From Kribbella solani (GTDB lineage Bacteria; Actinomycetota; Actinomycetes; Propionibacteriales; Kribbellaceae), in the NCBI RefSeq assembly GCF_014205295.1, contig NZ_JACHNF010000001.1:310001-374000 (forward strand): DNA of 64,000 nucleotides, in the 5' to 3' direction. A program made the position numbers and the translations under genes. The notes below the pieces were generated by a model. That model had not been told where the DNA came from, did not search any database, and saw nothing but the letters and a program-made list of their open reading frames with translations. Of the stretch, positions 1 to 64,000 are shown in pieces. Position 1 is the stretch's first letter. Every line of letters begins with the position of its first letter.

Positions 1-1
1 G

Positions 2-1345
2 AACGAGATCGCCACCACGATCGCCGAGGCGTTCCACATCGCCTCCACCGGCCGGCCCGGCCCGGTGCTGGTGGACGTGACCAAGGACGCGATGCAGACC
101 ACGGGCGTCGACTTCCAGTGGCCGACCGAGCTGTCGCTGCCGGGGTACCGGCCGGTGACCCGCCCACACCCGAAGCAGGTGCGCGAGGCGGCCCGGCTGA
201 TCGCCGCGGCCGAGAAGCCGGTGCTGTACATCGGCGGTGGCGTGATCCGGGCGCGGGCCAGCGCCGAGCTGAAGGAACTCGCGGAGCTGCTCGGCATCCC
301 CGTCGTCACCACCTTGATGGCCCGCGGCGCGCTGCCGGACACGCACGAGCTGCACTTCGGGATGCCCGGCATGCACGGCTCGGTGTCCGCGGTCGGCGCG
401 CTGCAGCGTTCCGATCTGCTGATCACGCTGGGCGCGCGGTTCGACGACCGGGTGACCGGCAAGCTCGACTCGTTCGCGCCCGAGGCGAAGGTCATCCACG
501 CCGACATCGACCCGGCGGAGATCGGCAAGAACCGGGCCGCCGACGTGCCGATCGTGGGTGACTGCAAGGAGGTCATCACCGACCTGATCGCCGCGCTCCG
601 GACCGAGATCGCGAACGCCGGCCACACCCCGTCGTACGAGGCCTGGCGCAAGCAGCTCGAAGGCGTCCGCGCCCGGTACCCGCTCGGCTTCGACGAGCCG
701 GAGGACGGCACGCTGTCACCGCAGCACGTGATCCAGCGGATCGGCCAGATCGCCGGCCCGGACGCCGTGTACACCGCGGGCGTCGGCCAGCACCAGATGT
801 GGTCCGCGCACTTCCTGCCGTTCGAGAAGCCGGGTCACTGGCTGAACTCCGGCGGCCTCGGCACGATGGGGTACTCGGTGCCGGCCGCGATGGGCGCGAA
901 GGTCGCCCGCCCGGACAAGACGGTCTGGGCGATCGACGGCGACGGCTGCTTCCAGATGACGAACCAGGAGCTCGTCACCTGCGCGCTGGAGGGCATCCCG
1001 ATCAAGGTTGCCGTGATCAACAACCAGTCGCTGGGCATGGTCCGGCAGTGGCAGACGCTGTTCTACGACAAGCGGTACTCGAACACCGACCTGCACTCGA
1101 CCCGGATTCCGGACTTCGCCAAGCTGGCCGAGGCGATGGGCGGCGTCGGGCTGCGCTGCTCGGACAAGGACTCGCTGGACGCGACGATCGAGAAGGCGAT
1201 GGCGGTCACCGACGCGCCGGTCGTGGTCGACTTCGTCGTGCACCGGGACGCGATGGTGTGGCCGATGGTCGCGGCCGGCGTCAGCAACGACGAGATCCAG
1301 ATCGCCCGCGACATGGCACCCGCGTGGGAAGGCGAGGAACTCTGA
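2..1345 (+). CDS. ilvB: Acetolactate synthase large subunit (5' end outside window)
   Basis: Catalytic subunit of acetohydroxyacid synthase. It condenses two pyruvates, or pyruvate with 2-ketobutyrate, in the first common step of Val/Leu/Ile synthesis. The frame is open from base 2, so the N-terminus is missing and the first Met in view (base 65) is internal. The C-terminal half carries the thiamine diphosphate motif GDGCF...INN (around bases 940-1025), and the central FAD/ThDP-fold region shows [12 protein letters not shown]. The stop at 1343-1345 overlaps the ilvN start by one base (TGATG), indicating translational coupling in ilvB-ilvN-ilvC. Any ilvB leader or attenuator would lie upstream of this window. 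Confidence 0.97.
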
Positions 1346-1998
1346 TGAGCAAACACACGCTCAGCATTCTGGTCGAGAACAAGCACGGTGTACTCGCCCG
1401 GGTGGCGGCGCTGATCTCGCGGCGCGGGTTCAACATCGACTCGCTCGCGGTCGGTCCGACCGAGCACCCCGAGGTGTCCCGGATGACGATCGCGGTCACC
1501 GTTGACGAGCAGCCGCTGGAGCAGATCACCAAGCAGCTGAACAAGCTGGTGAACGTGATCAAGATCGTCGAGCTCGAACCGACCCAGACCGTACAGCGGG
1601 AGCTGTTGCTGGTGAAGGTGAAGGCGGACACCCTGACCCGCGGGCAGGTGCTGGAGACCGTCCAGCTGTTCCGTGCCAAGGTGGTCGACGTGGCCCCGGA
1701 CGCGATCACGATCGAGGCGACCGGCAATCCGGAGAAGCTCGAGGCGATGCTCCGGGTGCTGGAACCCTTCGGTGTCCGCGAGCTGGTGCAGTCCGGGATG
1801 GTGGCGATCGGGCGGGGCAGCCGCTCGATCTCCGACCGGAACCTGCGGCCGGTCCCGGTGCCGCCGCCGCACGTCGCGTCCGGTCCGCCGAACGTCCAGG
1901 CCCGGCCGCCGGCCGAGCGCCCGCATCCGCAACCGCATCATCCGGTTCCGGCGCCGCCGCCGGGCCGGACCGCTGCCGCCGTACCGAATCAACACTAA
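1345..1998 (+). CDS. ilvN: Acetolactate synthase small (regulatory) subunit with Pro-rich tail
   Basis: Regulatory subunit that binds branched-chain amino acids and confers feedback inhibition on IlvB. An N-terminal ACT domain (residues ~4-78, LSILVENKHGVLARVAAL) is followed by the IlvN C-terminal domain (~80-160, ending FGVRELVQSGMVAIGRG). The ATG overlaps the ilvB stop. The protein is 217 aa, while the usual bacterial IlvN is about 160-175 aa. Residues ~170-217 form an extra tail rich in Pro, His and Ala (PVPPPH, PHPQPHHPVPAPPP). The tail uses high-GC codons like the rest of the gene and ends in TAA six bases before the ilvC region. Confidence 0.96.
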   Translation: MSKHTLSILVENKHGVLARVAALISRRGFNIDSLAVGPTEHPEVSRMTIAVTVDEQPLEQITKQLNKLVNVIKIVELEPTQTVQRELLLVKVKADTLTRGQVLETVQLFRAKVVDVAPDAITIEATGNPEKLEAMLRVLEPFGVRELVQSGMVAIGRGSRSISDRNLRPVPVPPPHVASGPPNVQARPPAERPHPQPHHPVPAPPPGRTAAAVPNQH

Positions 1999-3045
<1,047 letters not shown>

Positions 3046-3057
3046 CCCCGCACTCCC

Positions 3058-3100
3058 AACCGGACCCCGGACAGGCTCTGCTTGTCCGGGGTCCGGTTTT
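3058..3100 (+). terminator. Rho-independent terminator after ilvC
   Basis: Perfect stem CGGACCCCGGACA (3061-3073) / TGTCCGGGGTCCG (3083-3095) with a 9-nt loop. Three more pairs (AAC/GTT) extend the base of the stem into a short T run at 3097-3100. It ends the ilvBNC transcript. Confidence 0.92.
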
Positions 3101-3157
3101 GTCACCAGGGTTTGACACAATGTGTTGCGGTCTGGACTGGTGAGCTGGGGGTGAGCG

Positions 3158-4354
3158 GTGGTGGAGGACGGTGGTGGGGGACTGCCGCGGCCGCCGCGGC
3201 GTGTCCCCGCGGGGGCTGGGGCGCTGACTCAGCTGGAGGCGCCGGCCCGCTCGTCCGGTGCGCCGCCGCCGCGCGGGCCGTGGATCTTCGGGCGGTTCCT
3301 GGCCGGCCTGGTCGTCCTTCTGGTTGTCGTCGCGGGCGGCGCGGGCGCGGGCTGGTACGTCCGGGCGCAGACGTTGCGGATCGACACCAGTCAGGTACTG
3401 AAGAACGTGCGGCCGGCCGTCGTACGCGTCCTGGCGACCACCTGCGCGGGGACCGGCGAAGGCTCCGGCGTACTCATCGACGGCGGCCGCGTCCTGACCG
3501 CGACGTCCGCGATCAATCAGCCGTTGTCGATCGTGGTGATCAGCCCGGACGGCCGGATTCACCGGGCGAACCTGCTCGGTACGAGCGCCGACGGCGTCGC
3601 CGTACTGCAGCCGATCGGGCAGTTCGACGGTACGCCGGTGCAGCTCGCGCCGGCCGATCCCGAACCGAAGGCGGAGCGCGCGCTGATCGGGTACACCGCC
3701 GCAGGCAAGGCGACGATCCAGTCGATCGGATCGGCCGCCGAGCCGAAGGCGCTCGAATCGGTGCTGAACGCCGCCAAACTCGGCGGGCCGGTCGTGGACA
3801 AGTCCGGTCGCCTGGCCGGCCTGGTCGTCGGCGACACCGTGCAGACCAGCACGATCGTCCCGCTCGGCACCCTGCGTGGGTACGCGGCGACCGTGCCGAC
3901 CGGGATCAGCGCGGCGGCCGGTGGATCGTGCGACCGGTCCCGCGGCCCGCAGAGCGCGGTCGCGCCGGAGCTCCAGGTCGCGCGTACCGGACTGGCCACG
4001 GAAGCGCAGCGCCTGCTCGGCAACTACCTGACCCTGGAGAACCAGCACGACTTCGCCGGCCTGCAGTCGCTGTACTCGGACCGGCTGGCCAAGACCCTGA
4101 CCGAGGCCCGCGACCGGCAGAGCCACCAGACGTCGTACTTCTTCGGCCCCAATCTCACCGAGGTGAGCGCCGACGGCGACGGCGCGTACGCGCGACTGGC
4201 CTACAACGTGCTGTTCTCGCCGACGGCGGCGGGCGCCAGCGGGCGGACCTGCAACCGGCTGGACGTGCGCTACAAGCTGGTCCGGGCGGACGGGAAACTC
4301 GTCATCGACGAGGCCCGGCAGATGACCGACCCGGTCGCCTGCGACAGCCGATGA
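3158..4354 (+). CDS. Membrane-anchored trypsin-like protein, probable pseudoprotease
   Basis: 398 aa. A Pro/Gly-rich cytosolic N-terminus (1-43) precedes one hydrophobic helix (~45-66, GRFLAGLVVLLVVVAGGAG) and an extracytoplasmic region. Residues ~75-240 follow the trypsin/HtrA pattern (SGVLIDGGRVLTA..., GGPVVDKSGRLAGLVVG). The usual catalytic His position (TNAHVV) reads TATSAI here, giving Ser117, and the GNSGGP serine motif reads AKLGGP, giving Leu208. At least two of the three triad residues are therefore absent. A separate C-terminal domain (~270-398) resembles a small NTF2-like or lipoprotein-type fold, by impression only. GTG 3158 or 3161 are the possible starts. It may act as a binding or scaffold protein rather than a protease. 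It lies between ilvC and serA as a single gene. Confidence 0.75.
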   Translation: MVEDGGGGLPRPPRRVPAGAGALTQLEAPARSSGAPPPRGPWIFGRFLAGLVVLLVVVAGGAGAGWYVRAQTLRIDTSQVLKNVRPAVVRVLATTCAGTGEGSGVLIDGGRVLTATSAINQPLSIVVISPDGRIHRANLLGTSADGVAVLQPIGQFDGTPVQLAPADPEPKAERALIGYTAAGKATIQSIGSAAEPKALESVLNAAKLGGPVVDKSGRLAGLVVGDTVQTSTIVPLGTLRGYAATVPTGISAAAGGSCDRSRGPQSAVAPELQVARTGLATEAQRLLGNYLTLENQHDFAGLQSLYSDRLAKTLTEARDRQSHQTSYFFGPNLTEVSADGDGAYARLAYNVLFSPTAAGASGRTCNRLDVRYKLVRADGKLVIDEARQMTDPVACDSR

Positions 4355-4481
4355 ACAGCCGGTGACCGGATGGTGGGTCCACCCGCGCGCCGAAATCCGG
4401 ACGGGGTACCATCGACTCAGCGGGCACAGCGCGGTGCTCTGAAAATCATGAGCCCCTACCGCTTCTGCAGGAGATTCCTCC

Positions 4482-6080
4482 ATGACTGACGTAACCCGGC
4501 CCGTCGTCCTGATCGCCGAAGAGCTCAGCCCGGCCACCGTCGAGGCGCTCGGCCCCGACTTCGAGATCCGCCACGCCAACGGCGCCGACCGCGCCGAACT
4601 GATCCCGGCCATCGCCGACGTCGACGCCATCCTGATCCGCAGCGCCACCAAGGTGGACGCCGAGGCGCTCGCCGCCGCGAAGAAGCTGAAGGTCGTCGCC
4701 CGCGCCGGCGTCGGCCTGGACAACGTGGACGTGAAGGCCGCCACCCAGGCCGGGGTGATGGTCGTGAACGCGCCGACCTCCAACATCACCAGCGCCGCCG
4801 AGCTCGCCGTCGCCCTGCTGCTCGCCTCCGCGCGGCGAGTCCCGGCCGCGAACGAGTCGCTCAAGAAGGGCGAGTGGAAGCGCAGCAAGTACTCCGGTGT
4901 CGAGCTGTTCGAGAAGACCGTCGGCATCGTCGGCCTCGGCAAGATCGGCGTACTGGTCGCGCAGCGGCTGGCCGCTTTCGGCATGAACGTGATCGCCTAC
5001 GACCCGTACGTACAGGCCGGCCGGGCCGCGCAGATGGGTGTCCGGCTCGCCTCGCTGGACGAGCTGCTGGCGGCCAGTGACTTCATCTCGGTGCACCTGC
5101 CGAAGACCCCGGAGACCATCGGCCTGATCGGTGACGAGCAGCTGCACAAGGTCAAGCCCGAGGTCATCATCGTGAACGCGGCCCGCGGCGGCATCGTCGA
5201 CGAGCAGGCGCTGTACAGCGCGCTCAAGGAGGGCCGGGTGGCCGGCGCCGGGCTGGACGTGTTCGCGTCCGAGCCGTGCACCGACTCGCCGCTGTTCGAG
5301 TTCGAGAACGTCGTCGTCACGCCGCACCTCGGCGCGTCCACCGACGAGGCGCAGGAGAAGGCGGGCATCGCGGTCGCGAAGTCGGTCCGGCTGGCGCTGT
5401 CGGGTGAGCTCGTACCGGACGCGGTGAACGTCCAGGGTGGCGTGATCGCCGAGGACGTCCGCCCGGGTATCGGGCTGACCGAGAAGCTGGGCCGGATCTT
5501 CACCGCGCTCGCCGGTGGCGTCGCGCAGCAGCTCGACGTCGAGGTCCGCGGCGAGATCACCCAGTACGACGTGAAGGTGCTCGAACTTGCCGCCCTCAAG
5601 GGTGTCTTCGCGGACGTGGTCGAGGACAACGTCTCGTACGTGAACGCGCCGCTGCTGGCGGCCGAGCGGGGCCTCGAAGTACGCCTCGTCACCGACCACG
5701 ACAGCCCCGAGCACCGGAACCTGATCACCCTGCGCGGCACGCTCGCCGACGGCGTACAGGTGTCGGTGTCGGGCACGCTGGTCGGCGTCCGGCAGTCGGA
5801 GCGGCTGGTCGAGATCGACGGGTTCGACGTCGAGATCGAGCTCGCCGCGCACCTCGCGTTCCTCACCTACGAGGACCGGCCGGGCGCGGTCGGTCAGATC
5901 GGCCGGATTCTCGGTGACGCCGACGTGAACATCGCCGGCATGCAGGTCAGCCGGGACCGCAAGGGCGGCAAGGCGCTGGTGGCGCTCTCGGTCGACTCGA
6001 AGATCGAGCCGGCGGTGCTGGACGACATCACCGGCGCGGTGCAGGCGGCGACCGCCCGTACGGTGGACCTCGAGGCCTGA
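4482..6080 (+). CDS. serA: D-3-phosphoglycerate dehydrogenase
   Basis: First enzyme of serine synthesis; it oxidises 3-phosphoglycerate with NAD+. The 532 aa are typical of the long actinobacterial type. It has a substrate domain (RAGVGLDNVDVKAA), a Rossmann motif GLGKIG (~residue 147), and catalytic NAARGGIVDE and TPHLGAST. An intervening ASB-type domain (~315-450) is followed by a C-terminal ACT domain (LTYEDRPGAVGQIGRIL). ATG 4482 follows AGGAG at 4470-4474. A candidate -10 TACCAT lies at ~4406, and a 13-codon uORF overlaps the start (4448-4489). Two hairpins follow the stop. Confidence 0.97.
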   Translation: MTDVTRPVVLIAEELSPATVEALGPDFEIRHANGADRAELIPAIADVDAILIRSATKVDAEALAAAKKLKVVARAGVGLDNVDVKAATQAGVMVVNAPTSNITSAAELAVALLLASARRVPAANESLKKGEWKRSKYSGVELFEKTVGIVGLGKIGVLVAQRLAAFGMNVIAYDPYVQAGRAAQMGVRLASLDELLAASDFISVHLPKTPETIGLIGDEQLHKVKPEVIIVNAARGGIVDEQALYSALKEGRVAGAGLDVFASEPCTDSPLFEFENVVVTPHLGASTDEAQEKAGIAVAKSVRLALSGELVPDAVNVQGGVIAEDVRPGIGLTEKLGRIFTALAGGVAQQLDVEVRGEITQYDVKVLELAALKGVFADVVEDNVSYVNAPLLAAERGLEVRLVTDHDSPEHRNLITLRGTLADGVQVSVSGTLVGVRQSERLVEIDGFDVEIELAAHLAFLTYEDRPGAVGQIGRILGDADVNIAGMQVSRDRKGGKALVALSVDSKIEPAVLDDITGAVQAATARTVDLEA

Positions 6081-6110
6081 CGCGATCGAACAACTGCTTT
6101 ACTGAAAGCG

Positions 6111-6178
6111 GTCTGCCGCCCGCAGGCGCATGGCGGCAGACAAGGGCCCGAGCTCAATAGCTCGGGCCCGCTTTCTTT
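6111..6178 (+). terminator. Double hairpin terminator after serA
   Basis: Hairpin 1 is GTCTGCCGCC (6111-6120) paired with GGCGGCAGAC (6132-6141). Hairpin 2 is GGGCCCGAGCT (6144-6154), loop CAAT, AGCTCGGGCCC (6159-6169), followed by GCTTTCTTTCC. The second is a standard rho-independent terminator. Confidence 0.9.
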
Positions 6179-6183
6179 CCACC

Positions 6184-6273
6184 CCATTTCAGTGGTTAAC
6201 GTCTGAGATGGGCCCTTCGCCAGCAGCATGCGTAGCAGTAACGGGCTGTTTCGGACGTTCACCACTCAAATGG
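6184..6273. repeat. 90-bp palindromic intergenic element, copy 1
   Basis: The ends are inverted repeats: CCATTTCAGTGGTTAAC at 6184-6200, and at 6273 reading leftward CCATTTGAGTGGTGAAC. The stem continues as GTC/GAC. A second copy of exactly 90 bp lies at 49863-49952. The two align without gaps, share the core CCCTTCGC.AGC.GCAT, and have compensatory changes in the stem. This copy abuts the TGA stop of the methyltransferase gene on the minus strand and separates two convergent genes. Confidence 0.85.
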
Positions 6274-6840
6274 TCAGCGGCGGGTGGCCAGGAGGACGGC
6301 GGCGTCGGGGGCGACCATTACCTCGGCGGTGGTGAAGCGGTTGTCCATCAGCCATTCCTGGCGAAGCGTGTCGACCCGGCCCTCGTACATGGGTGGCCAG
6401 ACCGCCGACGGGGTGAAGTCGTCGAGGACCACGAACCCGCCGGGCTCGACGACGTCGGCGATCACGTCGCGGGCGGACAGCTTCGCCTCGCGCGCGTCCA
6501 CGAACAGCAGCGCGAACGGCCCGCGCTCGATCAGCGCCGTCCAGTCCGCCGAGACGACCTCGATCCGCTCGTCGTCGGCGAACAGTTCCGCGACCGCCTT
6601 CGCCAGCTGCGGGTCGCTCTCCGCGGTGACGATGGTGGTCCGGTCGCCGGCGCCGCTGCGCAGCCAGGCCGAGCCGACGCCGCAGCCGGTGCCGAGCTCG
6701 CCGAGCAGGCCGGTCTTGGACGCGGCCAGGGTGGCCAGCAGGCGGCCGGTTTCGTTCCGGGTGGAGCTGACGAAGCCGCGCCGGCCGGACAGGCTGAGGG
6801 CCGCGGAGACCAGCGGCGGCAGTTCTGGAGGAGCACTCAC
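6274..6840 (-). CDS. Small class I SAM-dependent methyltransferase (O-methyltransferase-like)
   Basis: 188 aa. SAM motif I is visible as GELGTGCGVGSAWL (~residues 47-60), with an acidic ribose-binding residue after strand 2 (TAESD) and FVDAREAKLSARDVIADVVEPGGFVVLDDF, typical of O-methyltransferase folds. The substrate cannot be told. The start is GTG 6840, preceded by AGGAG-poor sequence. It is divergent from the small ORF/leuB pair and convergent with serA. The TGA stop is directly joined to the 90-bp palindromic element. Confidence 0.85.
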   Translation of the reverse strand: MSAPPELPPLVSAALSLSGRRGFVSSTRNETGRLLATLAASKTGLLGELGTGCGVGSAWLRSGAGDRTTIVTAESDPQLAKAVAELFADDERIEVVSADWTALIERGPFALLFVDAREAKLSARDVIADVVEPGGFVVLDDFTPSAVWPPMYEGRVDTLRQEWLMDNRFTTAEVMVAPDAAVLLATRR

Positions 6841-6986
6841 GGGCTGAGACTGGCACAGGTCGGGGCCGGTACCAGCACTGTCATCTCACATGATGGGATG
6901 TCGTGCCCGCATTGTGGTGAAATAGTCGGACGCCAGAGTAAATTCGTGCGCACCCTGCCGCCCACGTCGTCTTTGGGAGGAGCAGC

Positions 6987-7142
6987 ATGTACGACATGTA
7001 TCCAGCCAACTGGCCGGCGATCGACGCCCGCGAACGGAAGGCGACCCGCCGTCGCCGGACCGCGCGCCCGGCGAGCGACGAGGTCAGGGCTGTCCAAGAG
7101 GCCATGAACCGCCGTGACAATGGGGGAGAACCCAAGAAGTGA
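6987..7142 (+). CDS. 51-aa basic small protein translationally coupled to leuB
   Basis: ATG 6987 follows a strong ribosome binding site (GGGAGGAG at 6976-6983). The peptide starts [17 protein letters not shown], has an Arg-rich centre (TRRRRTARP) and ends GGEPKK. Its TGA (7140-7142) overlaps the GTG start of leuB (7139) in a GTGA arrangement, so the two are probably translated in tandem. GC-rich third positions and the good SD support real coding. I do not recognise a family. The Arg-rich stretch could mean nucleic-acid or ribosome contact. Confidence 0.7.
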
Positions 7143-8188
7143 GCGAGACGAAGAACTTCACGCTGGCAGTCGTCCCGGGTGACGGGATCGGGCCCGAGGT
7201 GACCACCGAGGCGCTCAAGGTCCTGGACGCGGTAGCGGCACGGCACGGCGTGACGTTCGACCGGACCGAGTACGGCCTGGGCGCGAAGCGCTGGCACGCC
7301 ACCGGCGAGACGCTGCCGGACGCGGAGCTGGCCGAGATCCGCAAGCACGACGCGATCCTGCTCGGCGCGGTCGGTGACCCGAGCGTCCCGTCCGGCGTCC
7401 TCGAGCGCGGTCTGCTGCTCAAGCTCCGGTTCACCCTCGACCACTACGTGAACCTGCGGCCGTCGAAGATCTACCCGTCGGTCGGCTCCCCGCTGGCGAA
7501 CCCGGGCACCGTCGACTTCGTCGTCGTCCGCGAAGGCACCGAGGGCCCGTACGTCGGCAACGGCGGCGCGCTCCGGGTCGGTACGCCGGCCGAGATCGCC
7601 ACCGAGGTGTCGGTGAACACCGCGTACGGCGTCGAGCGCGTCGTCCGCGATGCGTTCGCCCGGGCGCAGGCACGGCCGCGGAAGAAGCTCACCCTCGTAC
7701 ACAAGAACAACGTGCTGGTGCATGCCGGCCACCTGTGGAAGCGGACCGTCGACGCGGTCGCGACCGAGTTCCCGGAGATCACCGTCGACTACCTGCACGT
7801 GGACGCGGCGACGATCTTCCTGGTCACCGACCCGGCCCGGTTCGACGTGATCGTCACCGACAACCTGTTCGGCGACATCATCACCGACCTGGCCGCGGCG
7901 ATCAGCGGCGGGATCGGGCTGGCCGCGAGCGGGAACATCAACCCGGACCGGACCGCGCCGAGCATGTTCGAGCCGGTGCACGGCTCCGCGCCGGACATCG
8001 CCGGCCAGCAGAAGGCCGACCCGACCGCGGCGATCCTGTCCGCAGGCCTGCTCTGCGAGCACCTCGGCCTGACCGAGGCGGCCCGGGCGATCGAGGCGGC
8101 CGTCGAGGCCGACATCGAGGAGCGCACCGGCAGCATCCGGAGCACCGCCGAGATCGGTGACGCGATCACCAAGCGCGCGGCGGGCTGA
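7139..8188 (+). CDS. leuB: 3-isopropylmalate dehydrogenase
   Basis: Oxidative decarboxylation of 3-isopropylmalate to 2-ketoisocaproate in leucine synthesis. The 349 aa start with [13 protein letters not shown]. The catalytic region VHKNNVL, the Mg-site sequence [10 protein letters not shown] and the NAD-binding [10 protein letters not shown] are all present. GTG 7139 overlaps the stop of the upstream 51-aa ORF. leuCD lie 27 kb away, and ilvE follows with about 130 bp between. Confidence 0.97.
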
Positions 8189-8320
8189 CCCGATGCCGAA
8201 CGGTGTGCCTACGGATGACGCCGCCGGAAGTTCTGTCAGGGGCGCTGCCGGCCCTGGCGGCAGGTGTGCCGCCCGCCGGCACGCTCGCCTGACCAGTTGG
8301 TCGAGAGGTACGGTGCGGCT

Positions 8321-9409
8321 ATGAGCAGCGAGCTGCAGTTCACCGTTGAGCCAACCACCCATCCGGCCAGCGACGACCAGCGCGCCCAGATCCTGGCGAA
8401 CCCGGGATTCGGGCAGTACTTCTCCGACCACATGGCGATCGCCACCTGGACGGCCGAGAAGGGCTGGCACGACGCTCGGATCACCGCCTTCGGGCCGCTG
8501 GAGCTGTCTCCGGCGACCTCGGTGTTCCACTACGCCCAGACCATTTTCGAAGGGATGAAGGCGTACCGGCATCCCGACGACTCGATCCACCTGTTCCGCC
8601 CGGAGGCGAACGCGGCCCGGTTCCAGCGGTCCGCGCACCGGCTCGCGCTGCCGGAGTTGCCGACCGAGGTGTTCGTCGACTCCCTGCACAAGCTGGTGGA
8701 GCTCGACAAGGCCTGGGTGCCCGGCGGTGGCGAGACCTCGCTGTACCTGCGTCCGTTCATGTTCGGTTCGGACCCGTTCCTCGGCGTCCGCCCGTCGGCC
8801 CACGTCACGTACTGCGTGATCGCGTCGCCGGCCGGCTCGTACTTCGCCAAGGGCGTGAAGCCGGTCCGGATCTGGCTGAGCGAGGAGTACACGCGCGCTG
8901 CCCCCGGCGGCACCGGCGCGGCGAAGACCGGCGGCAACTACGCCTCCTCGCTGCTCGCGCAGGCCGAGGCGATCGAGCAGGGCTGCGACCAGGTCGCGTT
9001 CCTGGACGCGGTCGAGAAGAAGTGGGTCGAAGAGCTCGGCGGCATGAACCTGTACTTCGTCCTGGACGACAACTCGGTGGTCACGCCGGAGCTGTCCGGC
9101 ACGATCCTCGAGGGCGTCACCCGGGACTCGATCCTGAAGCTGGTCACCGACCTCGGCTACCACGTCACCGAGCGGAAGGTCTCGGTCGACGAGTGGCGCG
9201 AGGGTGCCGCCTCCGGCAAGGTGCGTGAGGTCTTCGCGTGCGGTACGGCCGCGGTGGTGACCCCGGTCGCCTCGCTGAAGGCGAAGGACGGCGAGGTCCA
9301 GATCGGCGACGGCAACGGCGGCCCGGTCACGGCGGCTGTCCGTAGCGCGTTGCTGGACGTGCAGTACGGCCGTACGCCCGACCCGCATGGCTGGATGACC
9401 AAGATCTGA
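8321..9409 (+). CDS. ilvE: Branched-chain amino acid aminotransferase
   Basis: PLP enzyme for the last step of Val/Leu/Ile synthesis (fold type IV). The PLP lysine lies in the KTGGNYA motif, and SVFHYAQTIFEGMKAYR, the LRPFMFGSDPFLG region and GTAAVVTPV are conserved. The start ATG 8321 is chosen because MSSELQF fits the family and a -10-like TACGGT (8309-8314) sits six bases before it, suggesting leaderless translation; no clear SD is present. The upstream spacer (8189-8320) holds two small GC-rich hairpins (CTGCCG/CGGCAG and GTGCCG/CGGCAC). Confidence 0.96.
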   Translation: MSSELQFTVEPTTHPASDDQRAQILANPGFGQYFSDHMAIATWTAEKGWHDARITAFGPLELSPATSVFHYAQTIFEGMKAYRHPDDSIHLFRPEANAARFQRSAHRLALPELPTEVFVDSLHKLVELDKAWVPGGGETSLYLRPFMFGSDPFLGVRPSAHVTYCVIASPAGSYFAKGVKPVRIWLSEEYTRAAPGGTGAAKTGGNYASSLLAQAEAIEQGCDQVAFLDAVEKKWVEELGGMNLYFVLDDNSVVTPELSGTILEGVTRDSILKLVTDLGYHVTERKVSVDEWREGAASGKVREVFACGTAAVVTPVASLKAKDGEVQIGDGNGGPVTAAVRSALLDVQYGRTPDPHGWMTKI

Positions 9410-9425
9410 CCGCGTAATGCGCAAC

Positions 9426-9458
9426 GGCCCGGCGGCTCCCCGCCGGGCCTTGTTGTTT
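9426..9458 (+). terminator. Rho-independent terminator after ilvE
   Basis: Stem GGCCCGGCGG (9426-9435), loop CTCC, CCGCCGGGCC (9440-9449), then TTGTTGTTT. Confidence 0.92.
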
Positions 9459-9533
9459 CACAGCATCTTTTCAGGTCCTGGGTGTGGACGGATGGTCGCT
9501 GACTGTCGCTGTGACCCGATAGGGTCGGGCGCC

Positions 9534-9932
9534 ATGAGCAGCTTCCCGGACGAGGTCGAGGGCTACTACGCGGAGCTGGCAGAGCGGCGTGGCTGGCCGG
9601 CCGAAACCGTCGCGGCGATCCGGTCCACGGTCGAGCTGATCCGCGACCTGGACCGCGGCACCGCCTCCCGGACGTACGGCGCGGCCGTCGACGACTACGG
9701 CACGGACTGGCTGTACGAGGCGGTCTGGCACGAGCGTGAGTGGGTGGTCATCCGCCAGCTCGGCGTCGGCGAGGACGGCGAGCTGACCCGGTACTGGTGG
9801 CAGCGGCTCGAGGACGACGAGGGCATCCTCACCGACCAGGCCCTGGACCGCGAGAACTGGGGCCTTCGGCCCCTGTCCCGCGAAGACTTCTACACCGCCT
9901 GGGACGACCCGGGCTGGTCCCTCACCGCATGA
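9534..9932 (+). CDS. Acidic hypothetical protein, 132 aa
   Basis: ATG 9534 (MSSFPDEVEGYYAELAERRGW). The protein is acidic and rich in Trp, Tyr, Asp and Glu (WLYEAVWHEREWVVIRQL, YWWQRLEDDEG), with no signal peptide or membrane helix. A TAGGGT -10-like box lies eight bases before ATG and there is no SD, so the mRNA may be leaderless. It is a single gene between the ilvE terminator and the cimA leader. I do not recognise the family. Confidence 0.75.
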   Translation: MSSFPDEVEGYYAELAERRGWPAETVAAIRSTVELIRDLDRGTASRTYGAAVDDYGTDWLYEAVWHEREWVVIRQLGVGEDGELTRYWWQRLEDDEGILTDQALDRENWGLRPLSREDFYTAWDDPGWSLTA

Positions 9933-10031
9933 CGGCGGTCTGAACTCCAGTACGGGTCGGCGTACTGAATGTTCGTGATGCGAGACGTCCGCGTCATCGG
10001 GCGGACATTGTGTGGCAGACTGCAAAACGTC

Positions 10032-10061
10032 ATGAAGCACTATCGGGTGATTATTACCTAA
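10032..10061 (+). CDS. Isoleucine/valine leader peptide of cimA (9 aa)
   Basis: ATG AAG CAC TAT CGG GTG ATT ATT ACC TAA encodes MKHYRVIIT. Val-Ile-Ile-Thr codons directly before the stop are the classical signature of branched-chain amino acid attenuators. ATT codons are rare in this GC-rich DNA, and two in a row stand out. The stop codon touches the first hairpin of the attenuator (10062). Confidence 0.82.
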   Translation: MKHYRVIIT

Positions 10062-10121
10062 GCGCGCTCAGCATGCCGTACCTGAGCGCGCAGACCTCTC
10101 GCACCTTGCGGGAGGTTTTTT
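10062..10121 (+). promoter_or_regulatory. Transcription attenuator upstream of cimA
   Basis: Protector hairpin GCGCGCTCAG (10062-10071) / CTGAGCGCGC (10082-10091). Terminator ACCTCTCGCA (10094-10103), loop CCT, TGCGGGAGGT (10107-10116), then TTTTTT (10116-10121). A possible antiterminator pairs ACCT (10080-10083) and CGCA (10089-10092) with TGCG (10107-10110) and AGGT (10113-10116). A ribosome stalled on the Ile codons would cover the left arm of the first hairpin and free the antiterminator strand. The hairpins are seen directly; the switching model is inference. Confidence 0.82.
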
Positions 10122-10168
10122 GTTTGCCTCAAATTTCTGCACCGCACCCCTCCGGAAGGCCGACCCCC

Positions 10169-11758
10169 ATGACTATCTCGGACGAGTTCCACGTCTACGA
10201 CACGACTCTGCGCGATGGCGCGCAGCAGGAGGGTCTGGCGCTGTCGGTGGCCGACAAGATCGCCATCGCGCAGTACCTGGACGAGTTGGGGGTCGGCTTC
10301 ATCGAGGGTGGCTGGCCGGGCGCGGTACCCAAGGACACCGAGTTCTTCGAGCGGGCGAAGACCGAGCTGCACCTGCGGAACGCGACCTTCGCGGCCTTCG
10401 GCGCGACCTGCAAGCCGGGTAGGGCGGCCGCGGACGATCCGCAGGTCGCCGCCTTGCGGGAGTCCGGCGCCGACGTCGTCACACTGGTTGCCAAGAGCCA
10501 CGATGCGCATGTGGAGCGAGCGCTCCGGACCAGCCTGGACGAGAACCTGCGGATGGTCACGGACACCGTTTCGCATCTGCGCGCGAACGGGCAGCGGGTG
10601 TTCCTGGACACCGAGCACTTCTTCGACGGGTACCGCGGGAATCGCGCGTACGCGCTCGAGGTCGTCCGAGCAGCGGCCGAGGCGGGCGCGGACGTGGTCG
10701 CGTTGTGCGACACGAACGGCGGGACGCTGCCGCGGGAACTTCAGGAGATCGTCCGGGACGTACTCGAATCCACCGGGGCCCGGCTCGGCATCCACTGTCA
10801 CAACGACGCCGGCTGCGCGGTGGCGAACTCGATCGCCGCCGTCGAAGCCGGCGTCACGCATGTTCAGGGCACGGTCAACGGGTACGGCGAACGTACCGGC
10901 AACGCCGATCTGCTGGCGATCGTCGCCAACCTGGAGCTGAAGCGCGGCCTGAAACTGCTGCCGCCGGGCAACCTGGCCGAGTCGTTCCGGACCGCGCACG
11001 CGATCGCCGAGGTCACGAACGTGCCGCCGTCGGCGCGGCAGCCGTACGTCGGGGTGTCCGCGTTCGCGCACAAGGCCGGGCTGCACGCCAGCGCGATCAA
11101 GGTCGACCCCGATCTGTACCAGCACACCGATCCGGGTCTGGTCGGCAACGACATGCGGATGCTGGTGTCGGAGATGGCCGGCCGGGCGAGCATCGAGCTG
11201 AAGGGCCGCGAGCTCGGCTTCGACCTCGGCAACGACCGCGAACTGGTCAGCCGGGTCGCGGACCGGGTGAAGGAGCTGGAGGCGCGCGGGTACACGTTCG
11301 AGGCGGCGGACGCGTCGTTCGAGCTGCTGCTGACCGAGGAGGTCGAGGGCAAGCGGCCGTGCTACTTCGACGTCGAGTCGTGGCGGGTGATCACCGAGTC
11401 GCGCGCCGACGGTGAGGCGGTCTCGGAGTCGACCGTGAAACTGGTCGCGGGCGGCGAGCGGGAGATCGTCACCGGCGAGGGCAACGGCCCGGTGAACGCG
11501 CTGGACCACGCGCTGCGGGTCGCGATCGAGCGCGCGTACCCGGTGGTGAACAAGTTCGATCTGGTCGACTACAAGGTCCGCATCCTCGACCAGGGCCACG
11601 GCACCGACGCCGTGATCAGAGTGCTGATCGAGACCGCTGACGGCGAAGGCTCCTGGGTGACGGTCGGCGTCGGGCACAACATCGTCGAGGCTTCGTGGGA
11701 GGCGCTGGTCGACGGTTTCACCTTCGGTCTGCTGCGCCACAAGGAGGTCGTGCGATGA
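10169..11758 (+). CDS. cimA: (R)-citramalate synthase
   Basis: Condenses pyruvate with acetyl-CoA to citramalate, a threonine-independent route to 2-ketobutyrate and isoleucine. 529 aa. The N-terminal DRE-TIM barrel shows DTTLRDGAQQEG, CDTNGGTLP, HCHNDAGCAVANS and NGYGERTGNADL. The C-terminal LeuA-type dimer/regulatory domain occupies ~390-529. The length and the GGWPGAVPKD start of the barrel separate it from LeuA (2-isopropylmalate synthase), with 2-isopropylmalate synthase as the less likely alternative. ATG 10169 follows GGAAGG. The stop overlaps the next ORF (ATGA). The upstream Ile attenuator agrees with a role in isoleucine supply. Confidence 0.93.
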   Translation: MTISDEFHVYDTTLRDGAQQEGLALSVADKIAIAQYLDELGVGFIEGGWPGAVPKDTEFFERAKTELHLRNATFAAFGATCKPGRAAADDPQVAALRESGADVVTLVAKSHDAHVERALRTSLDENLRMVTDTVSHLRANGQRVFLDTEHFFDGYRGNRAYALEVVRAAAEAGADVVALCDTNGGTLPRELQEIVRDVLESTGARLGIHCHNDAGCAVANSIAAVEAGVTHVQGTVNGYGERTGNADLLAIVANLELKRGLKLLPPGNLAESFRTAHAIAEVTNVPPSARQPYVGVSAFAHKAGLHASAIKVDPDLYQHTDPGLVGNDMRMLVSEMAGRASIELKGRELGFDLGNDRELVSRVADRVKELEARGYTFEAADASFELLLTEEVEGKRPCYFDVESWRVITESRADGEAVSESTVKLVAGGEREIVTGEGNGPVNALDHALRVAIERAYPVVNKFDLVDYKVRILDQGHGTDAVIRVLIETADGEGSWVTVGVGHNIVEASWEALVDGFTFGLLRHKEVVR

Positions 11759-11997
11759 GCCTCCTCGCCGTCGAACGCACGCTGACCGTTTTCACTGCCC
11801 GGGTCGTGGAAGTGGACGGGCTGCTGGCGCGGGTCGCCGTACTGCTCAACCCGTACGACGTCCGTGAACTGGAAGTCTCGCTGGACCGCGGCGAACTCCG
11901 GGTAGCCGTCGAAGGCAACGGCTTCGACGCCGGCCGGGTAGCAGCCCGCTTGGCAAAGGTGATCGGCGTCCTGGACGTGACCGTCGGCTCGAATTGA
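11755..11997 (+). CDS. Small ACT-like protein coupled to cimA
   Basis: 80 aa, starting in the ATGA overlap with the cimA stop. The pattern TLTVFTARVVEVDGLLARVAVLLNPYDVRELEVSLDRG... runs strand-helix-strand-strand-helix-strand, the order of an ACT domain, with no other domain. This is a fold impression from sequence pattern, not a search result. The tight coupling suggests a partner or feedback regulator of CimA, but a role elsewhere is possible. It has no SD apart from the cimA coding end (AAGGAGG at 11741-11747). Confidence 0.8.
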   Translation: MSLLAVERTLTVFTARVVEVDGLLARVAVLLNPYDVRELEVSLDRGELRVAVEGNGFDAGRVAARLAKVIGVLDVTVGSN

Positions 11998-12022
11998 TCA
12001 GCTAAGACTGATCAGTTGGGGC

Positions 12023-12052
12023 TGGACAGTTTGGGCTGTCTGGTTTTACGCT
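12023..12052 (+). promoter_or_regulatory. Candidate promoter/operator of the marR-type gene
   Basis: -35 TGGACA (12023-12028), 18-bp spacer, -10 TACGCT (12047-12052). The inverted repeat GACAG-tttggg-CTGTC (12025-12040) lies in the spacer and could be the autoregulatory operator. GTG 12059 follows six bases later, compatible with leaderless translation. Confidence 0.5.
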
Positions 12053-12058
12053 CGGGTG

Positions 12059-12511
12059 GTGAGCGAACGGTTGTCGGCGTCGGCGGGGCAGGCGGCGTCG
12101 CAGGTGCGTGTGGTGTTCGGGCGGGTCAAGCGGCGGTTGAACGAACTGGCCGAGACCGATGACCTGACGCCGTCGCAGTCGTCGGTGCTGAGCCGGATCG
12201 ACAAGGACGGGCCCGCGTCCGCGAGTGAACTGGCCGCGGCGGAGCGGATCCGGCCGCAGTCGATCGCGGCGATCCTGACCGCGCTACGGGAGGCCGATCT
12301 GATTCAACGGCATCCTGATCCGGCGGACGGTCGCCGGCAGGTCGTGTCCCTCACGACCAGCGGCCGCCGTCGCCTGCAGGGCGACCGCAAGGTCCGCCAG
12401 GAGTGGCTGACCCGAACCCTCCAAGACCACTGCACCGAAGCCGAACGCCAAACAATCATCAAGGCGCTGGCCCTTCTGGACCACGCCATCGAGGCGGCAA
12501 CTCCGCGGTGA
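12059..12511 (+). CDS. MarR-family transcriptional regulator
   Basis: 150 aa from GTG 12059 (GTG 12056 also possible). The winged-helix region (residues ~30-110) has LTPSQSSVLSRIDKDGPASASELAAAERIRPQSIAAILTALREADLIQRHPDPADGR, with the family's DGRR wing. It probably senses a small ligand and controls the MFS transporter that follows 32 bp downstream. Confidence 0.9.
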   Translation: MSERLSASAGQAASQVRVVFGRVKRRLNELAETDDLTPSQSSVLSRIDKDGPASASELAAAERIRPQSIAAILTALREADLIQRHPDPADGRRQVVSLTTSGRRRLQGDRKVRQEWLTRTLQDHCTEAERQTIIKALALLDHAIEAATPR

Positions 12512-12543
12512 TCCACTGCCGCGAAGCTCGCCATCACCGACGG

Positions 12544-13899
12544 GTGGTGACGGAGGTGGGGCGGTTTGATCGGCGGTTGATTGCGCCGATGCTGTTTGGG
12601 TCGGTGCTGAATCCGATCAACTCGTCGATGCTTGCGGTGGCGTTGATCCCGATCGGAGCGGCGTTCGGCGTACCTCCTTCGCGGACCGCCTGGCTGGTCA
12701 CCGGGCTGTACCTGGCGACCGCGGTCGGACAGCCGGTGATGGGTCGATTGGTAGACCTGTTCGGTCCGCGACCCCTCTATCTGATCGCCGCCTCACTAGT
12801 CGGCATCGCCGGCCTGCTCGGCGCGCTGGCACCGAACCTCGGCGTACTGATCGCCTCGCGAGTCCTCCTAGGCTTCGGCACCTCAGCGGCGTACCCAGCG
12901 GCAATGTCCTTGATCCGCAGCGAAGCCGACCGCACCGGAATGGACACGCCGGCGGTGATCCTCGGCAGCCTCTCGATCGCGAACCAGGTGATCGCGGTGA
13001 TCGGCCCAACCCTCGGCGGTCTGCTGATCGGCCTCGGCGGCTGGCACCTCATCTTCACCATCAACGTGCCACTCTCGATCATCTGCGTAATCCTCGGGTC
13101 ACTCTGGCTGCCCCGCACCGCGCGCGTACGCGGGACTGGCCGTTCGGATCGGCTGGACTATCCAGGCGCCGCCCTCTTCGCCGCCACGCTGGTCTCACTG
13201 ATGCTCTTCCTGATGCGACCACAGCTGTCGACGTGGTACCTGCTCGTACTCGCGCTCGCGCTCGGTGTCGCGTTCGTGATCACCCAACTGCGCGTCGCCG
13301 AGCCGTTCATCGACCTCCGCGTACTGGGCGGCAACCGGCCGCTGATACTCACGTACGCCCGCCAAGTGCTCGCTTACGTCGGCGCGTACTCGTTCCTCTA
13401 CGGTTTCACCCAATGGCTGGAGGAGTCGCGCGGTCTGAACGCATCCTCGGCCGGCTTGCTACTGCTGCCGCTGTCCCTCGCAGCTGTGTTGGTTACCGCA
13501 TTGACCGGGCGGAGTGCACTGATCCGCGGCAAGCTACTGGCGGGCTGCCTGTTCCTGGTGATGGCTGCTGCGGCGCAACTGCTGGTTGGTCCGAGTACGC
13601 CGATCTGGTTGCTGGCTGTTGTCGGTGTGATCGCAGGCGTTCCGCAGGGCTTGAACAACCTCGCGAACCAGACCGCCTTGTACCAGCAGGCCGATCCGGC
13701 GCGGATCGGTTCGTCCGCCGGACTGCTACGTACCTGCGTGTACGTCGGCGCGCTCATCTCCGCCGCGGCGAACGCCCACTTCTTCCAGCACGGCGCGACA
13801 ACAGCCGGCCTGCACGCCATGGCGATCTTCCTGCTCGTCGTATCCGGCCTGCTCGTGCTGGTGGTGGTTGGTAGCATCGAGCATGGGTGGACCGCGTGA
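12544..13899 (+). CDS. MFS transporter (multidrug-efflux type)
   Basis: About 451 aa with many hydrophobic helices. The MFS motif A region reads MGRLVDLFGPRPLYL after helix 2, and LGGLLIGLGGWHLIFTINVPL is typical of drug:H+ antiporters of the DHA family. Start GTG 12544 or 12547. Its co-location with a MarR regulator suggests exporter function under ligand control. The 3' end overlaps the start of the next gene by 17 bp. Confidence 0.9.
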   Translation: MVTEVGRFDRRLIAPMLFGSVLNPINSSMLAVALIPIGAAFGVPPSRTAWLVTGLYLATAVGQPVMGRLVDLFGPRPLYLIAASLVGIAGLLGALAPNLGVLIASRVLLGFGTSAAYPAAMSLIRSEADRTGMDTPAVILGSLSIANQVIAVIGPTLGGLLIGLGGWHLIFTINVPLSIICVILGSLWLPRTARVRGTGRSDRLDYPGAALFAATLVSLMLFLMRPQLSTWYLLVLALALGVAFVITQLRVAEPFIDLRVLGGNRPLILTYARQVLAYVGAYSFLYGFTQWLEESRGLNASSAGLLLLPLSLAAVLVTALTGRSALIRGKLLAGCLFLVMAAAAQLLVGPSTPIWLLAVVGVIAGVPQGLNNLANQTALYQQADPARIGSSAGLLRTCVYVGALISAAANAHFFQHGATTAGLHAMAIFLLVVSGLLVLVVVGSIEHGWTA

Positions 13900-15175
13900 G
13901 GGTGTTGACCCGGCTGAGGCGGGGTGGCGGGGGAGCGGTGCCGGCGTTGACTGGCTCGACGCGACGGCTCGGTCTACGGGAGTTGCCGGGGTTGAGCGGG
14001 TTCACCTGGAGGCGGCTCGGTTGGTTGCCGGGCGCACGGGGAGTCCGGCGCCTGCGGAGTCACCGGGGCCGGTTGCGGCGGATCGGTTGTTCGAGCTTCG
14101 GGCGGGCGAGCAGCCGTTTGCCGGGCTGGAGCTGAACTTCCGGGCCCGAGGCAACGAGCAGCTTGTGTACACGGCCGATCAGTACCCGGGTGTGGCCGTC
14201 AAGGTGCACTGGTTCGACACGAAGCTGATCCTTGAGAGCCTCGGCGCCGAGGCAGCCGCGCACTGGCTCGACGGGACGATCGGCGCCGCCGGCCGGGGCG
14301 CCTTGCGGTCGCACGGCGCGGACATGTCCCGGCGGCTCGACAATCTGCGGGCCGCGTTCGGCGACGGGCATTCGATCCCGCGGAGCTGCGGCACGATCGA
14401 CTTCCCGTTCCCCGGCCGCGTACTGCGTGAACTGGGGTTCCCCGAGGCGATCGACTCCGAGGCGACGTACGTCATCCCGGCTCCGGTCACCGTCCAGGAC
14501 TGGCGATCCCTGACGGGCGGCCGCGATCTCGCGATCGGCAAGGCACTCCCGGACCGGCCGTCCGCAGCCGACGTCACCCGGATGGGGCAGCAATGGCTAG
14601 AACATTCGCTGCCACCAGGTTTCGAGCCCGAGCTGCTGACTCGGCTGTCTCCGGACAGCACAGTGCCCGAGTTCATCACCGCGACCCGGGATCACCCTGA
14701 GCTGGCGGCGTCCACGCGGGCGTTCATCGACTCGGCCCGCCAGTACACCCACGACACCGGCGAACTGTTCGCGCTCCGAGGCCGTGACAACCTGTACTTC
14801 GACGCGGCCGGCGAATTCCACCTGATCGACACCCTGGGTCGCCCGGCCTGGCAGCTGTCGATCGGCCATGTCCAGGACAAGCTGGAGTGGATCAAAGACC
14901 ACGGCGAGCCACCGCCCGGTCCCGGCTCGTTGGCGCCGATCGTCACCACCATCGCCTCGCTGAACGCCCTCGCCGACGAGGTGGGCACCGAACCGTACTG
15001 GGAACTGCCCACCGACCTCCGCCCCTACCCGTGGGACACGTACCACGCCTGCATCAACTGGCAAACCGACGGCCTGCCGCACGAACAACAAACCCAGGCC
15101 CAACGCCAAGCCATCGCCGAAGCCACCCGAGCCCGCCCCACCAACCCCCACCGAGGCAACAACCGCTCCATCTAG
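13883..15175 (+). CDS. Kinase-like hypothetical protein, tandem paralogue A
   Basis: 430 aa. It is closely related along the whole length to the next gene. After a variable N-terminus, NEQLVYTADQYPGVAVKVHW (Lys107) looks like the ATP-lysine strand of a kinase fold. Near residue 300, LFALRGRDNLYFDAAGEFHLIDTLG resembles a catalytic/metal segment with Asn (DNLYF) and Asp (LIDT). The expected catalytic Asp before the Asn (HGD or HRD) is not seen, since the sequence reads LRGRDN. It could be an atypical kinase or a pseudokinase. ATG 13883 overlaps the MFS gene end. TAGCAT lies five bases before ATG, suggesting leaderless expression. Confidence 0.8.
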   Translation: MGGPREGVDPAEAGWRGSGAGVDWLDATARSTGVAGVERVHLEAARLVAGRTGSPAPAESPGPVAADRLFELRAGEQPFAGLELNFRARGNEQLVYTADQYPGVAVKVHWFDTKLILESLGAEAAAHWLDGTIGAAGRGALRSHGADMSRRLDNLRAAFGDGHSIPRSCGTIDFPFPGRVLRELGFPEAIDSEATYVIPAPVTVQDWRSLTGGRDLAIGKALPDRPSAADVTRMGQQWLEHSLPPGFEPELLTRLSPDSTVPEFITATRDHPELAASTRAFIDSARQYTHDTGELFALRGRDNLYFDAAGEFHLIDTLGRPAWQLSIGHVQDKLEWIKDHGEPPPGPGSLAPIVTTIASLNALADEVGTEPYWELPTDLRPYPWDTYHACINWQTDGLPHEQQTQAQRQAIAEATRARPTNPHRGNNRSI

Positions 15176-15213
15176 CCCCAGTTGGCGACCGAGCTGCGTT
15201 GGTAGCATCCGGC

Positions 15214-16506
15214 ATGGATCGAACGAGTTCGGGTGACCGCACGGTTGGAGTGGGTGGGCTGGGAGCTGGCGCGGGCGTCGAGTGGAGTGCCGTGGATACG
15301 GCTCGGTGGGCGAGCGCGGTCGGGGTAGACCGGGTTCATGTGGAGGCGGCCCGGGTGGTTGCCGGGCGGACGAGTCCAGCGCCGGCGGAGCTACCGGCGC
15401 CGGTGGCGGCGGATCGCTTGTTCGAGCTGCGGGAAGGGGAGCAGCCGTTCGCCGGGATGCGGCTGACCTTCCGGGGGCGCGGCAACGAACAACTCGTGTA
15501 CACGGCGGATGAGTACCCGGGTGTGGCTTTCAAAGTGCGCTGGGAGAACGTGAAATTCGTACTGGAAGGCCTGGGTGTCGATGCCTTGCCGCACTGGGCG
15601 AACGGGACGATCGCCGAGGCCGGCCGTGCTCAACTGGCCGCACACTCGATCTCGACCACGGGGCGGCTGGAGCGGATGCGGTCGATGTTCGGCGCCGGCC
15701 ATTCGGTCCCACGCGGCTGCGGTGTGGTCGAGTTCCCTTTTCCCGGCCGGGTGCTGCGCGAACTCGGGTTCCCGGAGGTGATCGATCCCGAGGCGCGGTA
15801 CGCGATGACGACGCCCGTCGCGGTGCAGGAGTGGAGGACCCTCGAGGGTGGTCTTGACCTCGCCACCGGGGTACAGCGACCGGGCCAGGTGTCTGTGGCC
15901 GGCGTCACTCGGATGGGGCAGAAGTGGGTCGAGCGGTCGCTGCCGCCGGGTTTCGAGCCGGAACTGCTGACCGCGATGGCCCCGGACAGCACCGTGCCGG
16001 CGTTCATCGACGCGGTGCGTAGCCGCCCGGAGCTGGCCGCCTCCGCACGGGAATTTCTTGATTCGGCCCGCGAGTACACCCGGAGTACCGGCGAGCTTCT
16101 CGCGCTCCGGGGCCGGAAGAACCTGTACTTCGACGCCGAGGGGACCTTCCACCTGATCGACACGCTCGGGGTTCACGCCCGGCTGAACTCGATCACGAAG
16201 GTGGAGGACAAGTTGCGGCAGATCCGGGACACCGGCCAACGGCCACCTGGCATCGCGACGCTGGGACCGACCGTCACCACGATCGCCTCGATGAACGCGC
16301 TGGCCGACGAAGTGGGTACGGAGCCGTACTGGGAATTGCCCGAACAGCTCAAGCCGTACCCGTGGGACACCTACTTCGGCTGTATCGACTGGCAGTCCGA
16401 CGGCCAGCGGCACGAACCACAGCCGGTCGAGAAGCAGCAGGTGGTTGACGAGACGCTCCGCGCCCGCCCGGGCGCTCCGGGCCGTTCCGAAGGGTTGACA
16501 AAGTAG
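15214..16506 (+). CDS. Kinase-like hypothetical protein, tandem paralogue B
   Basis: 430 aa, same architecture as paralogue A. NEQLVYTADEYPGVAFKVRW holds the putative ATP lysine, and LALRGRKNLYFDAEGTFHLIDTLG the putative Asn/Asp pair. GVEFPFPGRVLRELGFPE-type and PYWELP..LKPYPWDTY segments are shared with A. The N-terminal 45 residues and the C-terminal 25 differ most. The sequence just before ATG (GTTGGTAGCATC..GCATG) is repeated from paralogue A, so the promoter was duplicated with the gene. Function unknown. Confidence 0.82.
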   Translation: MDRTSSGDRTVGVGGLGAGAGVEWSAVDTARWASAVGVDRVHVEAARVVAGRTSPAPAELPAPVAADRLFELREGEQPFAGMRLTFRGRGNEQLVYTADEYPGVAFKVRWENVKFVLEGLGVDALPHWANGTIAEAGRAQLAAHSISTTGRLERMRSMFGAGHSVPRGCGVVEFPFPGRVLRELGFPEVIDPEARYAMTTPVAVQEWRTLEGGLDLATGVQRPGQVSVAGVTRMGQKWVERSLPPGFEPELLTAMAPDSTVPAFIDAVRSRPELAASAREFLDSAREYTRSTGELLALRGRKNLYFDAEGTFHLIDTLGVHARLNSITKVEDKLRQIRDTGQRPPGIATLGPTVTTIASMNALADEVGTEPYWELPEQLKPYPWDTYFGCIDWQSDGQRHEPQPVEKQQVVDETLRARPGAPGRSEGLTK

Positions 16507-16517
16507 ACCGGGTAGGT

Positions 16518-16557
16518 GGAAGGCCCGCGCTGCGGCGAGTTGCGGCGCGGGCCTTCC
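16518..16557. terminator. Bidirectional hairpin between paralogue B and nrdB
   Basis: Perfect 13-bp stem GGAAGGCCCGCGC (16518-16530) / GCGCGGGCCTTCC (16545-16557) at a convergent junction. It has no T run, so termination strength is uncertain. Confidence 0.65.
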
Positions 16558-16565
16558 GGATCGGG

Positions 16566-17630
16566 TCAGTCCCAGGTCAGGCCGCCGGCGGACTGGTACT
16601 CGATCACGCGGGTCTCGAAGAAGTTCTTCTCCTTCTTGAGATCCATTACCTCTGACATCCATCCGAAGGGGTTCCGCGTTTCACCGAAAATCGGATTCAG
16701 ACCAATTTGTTCCGCTCTGCGGTCGGTGATGAAGTGCATGTACTGCTCGCAGAGGTCGGCGGTCAGGCCGAGCATGCCGTTCGGCAGGGTGGCGCGGCCG
16801 TACGCGACCTCGAGCTCGCAGGCCTCGGTCAGCATCTGCCGGACCTCGGCCTGGAACTCGGTGGTCCACAGGTGCGGGTTCTCCTGCTTGATCTGGTTGA
16901 TGCAGTCGATGCCGAAGTTCAGATGGATCGACTCGTCGCGCAGGATGTACTGGTACTGCTCGGCGATGCCGACCATCTTGTTCCGCCGGCCGAGCGACAG
17001 GATCTGGGCGAAACCGGTATAGAACCACATCCCCTCGAACACCACGTAGAACGCGATCAGGTCGCGCAGGAACGCGGTGTCGGTCTCCGGCGTGCCGGTG
17101 CGGAAGTCCGGGTCCTCTAGGTGCTGGGTGTACTTCAACGCCCACGCGTCCTTGTCGGAGATCGACGGCACCTCGCGGTACATGTTGAACAGCTCGCCCT
17201 CGTCCAGCCCGAGCGAGGTGCAGATGTACTGGAAGGTGTGCGTGTGCACCGCCTCCTCGAACGCCTGGCGGAGCAGGTACTGCCGGCATTCGGGGTTGCT
17301 GAGCTGGCGGTACACCGCGAGCACGATGTTGTTCGCGACCAGGGACTCGGCGGTGGCGAAGAAGCCGAGGTTGCGCTTCAGCATCAGCCGCTCATCGTCG
17401 GTCAGCCCGTCGCGAGCCCCTGATGGACGCCGCCACAGCGAGATGTCGGCCTGCATGGACACCTCGGTCGGCATCCAGTGGTTGTTGCAGGCGGCCAGGT
17501 ACTTCTCCCAGGCCCAGGTGTACTTCAGCGGCAGCAGCTGGTTCACGTCCGCGCGTGAGTTGATCATCGCCTTGTCGGTGACCTGGACGCGGGATGCGCC
17601 GACGTTGATCTCGTTCAGTCCGGTGGTCAC
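16566..17630 (-). CDS. nrdB: Ribonucleotide reductase small subunit, class Ic-like (Phe at radical site)
   Basis: 354 aa. The carboxylate/His metal ligands are all present: Glu95 (TAESLV), Glu126 and His129 (EEAVHTHTF), Glu199 (FEGMWF), Glu233 and His236 (DESIHLNF). Each is offset by +6 from the ligands of the Chlamydia trachomatis R2 protein. The residue at the usual Tyr-radical position is Phe133, as in the chlamydial Mn/Fe enzyme (Phe127). The C-terminus ends in a short acidic/aromatic tail (GGLTWD). GTG 17630 overlaps the nrdA stop (GTGA). The Mn/Fe cofactor is inferred from homology. Confidence 0.95.
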
Positions 17631-20509
17631 TGGCAGGCCTCGCAGTCGGGATCGTCGATGGAGCAGACCGCTCCGGTGGGTTCGGGCAGCGGCAGGTCAT
17701 CAGGTACGGGCACCGGCGCTGGCATCGCGGCCGCCGGGGCCGTGACGGCGACCGCGTTCAGCCGGCCGTCGGTGCCCTTCAGCGTGGACTTCTCCACATG
17801 GGTCGCTGACTGGGAACGCAGGTAGTACGTCGTCTTGAGGCCGTACCGCCAGGCTGACCGGTACAGCTCGTCAAGCGCGCGACCGGACGGCTTCGCCATG
17901 TACAGGTTCAGCGACTGCGCCTGGTCGATCCACTTCTGCCGGCGCGACGCCGCCTTCACCAGCCACCGCGGGTCGATCTCGAAGGCGGTCGCGTACTGCT
18001 CACGGACGTCCGCCGGGATGCGCTCGATACCGGCCAGGACGCCGTCGTGGTACTTCAGGTCGGACACCATCACCTGGTCCCACAACCCGCGGGCCTTCAG
18101 CTCGGCGACCAGGTACGGGTTGGCGACGGTGAACTCACCGGACATGTTCGACTTCACGAACAGGTTGCTGTACGTCGGCTCGATCGACTGGCTGACGCCA
18201 CAGATGTTGGAGATCGTCGCGGTCGGAGCGATCGCCATCACGTTCGAGTTCCGCATGCCGTCGCGCTGGACCTTGACGCGCAGGGCGTCCCAGTCCAGCC
18301 GCGTCGTCCGGTCGATGATCACGTCACCGTCGCGCGCGGCGTGCAGCAGCTCGAGCGAGTCGATCGGCAGGATCCCCTGGCTCCAGAGCGATCCCTCGTA
18401 CGTCGAGTAGGGCCCGCGCTCGGCGGCGAGCTCACTGGATGCTTCGATCGCGTGGTAGCTGATCTGCTCCATCGACGTGTCCGCGAACTCGACCGCGGCA
18501 TCCGACGCGTACGGGATCCGCAGCGCGGACAGCGCGTCCGCGAACCCCATCAGCCCGAGGCCGACCGGGCGGTGCCGCTGGTTCGCGCGCTCGGACTCCG
18601 GGGTGGTGTAGAAGTTCACGTCGATGACGTTGTCGAGCATCCGGATCGCGGTCTGCACCGTGTCCCGGAGCAGCTCGGCGTCCAGGCCGTCGGCGGTGAG
18701 GTGCGCGACCAGGTTGACCGAGCCGAGGTTGCAGACGGCGGTCTCGTCGACGGTCGTGTTCAGCGTGATCTCGGTGCACAGGTTCGACGAGTGGACAACG
18801 CCGTCGTGCTGCTGCGGCGAACGCAGGTTGCAGGCGTCCTTGAAGGTGATCCATGGATGCCCGGTCTCGAACAGCACGGTCAGCATCCGCCGCCAGAGCT
18901 CAACGGCCTTGATCCGCTTGAACACCTTGATCTCACCACGATCAGCCGCCGCCTCGTACCCGGCATACGCCGCCGCGAACGCCGCGCCGTACAGGTCATG
19001 CAGCTCCGGCACCTCGTCCGGCGAGAACAACGTCCAGTCACCACCGGCCTCGACCCGCTGCAGGAACAGGTCGGGCACCCAGTTCGCCGTGTTCATGTCA
19101 TGCGTACGCCGCCGCTCGTCCCCGGTGTTCTTCCGCAGCTCAAGGAACTCCTCGACGTCGATGTGCCACGTCTCCAAGTACGCACAAACCGCGCCCTTCC
19201 GCCGGCCACCCTGATTGACCGCGACGGCGGTGTCGTTGGCCACCTTCAGGAAGGGGACGACGCCTTGGGATTCGCCGTTGGTGCCGTGGATTTTGGCGCC
19301 GATGCCGCGGACGGGGGTCCAGTCGTTGCCTAGGCCGCCGGAGTACTTGGCTAGGAGGGCGTTGTTACGGATGCCGGTGAAGATGCCGGAGAGGTCGTCC
19401 TGGACGGTGGTGAGGAAGCAGGACGACAGCTGTGGGCGGGTGGTGCCGGCGTTGAACAGGGTGGGGGTGGAGGACATGAAGCGGAACGAGCTGAGCAACT
19501 CGTAGAACTGGATTGCTCGGGCCTCGCGGTCGTCCTCACGTAGGGCCATCCCCATCGCGACTCGGAGGAAGAACGCCTGCGGCAGCTCGTAGCGAACCTT
19601 GTCCAGGTGCAGCAGATAACGGTCGTAGAGGGTCTGCAGGCCGAGGAAGGTGAAGTTCAGGTCGGCGTCGGGGTTGATCGCGGCGGCCAGCCGATCCAGG
19701 TCGAACGCGGCCAGCTCGGGGTCGAGCTGCCCGGCGTCGATCCCGGTCCGGATGTACGCCGGGAAATAGGTCCGGTACGCCTCGGTCATGTCGGCCTGGC
19801 TGGCCTGCCGGGGCTCGCCGTGGACGCGGCCGAGTGCCTCGCGGCGGATCTGGTCCAGCAGCAGCCGGGACGCGGCGAAGCTGTACTGCGGCTCGGTCTC
19901 GACGTACGACCGGGCGGCCATCACCAGCGCCAGCTCGACCTCGTGCTGGGCGATGCCGTCGTAGCAGGCGCCGAGCGTCTCGTTCAGGATCAGCTCCGGG
20001 TCGACCGCGTCCAGCCCGGCGGCCGCCTCCGCGACCACCACCCGGAGGCGGTCGACATCCAGCGGTGACCGGCTGCCGTCCGCGGCGCGTACGGTCAGCA
20101 CCGGCGCATCGGTGACACCGCCAGGATCAGCAGGCGTACGGGCCTTGGTGCGCTCTTCGCGATACAGCACGTACGCCCGGGCGACCTGGTGTTCGCCGGC
20201 TCGCATCAGCGCCAGCTCGACCTGGTCCTGGATGTCCTCGACCTGGACGCTCCGCCGGGCGGTGTGGTGACGGCCGCGGCTGGTCAGCGCATCGACGACC
20301 CGGCCGGTCAGGTCGGTGACCAGGTCGCGGACCCGGTGGGTGGCGCCGGCCTCGGCGCCCTCGACGGCGAGGAACGCCTTGGTCACGGCGACGGAGATCT
20401 TGGTGGCGTCGAACGGCGTGCTGCTGCCGTCCCGACGGATGACGGTGAGCTCGGTCGGCTGGTCGGTCGGCACGGACGACGACGCAGCCGGTGAGGAAGC
20501 AAGTGTCAC
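17627..20509 (-). CDS. nrdA: Ribonucleotide reductase large subunit (class I)
   Basis: 960 aa. It reduces ribonucleoside diphosphates to deoxyribonucleotides with NrdB. Two ATP-cone-like domains sit at the N-terminus ([18 protein letters not shown], ~residues 20-110, and [18 protein letters not shown], ~130-220). The barrel follows ([49 protein letters not shown]). The C-terminus ends CEAC, a redox-active Cys pair. GTG 20509 is chosen because GGAGAG lies seven bases upstream; the frame stays open further upstream to 20797, but without an SD. It is first in the nrdAB operon, behind NrdR-box-like repeats. Confidence 0.95.
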
Positions 20510-20670
20510 AGGTGTGCTCTCCACGGGAGTTCGGAGGGCCGGGACCACGCGCGTGGGCGCATGACGGGACCGGGCAGCACCGGCCGGGAACACTGCCGTC
20601 ACGCCCTGCGATCCACGCCGCGAGGTCTCGAACCGCGTGCACCGGCGGTACACGCGCCGGTGGCAGGAAT

Positions 20671-20776
20671 CCCACATCTTGTGGTGTAGGCCGCTTCGAA
20701 CCACCAGCATCAGCGATGCTAGGCGTCGAGAACTAGATCTTGTGGTAGCGCCACGCCGCACGTCATACATGTTGTG
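20671..20776 (-). promoter_or_regulatory. NrdR-box-like repeats and promoter of nrdAB
   Basis: Three related sites: CCACATCTTGTGG (20672-20684, perfect palindrome), CTAGATCTTGTGGT (20733-20746) and CATACATGTTGTGAT (20764-20778). The last two are spaced 32 bp, the helical phasing known for NrdR box pairs. On the minus strand TAGCAT (20722-20717) is a good -10, and its -35 falls in the middle box. Repression of nrdAB by NrdR-(d)ATP is inferred from the family. Confidence 0.65.
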
Positions 20777-20780
20777 ATCC

Positions 20781-21362
20781 TCACGCCGCGACCGCATAGA
20801 GATCTTGGAGCGTCATGATCTCGGAGCCGTGGTGGATCAGCTCGCGGTTCAGCCGCAGCACGACGTGGCCGAACGGTTCGCTCGCGTCCAGCTCGTTCGC
20901 CTGGCTGAGCCCGACGGTCATCGCCTCGTCCTCGTCCAGGGCGGCGATCGCCTGTTGCCAGGTCTCGACCCAGTACGTCAGCCAGGCGACCGCGTCCTGC
21001 GCGTTGCCGTGCAGGGTGATGTCGCCGCGGCCCTGCCGGCTCGGGCCGAAGGTCCACTCCCAGCGCTCGAAGAAGGTTTCGGTCAGGTGAGCGATCAGCC
21101 AGGCGATCGTCCGTGGACCGCGATGATCCGGCTCGTCCGGCCACTGCGCGACCCATTCGCCGGAGCCGAGCGACCGGAACCGCCCGGTGTAGTGCCGCCG
21201 GACCACGGTCAGGGCTTCGCTGCTCGGTCGCCAGAAGTACTGCTCGTCGGTCAACCGGGCGAGCCGGCCGGACAGCACCATCCAGCTGAACCCGAGCTGG
21301 CCACGGACCATCGCCATCGCCGACGGCCGGTGCAGGATGTCCCAGTCGAACGCCTCCGACAT
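20781..21362 (-). CDS. DinB-superfamily protein with an SOS box
   Basis: 193 aa from ATG 21362, preceded by AGGGGAG with six-base spacing. The helical-bundle pattern includes MVRGQLGFSWMVLSGRLARLTDEQYFWRP, AWLIAHLTETFFERWEWTFG and a C-terminal LNRELIHHGSEIMTLQDLY, the His-containing pattern of DinB/YfiT-like proteins. Members bind a divalent metal and are often thiol-dependent transferases; the substrate is unknown. A perfect LexA operator lies 20 bp upstream of the start. nrdAB lies downstream on the same strand, behind its own promoter. Confidence 0.85.
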   Translation of the reverse strand: MSEAFDWDILHRPSAMAMVRGQLGFSWMVLSGRLARLTDEQYFWRPSSEALTVVRRHYTGRFRSLGSGEWVAQWPDEPDHRGPRTIAWLIAHLTETFFERWEWTFGPSRQGRGDITLHGNAQDAVAWLTYWVETWQQAIAALDEDEAMTVGLSQANELDASEPFGHVVLRLNRELIHHGSEIMTLQDLYAVAA

Positions 21363-21381
21363 CACAAACTCCCCTGTACGA

Positions 21382-21397
21382 TCGAACATGTGTTCGA
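21382..21397. promoter_or_regulatory. LexA/SOS box
   Basis: TCGAAC-ATGT-GTTCGA is a perfect match to the actinobacterial SOS box TCGAAC-N4-GTTCGA. It lies 20-35 bp upstream of the DinB-family start codon and 44 bp after the Fic gene stop. Confidence 0.85.
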
Positions 21398-21440
21398 ATC
21401 ATTGCTCGCGCCAGGGCGGAAAGTCAAACCAAGATTCGAG

Positions 21441-22709
21441 CTATCCGCGTGTCGGTCCTGGCCTTGCCGGAACAGGTCTGATAGGCGGCGAAATCCGGGT
21501 ATCGGCGGCCGGGCTCGCGAAGCGGCGTTCGAGCAAGGTGAAGGCATCGATCAGCTCGGGTGCCTCGTACACCCGATTACGGCGGCCGTCGGTGACCTCG
21601 CGGAGGACGCGGGCTTCGACCAGGCGGGTGAGGGCCTGGTTCGCGGCCTGCTGCGAGCGGTCGATCAGGCGCGCCGCGGCGGCCAAGGTGAGCACGGGCG
21701 CGGCCGGCAGCGCCTCGATCAGCCGCTCGGTCGCCGAGCCCGCGCGGACCGGGTCGGCGCGCTCCCGCCAGGCCTCCTTGAGCTCGGTCGCGTTCTGTTC
21801 GAAGCGGGCCGCCTCGGCGGTCGCCTGCGTGCACGCCATCGCGAACATCCGCAGCCACGGGTTGGCCGCCGCGCGCGCCTTCGCCGTCGTCGCGCGGCCG
21901 ACGTACCGGAAGGTGGTCAGCGCGTTCACGTACTCCGCGGCGTGAGTCGCGAGCGCGAGCGACACTGGCGGCACGGTCCGGGAGACCAGGCCTTCGGCGC
22001 GCAGGATCAGGTGGATCAGCGCCCGCCCGGTCCGCCCGTTCCCGTCGGCGAAGGGATGGATGGTCTCGAACTGCGCGTGCGCGATCGCCGTCTTGGCCAG
22101 CACGGGCAGCGGCGACTCGCGGACGAACGTCATCAGATCGGCGAGCAGTTCGGGCACGAGTTGCGCGGGCGGCGGCACGTAGTACGCCTCGGCGGGGGAG
22201 CGGCCGCCGATCCAGTTCTGCAGGTAGCGGATCTCGCCGCCGTACTCCGGGTTCGGCGACTGCGCCATCAGTTGCCGGTGCGCCTCGAGTACGTGGCCGA
22301 CCTCCAGTTTGTCGCCGGCCTGGACGGATTCGGTCACCCAGGTCATCGCGTCGACCGCGCCGAGCACTTCCTCGGCGGTGACGTCGCGGGCCCGATCGCG
22401 GAGTACGTCGGCCTTCAGCAACCGTCGCGCGCCGACGACGAGCCCTTCGATGTGCGACGACCCGACCGCCTCGGCCCGGAGCAGGGGGCGGGCCAGCGCC
22501 TCGCTGTTCGTCAGTACGGCCGCCGTCGCGTCCAGGCGGGCGAGATCTCCGGCGGCGTCCTCCAGTACGGCGAGCACGTCGTCGCTCAGGTCGAACGCGC
22601 GGCCGGTCAACGGGTCGGGAAAGTACAGCTCGTACGACCCGCCGAGCCGCTCCGCGCGAGTGAACCCGTCCGGATGCCCGGGCCACCGGTGCAACTCAAC
22701 ACGCGCCAT
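21441..22709 (-). CDS. Fic family protein (class II) with C-terminal winged helix
   Basis: 422 aa. The core motif HPFADGNGRTGR (HxFx(D/E)GNGRxxR) is intact, so AMP or another nucleotide transfer is plausible. An N-terminal inhibitory motif SSHIEG ((S/T)xxxE(G/N)) places it in self-inhibited class II. The C-terminal region (~330-400, LTLAAAARLIDRSQQAANQALTRLVEARVLREVT) looks like a winged helix, common in Fic-HTH proteins that control targets or their own promoter. There is no adjacent antitoxin gene. ATG 22709. The upstream spacer holds TTATCCACA and the inverted repeat CCTTG-AA-CAAGG. Confidence 0.92.
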   Translation of the reverse strand: MARVELHRWPGHPDGFTRAERLGGSYELYFPDPLTGRAFDLSDDVLAVLEDAAGDLARLDATAAVLTNSEALARPLLRAEAVGSSHIEGLVVGARRLLKADVLRDRARDVTAEEVLGAVDAMTWVTESVQAGDKLEVGHVLEAHRQLMAQSPNPEYGGEIRYLQNWIGGRSPAEAYYVPPPAQLVPELLADLMTFVRESPLPVLAKTAIAHAQFETIHPFADGNGRTGRALIHLILRAEGLVSRTVPPVSLALATHAAEYVNALTTFRYVGRATTAKARAAANPWLRMFAMACTQATAEAARFEQNATELKEAWRERADPVRAGSATERLIEALPAAPVLTLAAAARLIDRSQQAANQALTRLVEARVLREVTDGRRNRVYEAPELIDAFTLLERRFASPAADTRISPPIRPVPARPGPTRG

Positions 22710-22773
22710 ACCTATATTCAAGCTTATCCACAAACCTTGAACAAGGGTCGTGCGTACGGGCAGACTGTTGTAC

Positions 22774-23598
22774 GTGAGCCTGGACGAGCAGACACTGCAG
22801 CAAGTAGCCGCCAACGAAGCCGACTGGAACGCCCGGGCACCACTGCATGCGGCGAGCGACTTCTACGACCGCCCGGCCGAGTACTGGTTCGCCGACTACG
22901 AGTGGACCGATCTCGGCGAGCTCGACGGTCGCGACGTACTGCATCTGCAATGTCATCTCGGCACGGAGACGATCGCCTTCGCGGAGCGCGGCGCGCGGAC
23001 CACCGGGCTCGACCTGTCCGCCGCGTCCCTGGCGGAGGCACGGCGGATCGCTGCCGACGCGAAGGTGGCCATCGAGTACGTACACGCCAATGTGTACGAC
23101 GCGGTGGATGTGCTTCCGGGCAAGCAGTTCGACGTCGTGTACACGGGCAAGGGCGCACTGTGCTACCTGCCGGATCTGCAGCAGTGGGCCGAGGTCGTAC
23201 GCGACCTGCTCAAGCCCGGCGGGATGCTCTACATCGTGGAGTTCCACCCGTTGCTGAACGCGCTCCGCGAGGTGTCACTGCCCGGTGAGACCGACGAGTT
23301 GATCCTCCGCGCCGACTACCTGGAAGGGCGCGGACCGATCGCGCACGAGTCCACTGTCACGTACACCGGCGACGAGGTCCCCGGCCGCCAGACCAGCTAC
23401 GAGTGGCGGCACGGCCTGGGCGAACTCACCACCACACTGGCGGCCGCCGGTCTCCAGATCACCAGCTTGCGTGAGTCTGAAGTCCTCCCGTGGCCGCGTT
23501 GGTCCAGCATGCGGCAGACCCCCGACGGCTGGTGGCGCCTGCCCGACGAGGCCCCGCGAATCCCACTTCTGTTCGCGCTGAAAGCCCAGAAGCAGTAG
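22774..23598 (+). CDS. Class I SAM-dependent methyltransferase
   Basis: About 274 aa from GTG 22774 (GTG 22750 also in frame). SAM motif I is VLHLQCHLGTETIAFAERGA with the acidic residue in GLDLS. YTGKGALCYLPDLQQW and LLKPGGMLYIVEFHP correspond to motifs post-I and III. The substrate is unknown. It is divergent from the Fic gene and convergent with a small membrane protein. Confidence 0.88.
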   Translation: MSLDEQTLQQVAANEADWNARAPLHAASDFYDRPAEYWFADYEWTDLGELDGRDVLHLQCHLGTETIAFAERGARTTGLDLSAASLAEARRIAADAKVAIEYVHANVYDAVDVLPGKQFDVVYTGKGALCYLPDLQQWAEVVRDLLKPGGMLYIVEFHPLLNALREVSLPGETDELILRADYLEGRGPIAHESTVTYTGDEVPGRQTSYEWRHGLGELTTTLAAAGLQITSLRESEVLPWPRWSSMRQTPDGWWRLPDEAPRIPLLFALKAQKQ

Positions 23599-23603
23599 TA
23601 CCT

Positions 23604-23798
23604 TCAGCGTTTCTTCGGCCCCCGGAACGCCACATAGATCAGCGCCACCCCGAACGCCGCCACGATCGGCCCGACCGTCGCCCACAGGGTGCTGCCGGTC
23701 ATCGAGCTGCCCTTGAGATACCCCAACCCCTGGAACGTCCAGACGCCACCGATCGCGATCAGCAGCGCGGCAAAAGCGATGGCGACGATCTTTCCCAT
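23604..23798 (-). CDS. Small membrane protein, 64 aa
   Basis: Two predicted membrane helices (IVAIAFAALLIAIGGVWTF and LWATVGPIVAAFGVALIYVAF) with a short GlyLysGlySer loop and a basic tail (RGPKKR). ATG 23798. Its small size, hydrophobic pattern and spacing within the minus-strand group support a real gene. Function unknown. Confidence 0.8.
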   Translation of the reverse strand: MGKIVAIAFAALLIAIGGVWTFQGLGYLKGSSMTGSTLWATVGPIVAAFGVALIYVAFRGPKKR

Positions 23799-23807
23799 AC
23801 CGAAAGG

Positions 23808-24659
23808 CTAGCCGAGAAGGTGATCGCAGAGTTCCACGAGTTGCCGGCGTAGTGGTCGGGCGCGGTCGGCGAACCCACGCTGCGCCGCCGTGTACTCTGC
23901 CTTGCCCTCAACAGTCTCGATCCGCACCGGCGCGTACCCCAGGTCCGCGAGGTCGTACGGCGACGCGCGCATGTCCAGCGTACGGATGTCTCGCGCGAGC
24001 TCGAAGCAGTCCAGCAGCAACGCGCTGGGGGTGAACGGCATCAGCTTGCCGGCCCACTTGTAGAGGTCCATGTTCGCGTGCAAACAGCCGCCCTGCTCAA
24101 GTTGCGGCTGTGATCCCCGCGTCGGCTGCAGTGTGTTGCGAGGGCGCGCCGCGTCCGTGAAGAAGCGGAACGCGTCGAAGTGCGAGCAGCCGATCTTGTG
24201 CGACTCGACTACCTGATCGGTGCCTTCGGCTCCCAACCGCAACGGCCAGGCGGCGTGGCGTACGTCAGGCGTGCGGTAAACCATCGCCCATTCGTGCAAA
24301 CCGAAACAGCCGAACTGTGGTTGCCGATCGAGCGTGGCAGCGAGCAGTCGTCGAATCCACGTGATGCTGTCGGTACGACGGGTGATCTCCGCACTGTCCA
24401 GTGCCGCAACGCCATCGACCACCTGGTAGCCGCGCCGCTCCGAGTAGGACGCCGCGTCGAGCAGCCGTACGCCCGGACCGGGATGCCAGACGCGCAGCTG
24501 GTTCGGGCGGATCGGGTAGTAGGTGAACAGGAAGTCCTCGACCGGATGAGCTTCCCGGCGACGCCGGCGCTCCAGATGACCGGACAGCAAGGCGTCCACA
24601 CGGGCAGTGTGCGAGGCGGCGTACGACGACCACTCGCCCGACGTGAGAGTGATGGTCAT
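23808..24659 (-). CDS. Conserved actinobacterial protein, often labelled 3-methyladenine DNA glycosylase
   Basis: 283 aa from ATG 24659, overlapping the GNAT gene stop (ATGA). Conserved-looking blocks include FGCFGLHEWAMVYR, KIGCSHFDAFRFFT, GGCLHANMDLYKWA and LARDIRTLDMRASPYDL. From memory, similar actinobacterial proteins carry a 3-methyladenine DNA glycosylase label. I see no clear helix-hairpin-helix GPD motif that would prove it. It forms a two-gene unit with the acetyltransferase. Confidence 0.8.
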   Translation of the reverse strand: MTITLTSGEWSSYAASHTARVDALLSGHLERRRRREAHPVEDFLFTYYPIRPNQLRVWHPGPGVRLLDAASYSERRGYQVVDGVAALDSAEITRRTDSITWIRRLLAATLDRQPQFGCFGLHEWAMVYRTPDVRHAAWPLRLGAEGTDQVVESHKIGCSHFDAFRFFTDAARPRNTLQPTRGSQPQLEQGGCLHANMDLYKWAGKLMPFTPSALLLDCFELARDIRTLDMRASPYDLADLGYAPVRIETVEGKAEYTAAQRGFADRARPLRRQLVELCDHLLG

Positions 24660-25138
24660 AGCTCGAGAGTGAACGCGTACAGGTTGAGACCTGGAATCGG
24701 GGACCAGTCGCGTTCTGGCAGGCGCGTGAAGCCGAGGCGTTCGTACAGGCGGTGGGCGGTGGTCATGTACTCGGCGCTGCACATCACGATCCGGTGCTGC
24801 CCGAGTTCCCGCGTACGCGCGATGCAGCGCTCGGTCAGCGCCGTACCGATGCCGAGTCCACGCGCGCGGCCGGCCACGCCGAGCATCCGGAACTCGCCCT
24901 CGTCGTCGCGCCCGATCTCGCGGTAGACGGAGCCGGCCGGACAGTAAGTAACAGTGCCCAGCAGCCCGGACTTGTCGGCCGCGACCCACAGCTCTGCTTT
25001 GGCAGCACGATCAGCGGCGGCACGCAGCGTCAGCACGTAGTCACCACGAACGAAACCGTCATGGGCGTACGCGTCGACGGTCAGCTCACCGACGGCGTCG
25101 TACTCGGCCGCAAGCGCCAAGCGGATCTCATACGTCAC
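24656..25138 (-). CDS. GNAT-family N-acetyltransferase
   Basis: 160 aa, GTG 25138. Acetyl-CoA motif A reads FRMLGVAGRARGLGIGTALTERCIA (R/Q-x-x-G-x-G/A type), and the C-terminal segment MTTAHRLYERLGFTRLPE is typical of GNAT motif B. Substrate unknown. It is first in a unit with the downstream conserved protein (ATGA overlap) and divergent from the FAH hydrolase gene. Confidence 0.9.
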   Translation of the reverse strand: MTYEIRLALAAEYDAVGELTVDAYAHDGFVRGDYVLTLRAAADRAAKAELWVAADKSGLLGTVTYCPAGSVYREIGRDDEGEFRMLGVAGRARGLGIGTALTERCIARTRELGQHRIVMCSAEYMTTAHRLYERLGFTRLPERDWSPIPGLNLYAFTLEL

Positions 25139-25179
25139 CGCACAACTGTCTCATCACCTACCACCGGTAGGCTCGGCCC

Positions 25180-25968
25180 GTGCGTATCGCCAGATTCTCC
25201 GTGGACGACGAGCCCAAGTACGGCGTCGTCGAGACCGACGACCCCGAGGGACTCGTCGGTACAGTCAACGTTCTCGACTCGGACCCGCTCTACCGGTCGG
25301 CGCAGTTCACCGGGGAGAAGCTGCAGCTCGCGGACGTGCGGCTGCTCGCGCCGGTGATCCCGCGCAGCAAGGTGGTCTGCGTCGGCCGGAACTACGCGGC
25401 CCATGCCGCCGAGCTGGGCAACGACGTGCCGGACCAGCCGATGATCTTCCTGAAGCCGAACACCAGCGTGATCGGCCCGCGGGACGGCATCGTGTACCCG
25501 GAGCAGACGAACGACCTGCACTTCGAGGGCGAGCTGGCGATCGTGATCGGCCGGATCTGCCGGGACCTGCCCAAGGAGCGGGTGAACGAGGTGATCTTCG
25601 GTTACACGATCGCGAACGACGTGACCGCGCGCGACCTGCAGAAGTCCGACGGGCAATGGGCCCGGGCCAAGGGGTACGACACGTTCTGCCCGCTCGGCCC
25701 GTGGATCAGCACCGAGCTGGACGTGTCCGACCTGCGGGTCAGCACCGAGCTGAACGGTGAGCCCAAGCAGGACGGGCGGACGTCGCAGTTCATCTTCGAC
25801 ATCCCCGAGGTGCTCGCCTACATCACCTCCTTCACCACGCTGCTGCCCGGCGACGTGGTGCTCACCGGTACGCCGGCGGGGGTCGGCCCGATGTTGCCCG
25901 GTGACGAGGTGTCGGTCAGCGTCGAAGGAATCGGAACTCTGACGAACAAGGTGATCGTGCGTGACTGA
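25180..25968 (+). CDS. Fumarylacetoacetate hydrolase family protein
   Basis: 262 aa. The FAH C-terminal domain pattern is CVGRNYAAHAAELG, MIFLKPNTSVIGP, HFEGELAIVIG (metal-binding Glu residues), TIANDVTARDLQ and LTGTPAGVGPM. Family members hydrolyse or decarboxylate 2-oxo acids such as oxaloacetate or acylpyruvates; the exact substrate is not readable. TAGGCT (25168-25173) six bases before GTG 25180 suggests leaderless translation. The stop lies inside the start of gltX (8-bp overlap), an arrangement I recall as common in actinobacteria. Confidence 0.92.
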   Translation: MRIARFSVDDEPKYGVVETDDPEGLVGTVNVLDSDPLYRSAQFTGEKLQLADVRLLAPVIPRSKVVCVGRNYAAHAAELGNDVPDQPMIFLKPNTSVIGPRDGIVYPEQTNDLHFEGELAIVIGRICRDLPKERVNEVIFGYTIANDVTARDLQKSDGQWARAKGYDTFCPLGPWISTELDVSDLRVSTELNGEPKQDGRTSQFIFDIPEVLAYITSFTTLLPGDVVLTGTPAGVGPMLPGDEVSVSVEGIGTLTNKVIVRD

Positions 25969-27478
25969 CCGCGCCGGCAGCGAGGTGCTGGGCGAGCTGG
26001 AGCCGAGCCAGGTCCGGGTGCGGTTCCCACCGTCGCCGACCGGCCTGCTGACCGTCGGCAACATCCGCAGCGCGCTGTTCAACTGGGCGTTCGCACGGCA
26101 CTACGGCGGCAAGCTGGTGCTGCGGATCGAGGACACCGACACCGCACGCAACACCGAAGAGAGCTACCGCTACACGTACGACGCGCTGCGCTGGCTCGGC
26201 CTGAACTGGGACGAAGGACCGGAGGTCGGCGGCGACCTCGGGCCGTACCTGCAGTCCGAGCGGATGGACATCTACACGGACATCGTGACGAAGCTGCTCG
26301 CGGCCGGCAAGGCGTACCACTGCTACTGCTCGCAGGAGGAGCTGGACCAGCGCCGCGAGGCAGCCCGTACGGCCGGTCAGCACAGTGGGTACGACGGGCA
26401 TTGCCGCGATCTTCCACCCGAGCAACTCCAGGCGTACGTCGACGAGGGCCGGCGTCCCGTGGTCCGGCTGCGGATGCCTGACCATCCGATCGTCTTCGAC
26501 GACCTCGTGCGCGGCGAGATCACCTTCCTGCCGGAGAACCTCGGCGACTACGTACTCGTGCGCGCGAACGGCTACCCGCTGTACCCGCTGGTGAACCCGG
26601 TCGACGATGCGCTGATGGAGATCACCCACGTACTGCGTGGTGAGGACCTGTTGTCGTCGACGCCGCGGCAGATCGCCCTGTACGAGGCGCTCGCCGAGAT
26701 CGGTGTCGGCAGCGGCCGGACGCCGCGGTTCGGCCATCTGCCGTTCGTGATGGGCGAGGGCAACAAGCGGCTGTCGAAGCGTGACAAGGGTTCCGGCCTG
26801 ACCGAGTACGTCGAGCGTGGTTTTCTGCCCGAGGGTCTGCTGAACTACCTGGCTCTGCTCGGCTGGTCGATCGCCGAGGACCGGGACGTGTTCACGATGG
26901 CGGAGATGGTCGAGGCGTTCGACATCCGCAAGGTGAACTCGAATTCGGCCCGGTTCGATCCGAAGAAGTGCGAGGCGATCAACGCGGCGCACATGCGGAT
27001 GCTGCCGCGGGACGAGTTCGCCGAGCGGACGATCCCGTTCCTGGTGGGCGCCGGCCTGTTGCCGGAGCAGCCGGCGGAAGCACAGCTGGCCGTACTGCAT
27101 GCCGCCGTCCCGCTGGTGCAGGAGCGGATGAACATGCTGTCCGAGTCGGTCGGCATGCTCGGTTTCCTGTTCGTCGACGATGCCGCGTTCACGATCGATC
27201 CGGACGCGGCCGCGAAGGTGCTGACCGGGGACGCGGGCACTGTCCTGGACGCGTCCGCCAAGGCGCTCGCGGGCGTCGAGTGGACCACCGAAGCGATCGA
27301 GGCCGCGTTACGGGCCGCGCTGATCGAAGGGCTCGGCCTGAAACCGAAGAACGCGTTCGGTCCGGTCCGGGTGGCGATCTCGGGCCGCCGGATCTCGCCG
27401 CCGCTGTTCGAGTCGATGGAGCTGCTCGGCCGGGAGAAATCCCTGCACCGGCTCGAGCTGGCACGGCGTACGTCATGA
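25961..27478 (+). CDS. gltX: Glutamyl-tRNA synthetase
   Basis: 505 aa class Ic aminoacyl-tRNA synthetase. RFPPSPTG, LRIEDTD, HVLRGEDLLSSTP and the KMSKS-type KRLSKRD are present, followed by a C-terminal anticodon-binding domain. The HIGH signature reads TVGN (residues 31-34) where most GluRS have HxGx. tRNA-Gln and tRNA-Glu lie 1 kb downstream. In organisms without GlnRS the enzyme also charges tRNA-Gln for GatCAB, which is plausible here but not shown. GTG 25961. Confidence 0.95.
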   Translation: MTDRAGSEVLGELEPSQVRVRFPPSPTGLLTVGNIRSALFNWAFARHYGGKLVLRIEDTDTARNTEESYRYTYDALRWLGLNWDEGPEVGGDLGPYLQSERMDIYTDIVTKLLAAGKAYHCYCSQEELDQRREAARTAGQHSGYDGHCRDLPPEQLQAYVDEGRRPVVRLRMPDHPIVFDDLVRGEITFLPENLGDYVLVRANGYPLYPLVNPVDDALMEITHVLRGEDLLSSTPRQIALYEALAEIGVGSGRTPRFGHLPFVMGEGNKRLSKRDKGSGLTEYVERGFLPEGLLNYLALLGWSIAEDRDVFTMAEMVEAFDIRKVNSNSARFDPKKCEAINAAHMRMLPRDEFAERTIPFLVGAGLLPEQPAEAQLAVLHAAVPLVQERMNMLSESVGMLGFLFVDDAAFTIDPDAAAKVLTGDAGTVLDASAKALAGVEWTTEAIEAALRAALIEGLGLKPKNAFGPVRVAISGRRISPPLFESMELLGREKSLHRLELARRTS

Positions 27479-28389
27479 CGATGCCGACGCCGGAGAAGGC
27501 CCGCGACGTCACCCCGGGCCGGACGCGCTACCAGGACCTGCTCCGGGTACCGGAGGCGCCGCGCGGGTACGTGGTGCTCGGCGCGCTGACGATCCTGGTC
27601 GGCTGGATGCTCGCGAGCGTCGTCATCCTGACCATCCAGGTGTCGATCAAGAAGGACCCGGAGGGCACGATCTCCTGGTTCGGGCTGCTGGCCACGAACC
27701 TGACGCTGATCGTGCTGATCCCGCTCAGCATGCTGGTCGCCCAGAAGCTGAACCGCCAGCGACCGGGGCTGCTGTCCTCGGTGGTCGGCAGCCTGCGCTG
27801 GAAGCCGCTGGCCTGGTTCGCGCTGGCCGCGATCGTGATCGAGCTGCTGGCGCTGCTGGTCGTCCAGCTCGGTGACATCGAGCTCGCGACCGGTGAACGG
27901 CACGGCGGCGGCATGGCGCCGGACGTGATCGCGGTGATCGTCGTCACGCTGCTCACCTCGACGTTCCAGGCAGCGGGGGAGGAGTACTACTTCCGCGGCT
28001 ACATGCTGCAGGCGATGGGCGCGCTGGTCCGGAGCACGGTCGTCGTCGTACTGACGACCTCGATCCTGTTCACGATGGCGCACGGGATCTGGCCGTGGCA
28101 GAGTCCGGCTTTGTTCGTCGACCGGCTCGCGTTCGGCCTGGTCGCCGCGATCCTGGTCGTCCGGACCGGCGGGCTGGAGGCCGGCATCGCCGGGCACGCG
28201 GCGAACAACGTGGTCACGTTCGTGTTCGCGGCGCTGACGAACACCGTCGGCGCGAGCCTCGGCGTGAAGGACGCGCCGTGGTCGCTGGTGACCGTCGACG
28301 TGCTGAAGTTCGCCGCCTTCGGCGCCGCCGCGCTGTGGATCGCGGGCCGGCTGAACCTGACCGCGACGGGGGTCAGGAGTCAGGTGTGA
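27475..28389 (+). CDS. CPBP-family intramembrane glutamic endopeptidase
   Basis: 304 aa, ATG in an ATGA overlap with gltX. Several membrane helices are present. Motif 1 is AAGEEYYFRGYML (EExxxR), motif 2 FTMAHG (FxxxH) and motif 3 HAANN (HxxxN/B). These are the catalytic residues of the Abi/CAAX protease group, all intact. It could process prenylated or signal-like peptides or act in bacteriocin immunity; the target is unknown. Confidence 0.92.
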   Translation: MTMPTPEKARDVTPGRTRYQDLLRVPEAPRGYVVLGALTILVGWMLASVVILTIQVSIKKDPEGTISWFGLLATNLTLIVLIPLSMLVAQKLNRQRPGLLSSVVGSLRWKPLAWFALAAIVIELLALLVVQLGDIELATGERHGGGMAPDVIAVIVVTLLTSTFQAAGEEYYFRGYMLQAMGALVRSTVVVVLTTSILFTMAHGIWPWQSPALFVDRLAFGLVAAILVVRTGGLEAGIAGHAANNVVTFVFAALTNTVGASLGVKDAPWSLVTVDVLKFAAFGAAALWIAGRLNLTATGVRSQV

Positions 28390-28421
28390 CGGGAGTGACA
28401 ACTCGCGGGCGGGGGCCCGTT

Positions 28422-28451
28422 TTGCTCCTCGGTCCCTGCCTCGGGTAAGCT
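28422..28451 (+). promoter_or_regulatory. Candidate promoter of the tRNA-Gln/tRNA-Glu unit
   Basis: -35 TTGCTC (28422-28427), 18-bp spacer, -10 TAAGCT (28446-28451), about 55 bp upstream of tRNA-Gln. Confidence 0.5.
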
Positions 28452-28507
28452 CTCCGAGCCGGGTTGATGAGGGCGGAAACAAACTCCCAGCACGGTGAAA
28501 ATGCCTT

Positions 28508-28579
28508 TGGGGTATGGGGTAATTGGCAGCCCGTCTGATTCTGGTTCAGTTAGTCTAGGTTCGAGTCCTAGTACCCCAG
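28508..28579 (+). tRNA. tRNA-Gln (CTG)
   Basis: Cloverleaf with acceptor TGGGGTA (28508-28514) / TACCCCA (28572-28578), discriminator G, T arm GTTCGAGTC, and anticodon loop TTCTGGT giving anticodon CTG. CCA is not encoded (the next bases are CGG). Confidence 0.95.
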
Positions 28580-28657
28580 CGGATTGGACCGCACCGGTGA
28601 AAATCGGTAGAGTTCAACCTCGTTGCCCGGGCCGAAAAGCCCGGTTGACACACCTCT

Positions 28658-28733
28658 GGCCCCGTTGTGTAGCGGCCTAGCACGCCGCCCTCTCAAGGCG
28701 GTAGCGCGGGTTCGAATCCCGTCGGGGCTACCA
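28658..28733 (+). tRNA. tRNA-Glu (CTC), CCA encoded
   Basis: Acceptor GGCCCCG (28658-28664) / CGGGGCT, discriminator A (28730), then CCA (28731-28733) in the DNA. Anticodon stem CCGCC/GGCGG, loop CTCTCAA, anticodon CTC. It lies 78 bp after tRNA-Gln and probably on the same transcript. Confidence 0.96.
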
Positions 28734-28738
28734 GAGAA

Positions 28739-28775
28739 GAAGACCCTCGTCCTTCTGGACGGGGGTCTTCGTGCG
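28739..28775 (+). terminator. Terminator after tRNA-Glu
   Basis: Stem GAAGACCCTCGTCC (28739-28752), loop TTCT, GGACGGGGGTCTTC (28757-28770), with one G-T pair. A weak T stretch follows. Confidence 0.85.
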
Positions 28776-28801
28776 TTTCGGCACGGGTTGGTAACGGCTG
28801 C

Positions 28802-28844
28802 TGGACACCTTCTTGTCTAAGCGCTTAGAGTCTAACCGCTTAGA
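28802..28844 (+). promoter_or_regulatory. Promoter with tandem LacI-type operators for the nucleoside operon
   Basis: TCTAAGCGCTTAGA (28816-28829, perfect palindrome) and TCTAACCGCTTAGA (28831-28844) are separated by one base. A -35 TGGACA (28802-28807) and -10 TAGAGT (28826-28831) overlap the first operator, so a bound repressor would block RNA polymerase. The likely repressor is the LacI protein encoded at the end of this operon. Confidence 0.8.
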
Positions 28845-28888
28845 CCTTCGAGGCCGGCTCTCCGGCCGTTCGTGGAAAGGGGAGCGCC

Positions 28889-30190
28889 GTGCGGCGAAAC
28901 CTCTTTGCTGTACCGGCCGCCCTGGTGGCCACCGCGCTGCTGGTGGCCGGATGTGGTGGCTCGTCCGAGACCCCGGCCGCGACCGACTCCGGTCCGGCCA
29001 CCGGGACCGTCAACTTCGCCGGCACCGACAACGCCGAGACGTACCAGCCGGTGATCAAGGCCTTCGAGGCGAAGAACCCCGGGATCACGGTCAACTACAC
29101 CCAGATCCCGTTCGACCAGTTCAACGCGACCATGCAGCAGCGGCTGAGCGCGAAGGACACCGGCATCGACGTGTACACGGTCGACGAGCCGCGGGTGTCC
29201 CAGCTGGCCGCGAAGGGGTTCCTGGTCGATCTCAGTGAGCTCGACGCGAAGGTGAAGTCGTCGTTCAGCGCGGCGGCGTACAAGACCAACCACTTCCGCG
29301 ACAAGCTCTGGTCGCTGCCGATGTGGAACTCCACCCAGTACCTCTTCTACAACAAGACCGCGCTGGCCAAGGCGAAGGTGACGCCGCCGACCGCCGACCC
29401 ACAGCAGCGCTGGACCTGGGAGCAGGTCGAGGCCGCCGGTCGCAAGGCGATGCAGTCCGGTGGCACCAAGTACGGCCTGTTCATGGAGCAGCCGGAGGCG
29501 TACTACCAGCTGCAGCCGCTGGCCGAGTCGCTCGGCGGCGGATCGGGTATCGAGGGCGACGACGCGCTCACCCCGGCGGTCGAGACGGACGGCTGGAAGA
29601 AGGCCATGCAGTGGTACGGCAACACGTACGCGAGCGGACTGTCGCCGCGCGGGATCGGCGGCTTCCAGACCGGACCGGTGTTCGCGAACGGTGGCGTCGC
29701 GTTCTTCGTCGGCGGTCCGTGGGACCTGAAGATCTTCGGCAGCTCGAAGGTCGACTGGGGCGTCGCTCCGCTGCCGTACTTCCAGGGCGGCAAGCCGGTC
29801 AGCCCGACCGGGTCCTGGTCGCTCGGTCTGAACCCGGCGTCCAAGCAGCTGGGGATGGCCCGCAAGTTCCTCGAGTTCGCCACCCTCGATCCGGCCGGCA
29901 ACCTGGCCACCACGAGCGCGACGACGATCATTCCGGCGAACCTGGACGCGCGGAAGCAGTACACCCCGAAGATGGACAGCTTCTCCGGCGCGAAGACGGT
30001 CGGCGCCGCGGCGATCACGACGTACGAGAGTGAGCACACCGCGGTGTCGCGGCCGGTGAGCGTCGGGTACATCCAGTTCGAGGAAGTGATGGGCAAGGCG
30101 TTCGCGGACATCCGCAACGGCAGCAACCCGGACGCGCGGTTGCAGGAGGCGACCCGGCAGCTGACCGAGGCCTGGAAGTCGATCAAGTGA
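28889..30190 (+). CDS. ABC transporter solute-binding lipoprotein (sugar type)
   Basis: 433 aa. The signal peptide has a lipobox (LLVAGCGG, Cys ~22), so the protein is lipid-anchored outside the membrane. It has the family 1 (MalE-like) pattern NAETYQPVIKAFEAKNPGITVNY, WSLPMWNSTQYLFYNKTAL and an FANGGVAFFVGGPWD segment. GTG 28889 follows AAAGGGGAG. Its operon partners include a nucleoside hydrolase, so the predicted cargo is a nucleoside or related ribosyl compound rather than a plain sugar. The stop overlaps the first permease (GTGA). Confidence 0.92.
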   Translation: MRRNLFAVPAALVATALLVAGCGGSSETPAATDSGPATGTVNFAGTDNAETYQPVIKAFEAKNPGITVNYTQIPFDQFNATMQQRLSAKDTGIDVYTVDEPRVSQLAAKGFLVDLSELDAKVKSSFSAAAYKTNHFRDKLWSLPMWNSTQYLFYNKTALAKAKVTPPTADPQQRWTWEQVEAAGRKAMQSGGTKYGLFMEQPEAYYQLQPLAESLGGGSGIEGDDALTPAVETDGWKKAMQWYGNTYASGLSPRGIGGFQTGPVFANGGVAFFVGGPWDLKIFGSSKVDWGVAPLPYFQGGKPVSPTGSWSLGLNPASKQLGMARKFLEFATLDPAGNLATTSATTIIPANLDARKQYTPKMDSFSGAKTVGAAAITTYESEHTAVSRPVSVGYIQFEEVMGKAFADIRNGSNPDARLQEATRQLTEAWKSIK

Positions 30191-31065
30191 GCAGTCGCCA
30201 GGAACGCAAGGGCCGGCAGGGGCTGATCGCCCTTGCCTTCCTGGCGCCCGCGTTGCTCTGCCTCGCGGTGCTGCGGATCGTGCCGGCGATCTCGGCAGTG
30301 GTCGAGAGCTTCTACTCCGAGAGCCTGCTGCGCGGTGGCCGGGTGTTCGCCGGGCTGAGCAACTACGGCGACCTGCTGGCCAGCAAGGACTTCCGGCAGT
30401 CGGTCGGCGTCACCCTGCTCTTCACCGTGCTGGTCAACCCGATCCAGGTCGTGGTGTCGTTCCTGCTGGCTGTTCTGTTCACGCAGAAGGCAGCCGGGTC
30501 GCGTCTCTGGCGTACGTTGGTGATCCTGCCGATCGCCACCCCACCTGCTGTCTCCGCGGTGATCTGGAGTGTCATCTACCGACCGGACGGCCTGGCGAAC
30601 GGCGTACTCGACCGGCTCGGCATCTCCGCCCAGCCGTTCCTCACGTCGCCGAGTCAGGTACTGCCGTCGCTGATCGTCCTGCTGTCGTGGATCGGCGTCG
30701 GGTACTGGATGCTCTTCCTGATCGCGGGCATCCAGGAAGTACCGGAAGAGGTACGCGAAGCCGCACTGCTCGACGGTGCAGGTGCCTGGCGCCGGATGAT
30801 CTCAGTCACCCTGCCGCTCGTACGCCGCCCACTGGCCTTCGTACTGGTAGCCGACACCGTCTCGAACCTGCTGGTGTTCGCACCGGTCCAGATCCTCACC
30901 AAGGGCGGACCGAACGGAAACAGCAACCTCCTGATGTACGACGTGTACAACCGGGCGTACGCGCTTGGTGACATCCATGTCGCGCAGGCCGAGGTGGTCA
31001 TCCTGGTCGCGCTCACGCTGGCGATCGTCGCCGGCCAGTTCCGGCTGTTGCGAGGTGACCAGTGA
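30187..31065 (+). CDS. ABC transporter permease, MalF-like
   Basis: 292 aa with six predicted helices. The cytoplasmic EAA loop reads EVREAALLDGAGAWRRMISVTLPLVRR and would contact an ATPase. GTG 30187 overlaps the solute-binding gene and the stop overlaps the next permease (GTGA). No ATPase gene is present in the operon. Confidence 0.93.
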   Translation: MSSRQERKGRQGLIALAFLAPALLCLAVLRIVPAISAVVESFYSESLLRGGRVFAGLSNYGDLLASKDFRQSVGVTLLFTVLVNPIQVVVSFLLAVLFTQKAAGSRLWRTLVILPIATPPAVSAVIWSVIYRPDGLANGVLDRLGISAQPFLTSPSQVLPSLIVLLSWIGVGYWMLFLIAGIQEVPEEVREAALLDGAGAWRRMISVTLPLVRRPLAFVLVADTVSNLLVFAPVQILTKGGPNGNSNLLMYDVYNRAYALGDIHVAQAEVVILVALTLAIVAGQFRLLRGDQ

Positions 31066-31880
31066 GGCGCGTCAGCCTGTCGGTGCTCGGCGGTGTCGTC
31101 GGCATCCTGTTCTTCCTGCCGCTGCTCTGGGTTGTCACCAACTCACTGCGCCCGGGCTCGGAGACGTTCGCACACCTCAACCCGCTGTCCTGGTCGACGT
31201 TCTTCGAGCTGCGGCCGACACTGCGGAACTACTCGGCCCTGCTGAGCAGTGAGATCGGCCGCGCGACGCTCAACTCGATCCTGGTCAGTGTCGCGACGGT
31301 AGCGATCGGCCTGGCGGTCTGTGCGTCAGCTGCCTTCGGACTGTCCGCGTTCCAGTTCCGGGGGCGCGGGCTGGTGTTCGGCGTGGTGGTGCTGAGCTTC
31401 CTGGTGCCGTTCGACGCGATCGCTATCCCGCTGTCGACCATGTTCCGGGACTGGCACCTCACCAACACGTTCACCGGCCTGGTACTACCCGGGATCGGCA
31501 ACGGGATGGCGATCTTCCTGCTCCGGCAGTTCTTCCTCGGCATCCCGACCGAGCTGGTAGAAGCGGGTCGGCTGGACGGGCTGAACTGGTTCGGTGTCTT
31601 CCGCTGGATCTATCTGCCGTTGTCGAAGCCGGCACTGATCGGCGCCGGGCTGATGCTGTTCCTGTTCCAGTGGCAGTCGTACGTCTGGCCGCTGCTGATC
31701 GGCACCGACGCCAAGCACATCCTCGGTCCGGTCGCGCTGTCCAACCTGCAGGGCCAGAACTTCGCCGACTACGGTCTCGTCTTCGCGGGTGCCGTCGTCC
31801 TCACCGTCATCCCGCTGGTGGTCATCGCCGGTTTCCAGCGGTACTTCGTCCAGTCCGTGTCGAGTAGCGGACTCAAGTAG
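31062..31880 (+). CDS. ABC transporter permease, MalG-like
   Basis: 272 aa. The EAA loop is TELVEAGRLDGLNWFGVFRWIYLPLSKPALIGAG. A typical MalG N-terminus (VVTNSLRPGSETFAH) is visible. GTG 31062. It pairs with the upstream MalF-like permease. A shared MsiK-type ATPase elsewhere in the genome is the likely energy source, as in Streptomyces sugar importers (inference). Confidence 0.93.
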   Translation: MRRVSLSVLGGVVGILFFLPLLWVVTNSLRPGSETFAHLNPLSWSTFFELRPTLRNYSALLSSEIGRATLNSILVSVATVAIGLAVCASAAFGLSAFQFRGRGLVFGVVVLSFLVPFDAIAIPLSTMFRDWHLTNTFTGLVLPGIGNGMAIFLLRQFFLGIPTELVEAGRLDGLNWFGVFRWIYLPLSKPALIGAGLMLFLFQWQSYVWPLLIGTDAKHILGPVALSNLQGQNFADYGLVFAGAVVLTVIPLVVIAGFQRYFVQSVSSSGLK

Positions 31881-31887
31881 GGAGACC

Positions 31888-32808
31888 ATGCGATCCATCA
31901 TTCTGGACACCGATATCGGTTCCGACGTCGACGACGCGATGGCGCTCGCCCAGCTGATGGGCAGCCCGGAGCTCGAGCTCGTCGAGGTGCACACGGTGTA
32001 CGGCGACACCCGCCTGCGCGCCCAGCTGGCCCGCCGGTACGCCGCACTCGCCGGGCGTGACGTGGACGTCGTACCGGGCGTGGTGGAGCCGATCTCCGGA
32101 CGTGAGGTCTGGTGGGCCGGGCACGAGGGCACGCTGCACGCTGACCTGGACGCCGAGACCATCAGCGCGGACAGCGCGCCGGAGCGGCTCGTCGCCCGGC
32201 TGCGCGCGCGGCCGGGGGGGCTCGACGTGGCAGCGATCGGGCCGCTGACCAACCTGGCGGCCGCGTTCGCCCTCGAACCGCAAGCGGCCGGCTGGATTCG
32301 GCACCTGTGGGTTATGGGCGGCGGGTTCGGTGCTGCCGAGGACGCGGAGCACAACTTCAGGTCCGATGACGTCGCGGCCCAGGCCGTACTGAACGCGGGG
32401 GTTCCGACCACGATCACCGGCCTGGAGATCACCCGTCAGGTCACCATCGAGGCCGCGCGGCTGGAACGCATCCGCGCCGCCGGTCCGCTCGGTGCCGCGC
32501 TCGGGGCGGACATCGAGCAGTGGTGGGCGTTCTGGAACGAGACCTGGAACGTGCCGCACGACCCAGTTGCCCTGCTCGCGCTGAGCCGGCCGGAGCTGTT
32601 CACCTTCTCCGAGACCGGACGGGTGACGATCGCCATCGGTGGTGAGGCCGCCGGGCACAGCACCTTCACGCCGGACCCCACCGGCAGCGTGCGGATCGTC
32701 ACCGGCGTCGACGGCGAGCAGGTGGCCGAGGAAATCACCAGCCGCATCGTGACAGCCGGGACGGCTTACCCTGCTCGCCATGAGGGGATCGATGACGACC
32801 GCGCGTGA
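31888..32808 (+). CDS. Nucleoside hydrolase (IUNH family)
   Basis: 306 aa. Hydrolyses the N-glycosidic bond of ribonucleosides to base and ribose. The Ca2+-binding N-terminus reads DTDIGSDVDDAMAL, a variant of DTDPGxDD with two extra residues. AIGPLTNLAAAF, WVMGGGF and NVPHDPVALLAL are typical, the last carrying the later metal Asp. ATG 31888 follows AGGGAG. It sits between the importer and the LacI regulator, which ties transport to nucleoside breakdown. Confidence 0.92.
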   Translation: MRSIILDTDIGSDVDDAMALAQLMGSPELELVEVHTVYGDTRLRAQLARRYAALAGRDVDVVPGVVEPISGREVWWAGHEGTLHADLDAETISADSAPERLVARLRARPGGLDVAAIGPLTNLAAAFALEPQAAGWIRHLWVMGGGFGAAEDAEHNFRSDDVAAQAVLNAGVPTTITGLEITRQVTIEAARLERIRAAGPLGAALGADIEQWWAFWNETWNVPHDPVALLALSRPELFTFSETGRVTIAIGGEAAGHSTFTPDPTGSVRIVTGVDGEQVAEEITSRIVTAGTAYPARHEGIDDDRA

Positions 32809-33802
32809 CGTCGCGGAGCGGGCCGGTACGTCCACCGCGGTAGTCAGCTACGTCTTCAACAACGGCCCGCGGCCAGTGTCGGCGGAGACCCGCCGGCGGG
32901 TGCTGGAGGCCGCGGCGGAGCTGGACTACCGGCCGAACATTCTCGCCCGCGCGCTCAGTGCCGGGCGTACGTACTCGCTCGGGTTGCTGATCCCGCAGAT
33001 CCGCAACCCGTACTTCGCGACCCTGGCCGAGCACCTGGAGAGTTTCGCCCGGCAGCACGACCATCTGCTGCTGATCGGTGACTCGGCCGGTGATCCGGAG
33101 CAGGAGTCGGCGCACATCGGCTCGTTCATCGAGCGGAAGGTCGACGGCGTCGTACTCGTCTCGCTGCTGGTGGAACCGGCGATCCAGCGCTTCGCGGCGG
33201 CCAACGTACCGGTCGTCGCGCTGCATCCGGTGCCGGACGGGGTAACTGTCTCCACGTTGTCGATCGACTACGTCGCGGCGGCCGCGGCGTCGACCGAGCA
33301 CCTGCTGTCGCACGGCTACCGCACGATCGGCGTCGTCACCGGGCCGGCGGATTCACCGGGTACGGCGGAGCACCGGCGCGGTATCGAGCAGGCACTGGAA
33401 GCACACCCGCGGGCCTCGGCGCGCTACGTCGCGTCGCCGGTTTCGCGGTTCGCGGCGCGGGACGCCGTACGCCCGTGGTTCCGGCAGAAGCGCCCACCGC
33501 GGGCGATCTACTGCTCCACCGACGAGCAGGCGTTCGGCGTCCTGTACGCGGCCTGGGAAGCCGGATTGCGCGTACCGGACGATGTCGCGGTGATGGGATT
33601 CGACGGCACCAGCGAATGCACGGTGACTGTGCCTCCGTTGGCCAGCGTGCGGCAACCGATCGAGGACACCGCACGCCAAGCAGTCGAACTCCTGCTGGAC
33701 CGCTCGAACCGCACGGCGACGCGCCATGTCCTCGACTACGGGTTGGTTCCCAGCGCCTCGTGCGGCTGTCAGGCCGGTGACGGGCTACCGGTGTCGGACT
33801 GA
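32792..33802 (+). CDS. LacI-family transcriptional regulator
   Basis: 336 aa from ATG 32792 (SD GAGGGG; ATG 32780 in frame upstream). The N-terminal HTH reads TARDVAERAGTSTAVVSYVFNNGPRPVSAETRRRVLEAAAELDYRPN with the hinge ILARALSAGRT. The periplasmic-binding-like effector domain shows GVVTGPADSPGTAEHRRG and VPDDVAVMGFDGT. It overlaps the nucleoside hydrolase end by 17 bp. It probably represses the operon through the two palindromes at 28816-28844, with a nucleoside or base as inducer. The 3' end overlaps the convergent HdeD gene by 34 bp. Confidence 0.93.
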   Translation: MTTARDVAERAGTSTAVVSYVFNNGPRPVSAETRRRVLEAAAELDYRPNILARALSAGRTYSLGLLIPQIRNPYFATLAEHLESFARQHDHLLLIGDSAGDPEQESAHIGSFIERKVDGVVLVSLLVEPAIQRFAAANVPVVALHPVPDGVTVSTLSIDYVAAAAASTEHLLSHGYRTIGVVTGPADSPGTAEHRRGIEQALEAHPRASARYVASPVSRFAARDAVRPWFRQKRPPRAIYCSTDEQAFGVLYAAWEAGLRVPDDVAVMGFDGTSECTVTVPPLASVRQPIEDTARQAVELLLDRSNRTATRHVLDYGLVPSASCGCQAGDGLPVSD

Positions 33803-34356
33803 GCCGGGCCGGACGCGGCGCGCCGTACCGACAGGCCGACACCGATGAGTACGGCACCCCAGATCAATGCGGTGATGCCGAGCAGTACGGCGATCTTGAC
33901 CGCACTGGGACCGGGCCGGGCCGCGAACAGGATGCCGAGGAGCAGCGACAGTACGCCGTTCAGCACCAGCAGCCAGCGCGGTACGAAGAGCTGGCTGCTG
34001 AACGCGCCGGCCAGCTCGAAGATGCCGCGGACGATCAGCCAGATGCCGAGGATCCAGGTCAGTGTCACCGCCGTCATGCCCGGGTGGACGATCGCGAAGA
34101 ACCCCGCCAGCAGCGCGATCACGCCGAGCACGATCAGGTAGACCCGGCTACCGCCGCGCGTCTCGGGCTGGAACGCCTGGGCGAGCGAGCCGATCCCGTC
34201 GGTGAGCGCCCAGATGCCCCAGAGCACCGCGAGCGCGATCGCCGTGGAGATCGGCCAGGCGATCGCCATGATTCCGAACACGATGCCGATCGCGCCCCGG
34301 ACGAGCAGCATCTTCCAACCGAGTGTCAGCCAGTCCCGCTCCATGCCAGACCACAT
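33769..34356 (-). CDS. HdeD family membrane protein (DUF308)
   Basis: 195 aa with six predicted helices in three repeated pairs (VRGAIGIVFGIMAIAWPISTAIALAVLWGIWAL, LGVIALLAGFFAIVHPGMTA, LNGVLSLLLGILFAARPGPSA). The repeated GxxxxxxGxxxxxxPxxS pattern is the DUF308 signature. ATG 34356 follows AGGAGG. Function is unclear; HdeD is linked to acid resistance in enterobacteria. Confidence 0.9.
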   Translation of the reverse strand: MWSGMERDWLTLGWKMLLVRGAIGIVFGIMAIAWPISTAIALAVLWGIWALTDGIGSLAQAFQPETRGGSRVYLIVLGVIALLAGFFAIVHPGMTAVTLTWILGIWLIVRGIFELAGAFSSQLFVPRWLLVLNGVLSLLLGILFAARPGPSAVKIAVLLGITALIWGAVLIGVGLSVRRAASGPAQSDTGSPSPA

Positions 34357-34432
34357 GCCAGACCTCCTCGAGGGATGTACTCCTCATGGTGATCTCAGCA
34401 ACGCTGTGTGACAACAACCGACGCGATCCCGC

Positions 34433-34502
34433 CTCCCCAAACCGGTTTGGGGAGCGTGACTGCCCGATTTGGGTGGGTAGCGCTCCCCGAACCGGTTTGG
34501 GG
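34433..34502. repeat. Dispersed CCGG-palindrome repeat, copy 1
   Basis: A 22-bp palindrome centred on AAACCGGTTT (34433-34454) and a second near-palindrome CCCCGAACCGGTTTGGGG (34485-34502) flank a 40-bp segment (34449-34488). The reverse complement of that segment matches 59321-59360 at about three quarters of positions without gaps, including ACCCAAA.CGGGCAG. It lies between ndgR and the HdeD gene promoter. Confidence 0.8.
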
Positions 34503-34532
34503 CGGGCCGGGGTGGGGGAGCGGAGTGAGGGG

Positions 34533-35252
34533 TTATTCCGAAGCGCGTCGCAATGCCTCGGACAAACGCTCCGCGGCGGCCATCACGGCCGGGGCGTGCA
34601 TCCGGCCGGGCTGGCGGGACAGTCGCTCGATCGGGCCGGAGACCGACACGGCGGCGATCACTTTGCCGCTGGGGGAGCGGACCGGCGCGGACACCGACGC
34701 GACGCCCTGCTCGCGTTCGCCGACCGAGTGCGCCCAGCCACGGCGGCGTACGCCGGCCAGCGCGGCCGCGTTGAAGGTGGAGCTGTGCAGACCGCGGTGC
34801 ATCCGCTCCGGGTCCTCCCAGGCGAGCAGGATCTGCGCGGCGGACCCGGCCGCCATGGTCAGCTGGCTGCCGACCGGAACCGTGTCCCGGAGGCCGGACG
34901 GACGCTCGGCGGCGGCGACACAGACCCGGTACTCACCCTGGCGCCGGAACAGCTGTGCCGACTCGCCGGTGATGTCGCGCAGTCGCGCCAGCACGGGGCC
35001 GGCCGTCGCGAGCAACCGGTCCTCACCGGCGGCGGAGGCCAACTCACTGAGTCGCGGGCCGAGCACGAAGCGTCCCTGCATGTCGCGACCGACCAGCCGG
35101 TGGTGCTCGAGCGCGACCGCCAGCCGGTGGGCCGTCGGGCGGGCCAGCCCCGTGGCCGCCACCAGACCGGCCAGGGTCGCCGGCCCGGACTCGAGGGCGG
35201 ACAGAACGAGAGCTGCTTTGTCGAGAACGCCGACTCCGCTAGAGTTGTCCAT
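34533..35252 (-). CDS. ndgR: IclR-family regulator of leucine synthesis (NdgR type)
   Basis: 239 aa from ATG 35252. The N-terminus MDNSSGVGVLDKAALVLSAL and the HTH TLAGLVAATGLARPTAHRLAVALEHH match what I recall of Streptomyces NdgR. The effector domain follows (VRRRGWAHSVGEREQGVASVSAPV). It is divergent from leuCD, with a 108-bp shared promoter region. NdgR homologues activate leuCD and affect amino-acid-dependent growth and antibiotic production. Confidence 0.93.
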   Translation of the reverse strand: MDNSSGVGVLDKAALVLSALESGPATLAGLVAATGLARPTAHRLAVALEHHRLVGRDMQGRFVLGPRLSELASAAGEDRLLATAGPVLARLRDITGESAQLFRRQGEYRVCVAAAERPSGLRDTVPVGSQLTMAAGSAAQILLAWEDPERMHRGLHSSTFNAAALAGVRRRGWAHSVGEREQGVASVSAPVRSPSGKVIAAVSVSGPIERLSRQPGRMHAPAVMAAAERLSEALRRASE

Positions 35253-35360
35253 GGGACGATATTGCCGTCTCGAATCGTGGAACGCAAGTGGCTTCCGTGA
35301 CCTGTACCGGAGCACTGTGAGCGAGAGCACTCAACTGTACGTATCTCAAAGGAGAGTCTG
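35253..35360. promoter_or_regulatory. Divergent ndgR/leuC promoter region
   Basis: 108 bp, with lower GC than the flanks. leuC has AAAGGAGAG (35349-35357) just before its ATG. NdgR binding is expected here from the family, but I cannot fix a single operator. Confidence 0.55.
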
Positions 35361-36785
35361 ATGGGCAGGACGTTGTCGGAAAAGGTCTGGGATGCGCACG
35401 TCGTGCGCCATGCCGACGGAGAACCCGACCTCCTTTACATCGACCTCCACCTGGTCCACGAGGTGACCAGCCCGCAGGCCTTCGACGGCCTCCGGCTGGC
35501 CGGCCGCGCGGTCCGGCGCCCGGAGCTGACCATCGCCACCGAGGACCACAACGTCCCGACCTTCGACGTGGACAAGCCGATCGCCGACCCGGTGTCGCGG
35601 ACCCAGGTGGACACGCTGCGGAAGAACGCCGAGGAGTTCGGCATCCGGATCCACACCCTCGGCGACCCGGACCAGGGCGTCGTGCACGTGATCGGCCCGC
35701 AGCTCGGCCTGACCCAGCCCGGGATGACCGTGGTCTGCGGTGACAGCCACACCTCCACCCACGGCGCGTTCGGGGCGATTGCCTTCGGCATCGGTACCAG
35801 CGAGGTCGAGCACGTGCTGGCCACCCAGACGCTGATGCAGGCCCGGCCGAAGACGATGGCCGTCACCGTCGACGGCGTCCTGCCGGACGGCGTCTCGGCC
35901 AAGGACCTGGTGCTGGCACTGATCGCCAAGGTCGGTACCGGCGGTGGCCAGGGGTACATCGTCGAGTACCGCGGCGAAGCGATCCGGGCGCTCAGCATGG
36001 AAGCCCGGATGACGATCTGCAACATGTCGATCGAGTGGGGCGCGAAGGCCGGCCTGATCGCGCCGGACGAGACCACCTTCGAGTACCTGAAGGGCAAGCC
36101 GCACGCGCCCGAGGGTGTCGACTGGGAAGCCGCGGTCGAGTACTGGAAGAGCCTGGCCACCGACGCGGACGCGACCTTCGACCGTGAGGTCGTGCTGCGC
36201 GCCGAGGACATCACGCCGTTCGTCACCTGGGGTACGAACCCCGGCCAGGGCGTGCCGCTGGCGGCCACCGTGCCGTCGCCGGACGACTTCGACAACGAGA
36301 ACGACAAGGTCGCCGCCGAGCGCGCGCTGGAGTACATGGGCCTCACCGCGGGTACGCCGCTGCGCGAGATCCACGTCGACACGGTGTTCCTGGGCTCCTG
36401 CACCAACGGCCGGATCGAGGACCTGCGGGCCGCGGCCGGCGTGCTGGCCGGGCGGAAGGTTGCCGAGGGCACCCGGATGCTGGTGGTGCCGGGTTCCGGC
36501 CGGGTCCGGCTGCAGGCCGAGGCCGAGGGGCTGGACGCGATCTTCAAGGACGCCGGCGCCGAGTGGCGGGGCGCCGGGTGCTCGATGTGCCTGGGGATGA
36601 ACCCGGACCAGCTGGCTCCGGGGGAGCGCAGCGCCTCCACCTCGAACCGGAACTTCGAAGGCCGGCAGGGCAAGGGCGGACGGACCCACCTGGTGTCGCC
36701 GCTGGTCGCCGCCGCCACCGCGGTGACCGGAACCCTGGCCGCGCCGGCCGACCTGCCGCCCGTCGCCGTCCCCGCGAACGCCTGA
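35361..36785 (+). CDS. leuC: 3-isopropylmalate dehydratase large subunit
   Basis: Isomerises 2- to 3-isopropylmalate with LeuD. 474 aa. The [4Fe-4S] cysteines are visible in FLGSCTNGR and [42 protein letters not shown] and [14 protein letters not shown] are aconitase-family hallmarks. ATG 35361 follows AAAGGAGAG. It is 14 bp upstream of leuD. Confidence 0.97.
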
Positions 36786-36799
36786 GGAGCAAGGGAATC

Positions 36800-37399
36800 A
36801 TGGAAGCCTTCACCCAGCACATCGGTACCGCGGCCCCGCTGCGCCGCAGCAACGTCGACACCGACCAGATCATCCCGGCCGTGTACCTGAAGCGGGTCAC
36901 CCGGACCGGCTTCGAGGACGGGCTGTTCGCGGCCTGGCGCAACGATTCTTCCTTCGTCCTCAACCAGCCCGAGTACGAGGGCGTCTCGGTACTGGTCGCC
37001 GGACCGGACTTCGGCACCGGATCGTCGCGTGAGCACGCGGTCTGGGCCCTGCTCGACTACGGGTTCCGGGTCGTCGTGTCGTCGCGGTTCGGCGACATCT
37101 TCCGTGGCAACTCCGGCAAGGCCGGTCTGCTCGCGGCGCTGGTCACCCAGGATGTCGTCGAGCAGCTGTGGTCCACGATCGAGTCCGACCCGGGGACGAA
37201 GGTCACGGTCGACCTGGAGAACAAGACGATCTCGGCCGGTGACCTCTCGGCGCCGTTCGAGATCGACGACTACACCCGCTACCGGTTGCTGAACGGCCTC
37301 GACGACGTCGGCATCACCCTGTCGCACGCCGACGACATCACCGCGTACGAAGCAACCCGGCCGTCCTTCAAGCCCGCCACGCTACCGGCGAAGGCCTGA
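36800..37399 (+). CDS. leuD: 3-isopropylmalate dehydratase small subunit
   Basis: 199 aa. The swivel-domain motif [16 protein letters not shown] and the start [21 protein letters not shown] are typical. ATG 36800 with AAGGGA five bases upstream. It forms the isomerase with LeuC. A 55-bp inverted repeat follows the stop. Confidence 0.97.
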
Positions 37400-37405
37400 A
37401 ACTCC

Positions 37406-37460
37406 CACCAGAGTTATCGCTGCCGTAACGCTCCGGGCGGCGGCAACGATAACTCTGGTG
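37406..37460 (+). terminator. Long stem-loop after leuD
   Basis: CACCAGAGTTATCG (37406-37419) pairs perfectly with CGATAACTCTGGTG (37447-37460). After a one-base mismatch, TGCCG/CGGCA continues the stem. There is no strong T run, so it is either a terminator or a protein-binding palindrome. Confidence 0.65.
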
Positions 37461-37491
37461 TTACCCTCTACGGGTTGTCAGAACAAGGCTT

Positions 37492-37590
37492 GCGAGACCG
37501 AGGAGGTGAGGCGCTGATGAACAGCGATCCCTCCAGACATACCGGTCTCGCTCGACCTTCGAAGGGCTGACTCTCTCTCAGCTTTCCTTC
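37492..37590 (+). promoter_or_regulatory. Structured 5' leader of corA (candidate cis-regulatory RNA)
   Basis: Three nested stems: P1 GCGAGACCG (37492-37500) with CGGTCTCGC (37543-37551), P2 GGAGG (37502-37506) with CCTCC (37530-37534), and P3 CGCTG (37512-37516) with CAGCG (37522-37526). P2 hides the uORF ribosome binding site and the P3 loop shows its ATG. A second hairpin, GAAGG-GCTGA / TCAGC-ttt-CCTTC (37561-37590), contains the uORF stop codon. Confidence 0.65.
37517..37570 (+). CDS. 17-aa leader peptide upstream of corA
   Basis: ATG 37517 after GAGGAGGTGAGGCGCTG encodes MNSDPSRHTGLARPSKG, TGA 37568-37570. Two Pro codons (CCC, CCT) are present. It lies in the structured leader, 85 bp upstream of corA. 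Proline-containing leader ORFs control Mg2+ transporter genes in enterobacteria (mgtL, corL); a similar role here is inference. Confidence 0.6.
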   Translation: MNSDPSRHTGLARPSKG

Positions 37591-37655
37591 AGCAGTTGCG
37601 GGTCGGGCAGACGTGCGTCCATCACTCACCCTGTTCCACCGCATCTGGAGGACTC

Positions 37656-38846
37656 ATGTCCGACCTGCGCCTTCGCTCGTTCCGGGCGTTCAGCCGTACC
37701 CCGTCCCTGCGCGCCGCCGCCCGTAAGAGCGCCGCTGCCCGCAAGCACGCGGCCGCCGCCGCTGCCGCCACCGGCGCGCTCGAGCCGGCCGAGAAGCAGG
37801 GCCGCGATCCGCAGAAACCCAAGGGGCACAGCGTCGTCGACAGCGCGATCTACTGCGACGGCCGCCGGGTCTCGTCGCCGGTGTCGCTCGCGGAGACGTA
37901 CGGCGCGCTGCACGAAGCGCCGCACAGCCTGGCCTGGATCGGCCTGTACCGGCCGGACCGGCGCGAGCTGGCCTCGCTGGCGGACGAGTTCGACCTGCAC
38001 GAGCTGGCGATCGAGGACGCGAACGAAGCGCATCAGCGGCCGAAGCTGGAGCGCTACGGCGACACGTTGTTCGTGGTGCTGAAGGCCGCGCGGTACCGGG
38101 ACGCGACCGAGCAGGTCGAGTTCGGTGAGGTGCACGTGTTCGTCGGACCGGACTTCGTGGTCACCGTCCGGCACGCCGAAGCGCCCAACCTGGCAGCGGT
38201 TCGGCGCCGGGTCGAACGCGATCCGGAGCTGCTCAGCCGCGGCGCCGAAGCTGTTCTGTACGCGATCATGGACAAGGTCGTCGACGGGTACGCGCCGGTG
38301 GTGGCCGGCCTGGAGAACGACATCGACGAGATCGAGACCGAGGTGTTCCGCGGCGACCCGAAGGTGTCCCGGCGGATCTACGAACTGTCCCGCGAGGTGA
38401 TCGAGTTCCAGCGCGCCACCCGGCCGTTGATCGGCATCCTGGAGCAACTCCGCGGCGGCTTCGAGAAGTACGGCGTGGACGAGGAACTGCAACGTTCACT
38501 GCGGGACGTGGCCGACCACGTCACCGAAGTGGTGGAGAAGGTGGACGGCTTCCGCGAACTGCTCCGCGACATCCTGACCGTGAACGCGACCCTGGTGGCC
38601 CAGCAGCAGAACGAGGAGATGAAGAGCCTCACCATCGCCAGCAGTGAGCAGAACGAAGAGGTGAAGCGGATCTCTGCCTGGGCGGCGATCCTGTTCGCGC
38701 CGACCCTGATCGGCACCGTCTACGGGATGAACTTCGACAACATGCCGGAGCTGCACTGGCAGCTCGGATACCCGTTCGCGATCGGCCTGATGGCCTTGGT
38801 GTGTGTCGGTCTGCACCAGATCTTCAAACGCCGCGGCTGGCTCTGA
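37656..38846 (+). CDS. corA: CorA-family Mg2+/Co2+ transporter
   Basis: 396 aa. The C-terminal pair of membrane helices contains the selectivity motif YGMNF, and the preceding long helical funnel is visible (ELSREVIEFQRATRPLIGILEQL...). The N-terminus has a 40-residue Arg/Ala-rich extension (RTPSLRAAARKSAAARKHAAAAAAA) before the usual cytoplasmic domain. ATG 37656 with GGAGG five bases upstream. It is the only gene of its transcript, preceded by a structured uORF leader. Confidence 0.95.
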   Translation: MSDLRLRSFRAFSRTPSLRAAARKSAAARKHAAAAAAATGALEPAEKQGRDPQKPKGHSVVDSAIYCDGRRVSSPVSLAETYGALHEAPHSLAWIGLYRPDRRELASLADEFDLHELAIEDANEAHQRPKLERYGDTLFVVLKAARYRDATEQVEFGEVHVFVGPDFVVTVRHAEAPNLAAVRRRVERDPELLSRGAEAVLYAIMDKVVDGYAPVVAGLENDIDEIETEVFRGDPKVSRRIYELSREVIEFQRATRPLIGILEQLRGGFEKYGVDEELQRSLRDVADHVTEVVEKVDGFRELLRDILTVNATLVAQQQNEEMKSLTIASSEQNEEVKRISAWAAILFAPTLIGTVYGMNFDNMPELHWQLGYPFAIGLMALVCVGLHQIFKRRGWL

Positions 38847-38872
38847 AACTGCCGTCACAGCCCCGAATCGGG

Positions 38873-38903
38873 GCGATTCGGCCCGATTTGTGGGCCGAAT
38901 CGC
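38873..38903 (+). terminator. Terminator after corA
   Basis: GCGATTCGGCCC (38873-38884), loop GATTTGT, GGGCCGAATCGC (38892-38903), followed by CTAAAACA. A smaller hairpin CCCCGAATCGGGG lies just before. Confidence 0.75.
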
Positions 38904-39015
38904 CTAAAACAAGGCCAAATTGCCGCGTTGGTGTTTGTGCACGGCCGTGTGAGTCCATAACGTTCCTGTGAGATCGAGCGCTGTGCTCGACGCCTAGTGT
39001 TCACGGAGGGAAGCA

Positions 39016-39585
39016 GTGAACAAGAGCCAGTTGGTCGAAGCGCTCGCAGTGCACTTCGACGGAAACCGCCGCCAGGCCCAGCACGCGTTGGAATCGGTGA
39101 TCGACACCGTCCAGCGTGAGCTGACCAAAAAGGGTGGCAAGGTCGCCATCACCGGTTTCGGTGCCTTCGAGGCCATCGAGCGTGGCGCGCGCATCGTGCG
39201 CAACCCGCGGACCGGTGAGACCAAGCGCGCCAAGAAGACCACGGTGCCGAAGTTCCGCGCGGGTGCGGAGCTGAAGGCCGTCGTCTCCGGCGCGAAGAAG
39301 CTGCCGAAGCTGGTGGCCCCGAAGCCGGCCGCGACCGCCACCAAGGCGGCTGCCCCGGCGAAGAAGGCCGCGCCGGCCAAGGCCGCCGCGACCAAGACCG
39401 CCGCAGCGAAGAAGACGGTCGCCAAGAAGGCCCCGGCCAAGGCGGTAGCCAAGAAGGCGCCGGCCAAGACCGTTGCCAAGAAGGCCCCGGCGAAGAAGGC
39501 CCCGGCCAAGAAGGTCGTCGCGAAGAAGGCGCCGGCCAAGAAGGCCCCCGCCAAGAAGACCGCGGCGAAGCGTACCGCGCGCTGA
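39016..39585 (+). CDS. hup: HU-type nucleoid protein with Lys/Ala-rich tail
   Basis: 189 aa. The HU fold occupies residues 1-90 ([53 protein letters not shown]). A histone-H1-like tail of about 95 residues follows, with repeated KKAPAK units. The tail DNA is a set of imperfect 15-18 bp repeats. GTG 39016 follows GGAGGG. Such tails in HupB/HupS of actinobacteria bind DNA and protect the chromosome. Confidence 0.95.
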
Positions 39586-39613
39586 CTTCAGGCACTGCGG
39601 CACCAGTAGTACA

Positions 39614-39655
39614 GCGAAGGCCGGTCACCCCACACCAGGGTTGACCGGCCTTCGC
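39614..39655. terminator. Bidirectional terminator after hup
   Basis: Perfect 14-bp stem GCGAAGGCCGGTCA (39614-39627) / TGACCGGCCTTCGC (39642-39655) at a convergent junction, followed by CGTTGTTG. Confidence 0.85.
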
Positions 39656-39673
39656 CGTTGTTGCTGACGGCAG

Positions 39674-39880
39674 CTACAGGTGGGTACCGAACTCGACCTT
39701 GGTGACCGTTGCCGTCGCGCCGGAACCGGTCGTCTCGATCCTTACCCGCTGGCCGACGCGCAGGTGCCGGACAGGAGTGTCGGCGACCGCGTGCACGGTG
39801 AACGGAAGCTCGATCCCGGTATCGGTCAGCACCGCACCGGAGAACGTCTCGGTGTCGTACGCGCTCACGGTTGCCTGCAT
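39674..39880 (-). CDS. Small OB-fold/cold-shock-like protein, 68 aa
   Basis: MQATVSAYDTETFSGAVLTDTG...LRVGQRVRIETTG has the beta-strand pattern of a cold-shock or OB-type domain (SGAVLTDTG where CSPs have GFI.PDDG), but lacks the RNP aromatic motifs. It starts one base after the cofC stop and so is co-transcribed with it. A similar pairing with cofC occurs in other actinobacteria as far as I recall. Function unknown. Confidence 0.78.
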   Translation of the reverse strand: MQATVSAYDTETFSGAVLTDTGIELPFTVHAVADTPVRHLRVGQRVRIETTGSGATATVTKVEFGTHL

Positions 39881-39881
39881 G

Positions 39882-40553
39882 TCAGCAGGCTAGCCCTTCG
39901 GTACCCGTCGCGGCACCGAGTACGAGAGACATCACGTCCGCGGTGGCCGGGCCGACGCCGAGCTGTACCGCGTGGGCGAGATCGGCGGCCGTGTCGACAT
40001 CGCGACGTACCGACTCGATGCCGGTCAGCTCGATCGGTGCCGCGCCGGACGCCTGATGCGCGAGCGCGGAACCTACGCCGAAACGCGGATCCAGCGGTAC
40101 GCCAGGGGCTGCCGCGAGCAACGTCGTCCCGGTGCCGGGAAGATCGATGACGAACGAACGTGGTGCCGTACACGCCGCCAGGACCGCGGTCAGCTCGGCC
40201 GGCCGCAGTGCGGGCAGATCCGCCGACAGGGCAGCGACGCCGTGTGCCGGGGACTCCGCGGCGGCCACGGTCGCGCCGTGCAGGAGGGCCTCGTTCAGCC
40301 CGGTGGCCGGGAGATCCGGGACCACCAGCGCACCGGCCGCGGTGACGTCGGCGGCCACCAGCGGATCGTCGGTGACGACCAGAACGGCACGCACCAGCGG
40401 GGAGGCGAGGGCGGCCGCAGTAGTGTCGACAGCGAAGGCCCGGGCGAGCTCAGGGCGGTGCTGAGGGTAGGCCGGAGCAAGCCGGCTCTTCGCGATCGCC
40501 GTACGCTTCACCGGGATCACCAGGGTCCAGGGAGCGACCTGTAGGTCTGCCAT
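39882..40553 (-). CDS. cofC: 2-phospho-L-lactate / phosphoenolpyruvate guanylyltransferase (F420 synthesis)
   Basis: 223 aa. WTLVIPVKRTAIAKSRLAP is the nucleotide-binding start; VVTDDPLVAADVTAAGALVVPD and ALSADLPALRP are conserved in CofC/FbiD. It activates phosphoenolpyruvate (FbiD in mycobacteria) or phospholactate with GTP for coenzyme F420. ATG 40553 (GGGAGA upstream). It is divergent from plsC, with 16 bp between the starts. fbiA and fbiB are not in the window. Confidence 0.88.
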   Translation of the reverse strand: MADLQVAPWTLVIPVKRTAIAKSRLAPAYPQHRPELARAFAVDTTAAALASPLVRAVLVVTDDPLVAADVTAAGALVVPDLPATGLNEALLHGATVAAAESPAHGVAALSADLPALRPAELTAVLAACTAPRSFVIDLPGTGTTLLAAAPGVPLDPRFGVGSALAHQASGAAPIELTGIESVRRDVDTAADLAHAVQLGVGPATADVMSLVLGAATGTEGLAC

Positions 40554-40569
40554 CAGGCAGGATTCTCCC

Positions 40570-41358
40570 ATGACGGATGGCCGGAACGAGCACCAGGAGG
40601 CAGCTGTGGACGCGAGGCAGGCGGATCCACGGCCGCCGCGTGGATTCTGGTTCGGGGTGATCGTCGCGATCGTCAAACCGTTCATGATCGTGTTCACCAA
40701 GTGCCGGTTCACCGGCCGCGAGAACATGCCCCGGACCGGCGGCGTGGTGTACGTACCGAATCACCTCTCGCACTTCGACCCGGTGCTGCTCGGGTACTTC
40801 ATCTGGGAATGCCGGCGGATTCCGCGCTTCCTGGGGAAGGCGTCGCTGTTCAAGCTGCCGGTGCTCGGCAAGATCATCACCAGCGCCGGGCAGATCCCCG
40901 TGTACCGGGATTCCACCCAGGCCGCGGACGCGTTCCGGGACGCGGTGGCAGCGGTCGAACGCGGTGAGTGCGTGGGCGTTTACCCAGAGGGCACGATCAC
41001 CCGCGACCCGGAGATGTGGCCGATGACCGGCAAGACAGGCGCGGCCCGGATCGCGTTGATGACCGGCTGCCCGGTGGTCCCGGTGGCGAACTGGGGTGCC
41101 CAGGAGATCATCAAGTCGTACTCCGGCAAGCGGATCCGGATTCGGTTGCTGCCACGCAAGACCCTGCTGGTACGCGCCGGCGCGCCGGTCGACCTGAGCG
41201 CGTTCGCGGGCAAGCCGCTGACCAACGAGCTGTTGCACGAGGCAACCGAGGTGATCATGACCCGGCTCGCCGAAACCCTCGGCGAGCTCCGCGGCGAGAC
41301 CCCGCCGAAGGAACTCTACGATCTCCGCAAGGCCCGCAAAGGTGAGGACAAAGCATGA
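40570..41358 (+). CDS. plsC: 1-acyl-sn-glycerol-3-phosphate acyltransferase
   Basis: 262 aa. Makes phosphatidic acid from lysophosphatidate. Catalytic HX4D is NHLSHFDP, motif III is [12 protein letters not shown], and PVVPVANWG follows. One hydrophobic segment lies near the N-terminus ([15 protein letters not shown]). ATG 40570; the stop overlaps gpsA (ATGA), so phospholipid precursor steps are coupled. Confidence 0.93.
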
Positions 41359-42356
41359 CGAAGGTAGCCGTCTTCGGTGCCGGTTCGTGGGGTACGGCGT
41401 TCGCGATGGTGCTGGCGAACGCCGGGAACCAGGTGTCGGTGTGGGCGCGGCGCGAGTCGCTGTGCGAGGTGATCAACAGCGAGCATGCGAACCCGGACTA
41501 CCTGCCCGGGCTGCGGTTGCCGGATGCGATCAGCGCGACCCACGACCCGGCGGCCGCCGCTGACGGAGCGGAGGCGATCGTACTCGCGGTGCCATCGCAG
41601 TCGTTGCGGGCGAACCTGACCGAGTGGGCCGGCGTACTGCCGAACGCGGTACCGCTGGTCAGCCTGATGAAGGGCGTCGAGCTCGGTACCACGAAGCGGA
41701 TGAGCGAGGTGATCGCCGAGCTCACCGGCGCCGGACCGGAACGGATCGCGGTCGTCTCCGGGCCGAACCTGGCGCGCGAGATCGCCGAAGGACAGCCGGC
41801 CGCGGCCGTGGTCGCGTGTACGGACGAAGGCACTGCGGCGCGGTTGCAGAAGTTGTGTCATTCGCCGACGTTCCGCCCGTACACGAACACCGACGTGATC
41901 GGGTGCGAGGTCGGTGGCGCCTGCAAGAACGTGATCGGGCTCGCGGTCGGGATGGCGGTCGGGCTCGGGTTCGGCGACAACGCCCGCGCCTCGGTCATCA
42001 CCCGCGGGCTGGTCGAGATCGCCCGGCTGGGCCGGGCGCTCGGCGCGGACGAGCACACGTTCTCCGGGCTGGCCGGGCTGGGCGATCTGGTCGCGACCTG
42101 TTCGTCGCCGCTGTCGCGGAACCGGACGTTCGGCGAGAAGCTCGGTCAGGGCTTGTCGGTCGCGGAGATCTCCGGCGGGACGCGACAGGTCGCCGAGGGC
42201 GTGAAGTCGTGCGAGTCGGTCACCCAGCTGGCCCATCAGCACGACGTGGAGATGCCGATCGCCGAACACGTCACGAAGGTGGTGGCGGGCGAGATGACGC
42301 CGAAGGACATGCTGTTCGGGCTGGTCTCCAGGTCAGCGAAGTCGGAACGCTGGTGA
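41355..42356 (+). CDS. gpsA: Glycerol-3-phosphate dehydrogenase [NAD(P)+]
   Basis: 333 aa. Reduces dihydroxyacetone phosphate to sn-glycerol-3-phosphate. The NAD motif is [19 protein letters not shown]; catalytic [32 protein letters not shown] and [19 protein letters not shown] are present. It overlaps both neighbours by 4 bp (ATGA, GTGA). Confidence 0.96.
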
Positions 42357-43297
42357 TCCCGGCCGCCTTCGCGAAGGCGACCGTCGATCGGGAAGGCGCG
42401 GCGGGGGCGGCCTGGCTCGCGGAGCTGCCGTCGCTTGCCGGCGAGCTGCTGACGCGGTGGAAGTGCGAGCGTGACGGCGAGGTCATGCATGGTGAGGTCG
42501 GCGTGGTGGTGCCGGTCCAGGGCGCGGTACTGAAGGTGTCGTTCCCGCATCCGGGCAACATTCACGAGCCGGACGCGTTCGCGGCGTGGGGTGGTCGGGG
42601 TGCCGTCCATTTGTACGAGCGCGACGACACCTGCTTTGCCATGCTCCTGGAACGCACCCACTCCACCACCCTGGCTGCTCACGTCCCGACGCCCACCCCC
42701 GCCGCGAAAGCTGGTGACCTCGCGACGATCGCCGGGAATCTCCTCCGGCGGCTGATGGTTCCGGCGCCGGACGGGCTGCCCCGACTGTCGGATCAAGCTG
42801 AGTCGTGGTCCGAGAGTTTGCGTACGGACGCGGCCGAGCTTGACCACGCACTGCCTGCAGCGGTCGTGGACGAAGCACTCGCGGTCGTCGACGGCCTCTG
42901 CCGCCGGCAACCGGAGACCGTGCTGCACGGTGACTTCCATCCGCGCAACATCCTCCGCGCGGACCGCGAGCCCTGGCTGGCGGTCGATCCGAAGGGCTAC
43001 GTCGGCGACCCGGCGTACGACGCCGCTATCTTCCTCCGCACCCGCGCCTACCACCTCCACGTCGGCGATGGCCTCACCGGCAACGACCTTCTGCAACGCC
43101 TGCACACCGAGCTCGCCAACTTCGCCGAAGCCGCCGGTCTCGACGCGGACCGTATCCGCCGCTGGACCCAGCTGATCGCCGTCCAGTCCGCCTTCGGCGT
43201 CCGCCGCCAGGGCGGTCACCATCGCGCCCGCGACAACGCGCAGCTGGTCCGGCTCCTCGACCTGATCGACCACCTGGCCGTCGCCCTCACCACCTAA
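42353..43297 (+). CDS. Aminoglycoside phosphotransferase-fold kinase
   Basis: 314 aa from GTG 42353. The Brenner motif [10 protein letters not shown] and the metal Asp in [16 protein letters not shown] are intact, so kinase activity is likely. N-terminal residues [17 protein letters not shown] give the ATP-lysine strand. It resembles the streptomycin-6-kinase/APH(6)-like group ([14 protein letters not shown]), but the substrate is not established. It is coupled to gpsA by GTGA and is the last gene of plsC-gpsA-aph. Confidence 0.9.
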
Positions 43298-43348
43298 CCC
43301 GCTCGGCCGCAGGTCGACCGGTAGTGGCAGCCGGACAGCGGGTCTGGG

Positions 43349-44464
43349 CTAGCCGACGACCTGGTCGCAGACGAGTCGCGCGGCGCCGAGCAGGGCGGCG
43401 TCGCGGCCGGTTCGGGACGGTACGACGTGCAGGTGGGTCGTGGCCAGCGGCAACGATCGGGCGTAGACGGTTTCGCGCAGACCGGCCAGCAGACTGTCTC
43501 CTGCTTGCGCGAGAGAGCCGCCGACGACGATCACCGACGGGTTGAGCAGACTGACAGCGGCGGCGAGGACCGTACCGATCTCCCGGCCGGCCTGGCGGAT
43601 CGCCGTGATCGCGTCGGTGTTCCCGGCGCGGACGAGTTCGACGATGTCCTGGCTGGTCCCGACCTCCAGCCTGGACGCGAGTGCCGCCGCGGAGGCGATC
43701 GTCTCCAGGCAACCACGGTTCCCGCAGCGGCACAGTTCCGTACGCCCGAGCACCTGGATGTGGCCGATGTCGCCGGCCGCGCCCTGCGCGCCGCGATGCA
43801 GCCGGCCGCCGCTGATCACGCCGGCGCCGATGCCGGTGGCAACCTTCACGAACAGCAGATGCTCGACCTGCGGGTACGCGGTCGCGTGCTCGCCGAGGGC
43901 CATGATGTTCACGTCGTTGTCGACCAGTACCGGACCGGGCAGATCGCGGCCGAGCCGGCCGGCCACGTCGTACGCGTCCCAGCCCGGCATGATCGGCGGA
44001 TGGTTCGGCCGCCCGGTGCTGTGCTCCACCGGGCCGGGCAGCCCGACGCCCGTACCGGCCAGGTCCGTGGGGGAGCGGTCCGCTTCGCGCAGCAACGCAT
44101 GCCCCGCGCCGACGAGCGCGTCGAGCACGACCTCGGGTCCTTCGTCGATCCGTAGCTGGGTAGTGGATCGGTGCAGGATCTCGCCGGTCAGGTCGGTGAG
44201 CGCGACCGACAAGTGCGTCGCGCCGACGTCCGCTGCCAGTACGAGCCGCGCGGTCGGGTTGAACCGGAACCGCGCCGGCGGCCGGCCACCGGTCGACGCG
44301 GCCTCGCCGGACGGTACGACCAGACCGGACGCGAGCAGCGCCTCGATCCGCCCGTTCACGGTCGACCGGGCCAGGCCACTGCGGTCGATCAGCTCGGCGC
44401 GGGTCTGCGGCTGGCCGTCGAGCAGCAGCCGCAACACCACATCCGCCGTACCCAGATCGCTCAT
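43349..44464 (-). CDS. ROK-family transcriptional regulator
   Basis: 371 aa, ATG 44464. An N-terminal winged helix (TADVVLRLLLDGQPQTRAELIDRSGLARSTVNGRIEALLASGLV) precedes a ROK sugar-kinase-like domain with the Zn motif CRCGNRGCLET and the sugar/ATP motifs VGLPGPVEH and GIGAGVISGG. It is divergent from an oxidoreductase-isomerase operon and probably represses it in the absence of a sugar derivative. Confidence 0.92.
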   Translation of the reverse strand: MSDLGTADVVLRLLLDGQPQTRAELIDRSGLARSTVNGRIEALLASGLVVPSGEAASTGGRPPARFRFNPTARLVLAADVGATHLSVALTDLTGEILHRSTTQLRIDEGPEVVLDALVGAGHALLREADRSPTDLAGTGVGLPGPVEHSTGRPNHPPIMPGWDAYDVAGRLGRDLPGPVLVDNDVNIMALGEHATAYPQVEHLLFVKVATGIGAGVISGGRLHRGAQGAAGDIGHIQVLGRTELCRCGNRGCLETIASAAALASRLEVGTSQDIVELVRAGNTDAITAIRQAGREIGTVLAAAVSLLNPSVIVVGGSLAQAGDSLLAGLRETVYARSLPLATTHLHVVPSRTGRDAALLGAARLVCDQVVG

Positions 44465-44468
44465 GCAC

Positions 44469-44531
44469 CGGACTTTCGTCGTACCGAACGCGGACTTTTG
44501 CTTGACAGGGTTCAAAAGCCTGCCATAGCGT
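44469..44531 (+). promoter_or_regulatory. Strong promoter with candidate ROK operator
   Basis: -35 TTGACA (44502-44507), 18-bp spacer, -10 TAGCGT (44526-44531), eight bases before GTG 44540. Direct repeats CGGACTTTCG (44469-44478) and CGGACTTTTG (44491-44500) are 22 bp apart. CTTTTG-N12-CAAAAG (44495-44518) flanks the -35 box. Confidence 0.7.
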
Positions 44532-44539
44532 CCTTCGAC

Positions 44540-45634
44540 GTGTCCACCAGCGCGCGCAAGCTCAAGGTAGGGATCGTCGGCGGCGGCTTCATGGGCCGCG
44601 TACACGGCCGGGCGGCGCTGGTCTCCGGCGCGACCGTCGCCGGAGCGGTCGGCTCGTCGCCCGAACGCGCGGAGGCAGCCGCCGAAGCGGCCGGCGCCGA
44701 GCGCGGGTACGCCACCCTGGACGAGCTGCTCGCCGCGGACGTCGACATCATCCATGTCTGCACCCCGAACAACACCCACCGCGACGTGACCCTGCGAGCG
44801 CTCGAAGCCGGCAAGCACGTCGTCTGCGAGAAGCCGCTGGCCACCTCGGTACAGGATGCGACCGGGCTGCAGGCCGCGGCCACCGAAGCGGGCCTGGTCG
44901 GCGCCGTCCCGTTCGTGTACCGCTACCACCCGATGGTCCGTGAGTTGCGGACCCGGATCGCGGCCGGGGACGCCGGCGTCATCACCAGCCTGCACGGCTC
45001 GTACCTGCAGGACTGGCTCGCGGGTGCCGACGACCAGAACTGGCGCGTCGACGACAGCACCGGCGGTCCGTCGCGCACCTTCGCCGACATCGGTTCGCAC
45101 TGGTGCGACCTGACCGAGTTCGTCACCGGTGACCGGATCGCCGCGATCAGCGCCCAGTTGCGTACGGTGCGGGCGCGGCGCGGCGGAGCCGACGTACGGA
45201 CCGAGGACCTTGCTACCGCGCAGTTCCGGACCGAGGCGGGTGTGGTCGGCACGATCGTGGTCAGCCAGGTCGCGGCCGGCCGGAAGAACCGCCTGTACCT
45301 GGAGGTGTCCGGGACGGAGTCGAGCTTCGGCTTCGACCAGGAGGACCCGGATCGCCTGTGGGTCGGTCACCGGGCCGGCAGTCAGCTGCTGACCCGTGAC
45401 CCGGACACGCTCAGCCCGCCGGCCGCGCGAGTGAACCGGCTGCCGGCCGGGCACGCGCAGGGGTACCAGGACGCGTTCGACTCGTTCGTCGCCGACAGCT
45501 ACGCCGCCGTCCTGGGTGACCACCCGGACGGCCTGCCCGATTTCGCCGCCGGAGCGCGGTCCGCCCGGCTGATCGACGCGGTACTGCGATCGGCCGCGAG
45601 CGACTCCGCCTGGATCACCGTCGACAACTCTTAG
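44540..45634 (+). CDS. Gfo/Idh/MocA-family oxidoreductase
   Basis: 364 aa. The Rossmann motif is [27 protein letters not shown] and the catalytic-type CEKPLATS are present, with [15 protein letters not shown] in the C-terminal domain. An NAD(P)-dependent dehydrogenase of sugars or cyclitols; the substrate is unknown. GTG 44540 probably starts a leaderless mRNA. It is followed 12 bp later by a TIM-barrel isomerase. Confidence 0.92.
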
Positions 45635-45645
45635 GAGCCCGTGAG

Positions 45646-46653
45646 ATGCCTCGTCCGATCACTCTCTTCACCGGCCAGTGGGCCGATCTCCCGTTCGAAG
45701 AGGTTTGCCAGTTCGCGTCCGAGGCCGGGTACGACGGTGTCGAGATCGCCTGCTCCGGCGACCACTTCGACGTCCAGCAGGCGGTCGACGACGACTCGTA
45801 CGTACAGGGCCGCAAGGACATCCTGGAGAAGTACAACCTGCAGGTGTTCGCGATCTCCAACCACCTGGTCGGGCAGTCGGTCTGCGACGACCCGATCGAC
45901 TTCCGGCACCAGGCGATCGTGCCGTCCCGGATCTGGGGTGACGGCGACGCCGAGGGGGTCCGGCAGCGGGCCGCCGAGGACCTGAAGAACACCGCCCGGG
46001 CCGCGAAGAAGCTCGGCGTGAACACCGTCATCGGCTTCACCGGTTCGTCGATCTGGCAGTACGTGGCGATGTTCCCGCCGGTGCCCGCGGAGCGGATCGA
46101 GGCCGGCTACCGGGACTTCGCCGACCGCTGGAACCCGATCCTGGACGTGTTCGACGAGGAGGGTGTCCGGTTCGCGCACGAAGTACACCCGTCCGAGATC
46201 GCGTACGACTACTGGACCACCACGCTCACCCTGGAGGCGATCGGCCACCGGGAGGCGTTCGGGCTGAACTGGGATCCGTCGCACATGGTCTGGCAGGACA
46301 TCGACCCGGTCGCGTTCCTGTGGGACTTCAAGGACCGGATCTACCACGTGGACTGCAAGGACACCCGGATGCGGGTCGGCGGCGGCCGGAACGGGCGGCT
46401 CGGTTCGCACCTGCCGTGGGGCGACCCGCGGCGCGGCTGGGACTTCTACTCCACCGGGCACGGCGACGTGCAGTGGGAAGACTGCTTCCGGGTCCTCAAC
46501 TCGATCGGCTACGACGGCCCGATCTCGGTCGAGTGGGAGGACGCCGGGATGGAGCGCAAGGTCGGCGCGGCGGAGGCGGTCAACGTCATCCGCGCCCTCG
46601 CCTTCGACAAGCCCGCCGCCGCCTTTGACGCGGCGTTCGCCACGGACAAGTAG
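45646..46653 (+). CDS. Xylose-isomerase-like TIM barrel (sugar phosphate isomerase/epimerase)
   Basis: 335 aa, ATG 45646 after TAGGAG. Probable metal ligands lie in [28 protein letters not shown] and ISVEWED. Typical of IolE/IolH-like or ketose epimerase proteins. With the Gfo/Idh enzyme and the ROK regulator it forms a small sugar or inositol-derivative catabolic unit; no transporter is present in the unit. Confidence 0.92.
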
Positions 46654-46660
46654 CAACCCC

Positions 46661-46760
46661 GGACCTCCGGCACTCACCAACCTCCGCGATCGGCGCCGGC
46701 CCGGCAGTCCTCAGGCGGCAGCGCCGCTCGGGGCCGGCTTTTGGTGAGTGCTGGGGGTCC
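46661..46760. repeat. 100-bp imperfect inverted repeat at a convergent junction
   Basis: The left arm ends GCACTCACCAA (46670-46680) and the right arm begins TTGGTGAGTGC (46741-46751). The outer parts GGACCTCC / GGGGGTCC extend the match to 18 of 20. Inner GCCGGCCC/GGGCCGGC can extend the hairpin. The right half lies in the last codons of the MFS gene. Confidence 0.75.
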
Positions 46761-47937
46761 GCCTGTCCACGCCACCCACGAACCCCACGGTCACCTGCAG
46801 CGCGGCCAGCGTCGCGAACACGATCAGCGTGACGGTCCAGCCGCCGGTCGCCTGGGTCAGGTAGCCGGCCAGCACCGGGCCGGACGCGGCCAGCGCGTAG
46901 CCGACTGCCTGTGCCATCCCGGACAGCTGGGTGGTCTCGTGGTGACCGCGGCCGCGGATGCTGATCAGTGAGAGCGCGGCGACCAGCCCGGCGCCCTGGC
47001 CGAGCCCCCCGATGACGGCCCAGACGATCGCCAGGTGCGGCGCCAGCAGCAGGCCGAGGAGCGCGATCAGGATCGGCGTACTCGCGGTCATCAAACCGGC
47101 GCGCTGGTTGGTCGGATGCTTCAGCAGGAACGGGATGCTGAGCCCGCCGATCAGCCCGAACACCTGGAACACGAACAGGTGTACGCCGGTGGACCGCTCC
47201 GAGACGCCGCCGGTCGTGATCTCGATCGTGGGCAGCCAGTTCACGACCAGGTAGAAGCTGGTCGACTGCAACCCCATGAATCCGGTCACCAGCCAGGCCA
47301 TCGGCTGCCGCCAGACGCTCACCGGGGGAGTCTCGTCCTCGGTCCGGGGCGCGGGCATCGGCTCCGGCGCCAACGTACGCGGCAGCCAGACGATCGCCAC
47401 CAGTACGGCCAGACCGCCCCAGACCGCGAGGGACAGCCGCCAGTCGACCGCGTCCGCGATCGGTACCGCGAGGATCGATGCGACCGCGGCACCGCCGGTG
47501 ATGAACGCCGTGTAGACACCGGTCGCGCGGGACACGTGCGCGGAGTAGTCACGTTTGATGATCACGGGCACCAGTACGTTGCCGACCGCGATCGCGGCGC
47601 CGACCACGGCCGTACCGATCCAGAGCCCGGCCTGACCCGTGTACGGGCGGAGCGCGCTGCTCGCCGCGAGCACCAGCAGCGAGACGAACACCGCCCGCTC
47701 CATCCCGAACCGGCGGGAGGCGAGGTGCACCAGCGGTGAGGCGACCGCGAACGCGAGCAGCGGGAGGGTACCGAGCAGGCCCTGCGCGGCCTCACCGAGT
47801 TGCAGGTCCTGACCGATTCGCGGCAGCACCGGACCGACCGCGGTCAGCGCCGGCCGCAGGCTCAGCGCCACCACGAAAGCGGTCGCGGTGATCAGCGCCG
47901 ACCGCTCTCGAGTCATTGGATCGGTCATGACCGCCAC
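46711..47937 (-). CDS. MFS transporter, CynX/NimT type
   Basis: About 408 aa from GTG 47937 (GAGAGAGG six bases upstream; ATG 47928 also possible). Twelve helices are predicted by eye. LRPALTAVGPVLPRIGQDL and RDYSAHVSRATGVYTAFITGGAAV are typical of the cyanate/nitroimidazole group. It is divergent from a GntR regulator. Its last codons lie in a 100-bp inverted repeat. Confidence 0.9.
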   Translation of the reverse strand: MAVMTDPMTRERSALITATAFVVALSLRPALTAVGPVLPRIGQDLQLGEAAQGLLGTLPLLAFAVASPLVHLASRRFGMERAVFVSLLVLAASSALRPYTGQAGLWIGTAVVGAAIAVGNVLVPVIIKRDYSAHVSRATGVYTAFITGGAAVASILAVPIADAVDWRLSLAVWGGLAVLVAIVWLPRTLAPEPMPAPRTEDETPPVSVWRQPMAWLVTGFMGLQSTSFYLVVNWLPTIEITTGGVSERSTGVHLFVFQVFGLIGGLSIPFLLKHPTNQRAGLMTASTPILIALLGLLLAPHLAIVWAVIGGLGQGAGLVAALSLISIRGRGHHETTQLSGMAQAVGYALAASGPVLAGYLTQATGGWTVTLIVFATLAALQVTVGFVGGVDRRTPSTHQKPAPSGAAA

Positions 47938-48023
47938 AACACACCTCTCTCCCCGGGAGTTCACAGCTTCTTTGCAGATGTCCTACATTTACACTGTACG
48001 CTCCTGGTGCGAGGAGGTCGTTG

Positions 48024-48722
48024 GTGGTGTCACTTGATGGACCGGTGCGGCAGGTGCCGCTCGTACTGCAGGTGTCCGAGCAGTTCCGGGCGCTGATCGA
48101 GTCGGGGGCGTGGCCGCGCGGGTCGCGGATCCCGGGCGAGAACCAGCTCGCGGCCGAGCTGGGGGTCAGTCGCGGTACGGTGCGGGAGGCGCTGCGGTCG
48201 CTCAGCCTGACCGGGCTGCTGGAGCCGCGCGTCGGCGACGGCACCTATGTACGCGCTACGAACGAGATCAGCGGCGTGCTGGTCCGGGACGAACTGTCCG
48301 CGTCGTTGACCGATGTCCTGGACGCGCGAGCCGGGATCGAGGCCGCGGCGGCACGGCTGGCCGCGCTGCGTCAGGACGAGGAGAGTTTGGCGGCGTTGGC
48401 GGCTGCGTTCGAGGCGCGAGGGCCGGCCGTCGACGGGGGTGACATGGACGAGTTCGTCGCTGTGGATGCCGCGTTCCACCGCCAGGTGGTGGTCGCCAGC
48501 GGGAACCCGCTGCTGCTGCGGTTGTTCGACGCGATCGCCGAGGTACTCACCGAGTCCATCCACCAGACCGCGACGATCCCCGAGGACCACCGAATCCCGG
48601 ACGCGCACCGCGTCGTCGTCGAGGCGATCCGCTCCGGCGACCCCGAGGCGGCAAGCCGCGCGTCGTACGCCCTGATCGAAACCGTCAAACAAGCCCCGCG
48701 GGATCAGGCCAGTAATACCTGA
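48024..48722 (+). CDS. GntR-family regulator (FadR subgroup)
   Basis: 232 aa. The N-terminal winged helix is PLVLQVSEQFRALIESGAWPRGSRIPGENQLAAELGVSRGTVREALRSLSLTGLL. The C-terminal FCD domain holds the metal ligands in DAAFHRQVVVASGN and DAHRVVVEAI. Start GTG 48024 with GAGGAGG six bases upstream. It probably controls the divergent MFS transporter. Confidence 0.92.
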   Translation: MVSLDGPVRQVPLVLQVSEQFRALIESGAWPRGSRIPGENQLAAELGVSRGTVREALRSLSLTGLLEPRVGDGTYVRATNEISGVLVRDELSASLTDVLDARAGIEAAAARLAALRQDEESLAALAAAFEARGPAVDGGDMDEFVAVDAAFHRQVVVASGNPLLLRLFDAIAEVLTESIHQTATIPEDHRIPDAHRVVVEAIRSGDPEAASRASYALIETVKQAPRDQASNT

Positions 48723-48816
48723 TCGCGGCGGTGTTCTGCTCGAGCACCCAGAGGAAGATGCCTTCGTCGTGGACGATCTGCGCGGTCAGACCGAGTAGCC
48801 GGCCACGGGGCGGGCT
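48685..48816 (-). pseudogene. Remnant of a GNAT-like C-terminus
   Basis: On the minus strand an open frame reads RLLGLTAQIVHDEGIFLWVL then EQNTAAIRYYWPDPAGLV and a TGA at 48685-48687. FLWVLEQNTAAIRYY resembles the LWVLExNxxAxxFY end of GNAT acetyltransferases. No start or acetyl-CoA motif remains, since the upstream part is replaced by the 3' end of the MerR gene. It overlaps the end of the GntR gene. Confidence 0.45.
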
Positions 48817-49562
48817 CAGAGGCCGGTCATGCCGTGGTGGCCCAGCCGGGCGCGGATCAGCGTGTCGAGGCGCTGCCAGGCCGGGGAGGATGCGTTCACG
48901 GTGGCTTGGAGGAGTTGGTGGATGGTGGGGTCGGCCGACGACATGCCGGGTGGTTCGGTGCCGTACCGCTTGATGCTGGCGGCAACGATCTGGTCGGCGA
49001 GGGCATCCAGTTCGGGGTCGGTCGGGTCGAGGTCGTGGGCTCGGTCGGAGGCCAGGTAGAGCATTCGGAGCGCGGGATCGGTCAGGGTTTGGGTCTGGTC
49101 ACGGAAGAACGTGTCGGCGAGATCGGGCTGGGTCGCGTACAGGACGATCCAGAGTTCGCGTTCCATCGCGATCCAGCGGTCGCTGAAGCCGAGCGCGGGT
49201 AGTCCGTCGAGGTGGGCGTCGACTTCCGGCGGCAGGAAGCGGAGCTCGCCGCGGGCCAGCTCGCGGAGGCGGGTACGGGTGGCGCGGAGCTGTTTGATCC
49301 GGGCGGCCAGATCGGCGTCGATCTGGTCCAGTGCGGTGCTGAGGTTGCCGGGTGTCTTGTCCAGGTCGCGGATTCGGGCCAGGGGGACGCCCGCGTCGGC
49401 CAGGGTACGGATCCGGAGCAGGTCCACGACGGCTTGGGCCGGGTACCTGCGGTAGCCGGACGCGTCTCGTTCCGGCTCGGGCAGCAGGCCCTTCGCGTGG
49501 TAGACGCGGACGGTTTTGGTGGATACCCCGACGTACCGGGCGAGCTGTCCGATGGTGAGCAC
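48816..49562 (-). CDS. MerR-family transcriptional regulator
   Basis: 248 aa from GTG 49562. The HTH is LTIGQLARYVGVSTKTVRVYHAKGLLPEPERDASGYRRY, followed by a coiled-coil dimer helix and a C-terminal region of about 140 residues without the Cys clusters of metal-sensing MerR proteins. ATG 49604 lies upstream in frame (MRPCPKGKV) but inside the operator. It is divergent from a small acidic protein gene. Confidence 0.9.
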   Translation of the reverse strand: MLTIGQLARYVGVSTKTVRVYHAKGLLPEPERDASGYRRYPAQAVVDLLRIRTLADAGVPLARIRDLDKTPGNLSTALDQIDADLAARIKQLRATRTRLRELARGELRFLPPEVDAHLDGLPALGFSDRWIAMERELWIVLYATQPDLADTFFRDQTQTLTDPALRMLYLASDRAHDLDPTDPELDALADQIVAASIKRYGTEPPGMSSADPTIHQLLQATVNASSPAWQRLDTLIRARLGHHGMTGL

Positions 49563-49572
49563 GGGACCATTG

Positions 49573-49604
49573 TTGACCTTGCCCTTAGGGCAAGGTCGCA
49601 TGAT
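49573..49604. promoter_or_regulatory. MerR-type dyad operator/promoter
   Basis: Perfect dyad ACCTTGCCC-TTA-GGGCAAGGT (49576-49596). For the plus-strand gene, -35 TTGACC (49573-49578) and a -10-like CATGAT (49599-49604) are separated by 20 bp, the long spacer typical of MerR-activated promoters, with the dyad between them. Confidence 0.75.
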
Positions 49605-49610
49605 CGGATC

Positions 49611-49862
49611 ATGACCGACTGGGACACGTTGCGGGCGCTCGCCGACGAAGGCAACGAGAAGGCGCTGGACCGGCTCGCGGAGCTCGCCGACGAGCGCGAC
49701 GACACCGCCGCGCTGAACGAACTGCTCGACGAGGGCTGCCAGCGGGCAGGCGAACACCTGACCCGCCGAGCAGCCGCCGCCAAAGACCTGCTCGAACTCC
49801 AACGCATCCGCGACGCCGGTTACGACGAAGCAGGCGAGATCCTCGACCAGCTACTCACCTGA
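49611..49862 (+). CDS. Small acidic helical protein, 83 aa
   Basis: ATG 49611 (MTDWDTLRALADEGNEKALDRLAELADERDD...). It has two or more Ala/Leu-rich helical repeats (EGNEKALDRLAELA, TAALNELLDEGC, DEAGEILDQLL), like a short Sel1/TPR-type array. No membrane segment. It is controlled from the MerR-type promoter. The 90-bp palindrome starts directly after its TGA. Confidence 0.75.
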   Translation: MTDWDTLRALADEGNEKALDRLAELADERDDTAALNELLDEGCQRAGEHLTRRAAAAKDLLELQRIRDAGYDEAGEILDQLLT

Positions 49863-49952
49863 CCATTTGAGTGGTTAACCCGTGCGCACGCCCCTTCGCA
49901 AGCCGCATCCCGGCTGTGAACGGGCAAACCCGCGGGTTAACCACTCAAATGG
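49863..49952. repeat. 90-bp palindromic intergenic element, copy 2
   Basis: CCATTTGAGTGGTTAAC (49863-49879) is a perfect inverted repeat of GTTAACCACTCAAATGG (49936-49952), extended by CCG/CGG to 20 bp. The interior shares CCCTTCGC.AGC.GCAT with copy 1. It begins at the base after a TGA stop codon (49860-49862) and lies between convergent genes. Confidence 0.88.
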
Positions 49953-49981
49953 CCGGGGGCTGGGGCTTGCTCGGGTGGTGG

Positions 49982-51151
49982 CTATTTGGCGGCTGCGGTG
50001 GTGGTGGGGCGGGTGGCTAGGACGCGGGCGAAGATGGCCAGGCCTGCGGCGAGTGCTGTGACGACTATGAAGGACGTGGTCAGGCTGCTGGCCTGGGCGA
50101 TGCCGCCGATGATGGACGGGGCGACCAAGCCGGAGGCGTACGTGATGGTGGCGACGCCCGCGATCGCCTGACTGGCATTCGCGCCGGTGTGACCCGCGGC
50201 CGCGAACGCCAGCGGTACGACGACCGCGATGCCGATGCCGATCAGCCCGAAGCCGACCATCGCCACGATCGGGTGCGACGCGATCACCACGAGCAGACCG
50301 CCGAGCATCGCGATCACCCCGCTGCAGCGCACGGTGCGTACGGCGCCGAACCGGTCGACCACGGCGTCGCCGGTGAGCCGGGCGATCGCCATCGTCAGCG
50401 CGAAGCCCGTGGTCGCACCGGCCGCGACACCGGCCGAACTGTCCAGGATGTCCCGCAGGTACACGGCCGACCAGTCCAGGCTCGCCCCTTCCGCGAACAC
50501 CGCGCAGAACCCGACCGCGCCGATCAGCAGCGCCGACTTCGGCGGCAGCGCGAACCGGGCCGGCGGCTCGGTGTCCTCTTCCGGGTGCAGGTTCAGCACG
50601 AAGTGGCAGAGCACCGCGCCGATCAGCGTCAGCACGACAGCGGCCACGGCATGGTGCAGTCGCGCGCTCACGTTCGCATGCGCGGCGAGCGTGCCGACCG
50701 CCGAGCCGAGCAGCGCGCCCGTACTCCACATGCCGTGCAGGCCGGACATGATCGACTTCTTCAGCCGGTGCTCGACCTCGATACCGAGCGCGTTCATCGC
50801 GACATCGGCCATCCCGGACGTGCCGCCGTACACGAACAGGGCCGCGCACAGGGTGAGCAGGCCGGGGGCGAGCGACGGCAGGATCAGGGCGAGGGTCCAG
50901 AGCGCGAGCAGGCCGCGGAGCGCGGCCCGGGTCCCGAACCGGTGGCTGACCCGGGCGGCCAGCGGCATCATCACCGCCGCGCCGAGCGCCGGGAACGCGA
51001 GCGCCAGCCCGAGCTGACCGGCCGACACCCCCGCATGCTCCTGGATCCAGGGCACCCGGGTCGCGAACGACCCGGTGACCGATCCGTGGACGCAGAAAAC
51101 GGCGGCGACGGCGTACCGCGACCGCTTGACCAGGGCGGTGTCATTAGTCAC
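49982..51151 (-). CDS. MFS transporter A flanking a DeoR regulator
   Basis: About 389 aa from GTG 51151. Hydrophobic helices alternate with short loops; GMADVAMNALGIEVEHRLKKSIMSGLHGMWSTGALLG is shared in pattern with the MFS protein at 51962-53167 (AIDVGMNAQAVVVERGYPRPIMAAFHAMWSIGG). A TAGTAT -10 box (51165-51160) inside the palindrome CAAACA-N7-TGTTTG suggests repression by the DeoR protein. Substrate unknown. Confidence 0.9.
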   Translation of the reverse strand: MTNDTALVKRSRYAVAAVFCVHGSVTGSFATRVPWIQEHAGVSAGQLGLALAFPALGAAVMMPLAARVSHRFGTRAALRGLLALWTLALILPSLAPGLLTLCAALFVYGGTSGMADVAMNALGIEVEHRLKKSIMSGLHGMWSTGALLGSAVGTLAAHANVSARLHHAVAAVVLTLIGAVLCHFVLNLHPEEDTEPPARFALPPKSALLIGAVGFCAVFAEGASLDWSAVYLRDILDSSAGVAAGATTGFALTMAIARLTGDAVVDRFGAVRTVRCSGVIAMLGGLLVVIASHPIVAMVGFGLIGIGIAVVVPLAFAAAGHTGANASQAIAGVATITYASGLVAPSIIGGIAQASSLTTSFIVVTALAAGLAIFARVLATRPTTTAAAK

Positions 51152-51154
51152 AAG

Positions 51155-51173
51155 CAAACATACTATCTGTTTG
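51155..51173. promoter_or_regulatory. Candidate DeoR operator
   Basis: CAAACA-TACTATC-TGTTTG perfect inverted repeat between divergent genes, covering the -10 box of MFS transporter A. Confidence 0.65.
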
Positions 51174-51203
51174 AACGATCAGGCGGATGGTAGTTTTCTG
51201 CGC

Positions 51204-51965
51204 ATGAGAAGTGCGGAACGGCACCAAATGATCGTAGATCGCCTACGTGCCGCCGACCGAGTCACCGTCCATGAACTGGTCGAGGTGACCGCCGCGTCGG
51301 ACATGACGGTGCGCCGCGACCTGGATTTCCTGGCCGCGCAGGGCGTGCTGAAACGCGTCCACGGCGGCGCGGTGTCGGCGATGCCGTCCGGTCTGGAGCC
51401 GCCGTACTCGCTGCGCGTCCAGGCGGCGCTCGCGGCCAAGCAGGCGATCGCCCAGGCGGCGGCCGCGCACATCCGCGACGGCGAGACGATCGTGCTGGAC
51501 AGCGGCACGACGGCGCTCGAGACCGCGAAGCTGCTGCACGACCGAGCGCTGACGGTGATGCCGCTCTCGCTGCACATCGCGCACGAACTGTCCGACGCGC
51601 CCCGAATCCGGCTGCTGGTGCCTGGCGGCGAAGCTCGTAAGGGTGAGCTGTCGCTGGTCGGTCCGCTGACCATCGCTTCGTTGCGGGCGCTGCGGTTCGA
51701 CACCGCCGTACTCAGCCCGTGTGCGTTCAGCCTGGACGCCGGGCTGACCGCGTTCGACCTCGGCGACGCGGAGGTCAAGCAGGAGGCGATGAACGTCGCC
51801 GCCCGCACCATCGTGCTCGCCGACGGCGCCAAGTGGGACCGCGCCGCGCTCGCGTACGTCTGCCCGGCCGACCGCCCGGACCTGCTGATCACCGACAAGT
51901 CAGCTCCTGAAGATCAACGCACAATGCTCGCCCAGCGCGGCGTACTCGTAGAGGTGGCTCCTTGA
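51204..51965 (+). CDS. DeoR/GlpR-family regulator
   Basis: 253 aa from ATG 51204. N-terminal HTH RHQMIVDRLRAADRVTVHELVEVTAASDMTVRRDLDFLAAQGVLKRVHGGA. The sensor domain has DGETIVLDSGTTALETAKLL and KQEAMNVAARTIVLADGAKW, the phosphosugar-binding pattern. TAGTTT lies eight bases before ATG, so translation may be leaderless. The stop overlaps MFS transporter B (TTGA). Confidence 0.93.
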   Translation: MRSAERHQMIVDRLRAADRVTVHELVEVTAASDMTVRRDLDFLAAQGVLKRVHGGAVSAMPSGLEPPYSLRVQAALAAKQAIAQAAAAHIRDGETIVLDSGTTALETAKLLHDRALTVMPLSLHIAHELSDAPRIRLLVPGGEARKGELSLVGPLTIASLRALRFDTAVLSPCAFSLDAGLTAFDLGDAEVKQEAMNVAARTIVLADGAKWDRAALAYVCPADRPDLLITDKSAPEDQRTMLAQRGVLVEVAP

Positions 51966-53167
51966 CTGCAACAGATGTCCGTGTGGCCCCGCCGAAAGCT
52001 GCTCGGGTCGCCACCTGGATGTACTTCGGGTTGAACGGGTTCGCGATCGGGATGTGGGTGGTGCACATCCCGAGCATCGAGCACACCACCGGGATCACGC
52101 ACAGCACGCTCGGGCTGCTCCTGCTGGTGCTCGGCGCGGCCGCGTTCACCGGCATGCAGGTGGCGGGTCCGCTGGTCGACAAGATCGGGCAGCGGCGGCT
52201 CGTACCGGCGGCCGGGATCGTGCTCGGCATCTCGCTGGCCGGGCCCGGCCTGGCGACGAACTGGTGGACGCTCGGGCTCGCGCTGATCCTGGTCGGCTTC
52301 GGCAACGGCGCGATCGACGTCGGGATGAACGCGCAGGCCGTCGTGGTCGAGCGCGGTTATCCACGGCCGATCATGGCCGCGTTCCACGCCATGTGGTCGA
52401 TCGGCGGCGCGATCGCGGCCGTCGTCGGCGCGGCGACGTTGCGGGCCGACGTACCCACCGAGCTGACGCTCGCGCTGGCCGGCGTGCTCTGCATCGTGCT
52501 GTCCCTGATCGCCAGCAGGTTCTTGCTGGAGGCAACCATCGAGGAAGAGGACAGCCCGGAGGGCGAGCGGACCAAGCCGCCGGCCAAGCTGGTCTGGGCG
52601 CTCGGCGGACTCGCCTTCGGGCTGATGCTGTCCGAGGGGGTTGCCAACGACTGGGCCGCGCTGCACTTCCGCGACATCCTCGGCACCACGGTCAGTACGG
52701 CGGCGTTCGCGTACGGCGCGTTCGCGGTCGCGATGACCGTCGGGCGGTTCCTCACCGACCGGGTCGCCGCCGCGGTCGGTCCGGCGGCGATCGTGCGCTG
52801 GGGCGCGGCGATGGCGGCGGTCGGGCTGACCGTGGTGATCGTGGTGCCGTGGGTTCCGGTCGCGCTGGTCGGCTGGGCGGTGTTCGGCCTCGGCCTGGCC
52901 GGCGGCGTACCGCAGCTGTTCACCGCCGCCGGCAACCTCGACCCGCGATCGTCCGGCGCGCTGATGGCCCGCGTCGTCGGCCTCGGGTACGTCGGGTTGC
53001 TGGCCGGCCCCGCGCTGATCGGTGGCCTGGCGCACTGGATGCCGTTGAACATCGCGTTCATCCTGCCGGTCGTCCTGTGCGTACTGACCTTCTTCGGCGG
53101 CCCGATCCTGAAGTCGAAGGACCCGGTCGCCAGGTCGGAGGAGCCGGCGGTCAGGTCAGCGAAATAG
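51962..53167 (+). CDS. MFS transporter B, coupled to deoR-type gene
   Basis: 401 aa, TTG start at 51962 with AGAGG seven bases upstream. Same MFS subfamily as the divergent transporter A. Twelve helices by eye, with an acidic cytoplasmic loop (EEEDSPEGERTKPP). The last codons (VRSAK) come from a 27-28 bp sequence that is tandemly repeated after the stop. Confidence 0.92.
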   Translation: MTATDVRVAPPKAARVATWMYFGLNGFAIGMWVVHIPSIEHTTGITHSTLGLLLLVLGAAAFTGMQVAGPLVDKIGQRRLVPAAGIVLGISLAGPGLATNWWTLGLALILVGFGNGAIDVGMNAQAVVVERGYPRPIMAAFHAMWSIGGAIAAVVGAATLRADVPTELTLALAGVLCIVLSLIASRFLLEATIEEEDSPEGERTKPPAKLVWALGGLAFGLMLSEGVANDWAALHFRDILGTTVSTAAFAYGAFAVAMTVGRFLTDRVAAAVGPAAIVRWGAAMAAVGLTVVIVVPWVPVALVGWAVFGLGLAGGVPQLFTAAGNLDPRSSGALMARVVGLGYVGLLAGPALIGGLAHWMPLNIAFILPVVLCVLTFFGGPILKSKDPVARSEEPAVRSAK

Positions 53168-53205
53168 GGCCTGGTCGTCAGGTCAGCGAAGTAAGGGCCT
53201 GGTCG
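53151..53205. repeat. Tandem duplication (27/28 bp) at a convergent junction
   Basis: TCAGGTCAGCGAA-A-TAGGGCCTGGTCG (53151-53177) is followed directly by TCAGGTCAGCGAA-G-TAAGGGCCTGGTCG (53178-53205). The first unit contains the MFS stop codon and the second the stop of the PLP-enzyme gene. Confidence 0.85.
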
Positions 53206-54290
53206 AGGTCGGTCCAGAGGTCCTCTGGGTGCTCGATGCCGACCGAGAGACGGATCAGGTCTTCAGGGATGGTCGGCACCTCGATCGCCCAGCGGCGGCG
53301 GCGTTCGAGCAGTGACTCGACGCCGCCGAGGCTGGTCGCGTGCACCCAGAGCTTCGTCCGCTCGCACACCTGCTGGGCTCCTTCGGCGTCGCCGCCGAGC
53401 TCGATCGAGAGGATCGCGCCGAAGCCGGACATCTGCGCGGCGGCCCGCGCGTGGCCGGGGTCGTCGGGCAGGCCGGGGTAGCGGACGCGGCTGATCCGCG
53501 GGTGCCGGCGGAGGCGCTCGGCCAGGTACGCGGCGTTCGACTGGGCCCGGTCCAGACGGAGCGCGAGCGTACGCAGGCCGCGGAGGGCGAGCCAGGCGTC
53601 CATCGAACCGGGGATCGCGCCTAGGCTGCGGCGGCGGAGCTCGATCGCCGACCAGAGGTTGTCGTCGGCGGTGATGACCGCGCCGAGGATGACGTCGGAG
53701 TGGCCGGCGATGAACTTGGTGGCCGAGTGCATGACGACGTCCGCGCCGAGTGCGAGCGGTTGCTGGAGCAGCGGGGTGGCGAAGGTGTTGTCGACGACGA
53801 CGGTCGCGCCGGCGGCGTGCCCGGCCGCGGCGAGTGCGGGGATGTCGGCTACTTCCATCGCGGGGTTGGTCGGTGACTCGATCCAGAGCAGGGCGGCGCC
53901 GTCGAGGGTTTGGACTACTGATTCGGTGTTCGCGATGTCTACTCGGTCGACGGTGAGCCGGCTGGTTTCGGCTTGCTGGTCGAGGAGCGCGAGGACGCCG
54001 GAGTACGCGTGTTGTGGTGCGACGACGCGGCCACCGACCGGGACGAGGTCGATGACGGCGGCTGCGGCTGCCATGCCGGAGGCGAACGTCAGGGCGCGAC
54101 CGCCTTCGAGCTGGCCGAGCGTGTCCTCGAGTGCGGTCCAGGCGTCGTTGCCGAAGCGTCCGTAGCCACGGTCACCACCGGCTACGTACGTCGAGCTGAA
54201 CACCGGTGATCCGCCGACGGGAGCGTTCGGTACGCGCTCCGGCCGGCCGGCGTGGACGACGACGGTGGACGGGTCGAGGTCAGGAGTCAT
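53178..54290 (-). CDS. Cys/Met metabolism PLP enzyme (cystathionine gamma-synthase/lyase type)
   Basis: 370 aa. The PLP lysine lies in MHSATKFIAGHSD; ALTFASGMAAAAAVIDLV, ESPTNPAMEVADI and VVDNTFATP are family motifs. SLGGVESLLERR is in the C-terminal domain. It is not possible to separate synthase from lyase (or methionine gamma-lyase) by eye. ATG 54290. It is convergent with MFS transporter B. Confidence 0.92.
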   Translation of the reverse strand: MTPDLDPSTVVVHAGRPERVPNAPVGGSPVFSSTYVAGGDRGYGRFGNDAWTALEDTLGQLEGGRALTFASGMAAAAAVIDLVPVGGRVVAPQHAYSGVLALLDQQAETSRLTVDRVDIANTESVVQTLDGAALLWIESPTNPAMEVADIPALAAAGHAAGATVVVDNTFATPLLQQPLALGADVVMHSATKFIAGHSDVILGAVITADDNLWSAIELRRRSLGAIPGSMDAWLALRGLRTLALRLDRAQSNAAYLAERLRRHPRISRVRYPGLPDDPGHARAAAQMSGFGAILSIELGGDAEGAQQVCERTKLWVHATSLGGVESLLERRRRWAIEVPTIPEDLIRLSVGIEHPEDLWTDLDQALTSLT

Positions 54291-54405
54291 AGCCGGATTG
54301 TCGCCGCTCGGCCGGCACCGGGAATCGGCGGGTGGGGTCGGGCAGCGGGCGGCGACGGAGCTGAGTTCAGCGGGTGGTGGGAAGTGGGCGGCAGCCGTGC
54401 CGGGG

Positions 54406-55017
54406 TCAGTGGGTGGTGGGGGAGCTGGGGAGGGGGAGGGCGCGGGTGGTGAGGAGGTGCATGGCTTGGCGGGCCAGGGTCTGGGCCTCGACGGTGCCGG
54501 GGTGGTCGACCCAGACGCGGACGACGCTCTCGATCACGTTCATGGTGATACCTGCGGACAGCGCGGCGATGAACTCTGCCCGTTGCGGATCATCGGCCCG
54601 CAACCGCCGTACCAGCGCGTCGGCGAGGTCGTCGCGGAAGCGCCAGATCAGATCGTTCAGATGCGCGCTGACCGAACCGTTCTGCTCGGCCAGGTCGAAC
54701 ACCGCGCGGACCCGGTCCGGGTTGCTCTCGAGCTGCTGAAGAACCTGCTCGATCACCGCCCGCAGACCGTCCGGCAGGTCCAGCTCCGGCTGGCCGCGGA
54801 ACCACGTCACCGCGTCGGCGAGGCAGTCCTCGACGAACTCGAGGACCAGGGTCTCCTTGGTCGGGAAGTACCGGTACAGCGTGCTCGGGCCGACCTCCGC
54901 CGCCGCCGCGATCTGCTCGACCGTGGTCCGGCCGAAGCCGTGGTCGCTGAACAGCTCGAACGCCTTGTCCGCGATCAGCCGGCGGGTCCGCTCCCGTTTC
55001 AGCTCGCGCAGTCCCAT
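54406..55017 (-). CDS. TetR-family regulator
   Basis: 203 aa from ATG 55017 (GGAGG five bases upstream). HTH: RLIADKAFELFSDHGFGRTTVEQIAAAAEVGPSTLYRYFPTKETL. The C-terminal part is the MftR-like or AcrR C-terminal type, by impression. It is divergent from a cytochrome P450 and likely its repressor. Confidence 0.93.
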   Translation of the reverse strand: MGLRELKRERTRRLIADKAFELFSDHGFGRTTVEQIAAAAEVGPSTLYRYFPTKETLVLEFVEDCLADAVTWFRGQPELDLPDGLRAVIEQVLQQLESNPDRVRAVFDLAEQNGSVSAHLNDLIWRFRDDLADALVRRLRADDPQRAEFIAALSAGITMNVIESVVRVWVDHPGTVEAQTLARQAMHLLTTRALPLPSSPTTH

Positions 55018-55112
55018 CAGTACCTCCATCAACACCGCCCCGCCGGCATCTCCGCGGGCAGCGTAACGCCTTCGCCACGCCGAAGCCGGTTCCAAATCGG
55101 AAGGATGAGCCA

Positions 55113-55128
55113 TATGGTAGTCACTGCC
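55113..55128. promoter_or_regulatory. Candidate TetR operator before the P450 gene
   Basis: GGTAGT-C-ACTGCC (55116-55128) is a near-perfect palindrome (one mismatch per arm), overlapping a possible -10 TATGGT (55113-55118). Confidence 0.45.
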
Positions 55129-55162
55129 AAATTCTCCCACGGTCCTGTCCAGGAGGTACGCG

Positions 55163-56368
55163 ATGACCGAGAGCTTCCCCGTCGGCCGCCCGTCCGGCTG
55201 CCCGTTCGATCCGGCCCGGGAGTACGCCGCGTACCGCCAGACCGACGGGCTGACGAAGGTGTCGACCCCGGCCGGCGTGGACGCGTACGTAGCGAGCCGG
55301 TACGACGAGGTGCGCACGCTGCTCCGGGACAACCGGCTGAGCTCCCGGTTCGCGCCGTCGGACCACGTCGTACCGAACGCGGACCTCAGCCAGGAGGCGG
55401 AGCCGGGATCGCTTCTGCAGGCGGACGGCGCGGAGCACAAGCGGCTCCGGCGGCTGCTGGCGACCGAGTTCGCGGTGAAGCGGATGGAGGCGCTGCGGCC
55501 GCGGGTCGCGGCGATGATCGACGAACGGCTGGACGCGATGCTGGCCGCCGGTAGCCCGGTCGATCTGGTGCAGGAGTTCGCGTTGCCGATTCCGTCGCTG
55601 GTGATCTGCGAGCTGCTCGGCGTGCCGTACGCGGACCGGGACGAGTTCCAGGCGCGGGGCGCTCAACTTGTCCGCGTCGATGGCTGGACCGAGGAGTCAC
55701 AGCGGGCGAGCGACGAGCTGAACGAGTACATCGTCGGGCTGGTGCTGGCGAAGCAGGCTCGGCCTGAGGACGACATCCTGTCGCGGCTGATCACCCGCGG
55801 CCAGGAGCTGGGTACGCCTTTGACGGTGGAGGAGCTGGTCTCGGTCGGCGTCACGCTGTTGATCGCCGGCCATGAGACGACCGCGAACATGATCGCGCTC
55901 AGCACGCTCGCTCTCCTGCGGCACCCGGAGCAGCTCGCGGACCTGCGCTCCGATCCGTCGAAGGTTCCGGCCGCGGTGGAGGAGCTGCTGCGGTACCTGT
56001 CGGTGGTGCACTACGGCCTGTTCCGGTACGCGACCGACAAGGTGCCGGTCGGATTGTCGACGATCGACGCCGGGGAGTACCTGATCGCCGCGTTGTCCTC
56101 GGCGAACCGGGACGAGAGCGTGTTCCCCGATCCGGACCGGCTGGACCTGGAGCGGGACGCGACCGCGCATGTCGCCTTCGGGTTCGGTCCGCATCAGTGC
56201 GTCGGGCAGCAGCTCGCGCGACTGGAACTGCAGGAAGTGCTGACCCGGCTGTACGCGCGGATGCCGACGCTGCGGCTGGCCGTACCGTTCGAGCAGATCG
56301 ACTACCGGGTGAACACACTCGTGTACGGGGTGAAAGTGCTGCCGGTCACCTGGGACGCCCCGATCTGA
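55163..56368 (+). CDS. Cytochrome P450
   Basis: 401 aa. Heme-thiolate signature FGFGPHQCVGQQLARLEL, I-helix oxygen motif AGHETTAN and K-helix ExxR in EELLRYL. It is soluble, with no membrane anchor. Closest in character to actinobacterial CYP105/CYP107-type monooxygenases. ATG 55163 with AGGAGG. No ferredoxin gene is adjacent. Confidence 0.95.
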   Translation: MTESFPVGRPSGCPFDPAREYAAYRQTDGLTKVSTPAGVDAYVASRYDEVRTLLRDNRLSSRFAPSDHVVPNADLSQEAEPGSLLQADGAEHKRLRRLLATEFAVKRMEALRPRVAAMIDERLDAMLAAGSPVDLVQEFALPIPSLVICELLGVPYADRDEFQARGAQLVRVDGWTEESQRASDELNEYIVGLVLAKQARPEDDILSRLITRGQELGTPLTVEELVSVGVTLLIAGHETTANMIALSTLALLRHPEQLADLRSDPSKVPAAVEELLRYLSVVHYGLFRYATDKVPVGLSTIDAGEYLIAALSSANRDESVFPDPDRLDLERDATAHVAFGFGPHQCVGQQLARLELQEVLTRLYARMPTLRLAVPFEQIDYRVNTLVYGVKVLPVTWDAPI

Positions 56369-56426
56369 AGACTTCTTAACCGAACCCCGATCGGATCCCG
56401 ATCTCCGGACCGCTACAGTCGAGCCG

Positions 56427-57557
56427 GTGAGTGAGTTCTCCGAAGTTCAGCGCAAACCCCGCGTCGCCGTCGTGTTCGGTGGCCGGTCGAGCGAGCACGC
56501 CATCTCCTGTGTGACCGCGGCGAACGTGCTGCAGGTGATCGACCGCGACAAGTACGACGTGGTTCCGGTCGGCATCAGCACCAGCGGCCACTGGGTACTG
56601 GAAAGCGGCGACCCGGAGCGGCTGTCGATCACCGACGGCAAGCTCCCGGAGGTCGACGTGACCGCGCTGCCGGTGCTCTTCGGCGCGAACCGTGAGCTCG
56701 TGATCAGCGAACCCGAGCAGGTGCCGAGCACGCTCGGCCAGGTCGACGTGGTGTTCCCGCTGCTGCACGGCCCGTGGGGCGAGGACGGCACCATCCAGGG
56801 CCTGCTCGAGATGTCGGACATCCGGTACGTCGGTTCCGGGGTGCTCGCCAGCGCGGTCGGGATGGACAAGCACCACATGAAGGTCGTCTTCCAGGGCGCC
56901 GGGCTGGACGTCACGCCGTACGTGCTGATCCGCGACCGGGACTGGATTCGCGACCCGGAGGCGTGCCGGACGGCCGTCGACGCGCTCGGGTACCCGGTGT
57001 TCGTGAAGCCGTGCCGCGGCGGGTCGAGCCTCGGGATCAGCAAGGTGAACAGCCTGGCCGAGCTCGACGACGCGATCGTGGAGGCGCGCGCGCACGACCC
57101 GAAGGTGATCGTCGAGGCGGCGGCGAAGGACCCGCGCGAGATCGAGGTCGGGGTCCTCGGTGGGCTGGACGGCGGGTTGCCGGAGGTCAGCGTGTGCGGC
57201 GAGATCGCGATCTCCGGTGGTGGGCATGACTTCTACGACTTCGAGACCAAGTACCTGCCGGAGGGCGAGGAGTACACCGCGCTGTCGGTGCCGGCCGAGC
57301 TGCCTGAGGAGCTCGCGGCGGAGGTACGGGCGAAGGCGCTGGTCGCGTTCGACGCGATCGACGGCGAAGGGCTGGCGCGGGTCGACTTCTTCGTCGATGC
57401 CGACGGCAAGGTGATCATCAACGAGATCAACACGATGCCGGGGTTCACGCCGACCAGTATGTTCCCGCGGCTGTGGGCCGCGTCGGGGAAGGACTACCCG
57501 GCGTTGGTGGAGCATCTGCTGACGCTGGCGATGACCCGCAAGACCGGACTCCGCTGA
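56427..57557 (+). CDS. ddl: D-alanine--D-alanine ligase
   Basis: 376 aa ATP-grasp enzyme that makes the D-Ala-D-Ala dipeptide of peptidoglycan. VVFGGRSSEHAISCVTA, PLLHGPWGEDGTIQGLLE, VFVKPCRGGSSLGISKV and INEINTMPGFTPTSMFP are all present. TACAGT (56414-56419) seven bases before GTG 56427, with no SD, suggests leaderless translation. It is normally next to gpsA in actinobacteria, but here lies 14 kb away. Confidence 0.96.
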   Translation: MSEFSEVQRKPRVAVVFGGRSSEHAISCVTAANVLQVIDRDKYDVVPVGISTSGHWVLESGDPERLSITDGKLPEVDVTALPVLFGANRELVISEPEQVPSTLGQVDVVFPLLHGPWGEDGTIQGLLEMSDIRYVGSGVLASAVGMDKHHMKVVFQGAGLDVTPYVLIRDRDWIRDPEACRTAVDALGYPVFVKPCRGGSSLGISKVNSLAELDDAIVEARAHDPKVIVEAAAKDPREIEVGVLGGLDGGLPEVSVCGEIAISGGGHDFYDFETKYLPEGEEYTALSVPAELPEELAAEVRAKALVAFDAIDGEGLARVDFFVDADGKVIINEINTMPGFTPTSMFPRLWAASGKDYPALVEHLLTLAMTRKTGLR

Positions 57558-57601
57558 CGAGCTGAGATGACGCCGGCAACCACCCGATCCGGGCCACCCG
57601 C

Positions 57602-59119
57602 ATGACGCTGGCGAACACGCGGTACGGCCCGGTTCGAGGAACAACCGTCGACCCAGACGACAGAACCGAACCGAACAGCTCGCCCGGCGGATCGGTTGGG
57701 GCTGAGGTGCTGGTGTTCAAGGGGGTGCCGTATGCGGCGGCGCCGGTGGGGGTGGATCGGTTTGAGCCGCCGCGGGCGCCGGAGCCGTGGACGCGGCCTT
57801 TGGATGCGACCGACTACGGGCCGACCGCGCCGCAGAGCCGCGCCGAGGGTGACCTGGCCGACTTCGCGCCGCGGATGGTCATCCCGGGCGACGACTACCT
57901 GAACCTCAACATCTGGACCCCGGGCCTGACCGGCAACGCGCCGGTGATGGTCTTCATCCACGGCGGCTCCTTCACCAGCGGCTCCGGCGCACTGTCCGTG
58001 TACGACGGCACGCACTTCGCACGGGACGGCGTCGTCCTGGTCACCATCAACTACCGGCTCGGCGCGGACGGGTTCCTGTGGTTCGGCGACGGCACCCCGA
58101 ACCTCGGCCTGCTCGATCAAATCGCCGCCCTCACCTGGGTCCGCGACAACATCGCCGGCTTCGGCGGCAACCCGGACAACGTGACCGTCTTCGGCGAATC
58201 CGCCGGCGCGATGAGCGTGTGCACCCTGCTCGCCATGCCCGCCGCCGAAGGACTCTTCCACCGCGCGATCGCCCAGTCCGGCGCCGCCGGCAACACGATC
58301 AGCCCGGAGACGGCTCGGATCGTCGCCAACCGCCTCGCCGACGTACTCGGAACCGCACCCACCCGCGAGGCAATCGCCGCGGTACCGATGGATCGCCTGA
58401 TCGCCGCCCAGGAACAACTCAGCCAGCAAGCCGCCGCGAAACCCCGCGCCAAAGTCTGGGGCGATGTCGCTCGTACGTTGCTGCCGTTCAGCCCGGTCGT
58501 CGACGGTGACGTACTACCCGCGCCACCACTCGACCGCATCCGCGCCGGCGCCGGCGCGAACATCGACCTACTGGTGGGCAGCAACAGCGAGGAAGCACGC
58601 CTGTTCCTCGTACCGACCGGTGTAGGTGCCCGCATCAACCTCCCGCTCCTGTACCTCGGTGCCGCGCTCCGCTTCGGCTTACCCGCGCGTGGCGTACGCA
58701 AGTACCGCGCGAACCGCCCTGACGCCACGCCTGGCGATGTGCTGGCCGCGATCATGACCGACTCGTACTACCGCATCCCTGCCCTTCGTCTCGCCGAGGC
58801 GCACCCCGGTACGTACGTCTATGAATTCGCCTGGCGGTCACCGGCCTGCAAGGGTCGACTCGGCGCCAGCCACGTCGTTGAACTTCCTTTCGTCTTCGAC
58901 AACCTCGACGACCCGGCCACGGCAACCATGCTCGGCCTCGCGCCGCCGCAACACCTGGCCGATCTTGTCCACAAGGCCTGGATCGACTTCGCAACCACCG
59001 GCGACCCCGGCTGGCCGGCCTACACCTCCACCAACCGCATCAGCCGCCACTTCGCGAGCGCCTCCGGCACCACCACAGATGATCGCCCGACCGAACGCCG
59101 TCTCTGGGCCAACCGCTAA
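57602..59119 (+). CDS. Carboxylesterase type B family protein
   Basis: 505 aa alpha/beta hydrolase. Nucleophile elbow FGESAGAMS, oxyanion hole FIHGGSFTSG, the Glu acid region (SNSEEARLF) and the catalytic His in GASHVVELPFVF. No clear signal peptide, so probably intracellular. GC-rich codons like its neighbours. Substrate unknown. Confidence 0.92.
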   Translation: MTLANTRYGPVRGTTVDPDDRTEPNSSPGGSVGAEVLVFKGVPYAAAPVGVDRFEPPRAPEPWTRPLDATDYGPTAPQSRAEGDLADFAPRMVIPGDDYLNLNIWTPGLTGNAPVMVFIHGGSFTSGSGALSVYDGTHFARDGVVLVTINYRLGADGFLWFGDGTPNLGLLDQIAALTWVRDNIAGFGGNPDNVTVFGESAGAMSVCTLLAMPAAEGLFHRAIAQSGAAGNTISPETARIVANRLADVLGTAPTREAIAAVPMDRLIAAQEQLSQQAAAKPRAKVWGDVARTLLPFSPVVDGDVLPAPPLDRIRAGAGANIDLLVGSNSEEARLFLVPTGVGARINLPLLYLGAALRFGLPARGVRKYRANRPDATPGDVLAAIMTDSYYRIPALRLAEAHPGTYVYEFAWRSPACKGRLGASHVVELPFVFDNLDDPATATMLGLAPPQHLADLVHKAWIDFATTGDPGWPAYTSTNRISRHFASASGTTTDDRPTERRLWANR

Positions 59120-59320
59120 CGCGGCGCGTAGCACTCGGTACCTCGTCGGCACCCGCCGAGGTGGTGCCCACGACCGACGAAGCGATCCCGCTGACGGCCT
59201 ACAGGACCACTGACGCTCTGCAACACGCCATCGGCCACACAACCCGCCATCGGCCACCCCGCCAGCCGTACCCACCCACCCGACGATCGCGGACGTTGGT
59301 TGGCGGTGGGTGGGGTGTCT

Positions 59321-59400
59321 GGGGAGCCGTGCCTACCCAAAACGGGCAGCGCAACTCCCCGCTCCGGGTAGTGCCGCTCCCCAAACCGGTTTGGGGAGCG
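59321..59400. repeat. Dispersed CCGG-palindrome repeat, copy 2
   Basis: 40-bp segment 59321-59360 (GGGGAGCCGTGCC...CTCCCC), related in inverted orientation to 34449-34488, followed by a 26-bp perfect palindrome centred on AAACCGGTTT (59375-59400). Confidence 0.8.
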
Positions 59401-59403
59401 CTC

Positions 59404-59480
59404 GACCGGCCCGGCGTCCGACCGGTCCGGCGTCCGACCGGCCCGGCGTCCGACCGGTCCGGCGTCCGACCGGCCCGGCC
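59404..59480. repeat. 16-bp tandem repeat array
   Basis: 4.8 units of GACCGG(C/T)CCGGCGTCC at 59404, 59420, 59436, 59452 and 59468. The variable base alternates C,T,C,T,C, so the true unit may be 32 bp. Confidence 0.9.
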
Positions 59481-59881
59481 ACGCGTACGGCAGTTCGCGC
59501 CCGCCGCGCCAGGTCGGTGCACCCCTCAAAGTCAGGTCGCCGTACACTCCGGCCCCGCATGGGCGAACGCCGCCTTGGCATGGGCGGGGGAGCCCGCCAA
59601 CGCGCGGTGTCTCCACCGGTGTTGGGGGGATAACGCCGGGTCTGCTCGTCGCGAGCCGGAGCCTGGGGGCGGCGTGATCGGTGTCGGGTCGGGTGGGGGC
59701 GCGTGGTTAGGGGACGGGTTCCGTGTTGGGCTGGTCGCACTTGTTGGTGGGGCGGTGTACGTGAGAGCGGGTCGTGGTTGGGTGGCTGCCGGTGGAGTTG
59801 AGCGTGGATAGGTCGGTGGGGGCGTTGCGTTGGGGTGCACTACCCGTTCTTCGGCACGCCGGTTTGCCCGGGCAGGACCTG

Positions 59882-60067
59882 TCAATTACGTCGGCCGGTA
59901 GCCAAAAACAGCTGATGTGTCAACGCGGAGAGGGCCGCGTCGGTGAGCGGGCGGGCGGAGAGGTGCCGTGTCGGCGAACAGGGCTGGGTGATGTACGGGG
60001 TGGGGACGGCGACCCGTTGGGCCGCAGTACGCCGAGGCGCCGCGCTGCGCGCGGTTGGTGGCGTCAT
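59882..60067 (-). CDS. Possible 61-aa ORF coupled to the ECF sigma gene
   Basis: ATG 60067 overlaps the sigma factor stop (ATGA). The C-terminal half reads LTDAALSALTHQLFLATGRRN and the N-terminal half is Thr/Pro/Arg-rich. Third positions are GC-rich, but no family is recognised. It could be a chance frame. Confidence 0.3.
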   Translation of the reverse strand: MTPPTARSAAPRRTAAQRVAVPTPYITQPCSPTRHLSARPLTDAALSALTHQLFLATGRRN

Positions 60068-61263
60068 AGGCGGCTGGCCCGGGTGTGGAGGTAGCGCTGT
60101 TGAGGGAGGCTGGTCGTGCGGCTTGCGGCCTGTTCGTAGGCGGTGCGGGCGGCGGCGCGGTCACCGGACATTTCGAGCAGGTGTGCCCGGACCGCCGGGA
60201 CCCGGTGGTCCTTGGCGATTCTGTCGTCGTTTTCCAGCGAATCGAGTAACGCGAGGCCCTCGGCCGGACCGCGAGACATCGCCACGGCCACGACGTGGTT
60301 GAGGGCAATCATCGGGTTGTCGGTCAACTGCAGCAGCACTTCGTAGAGGGCGACGATCTGGGGCCAGTCGGTTTCCTCGGCGGACGGAGATTCGTCATGT
60401 ACGGCAGCGATCGCGGCCTGCAGCTGGTATGGGCCGATCGGTCCGTGCGGCAGCGTGGCGGTGATCAGATCTACTCCTTCCTTGATCAGCTCGGGAATCC
60501 ACCGGGCGCGGTCCTGCTCTGCCATCGGAACCAGCTCACCGTGAGGTCCGGTCCGCGCGGGCCGGCGGGCATCGGTGAGCAGGAGCAACGCCAGCAGACC
60601 GGAGACTTCGGGATCGTCCGGCAACAGGCGATGCAGCAGCCGAGCCAGCCGGATCGCCTCGGCGGCCAGCTCGACCCGTTGCAGGCTCGGGCCCGTGGTC
60701 GTCGTGTAACCCTCGTTGAAGATCAGATACACCACGTGCAGCACCGCGCCCAGCCGCTCCTCGCGGTCGGCCGGCAGGGTGAACCGGGAGCCGTCTTCCC
60801 GCACTGCTGTCTTGGCCCGGGTGATCCGCCGGGTCATCGTTGCCTCCGGCACCAGAAAGGCGCGGGCGATCTCCGTGGTGGTGAGACCGCCCACCGCCCG
60901 CAACGTCAACGCGATCTGTGATGCCGGCGACAGCGCCGGATGACAGCACATGAACAGCAGGACCAAGGTGTCGTCGGTGTCCGCGACCGGCTCGCCCTGC
61001 AACGCCCACCGCGCGACCCGCTCCTCCCGCCGCTGCCGTGACTGCTCCCGCCGCAGCAGATCCGTCAGCCGGCGGGAAGCCACCGTGATCAACCAACCCC
61101 GTGGGCTCTCCGGCACGCCGTCGGTTGGCCACTGCTGAGCCGCCGCCAGCAACGCCTCCTGCACCGCGTCCTCAGCCGTGTCGAAATGCCCGTACCGCCG
61201 GACCAGCGCACCGAGCACTCGCGGCGCCAACTCCCGCAGCTGGTCCTCGAGAGCGCTGGTCAT
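60064..61263 (-). CDS. ECF sigma factor, ECF42-like with C-terminal TPR-type extension
   Basis: 399 aa from ATG 61263. Region 2: HFDTAEDAVQEALLAAAQQWP and GWLITVASRRLTDLLRREQ. Region 4: LTLRAVGGLTTTEIARAFLVPEATMTRRITRAK. A C-terminal extension of about 200 residues follows (FNEGYTTTTGPSLQRVELAAEAIRLARLLHRLLPDDPEVSGLLALLLL...). This layout next to a DGPF/YCII protein is the ECF42 type. There is no anti-sigma factor gene; the extension is thought to replace it. Confidence 0.93.
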   Translation of the reverse strand: MTSALEDQLRELAPRVLGALVRRYGHFDTAEDAVQEALLAAAQQWPTDGVPESPRGWLITVASRRLTDLLRREQSRQRREERVARWALQGEPVADTDDTLVLLFMCCHPALSPASQIALTLRAVGGLTTTEIARAFLVPEATMTRRITRAKTAVREDGSRFTLPADREERLGAVLHVVYLIFNEGYTTTTGPSLQRVELAAEAIRLARLLHRLLPDDPEVSGLLALLLLTDARRPARTGPHGELVPMAEQDRARWIPELIKEGVDLITATLPHGPIGPYQLQAAIAAVHDESPSAEETDWPQIVALYEVLLQLTDNPMIALNHVVAVAMSRGPAEGLALLDSLENDDRIAKDHRVPAVRAHLLEMSGDRAAARTAYEQAASRTTSLPQQRYLHTRASRL

Positions 61264-61268
61264 CGCGA

Positions 61269-61685
61269 TCAGCCCACCAGCTCGTCGCGACCCTCGACGA
61301 GCGGGCGGATGTCCGCGTACGCCGTCGCGCGGACAGCCTCCGGTGCCGGCGTGTCCGCCAGCCCGGCCGCGATCTCGGTGGCCCGGTCGAAGGACTCGCA
61401 CTCGACGATCCAGTACCCCGCGAGCACTTCCTGGGTCTCCGCGTACGGCCCGTCGGTGACCACCGACTGCCCGTTCTTCGACCCGAACCGCCGGGTCAGG
61501 ACAGGCGCGGCCAGCGCACGCGTCTCCACCAGCTCGCCGGACTCGATCAGGTCGTTGTTGAACTTCTCCATGAACGCGCCCATCGCCGCGAAGTCCTCCG
61601 GCTGCCAGGCCGGCTTTCCGGAGTCCTTCCCCGCCATGCCGTCGTAGTCCTGCTGCGACGCGTACGTCAGGATCATGTACTTCAT
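61269..61685 (-). CDS. YCII/DGPF-domain protein, ECF42 partner
   Basis: 138 aa. MKYMILTYASQQDYDGM start and the DGPF-type motif VVTDGPYAETQEVLAGYWIVE are diagnostic. ATG 61685 after GGGAG. It ends five bases before the sigma factor start and is co-transcribed with it. Its biochemical role is unknown; a sensor or target role for the sigma factor is inferred. Confidence 0.93.
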   Translation of the reverse strand: MKYMILTYASQQDYDGMAGKDSGKPAWQPEDFAAMGAFMEKFNNDLIESGELVETRALAAPVLTRRFGSKNGQSVVTDGPYAETQEVLAGYWIVECESFDRATEIAAGLADTPAPEAVRATAYADIRPLVEGRDELVG

Positions 61686-61825
61686 CGGTCACTCCCGTCG
61701 TTCGGGCATCCCCTCCAGGATGCCTCCACCCGAAACGTCGACCCCGCCGCCCGGAACCGGACACGATCAGCACCGGATTCGGATCAGCGGACGATTTTTC
61801 GTTCTCGCCAGGGAGTATGCAGTCG

Positions 61826-62281
61826 TCAGGTGCAGGGAGTGACGAGTTTGTCGTGACTGTGGACAACTTCCGCGACGTCGGTCAGCGCGTTCGCCTCGGG
61901 GGAGTACTTGTCCGGGACGGCGAGCTCGACGTACAGCGCCCGCCCGATGGTGGTGAAGATGTACCCGTTCTCGACCTGCTTGGCGAACCAGCCGACGCCG
62001 TTCACCTCGAAGCACTGCGACTGGGCCTCGGCCATCCCGGCCGGTGGGGCGACCCCGCAGGTCACCTCGATCGGCGGATCGCCGTACGCGGCGGTGAGCG
62101 GGCTCTCCGGGCTGGTGTCGCGGCGCTTCGCGTCCAGGATCTTCGCCGGCAGCGCCTTGACCAGTCCCGCGCAGGCGGCAGCGACGTCGGGCGCGGGGGA
62201 GGGGACCGGCACCGGCGCGGCGCCGGGGCTGCACCCGGCGAGCAGGATCAGGCCGAGCGCGGCGAACAGGATTCTGGGCAT
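61826..62281 (-). CDS. DUF3515-family lipoprotein
   Basis: 151 aa. Signal peptide with lipobox LLAGCSP (Cys ~17). The mature part has PIEVTCGVAPPAG and VNGVGWFAKQVENGYIFTTIGR, and two further Cys residues that may pair. The DUF3515 name rests on its usual place between ddl and thiL and on pattern. ATG 62281. Confidence 0.88.
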   Translation of the reverse strand: MPRILFAALGLILLAGCSPGAAPVPVPSPAPDVAAACAGLVKALPAKILDAKRRDTSPESPLTAAYGDPPIEVTCGVAPPAGMAEAQSQCFEVNGVGWFAKQVENGYIFTTIGRALYVELAVPDKYSPEANALTDVAEVVHSHDKLVTPCT

Positions 62282-62313
62282 ACCGAAAACCGGACCGGTC
62301 CCCGTCCCGGCGC

Positions 62314-62562
62314 TCAGATGTGGACGACGGGGCAGGTCAGCGTACGGGTGATACCGGGAACGTTCTGGACCCGGGCGACCACCAGTTTGCCCAGCTCGTC
62401 GACATTGCGGGCCTCGGCGCGGACGATCACGTCGTACGGACCGGTGACGTCCTCGGCCAGGGTGACGCCCTGCACCTCGGCGATCTGCGCGGCGACGTCG
62501 GCCGCCCGGCCGACCTCGGTCTGGATCAGGATGTAGGCCTGGACCACCACGTCGTTCTCCAC
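62314..62562 (-). CDS. Stand-alone Lrp/AsnC ligand-binding (RAM) domain
   Basis: 82 aa, GTG 62562. AYILIQTEVGRAADVAAQIAEVQGVTLAEDVTGPYDVIVRAEARNVDELGKLV is the RAM/AsnC effector fold without any DNA-binding domain. Such proteins form amino-acid-binding oligomers or modulate full-length Lrp proteins. Divergent from thiL. Confidence 0.93.
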   Translation of the reverse strand: MENDVVVQAYILIQTEVGRAADVAAQIAEVQGVTLAEDVTGPYDVIVRAEARNVDELGKLVVARVQNVPGITRTLTCPVVHI

Positions 62563-62709
62563 TCAGTCGTCCTCAGCTGGCTCCGGCCGTGCCGCGCTTG
62601 CGGTCCCAGCGGATACTGGGAGCGTACTGCGGACCGGCCGGGCGTACTCTTCGTTGCCTGGTCACGGTACCGCCTAGACTCCCGGTGGGTACATGGGAGG
62701 TCTGTTGAC

Positions 62710-63672
62710 GTGACAGAGACGTTGGGGAGCACGGGTGAGTTCGGCCTGATCGCGGCCGTCACCAAGGGGCTGTCCACAAGTGCGGACGTCCTGGTCGGGC
62801 CTGGTGACGACGCTGCCGTGATGGCGGTGCCGGACGGCCGGATGGTGATCACCACCGACCTGCTGATCGAGGGCCGGCACTTCCGCCAGGACTGGTCGTC
62901 GGCGTACGACGTGGGCCGCAAGGCCGCCGCGCAGAACCTGTCCGACGTGGCCGCGATGGGCGCCCGTCCGACGGCGCTCGTGGTCGGTTTCGGCGCGCCC
63001 GCCGAGCTGCCGACCGCCTGGGCGCTGGAGCTGAACCAGGGTCTGGTCGACGAGTGCGAGCTGGTCGGCGCGAGCATCATCGGCGGCGACACGGTCCAGG
63101 CGGACAAGATCGTCGTGTCGGTCACCGCGTTCGGTTCGCTGGACGGCCGGGCACCGGTGCTGCGGTCCGGCGCCCGCCCAGGCGACGAGGTCGCGTACGC
63201 CGGACGGCTCGGTTGGGCCGAAGCGGGCTGGACGGTGCTCGCCCGTGGATTCCGCTCGCCGCGGGCCGTCGTCGAGGCACACCGCCGCCCGCAGCCGCCG
63301 TACGCGGAAGGGCCGCGGGCCGCGCTCGCCGGAGCGTCCTCGATGTGCGACGTCAGCGACGGCCTGCTGTCCGACCTCGGTCACATCGCGGCGGCGAGTC
63401 AGGTGATCATCGACATCCACACCAAGGCGCTGACGGTGCCGGAGCCGTTGCAGGCGGTGGCCGCCGCGACCGGTGTGGAAGCGCTGAAGTTCGTCCTCAC
63501 CGGCGGCGAGGACCACGCGCTGGTCGGTACGTTCGAGCCGGCCGACGTGCCGGAGGGCTGGACCGTCATCGGCTCGGTTGCCGAGGGCAACGAGGAACGC
63601 CCGGCCGGGACCGTGACCGTGGACGGCGCGCCGTATGCTGCGGACACCGGACACGCCCATTTCAGGAGTTGA
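62710..63672 (+). CDS. thiL: Thiamine-monophosphate kinase
   Basis: 320 aa. Phosphorylates TMP to the cofactor [45 protein letters not shown] and IIGGDTVQ are conserved ATP/Mg sites of the PurM-like fold. GTG 62710 with GGGAGG nine bases upstream. A candidate -10 TAGACT lies at 62675. It is followed two bases after its stop by thiD. Confidence 0.95.
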
Positions 63673-63674
63673 GG

Positions 63675-64000
63675 ATGCCGCCGCCAAGAGTGCTGACGAT
63701 CGCCGGTTCCGACTCCGGTGGCGGAGCCGGAATCCAGGCGGACCTGAAGGCGATGCTCGCCAACGGCGTCCACGGCATGAGTGTGCTGACCGCGATCACC
63801 GCGCAGAACAGCCGCGGCGTACAGGGTGCCTGGGAGCTGCCCGCGGAGCAGGTGCGGGCGCAGTTCCACAGCGTCGTCGACGACATCGGGGTCGACGCGG
63901 TGAAGACGGGCATGCTGGCGTCGGAGTCGATGGTCCGCGTGGTGGCCGAGCTGCTGCGGACGCTGCCGGACGACGTACCGGTCGTGGTTGATCCGGTGTC
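63675..64000 (+). CDS. thiD: Hydroxymethylpyrimidine (phosphate) kinase, 3' end outside window
   Basis: The visible 108 residues start [20 protein letters not shown], the ribokinase-like HMP kinase signature, followed by [14 protein letters not shown] and [13 protein letters not shown] 63675 with AGGAG in the end of thiL. It phosphorylates HMP/HMP-P in thiamine synthesis and pairs with thiL. Confidence 0.95.

Follow-up and report, generated by a model that had tools for sequence, protein, structure and literature searches.

A conserved short leader open reading frame upstream of corA and other Mg2+ uptake genes in Actinobacteria

The corA locus of Kribbella solani

The leader described here lies in a 64,000-nucleotide stretch of the Kribbella solani genome (the window), in which leuC and leuD are followed by a 13-bp inverted repeat, a gap of 196 nt, a corA gene and an HU-like gene. 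The corA leader contains a short upstream open reading frame (uORF) with its own Shine-Dalgarno (SD) sequence, embedded in a nested hairpin (Table 1). Four genes for CorA are present in the host genome, and the leader model matches just one leader there. The same leader is found in named Kribbella records, together with a CorA that is 83-93% identical.

The inverted repeat (37407-37419/37447-37459), which lies between leuD and the leader, is perfect, with a G+C-rich centre and without a T run. Two weak Rfam matches to miRNA families proved to be this repeat and were discarded. A possible -10 element of a leader promoter comes straight after the repeat, and reading of the sequences shows TACCCT or TATCCT at the corresponding place in the majority of Kribbella leaders and also in some of the other corA leaders. 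A sigma-70 scan found no promoter for the leader. Elsewhere in the window, an Rfam scan located two ordinary tRNA genes (28508-28579 and 28658-28730).

Table 1. Positions of corA and of the features of its leader in the window
Feature	Position	Strand	Evidence or remark
Possible -10 element TACCCT of leader promoter	37462..37467	+	Sequence reading only
Nested hairpin P1-P3	37492..37551	+	Fold z -3.0; RNAalifold consensus for 38 leaders; pair counts, P1 covarying
P1 stem	37492-37500/37543-37551	+	MFE fold
P2 stem	37502-37506/37530-37534	+	SD GGAGG paired with CCTCC; MFE fold
uORF Shine-Dalgarno GGAGG	37502..37506	+	Paired in P2; invariant in 38 leaders; SD-led start in relatives too
P3 stem	37512-37516/37522-37526	+	ATG 37517-37519 opens the P3 loop
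uORF MNSDPSRHTGLARPSKG, 17 aa	37517..37570	+	Frame open in 38/38 Kribbella genomes
Core codons GAT CCC TCC AGA (D-P-S-R)	37526..37537	+	Matches [E/Q]PPS elsewhere; contains CCTCC
Candidate stem P4	37551..37607 (CTCGACC 37551-37557 with GGTCGGG 37601-37607)	+	5' arm inside uORF codons L-A-R-P
corA Shine-Dalgarno region TCTGGAGG	37644..37651	+	Complementary to uORF CCTCCAGA (37530-37537), by sequence reading
corA, proposed regulated gene	37656..38846	+	TIGR00383 above cut-off, PF01544

The uORF and nested hairpin in Kribbella

The nested-hairpin leader is present in all 38 Kribbella genomes, and every one of them keeps the uORF SD, the start codon (ATG, at times GTG) and the open frame. The codons CCC-TCC-AGA are likewise found in 38 of 38, preceded by a codon for D or E. 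The distance from the start codon to [DE]P, across the P3 loop, falls into five length classes, all of them multiples of 3. Because only whole codons are gained or lost here while the frame is kept, the uORF is a coding sequence with a selected frame. An earlier note, made from the letters of the window, had pointed to two Pro codons in the uORF; the first is invariant in the genus and the second (in LARP) nearly so.

The same note described three nested stems, with a strong SD in P2 and the uORF start codon in the P3 loop. The minimum free energy (MFE) fold of 37480-37595 (-48.4 kcal/mol, z = -3.0, equalled in stability by 1 of 200 shuffles) has these stems and places both elements accordingly, and RNAalifold, given the 38 aligned leaders of the genus, returned identical P1-P3 stems unprompted. 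Across the 38 leaders, 98.3% of the cells in P1-P3 are paired, as against 31-47% with slid partners. Cells changed on both sides number 17 versus 6.9 in shuffles, and nearly all of these are C-G to U-A changes in P1. The P1 stem covaries; its paired substitutions change the encoded residue (Gly/Asp/Asn), which points to selection on RNA pairing in P1. P2 is invariant, and so no covariation evidence comes from it. A further feature described in the note, a second hairpin that contains the uORF stop and is followed by a pyrimidine-rich run, exists in the window but is not conserved: of 37 leaders tested, just 1 has the hairpin, that of the window itself. With no terminator-like site, it was rejected as a conserved terminator, and a scan of the leader for intrinsic terminators found none.

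Two other pairings involve uORF sequence. All seven pairs of candidate stem P4 are possible in 37 of the 38 leaders, a somewhat favourable count because the partner was picked as the best complement; the stem is absent from the MFE fold. Its variants include GGTCGAG, GGCCGGG and GGTCAGG, some of them matched by changes in the other arm. The position of P4 relative to corA is nearly constant across the Kribbella leaders, and P4 would be the most natural read-out in this genus. The second pairing involves CCTCC in the P-S codons of the core (37530-37534), which is complementary to the SD of the uORF and likewise to that of corA. The pairing of CCTCCAGA with the corA SD is good in Kribbella, and TCTGGAGG may serve there as an alternative pairing partner of CCTCCAGA. 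As a general switch this pairing was dropped, as it was not seen by eye in other genera. The last 40 nt before corA are C-rich in four leaders (C 0.35-0.45, G 0.23-0.28), which is suggestive only of a rut-like site.

The uORF family upstream of corA in other Actinobacteria

Comparison with relatives, as called for in the earlier note, gave a divided answer: the stems are conserved within Kribbella but are not common to other genera, whereas the uORF core is. A covariance model of the hairpin, run against 245 genomes of the order, found nothing credible outside Kribbella; one weak match (E = 9e-4) lies inside a coding gene resembling cmk and was judged to be chance. The three-stem layout is a Kribbella elaboration and not a general motif. 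Because the stems change while the uORF core stays, the covariance model misses the family outside Kribbella, and the wider family was found by reading the leaders of corA orthologs picked by protein.

In many actinobacterial families, corA orthologs are preceded by an SD-led uORF of 9-34 aa with the form M(x)2-4[E/Q]PPS. It occurs in Nocardioides, Terrabacter, Micromonospora, Jiangella, Arthrobacter, Modestobacter, Goekera, Luteimicrobium, Myceligenerans, Isoptericola, Prescottella, a Frankiaceae MAG and others. Examples are MSGEPPSRRPRS, MRSEPPSHAPQG... and MSSQPPSTS, the last with only nine residues. Among 110 loci selected by CorA, an EPPS-type uORF is present in 33 and most lack it; many of the loci without it are likely to be paralogs.

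Other Mg2+ uptake genes behind the same uORF

Pattern scans for the uORF took in four sets of genomes: 394 from the class, 346 from the phylum, 178 from a second class and 141 from a single family. For every match fetched, the gene behind it was identified, and duplicates were removed. Since the total number of pattern matches was no higher than that of a reversed-pattern control (in one scan), only matches with a Mg2+ transporter gene behind them were counted. The distinct uORFs number 112: corA is the next gene in 94 (38 of the Kribbella type and 56 of the EPPS type), mgtE in 8 and a gene for an MgtE_N-domain protein in 10. Two additional uORFs, beginning MDEPPSR..., precede a P-type ATPase gene. 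The uORF is associated with at least four unrelated kinds of Mg2+ uptake gene across Actinobacteria.

The mgtE products behind the uORF, all from one genus whose family is seemingly that of Prescottella, score above the TIGR00400 cut-off. Behind the MgtE_N-domain gene (PF03448, with CBS domains, PF00571) comes an Nramp gene (PF01566; the two that were scanned gave E = 6e-72 and 2e-85). The Nramp products carry DxxG and TxxT motifs, an ion-site replacement that marks the Mg2+-transporting NRMTs (PMC8806188), and by these motifs they are NRMT-like. Such an arrangement, an MgtE_N+CBS gene with an NRMT-like Nramp gene behind it, occurs in several deep actinobacterial lineages (loci L354-L361). No MgtE membrane domain was found in the MgtE_N+CBS product of L354, and the pair looks like a regulatory protein with its transporter. 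The best matches of the one P-type ATPase scanned are to models of Mg2+-translocating ATPases, although its partial ORF remains below the full-length cut-offs; the uORF-led ATPase appears mgtA-like. A single uORF, MSEPPSP..., the sequence of which overlaps an SLC41-like MgtE gene (PF01769) at the gene's start, can be included in the family only tentatively.

The 62 loci fetched from three of the scans comprise 36 before CorA, MgtE or MgtE_N genes, 2 before the ATPase gene and 1 before the SLC41-like gene. No Mg2+ transporter was found at the remaining loci; most of those examined proved to be within genes or antisense to them, and such matches were discarded. Also discarded was a long ORF beginning MNTQPPS (L279), the start of which merely resembles the motif.

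Core residues and codons

Codon usage was determined in an unbiased set, the 110 loci chosen by CorA with peptides found by translation. In the 33 EPPS-type uORFs of this set, the core Ser codon is always AGT (33/33), a codon that accounts for only 2.0% (34/1660) of the Ser codons in the genes behind these uORFs. CCT encodes the first Pro in 25 of 33, compared with 3.4% in the downstream genes (56/1635), and the second Pro uses all four codons. Both the peptide core and particular codons thus appear to be under selection. The CCT codon fits pairing to the uORF SD. For AGT no pairing explanation was found; it might be a slow A-site codon after Pro-Pro.

All 38 Kribbella uORFs have an acidic residue before Pro; elsewhere the residue there is acidic in 50 of 74 and Gln in 24 of 74. 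Pro-Pro is present in 74 of 74 uORFs outside Kribbella, and a single early Pro in all 38 within the genus, the window included. Of the three features acidic residue, first Pro and second Pro, no version of the uORF lacks more than one. Changes of E to Q or D to N abolish the effect of the enterobacterial MgtL peptide (PMC11282234), and with Gln in so many of the EPPS-type uORFs, destabilization by acidic residues alone does not fit some members. The Gln cases suggest that the slowness of Pro-Pro adds to acidic destabilization.

Relationship to known systems

Control of Mg2+ uptake in Actinobacteria is poorly known outside the mycobacterial M-boxes. Rfam scans of the window and 20 relatives, with the M-box (ykoK) included, gave no match at gathering score for the leader, and nothing relevant to the corA leader at E up to 10. 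They also revealed no sequence family shared with mgtL or corL. No description of the uORF family was found in a full-text search of open-licence papers. Within Rfam and that literature, no RNA motif with the layout given in the earlier note was found described before actinobacterial corA. The uORF is of a known kind, the leader ORF of a Mg2+ transporter, but the family and its spread appear to be new.

Among the closest parallels is mgtL, which is also a short leader ORF of a Mg2+ transporter gene; it has acidic and Pro codons right after the start, as do many of the uORFs here, and its leader forms alternative structures, as the present leader may do (PMC11282234). Ribosomes dissociate at the EPDP sequence of MgtL in low Mg2+, sparing mgtA from termination (PMC11282234). 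The actinobacterial uORF differs in its peptide ([D/E/Q]P(P)S rather than EPDP), its tolerance of Gln, its leader folds and its phylum, and its response to Mg2+ is a prediction. The mgtQ ORF, between mgtC and mgtB of Salmonella, is likewise short; its early acidic codons abort translation, freeing the RBS of the Mg2+ transporter gene, and are needed for mgtB translation via alternative stems (PMC8092293). There, acidic residues are required and Pro is not; the actinobacterial uORF always has Pro, but its acidic residue can be replaced by Gln. The corL ORF is also part of a structured corA leader, and its translation is inverse to corA expression (PMC11552253). A published corA motif is limited to Gammaproteobacteria (PMC6429828), and the actinobacterial leader has no Rfam match.

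Two riboswitch-type systems also invite comparison. Mycobacterial leaders of pe20 and rv1535 are actinobacterial, linked to Mg2+ and equipped with uORFs, and act by translational control together with Rho (PMC12810186); they have an M-box aptamer, which the corA leader lacks. The Thioalkalivibrio mgtE motif is a structured mgtE leader as well, but is confined to one proteobacterial genus and was described as a candidate riboswitch, not as a uORF (PMC11109978).

A proposed model of Mg2+ sensing and its alternatives

By analogy with mgtL, corL and mgtQ, the uORF is probably a Mg2+-responsive leader ORF, at which ribosomes would stall or abort on [D/E/Q]P(P)S in low Mg2+ and so raise expression of the transporter. 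In this model, low Mg2+ would cause ribosomes to stall or fall off at the early [D/E/Q]-P-(P)-S codons, and the site of the halt would govern folding of the remaining leader. In Kribbella, translation to the uORF stop would place the ribosome over the 5' arm of P4; after an abort at D-P-S, this stem would be free to form. The halt site would also decide between three states of CCTCCAG: bound to the uORF SD, bound to the corA SD or masked by the ribosome. This could change corA translation initiation, Rho-dependent termination or both, giving higher corA expression under Mg2+ shortage. That Mg2+ is the signal, that ribosomes stall or drop off, and how the leader reads this out are all inferred from the analogy.

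The broader proposal, held with moderate confidence, is that M(x)n[D/E/Q]P(P)S defines a phylum-wide family of leader ORFs, with AGT fixed outside Kribbella, in which the ribosome senses Mg2+ to govern CorA, MgtE, MgtE_N/NRMT and MgtA-like genes. The element would have moved between importers or arisen repeatedly, independently of mgtL/corL and of riboswitches. The suggestion of the earlier note, that this is an independent actinobacterial version of the Pro-containing mgtL and corL leader ORFs, gains support from the presence of the same core before corA, mgtE, the MgtE_N/NRMT operon and the mgtA-like ATPase gene. If the proposal is true, ribosome-based sensing of Mg2+ is not peculiar to enterobacteria, and one leader ORF common to four unrelated kinds of uptake gene defines a Mg2+ regulon by sequence alone. 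The uORF would also predict Mg2+ specificity for uncharacterised Nramp/MgtE_N operons, and the family, with members as short as MSSQPPSTS, offers a minimal natural sequence for ribosome stability at Pro-Pro and acidic codons.

One might instead expect the uORF to sense slow Pro decoding or Pro-Pro bond formation in general (as affected by EF-P, the TrmD-made m1G37 of tRNA-Pro or antibiotics), with Mg2+ involved indirectly or not at all. The invariant Pro-Pro outside Kribbella, the tolerance of Gln at the acidic position and the use of mostly CCT or CCC for the first Pro would all suit such a sensor. However, Kribbella has just a single early Pro, and the genes behind the uORF all serve Mg2+ uptake although they belong to unrelated families, for which Mg2+ is a better fit than general translation stress. 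A general proline sensor is considered unlikely.

It is less likely still that the RNA is the conserved entity and the peptide incidental; CCTCC would then act like an anti-SD, concealing the SD of the uORF and perhaps pairing with that of corA. The invariance of P2 and the complementarity of CCTCC to the corA SD in Kribbella, the excess of the rare CCT codon (25/33) and one GGGGG/CCCCC combination (L201) argue for such a role. Against it, EPPS is kept although P2 is interrupted in many CCC-type uORFs and in most MgtE_N/NRMT uORFs, an MgtA-type uORF (L352) has CCG-CCG, and P2 leaves AGT unexplained.

A dedicated riboswitch, M-box-like or new, that binds Mg2+ directly and has the ORF as a structural by-product would account for the compact nested hairpin and its covariation in Kribbella. 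This is very improbable, given the lack of an Rfam match at gathering score in the window or 20 relatives and the finding that the ORF core, but not the stems, is common outside the genus. Actinobacterial mRNAs commonly carry short SD-led uORFs, and this one could be an ordinary leader ORF that aids initiation of the transporter gene or mRNA stability without regulation; conservation of a specific core and of codons across unrelated Mg2+ transporter genes makes such a role equally hard to credit. The conserved core might suggest a small trans-acting, MgtR-like peptide acting on the transporter, but this is the least probable reading, since some members have only nine residues, conservation is limited to the core, no membrane segment is apparent and the uORF is always in cis just upstream.

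Possible divergent forms

Three corA leaders of Nocardioidaceae (L132, L138 and L143) lack the EPPS-type uORF and have a different conserved, SD-led uORF, MHSDS[RC]R..., right before corA, which is possibly a diverged form without Pro in its core. SD-led short ORFs upstream of corA in Frankia sp. CIT1 (L171, MSPGHSPRLSW...) and Pseudonocardia (L182, MAGDSPSPAQ...) may be further variants. Finally, an SD-led ORF, MRRRSSVADAEPSHSS..., with E-P-S-H, lies about 290 nt upstream of mgtE in one genome (L288, genome G505) and may be a distant variant.
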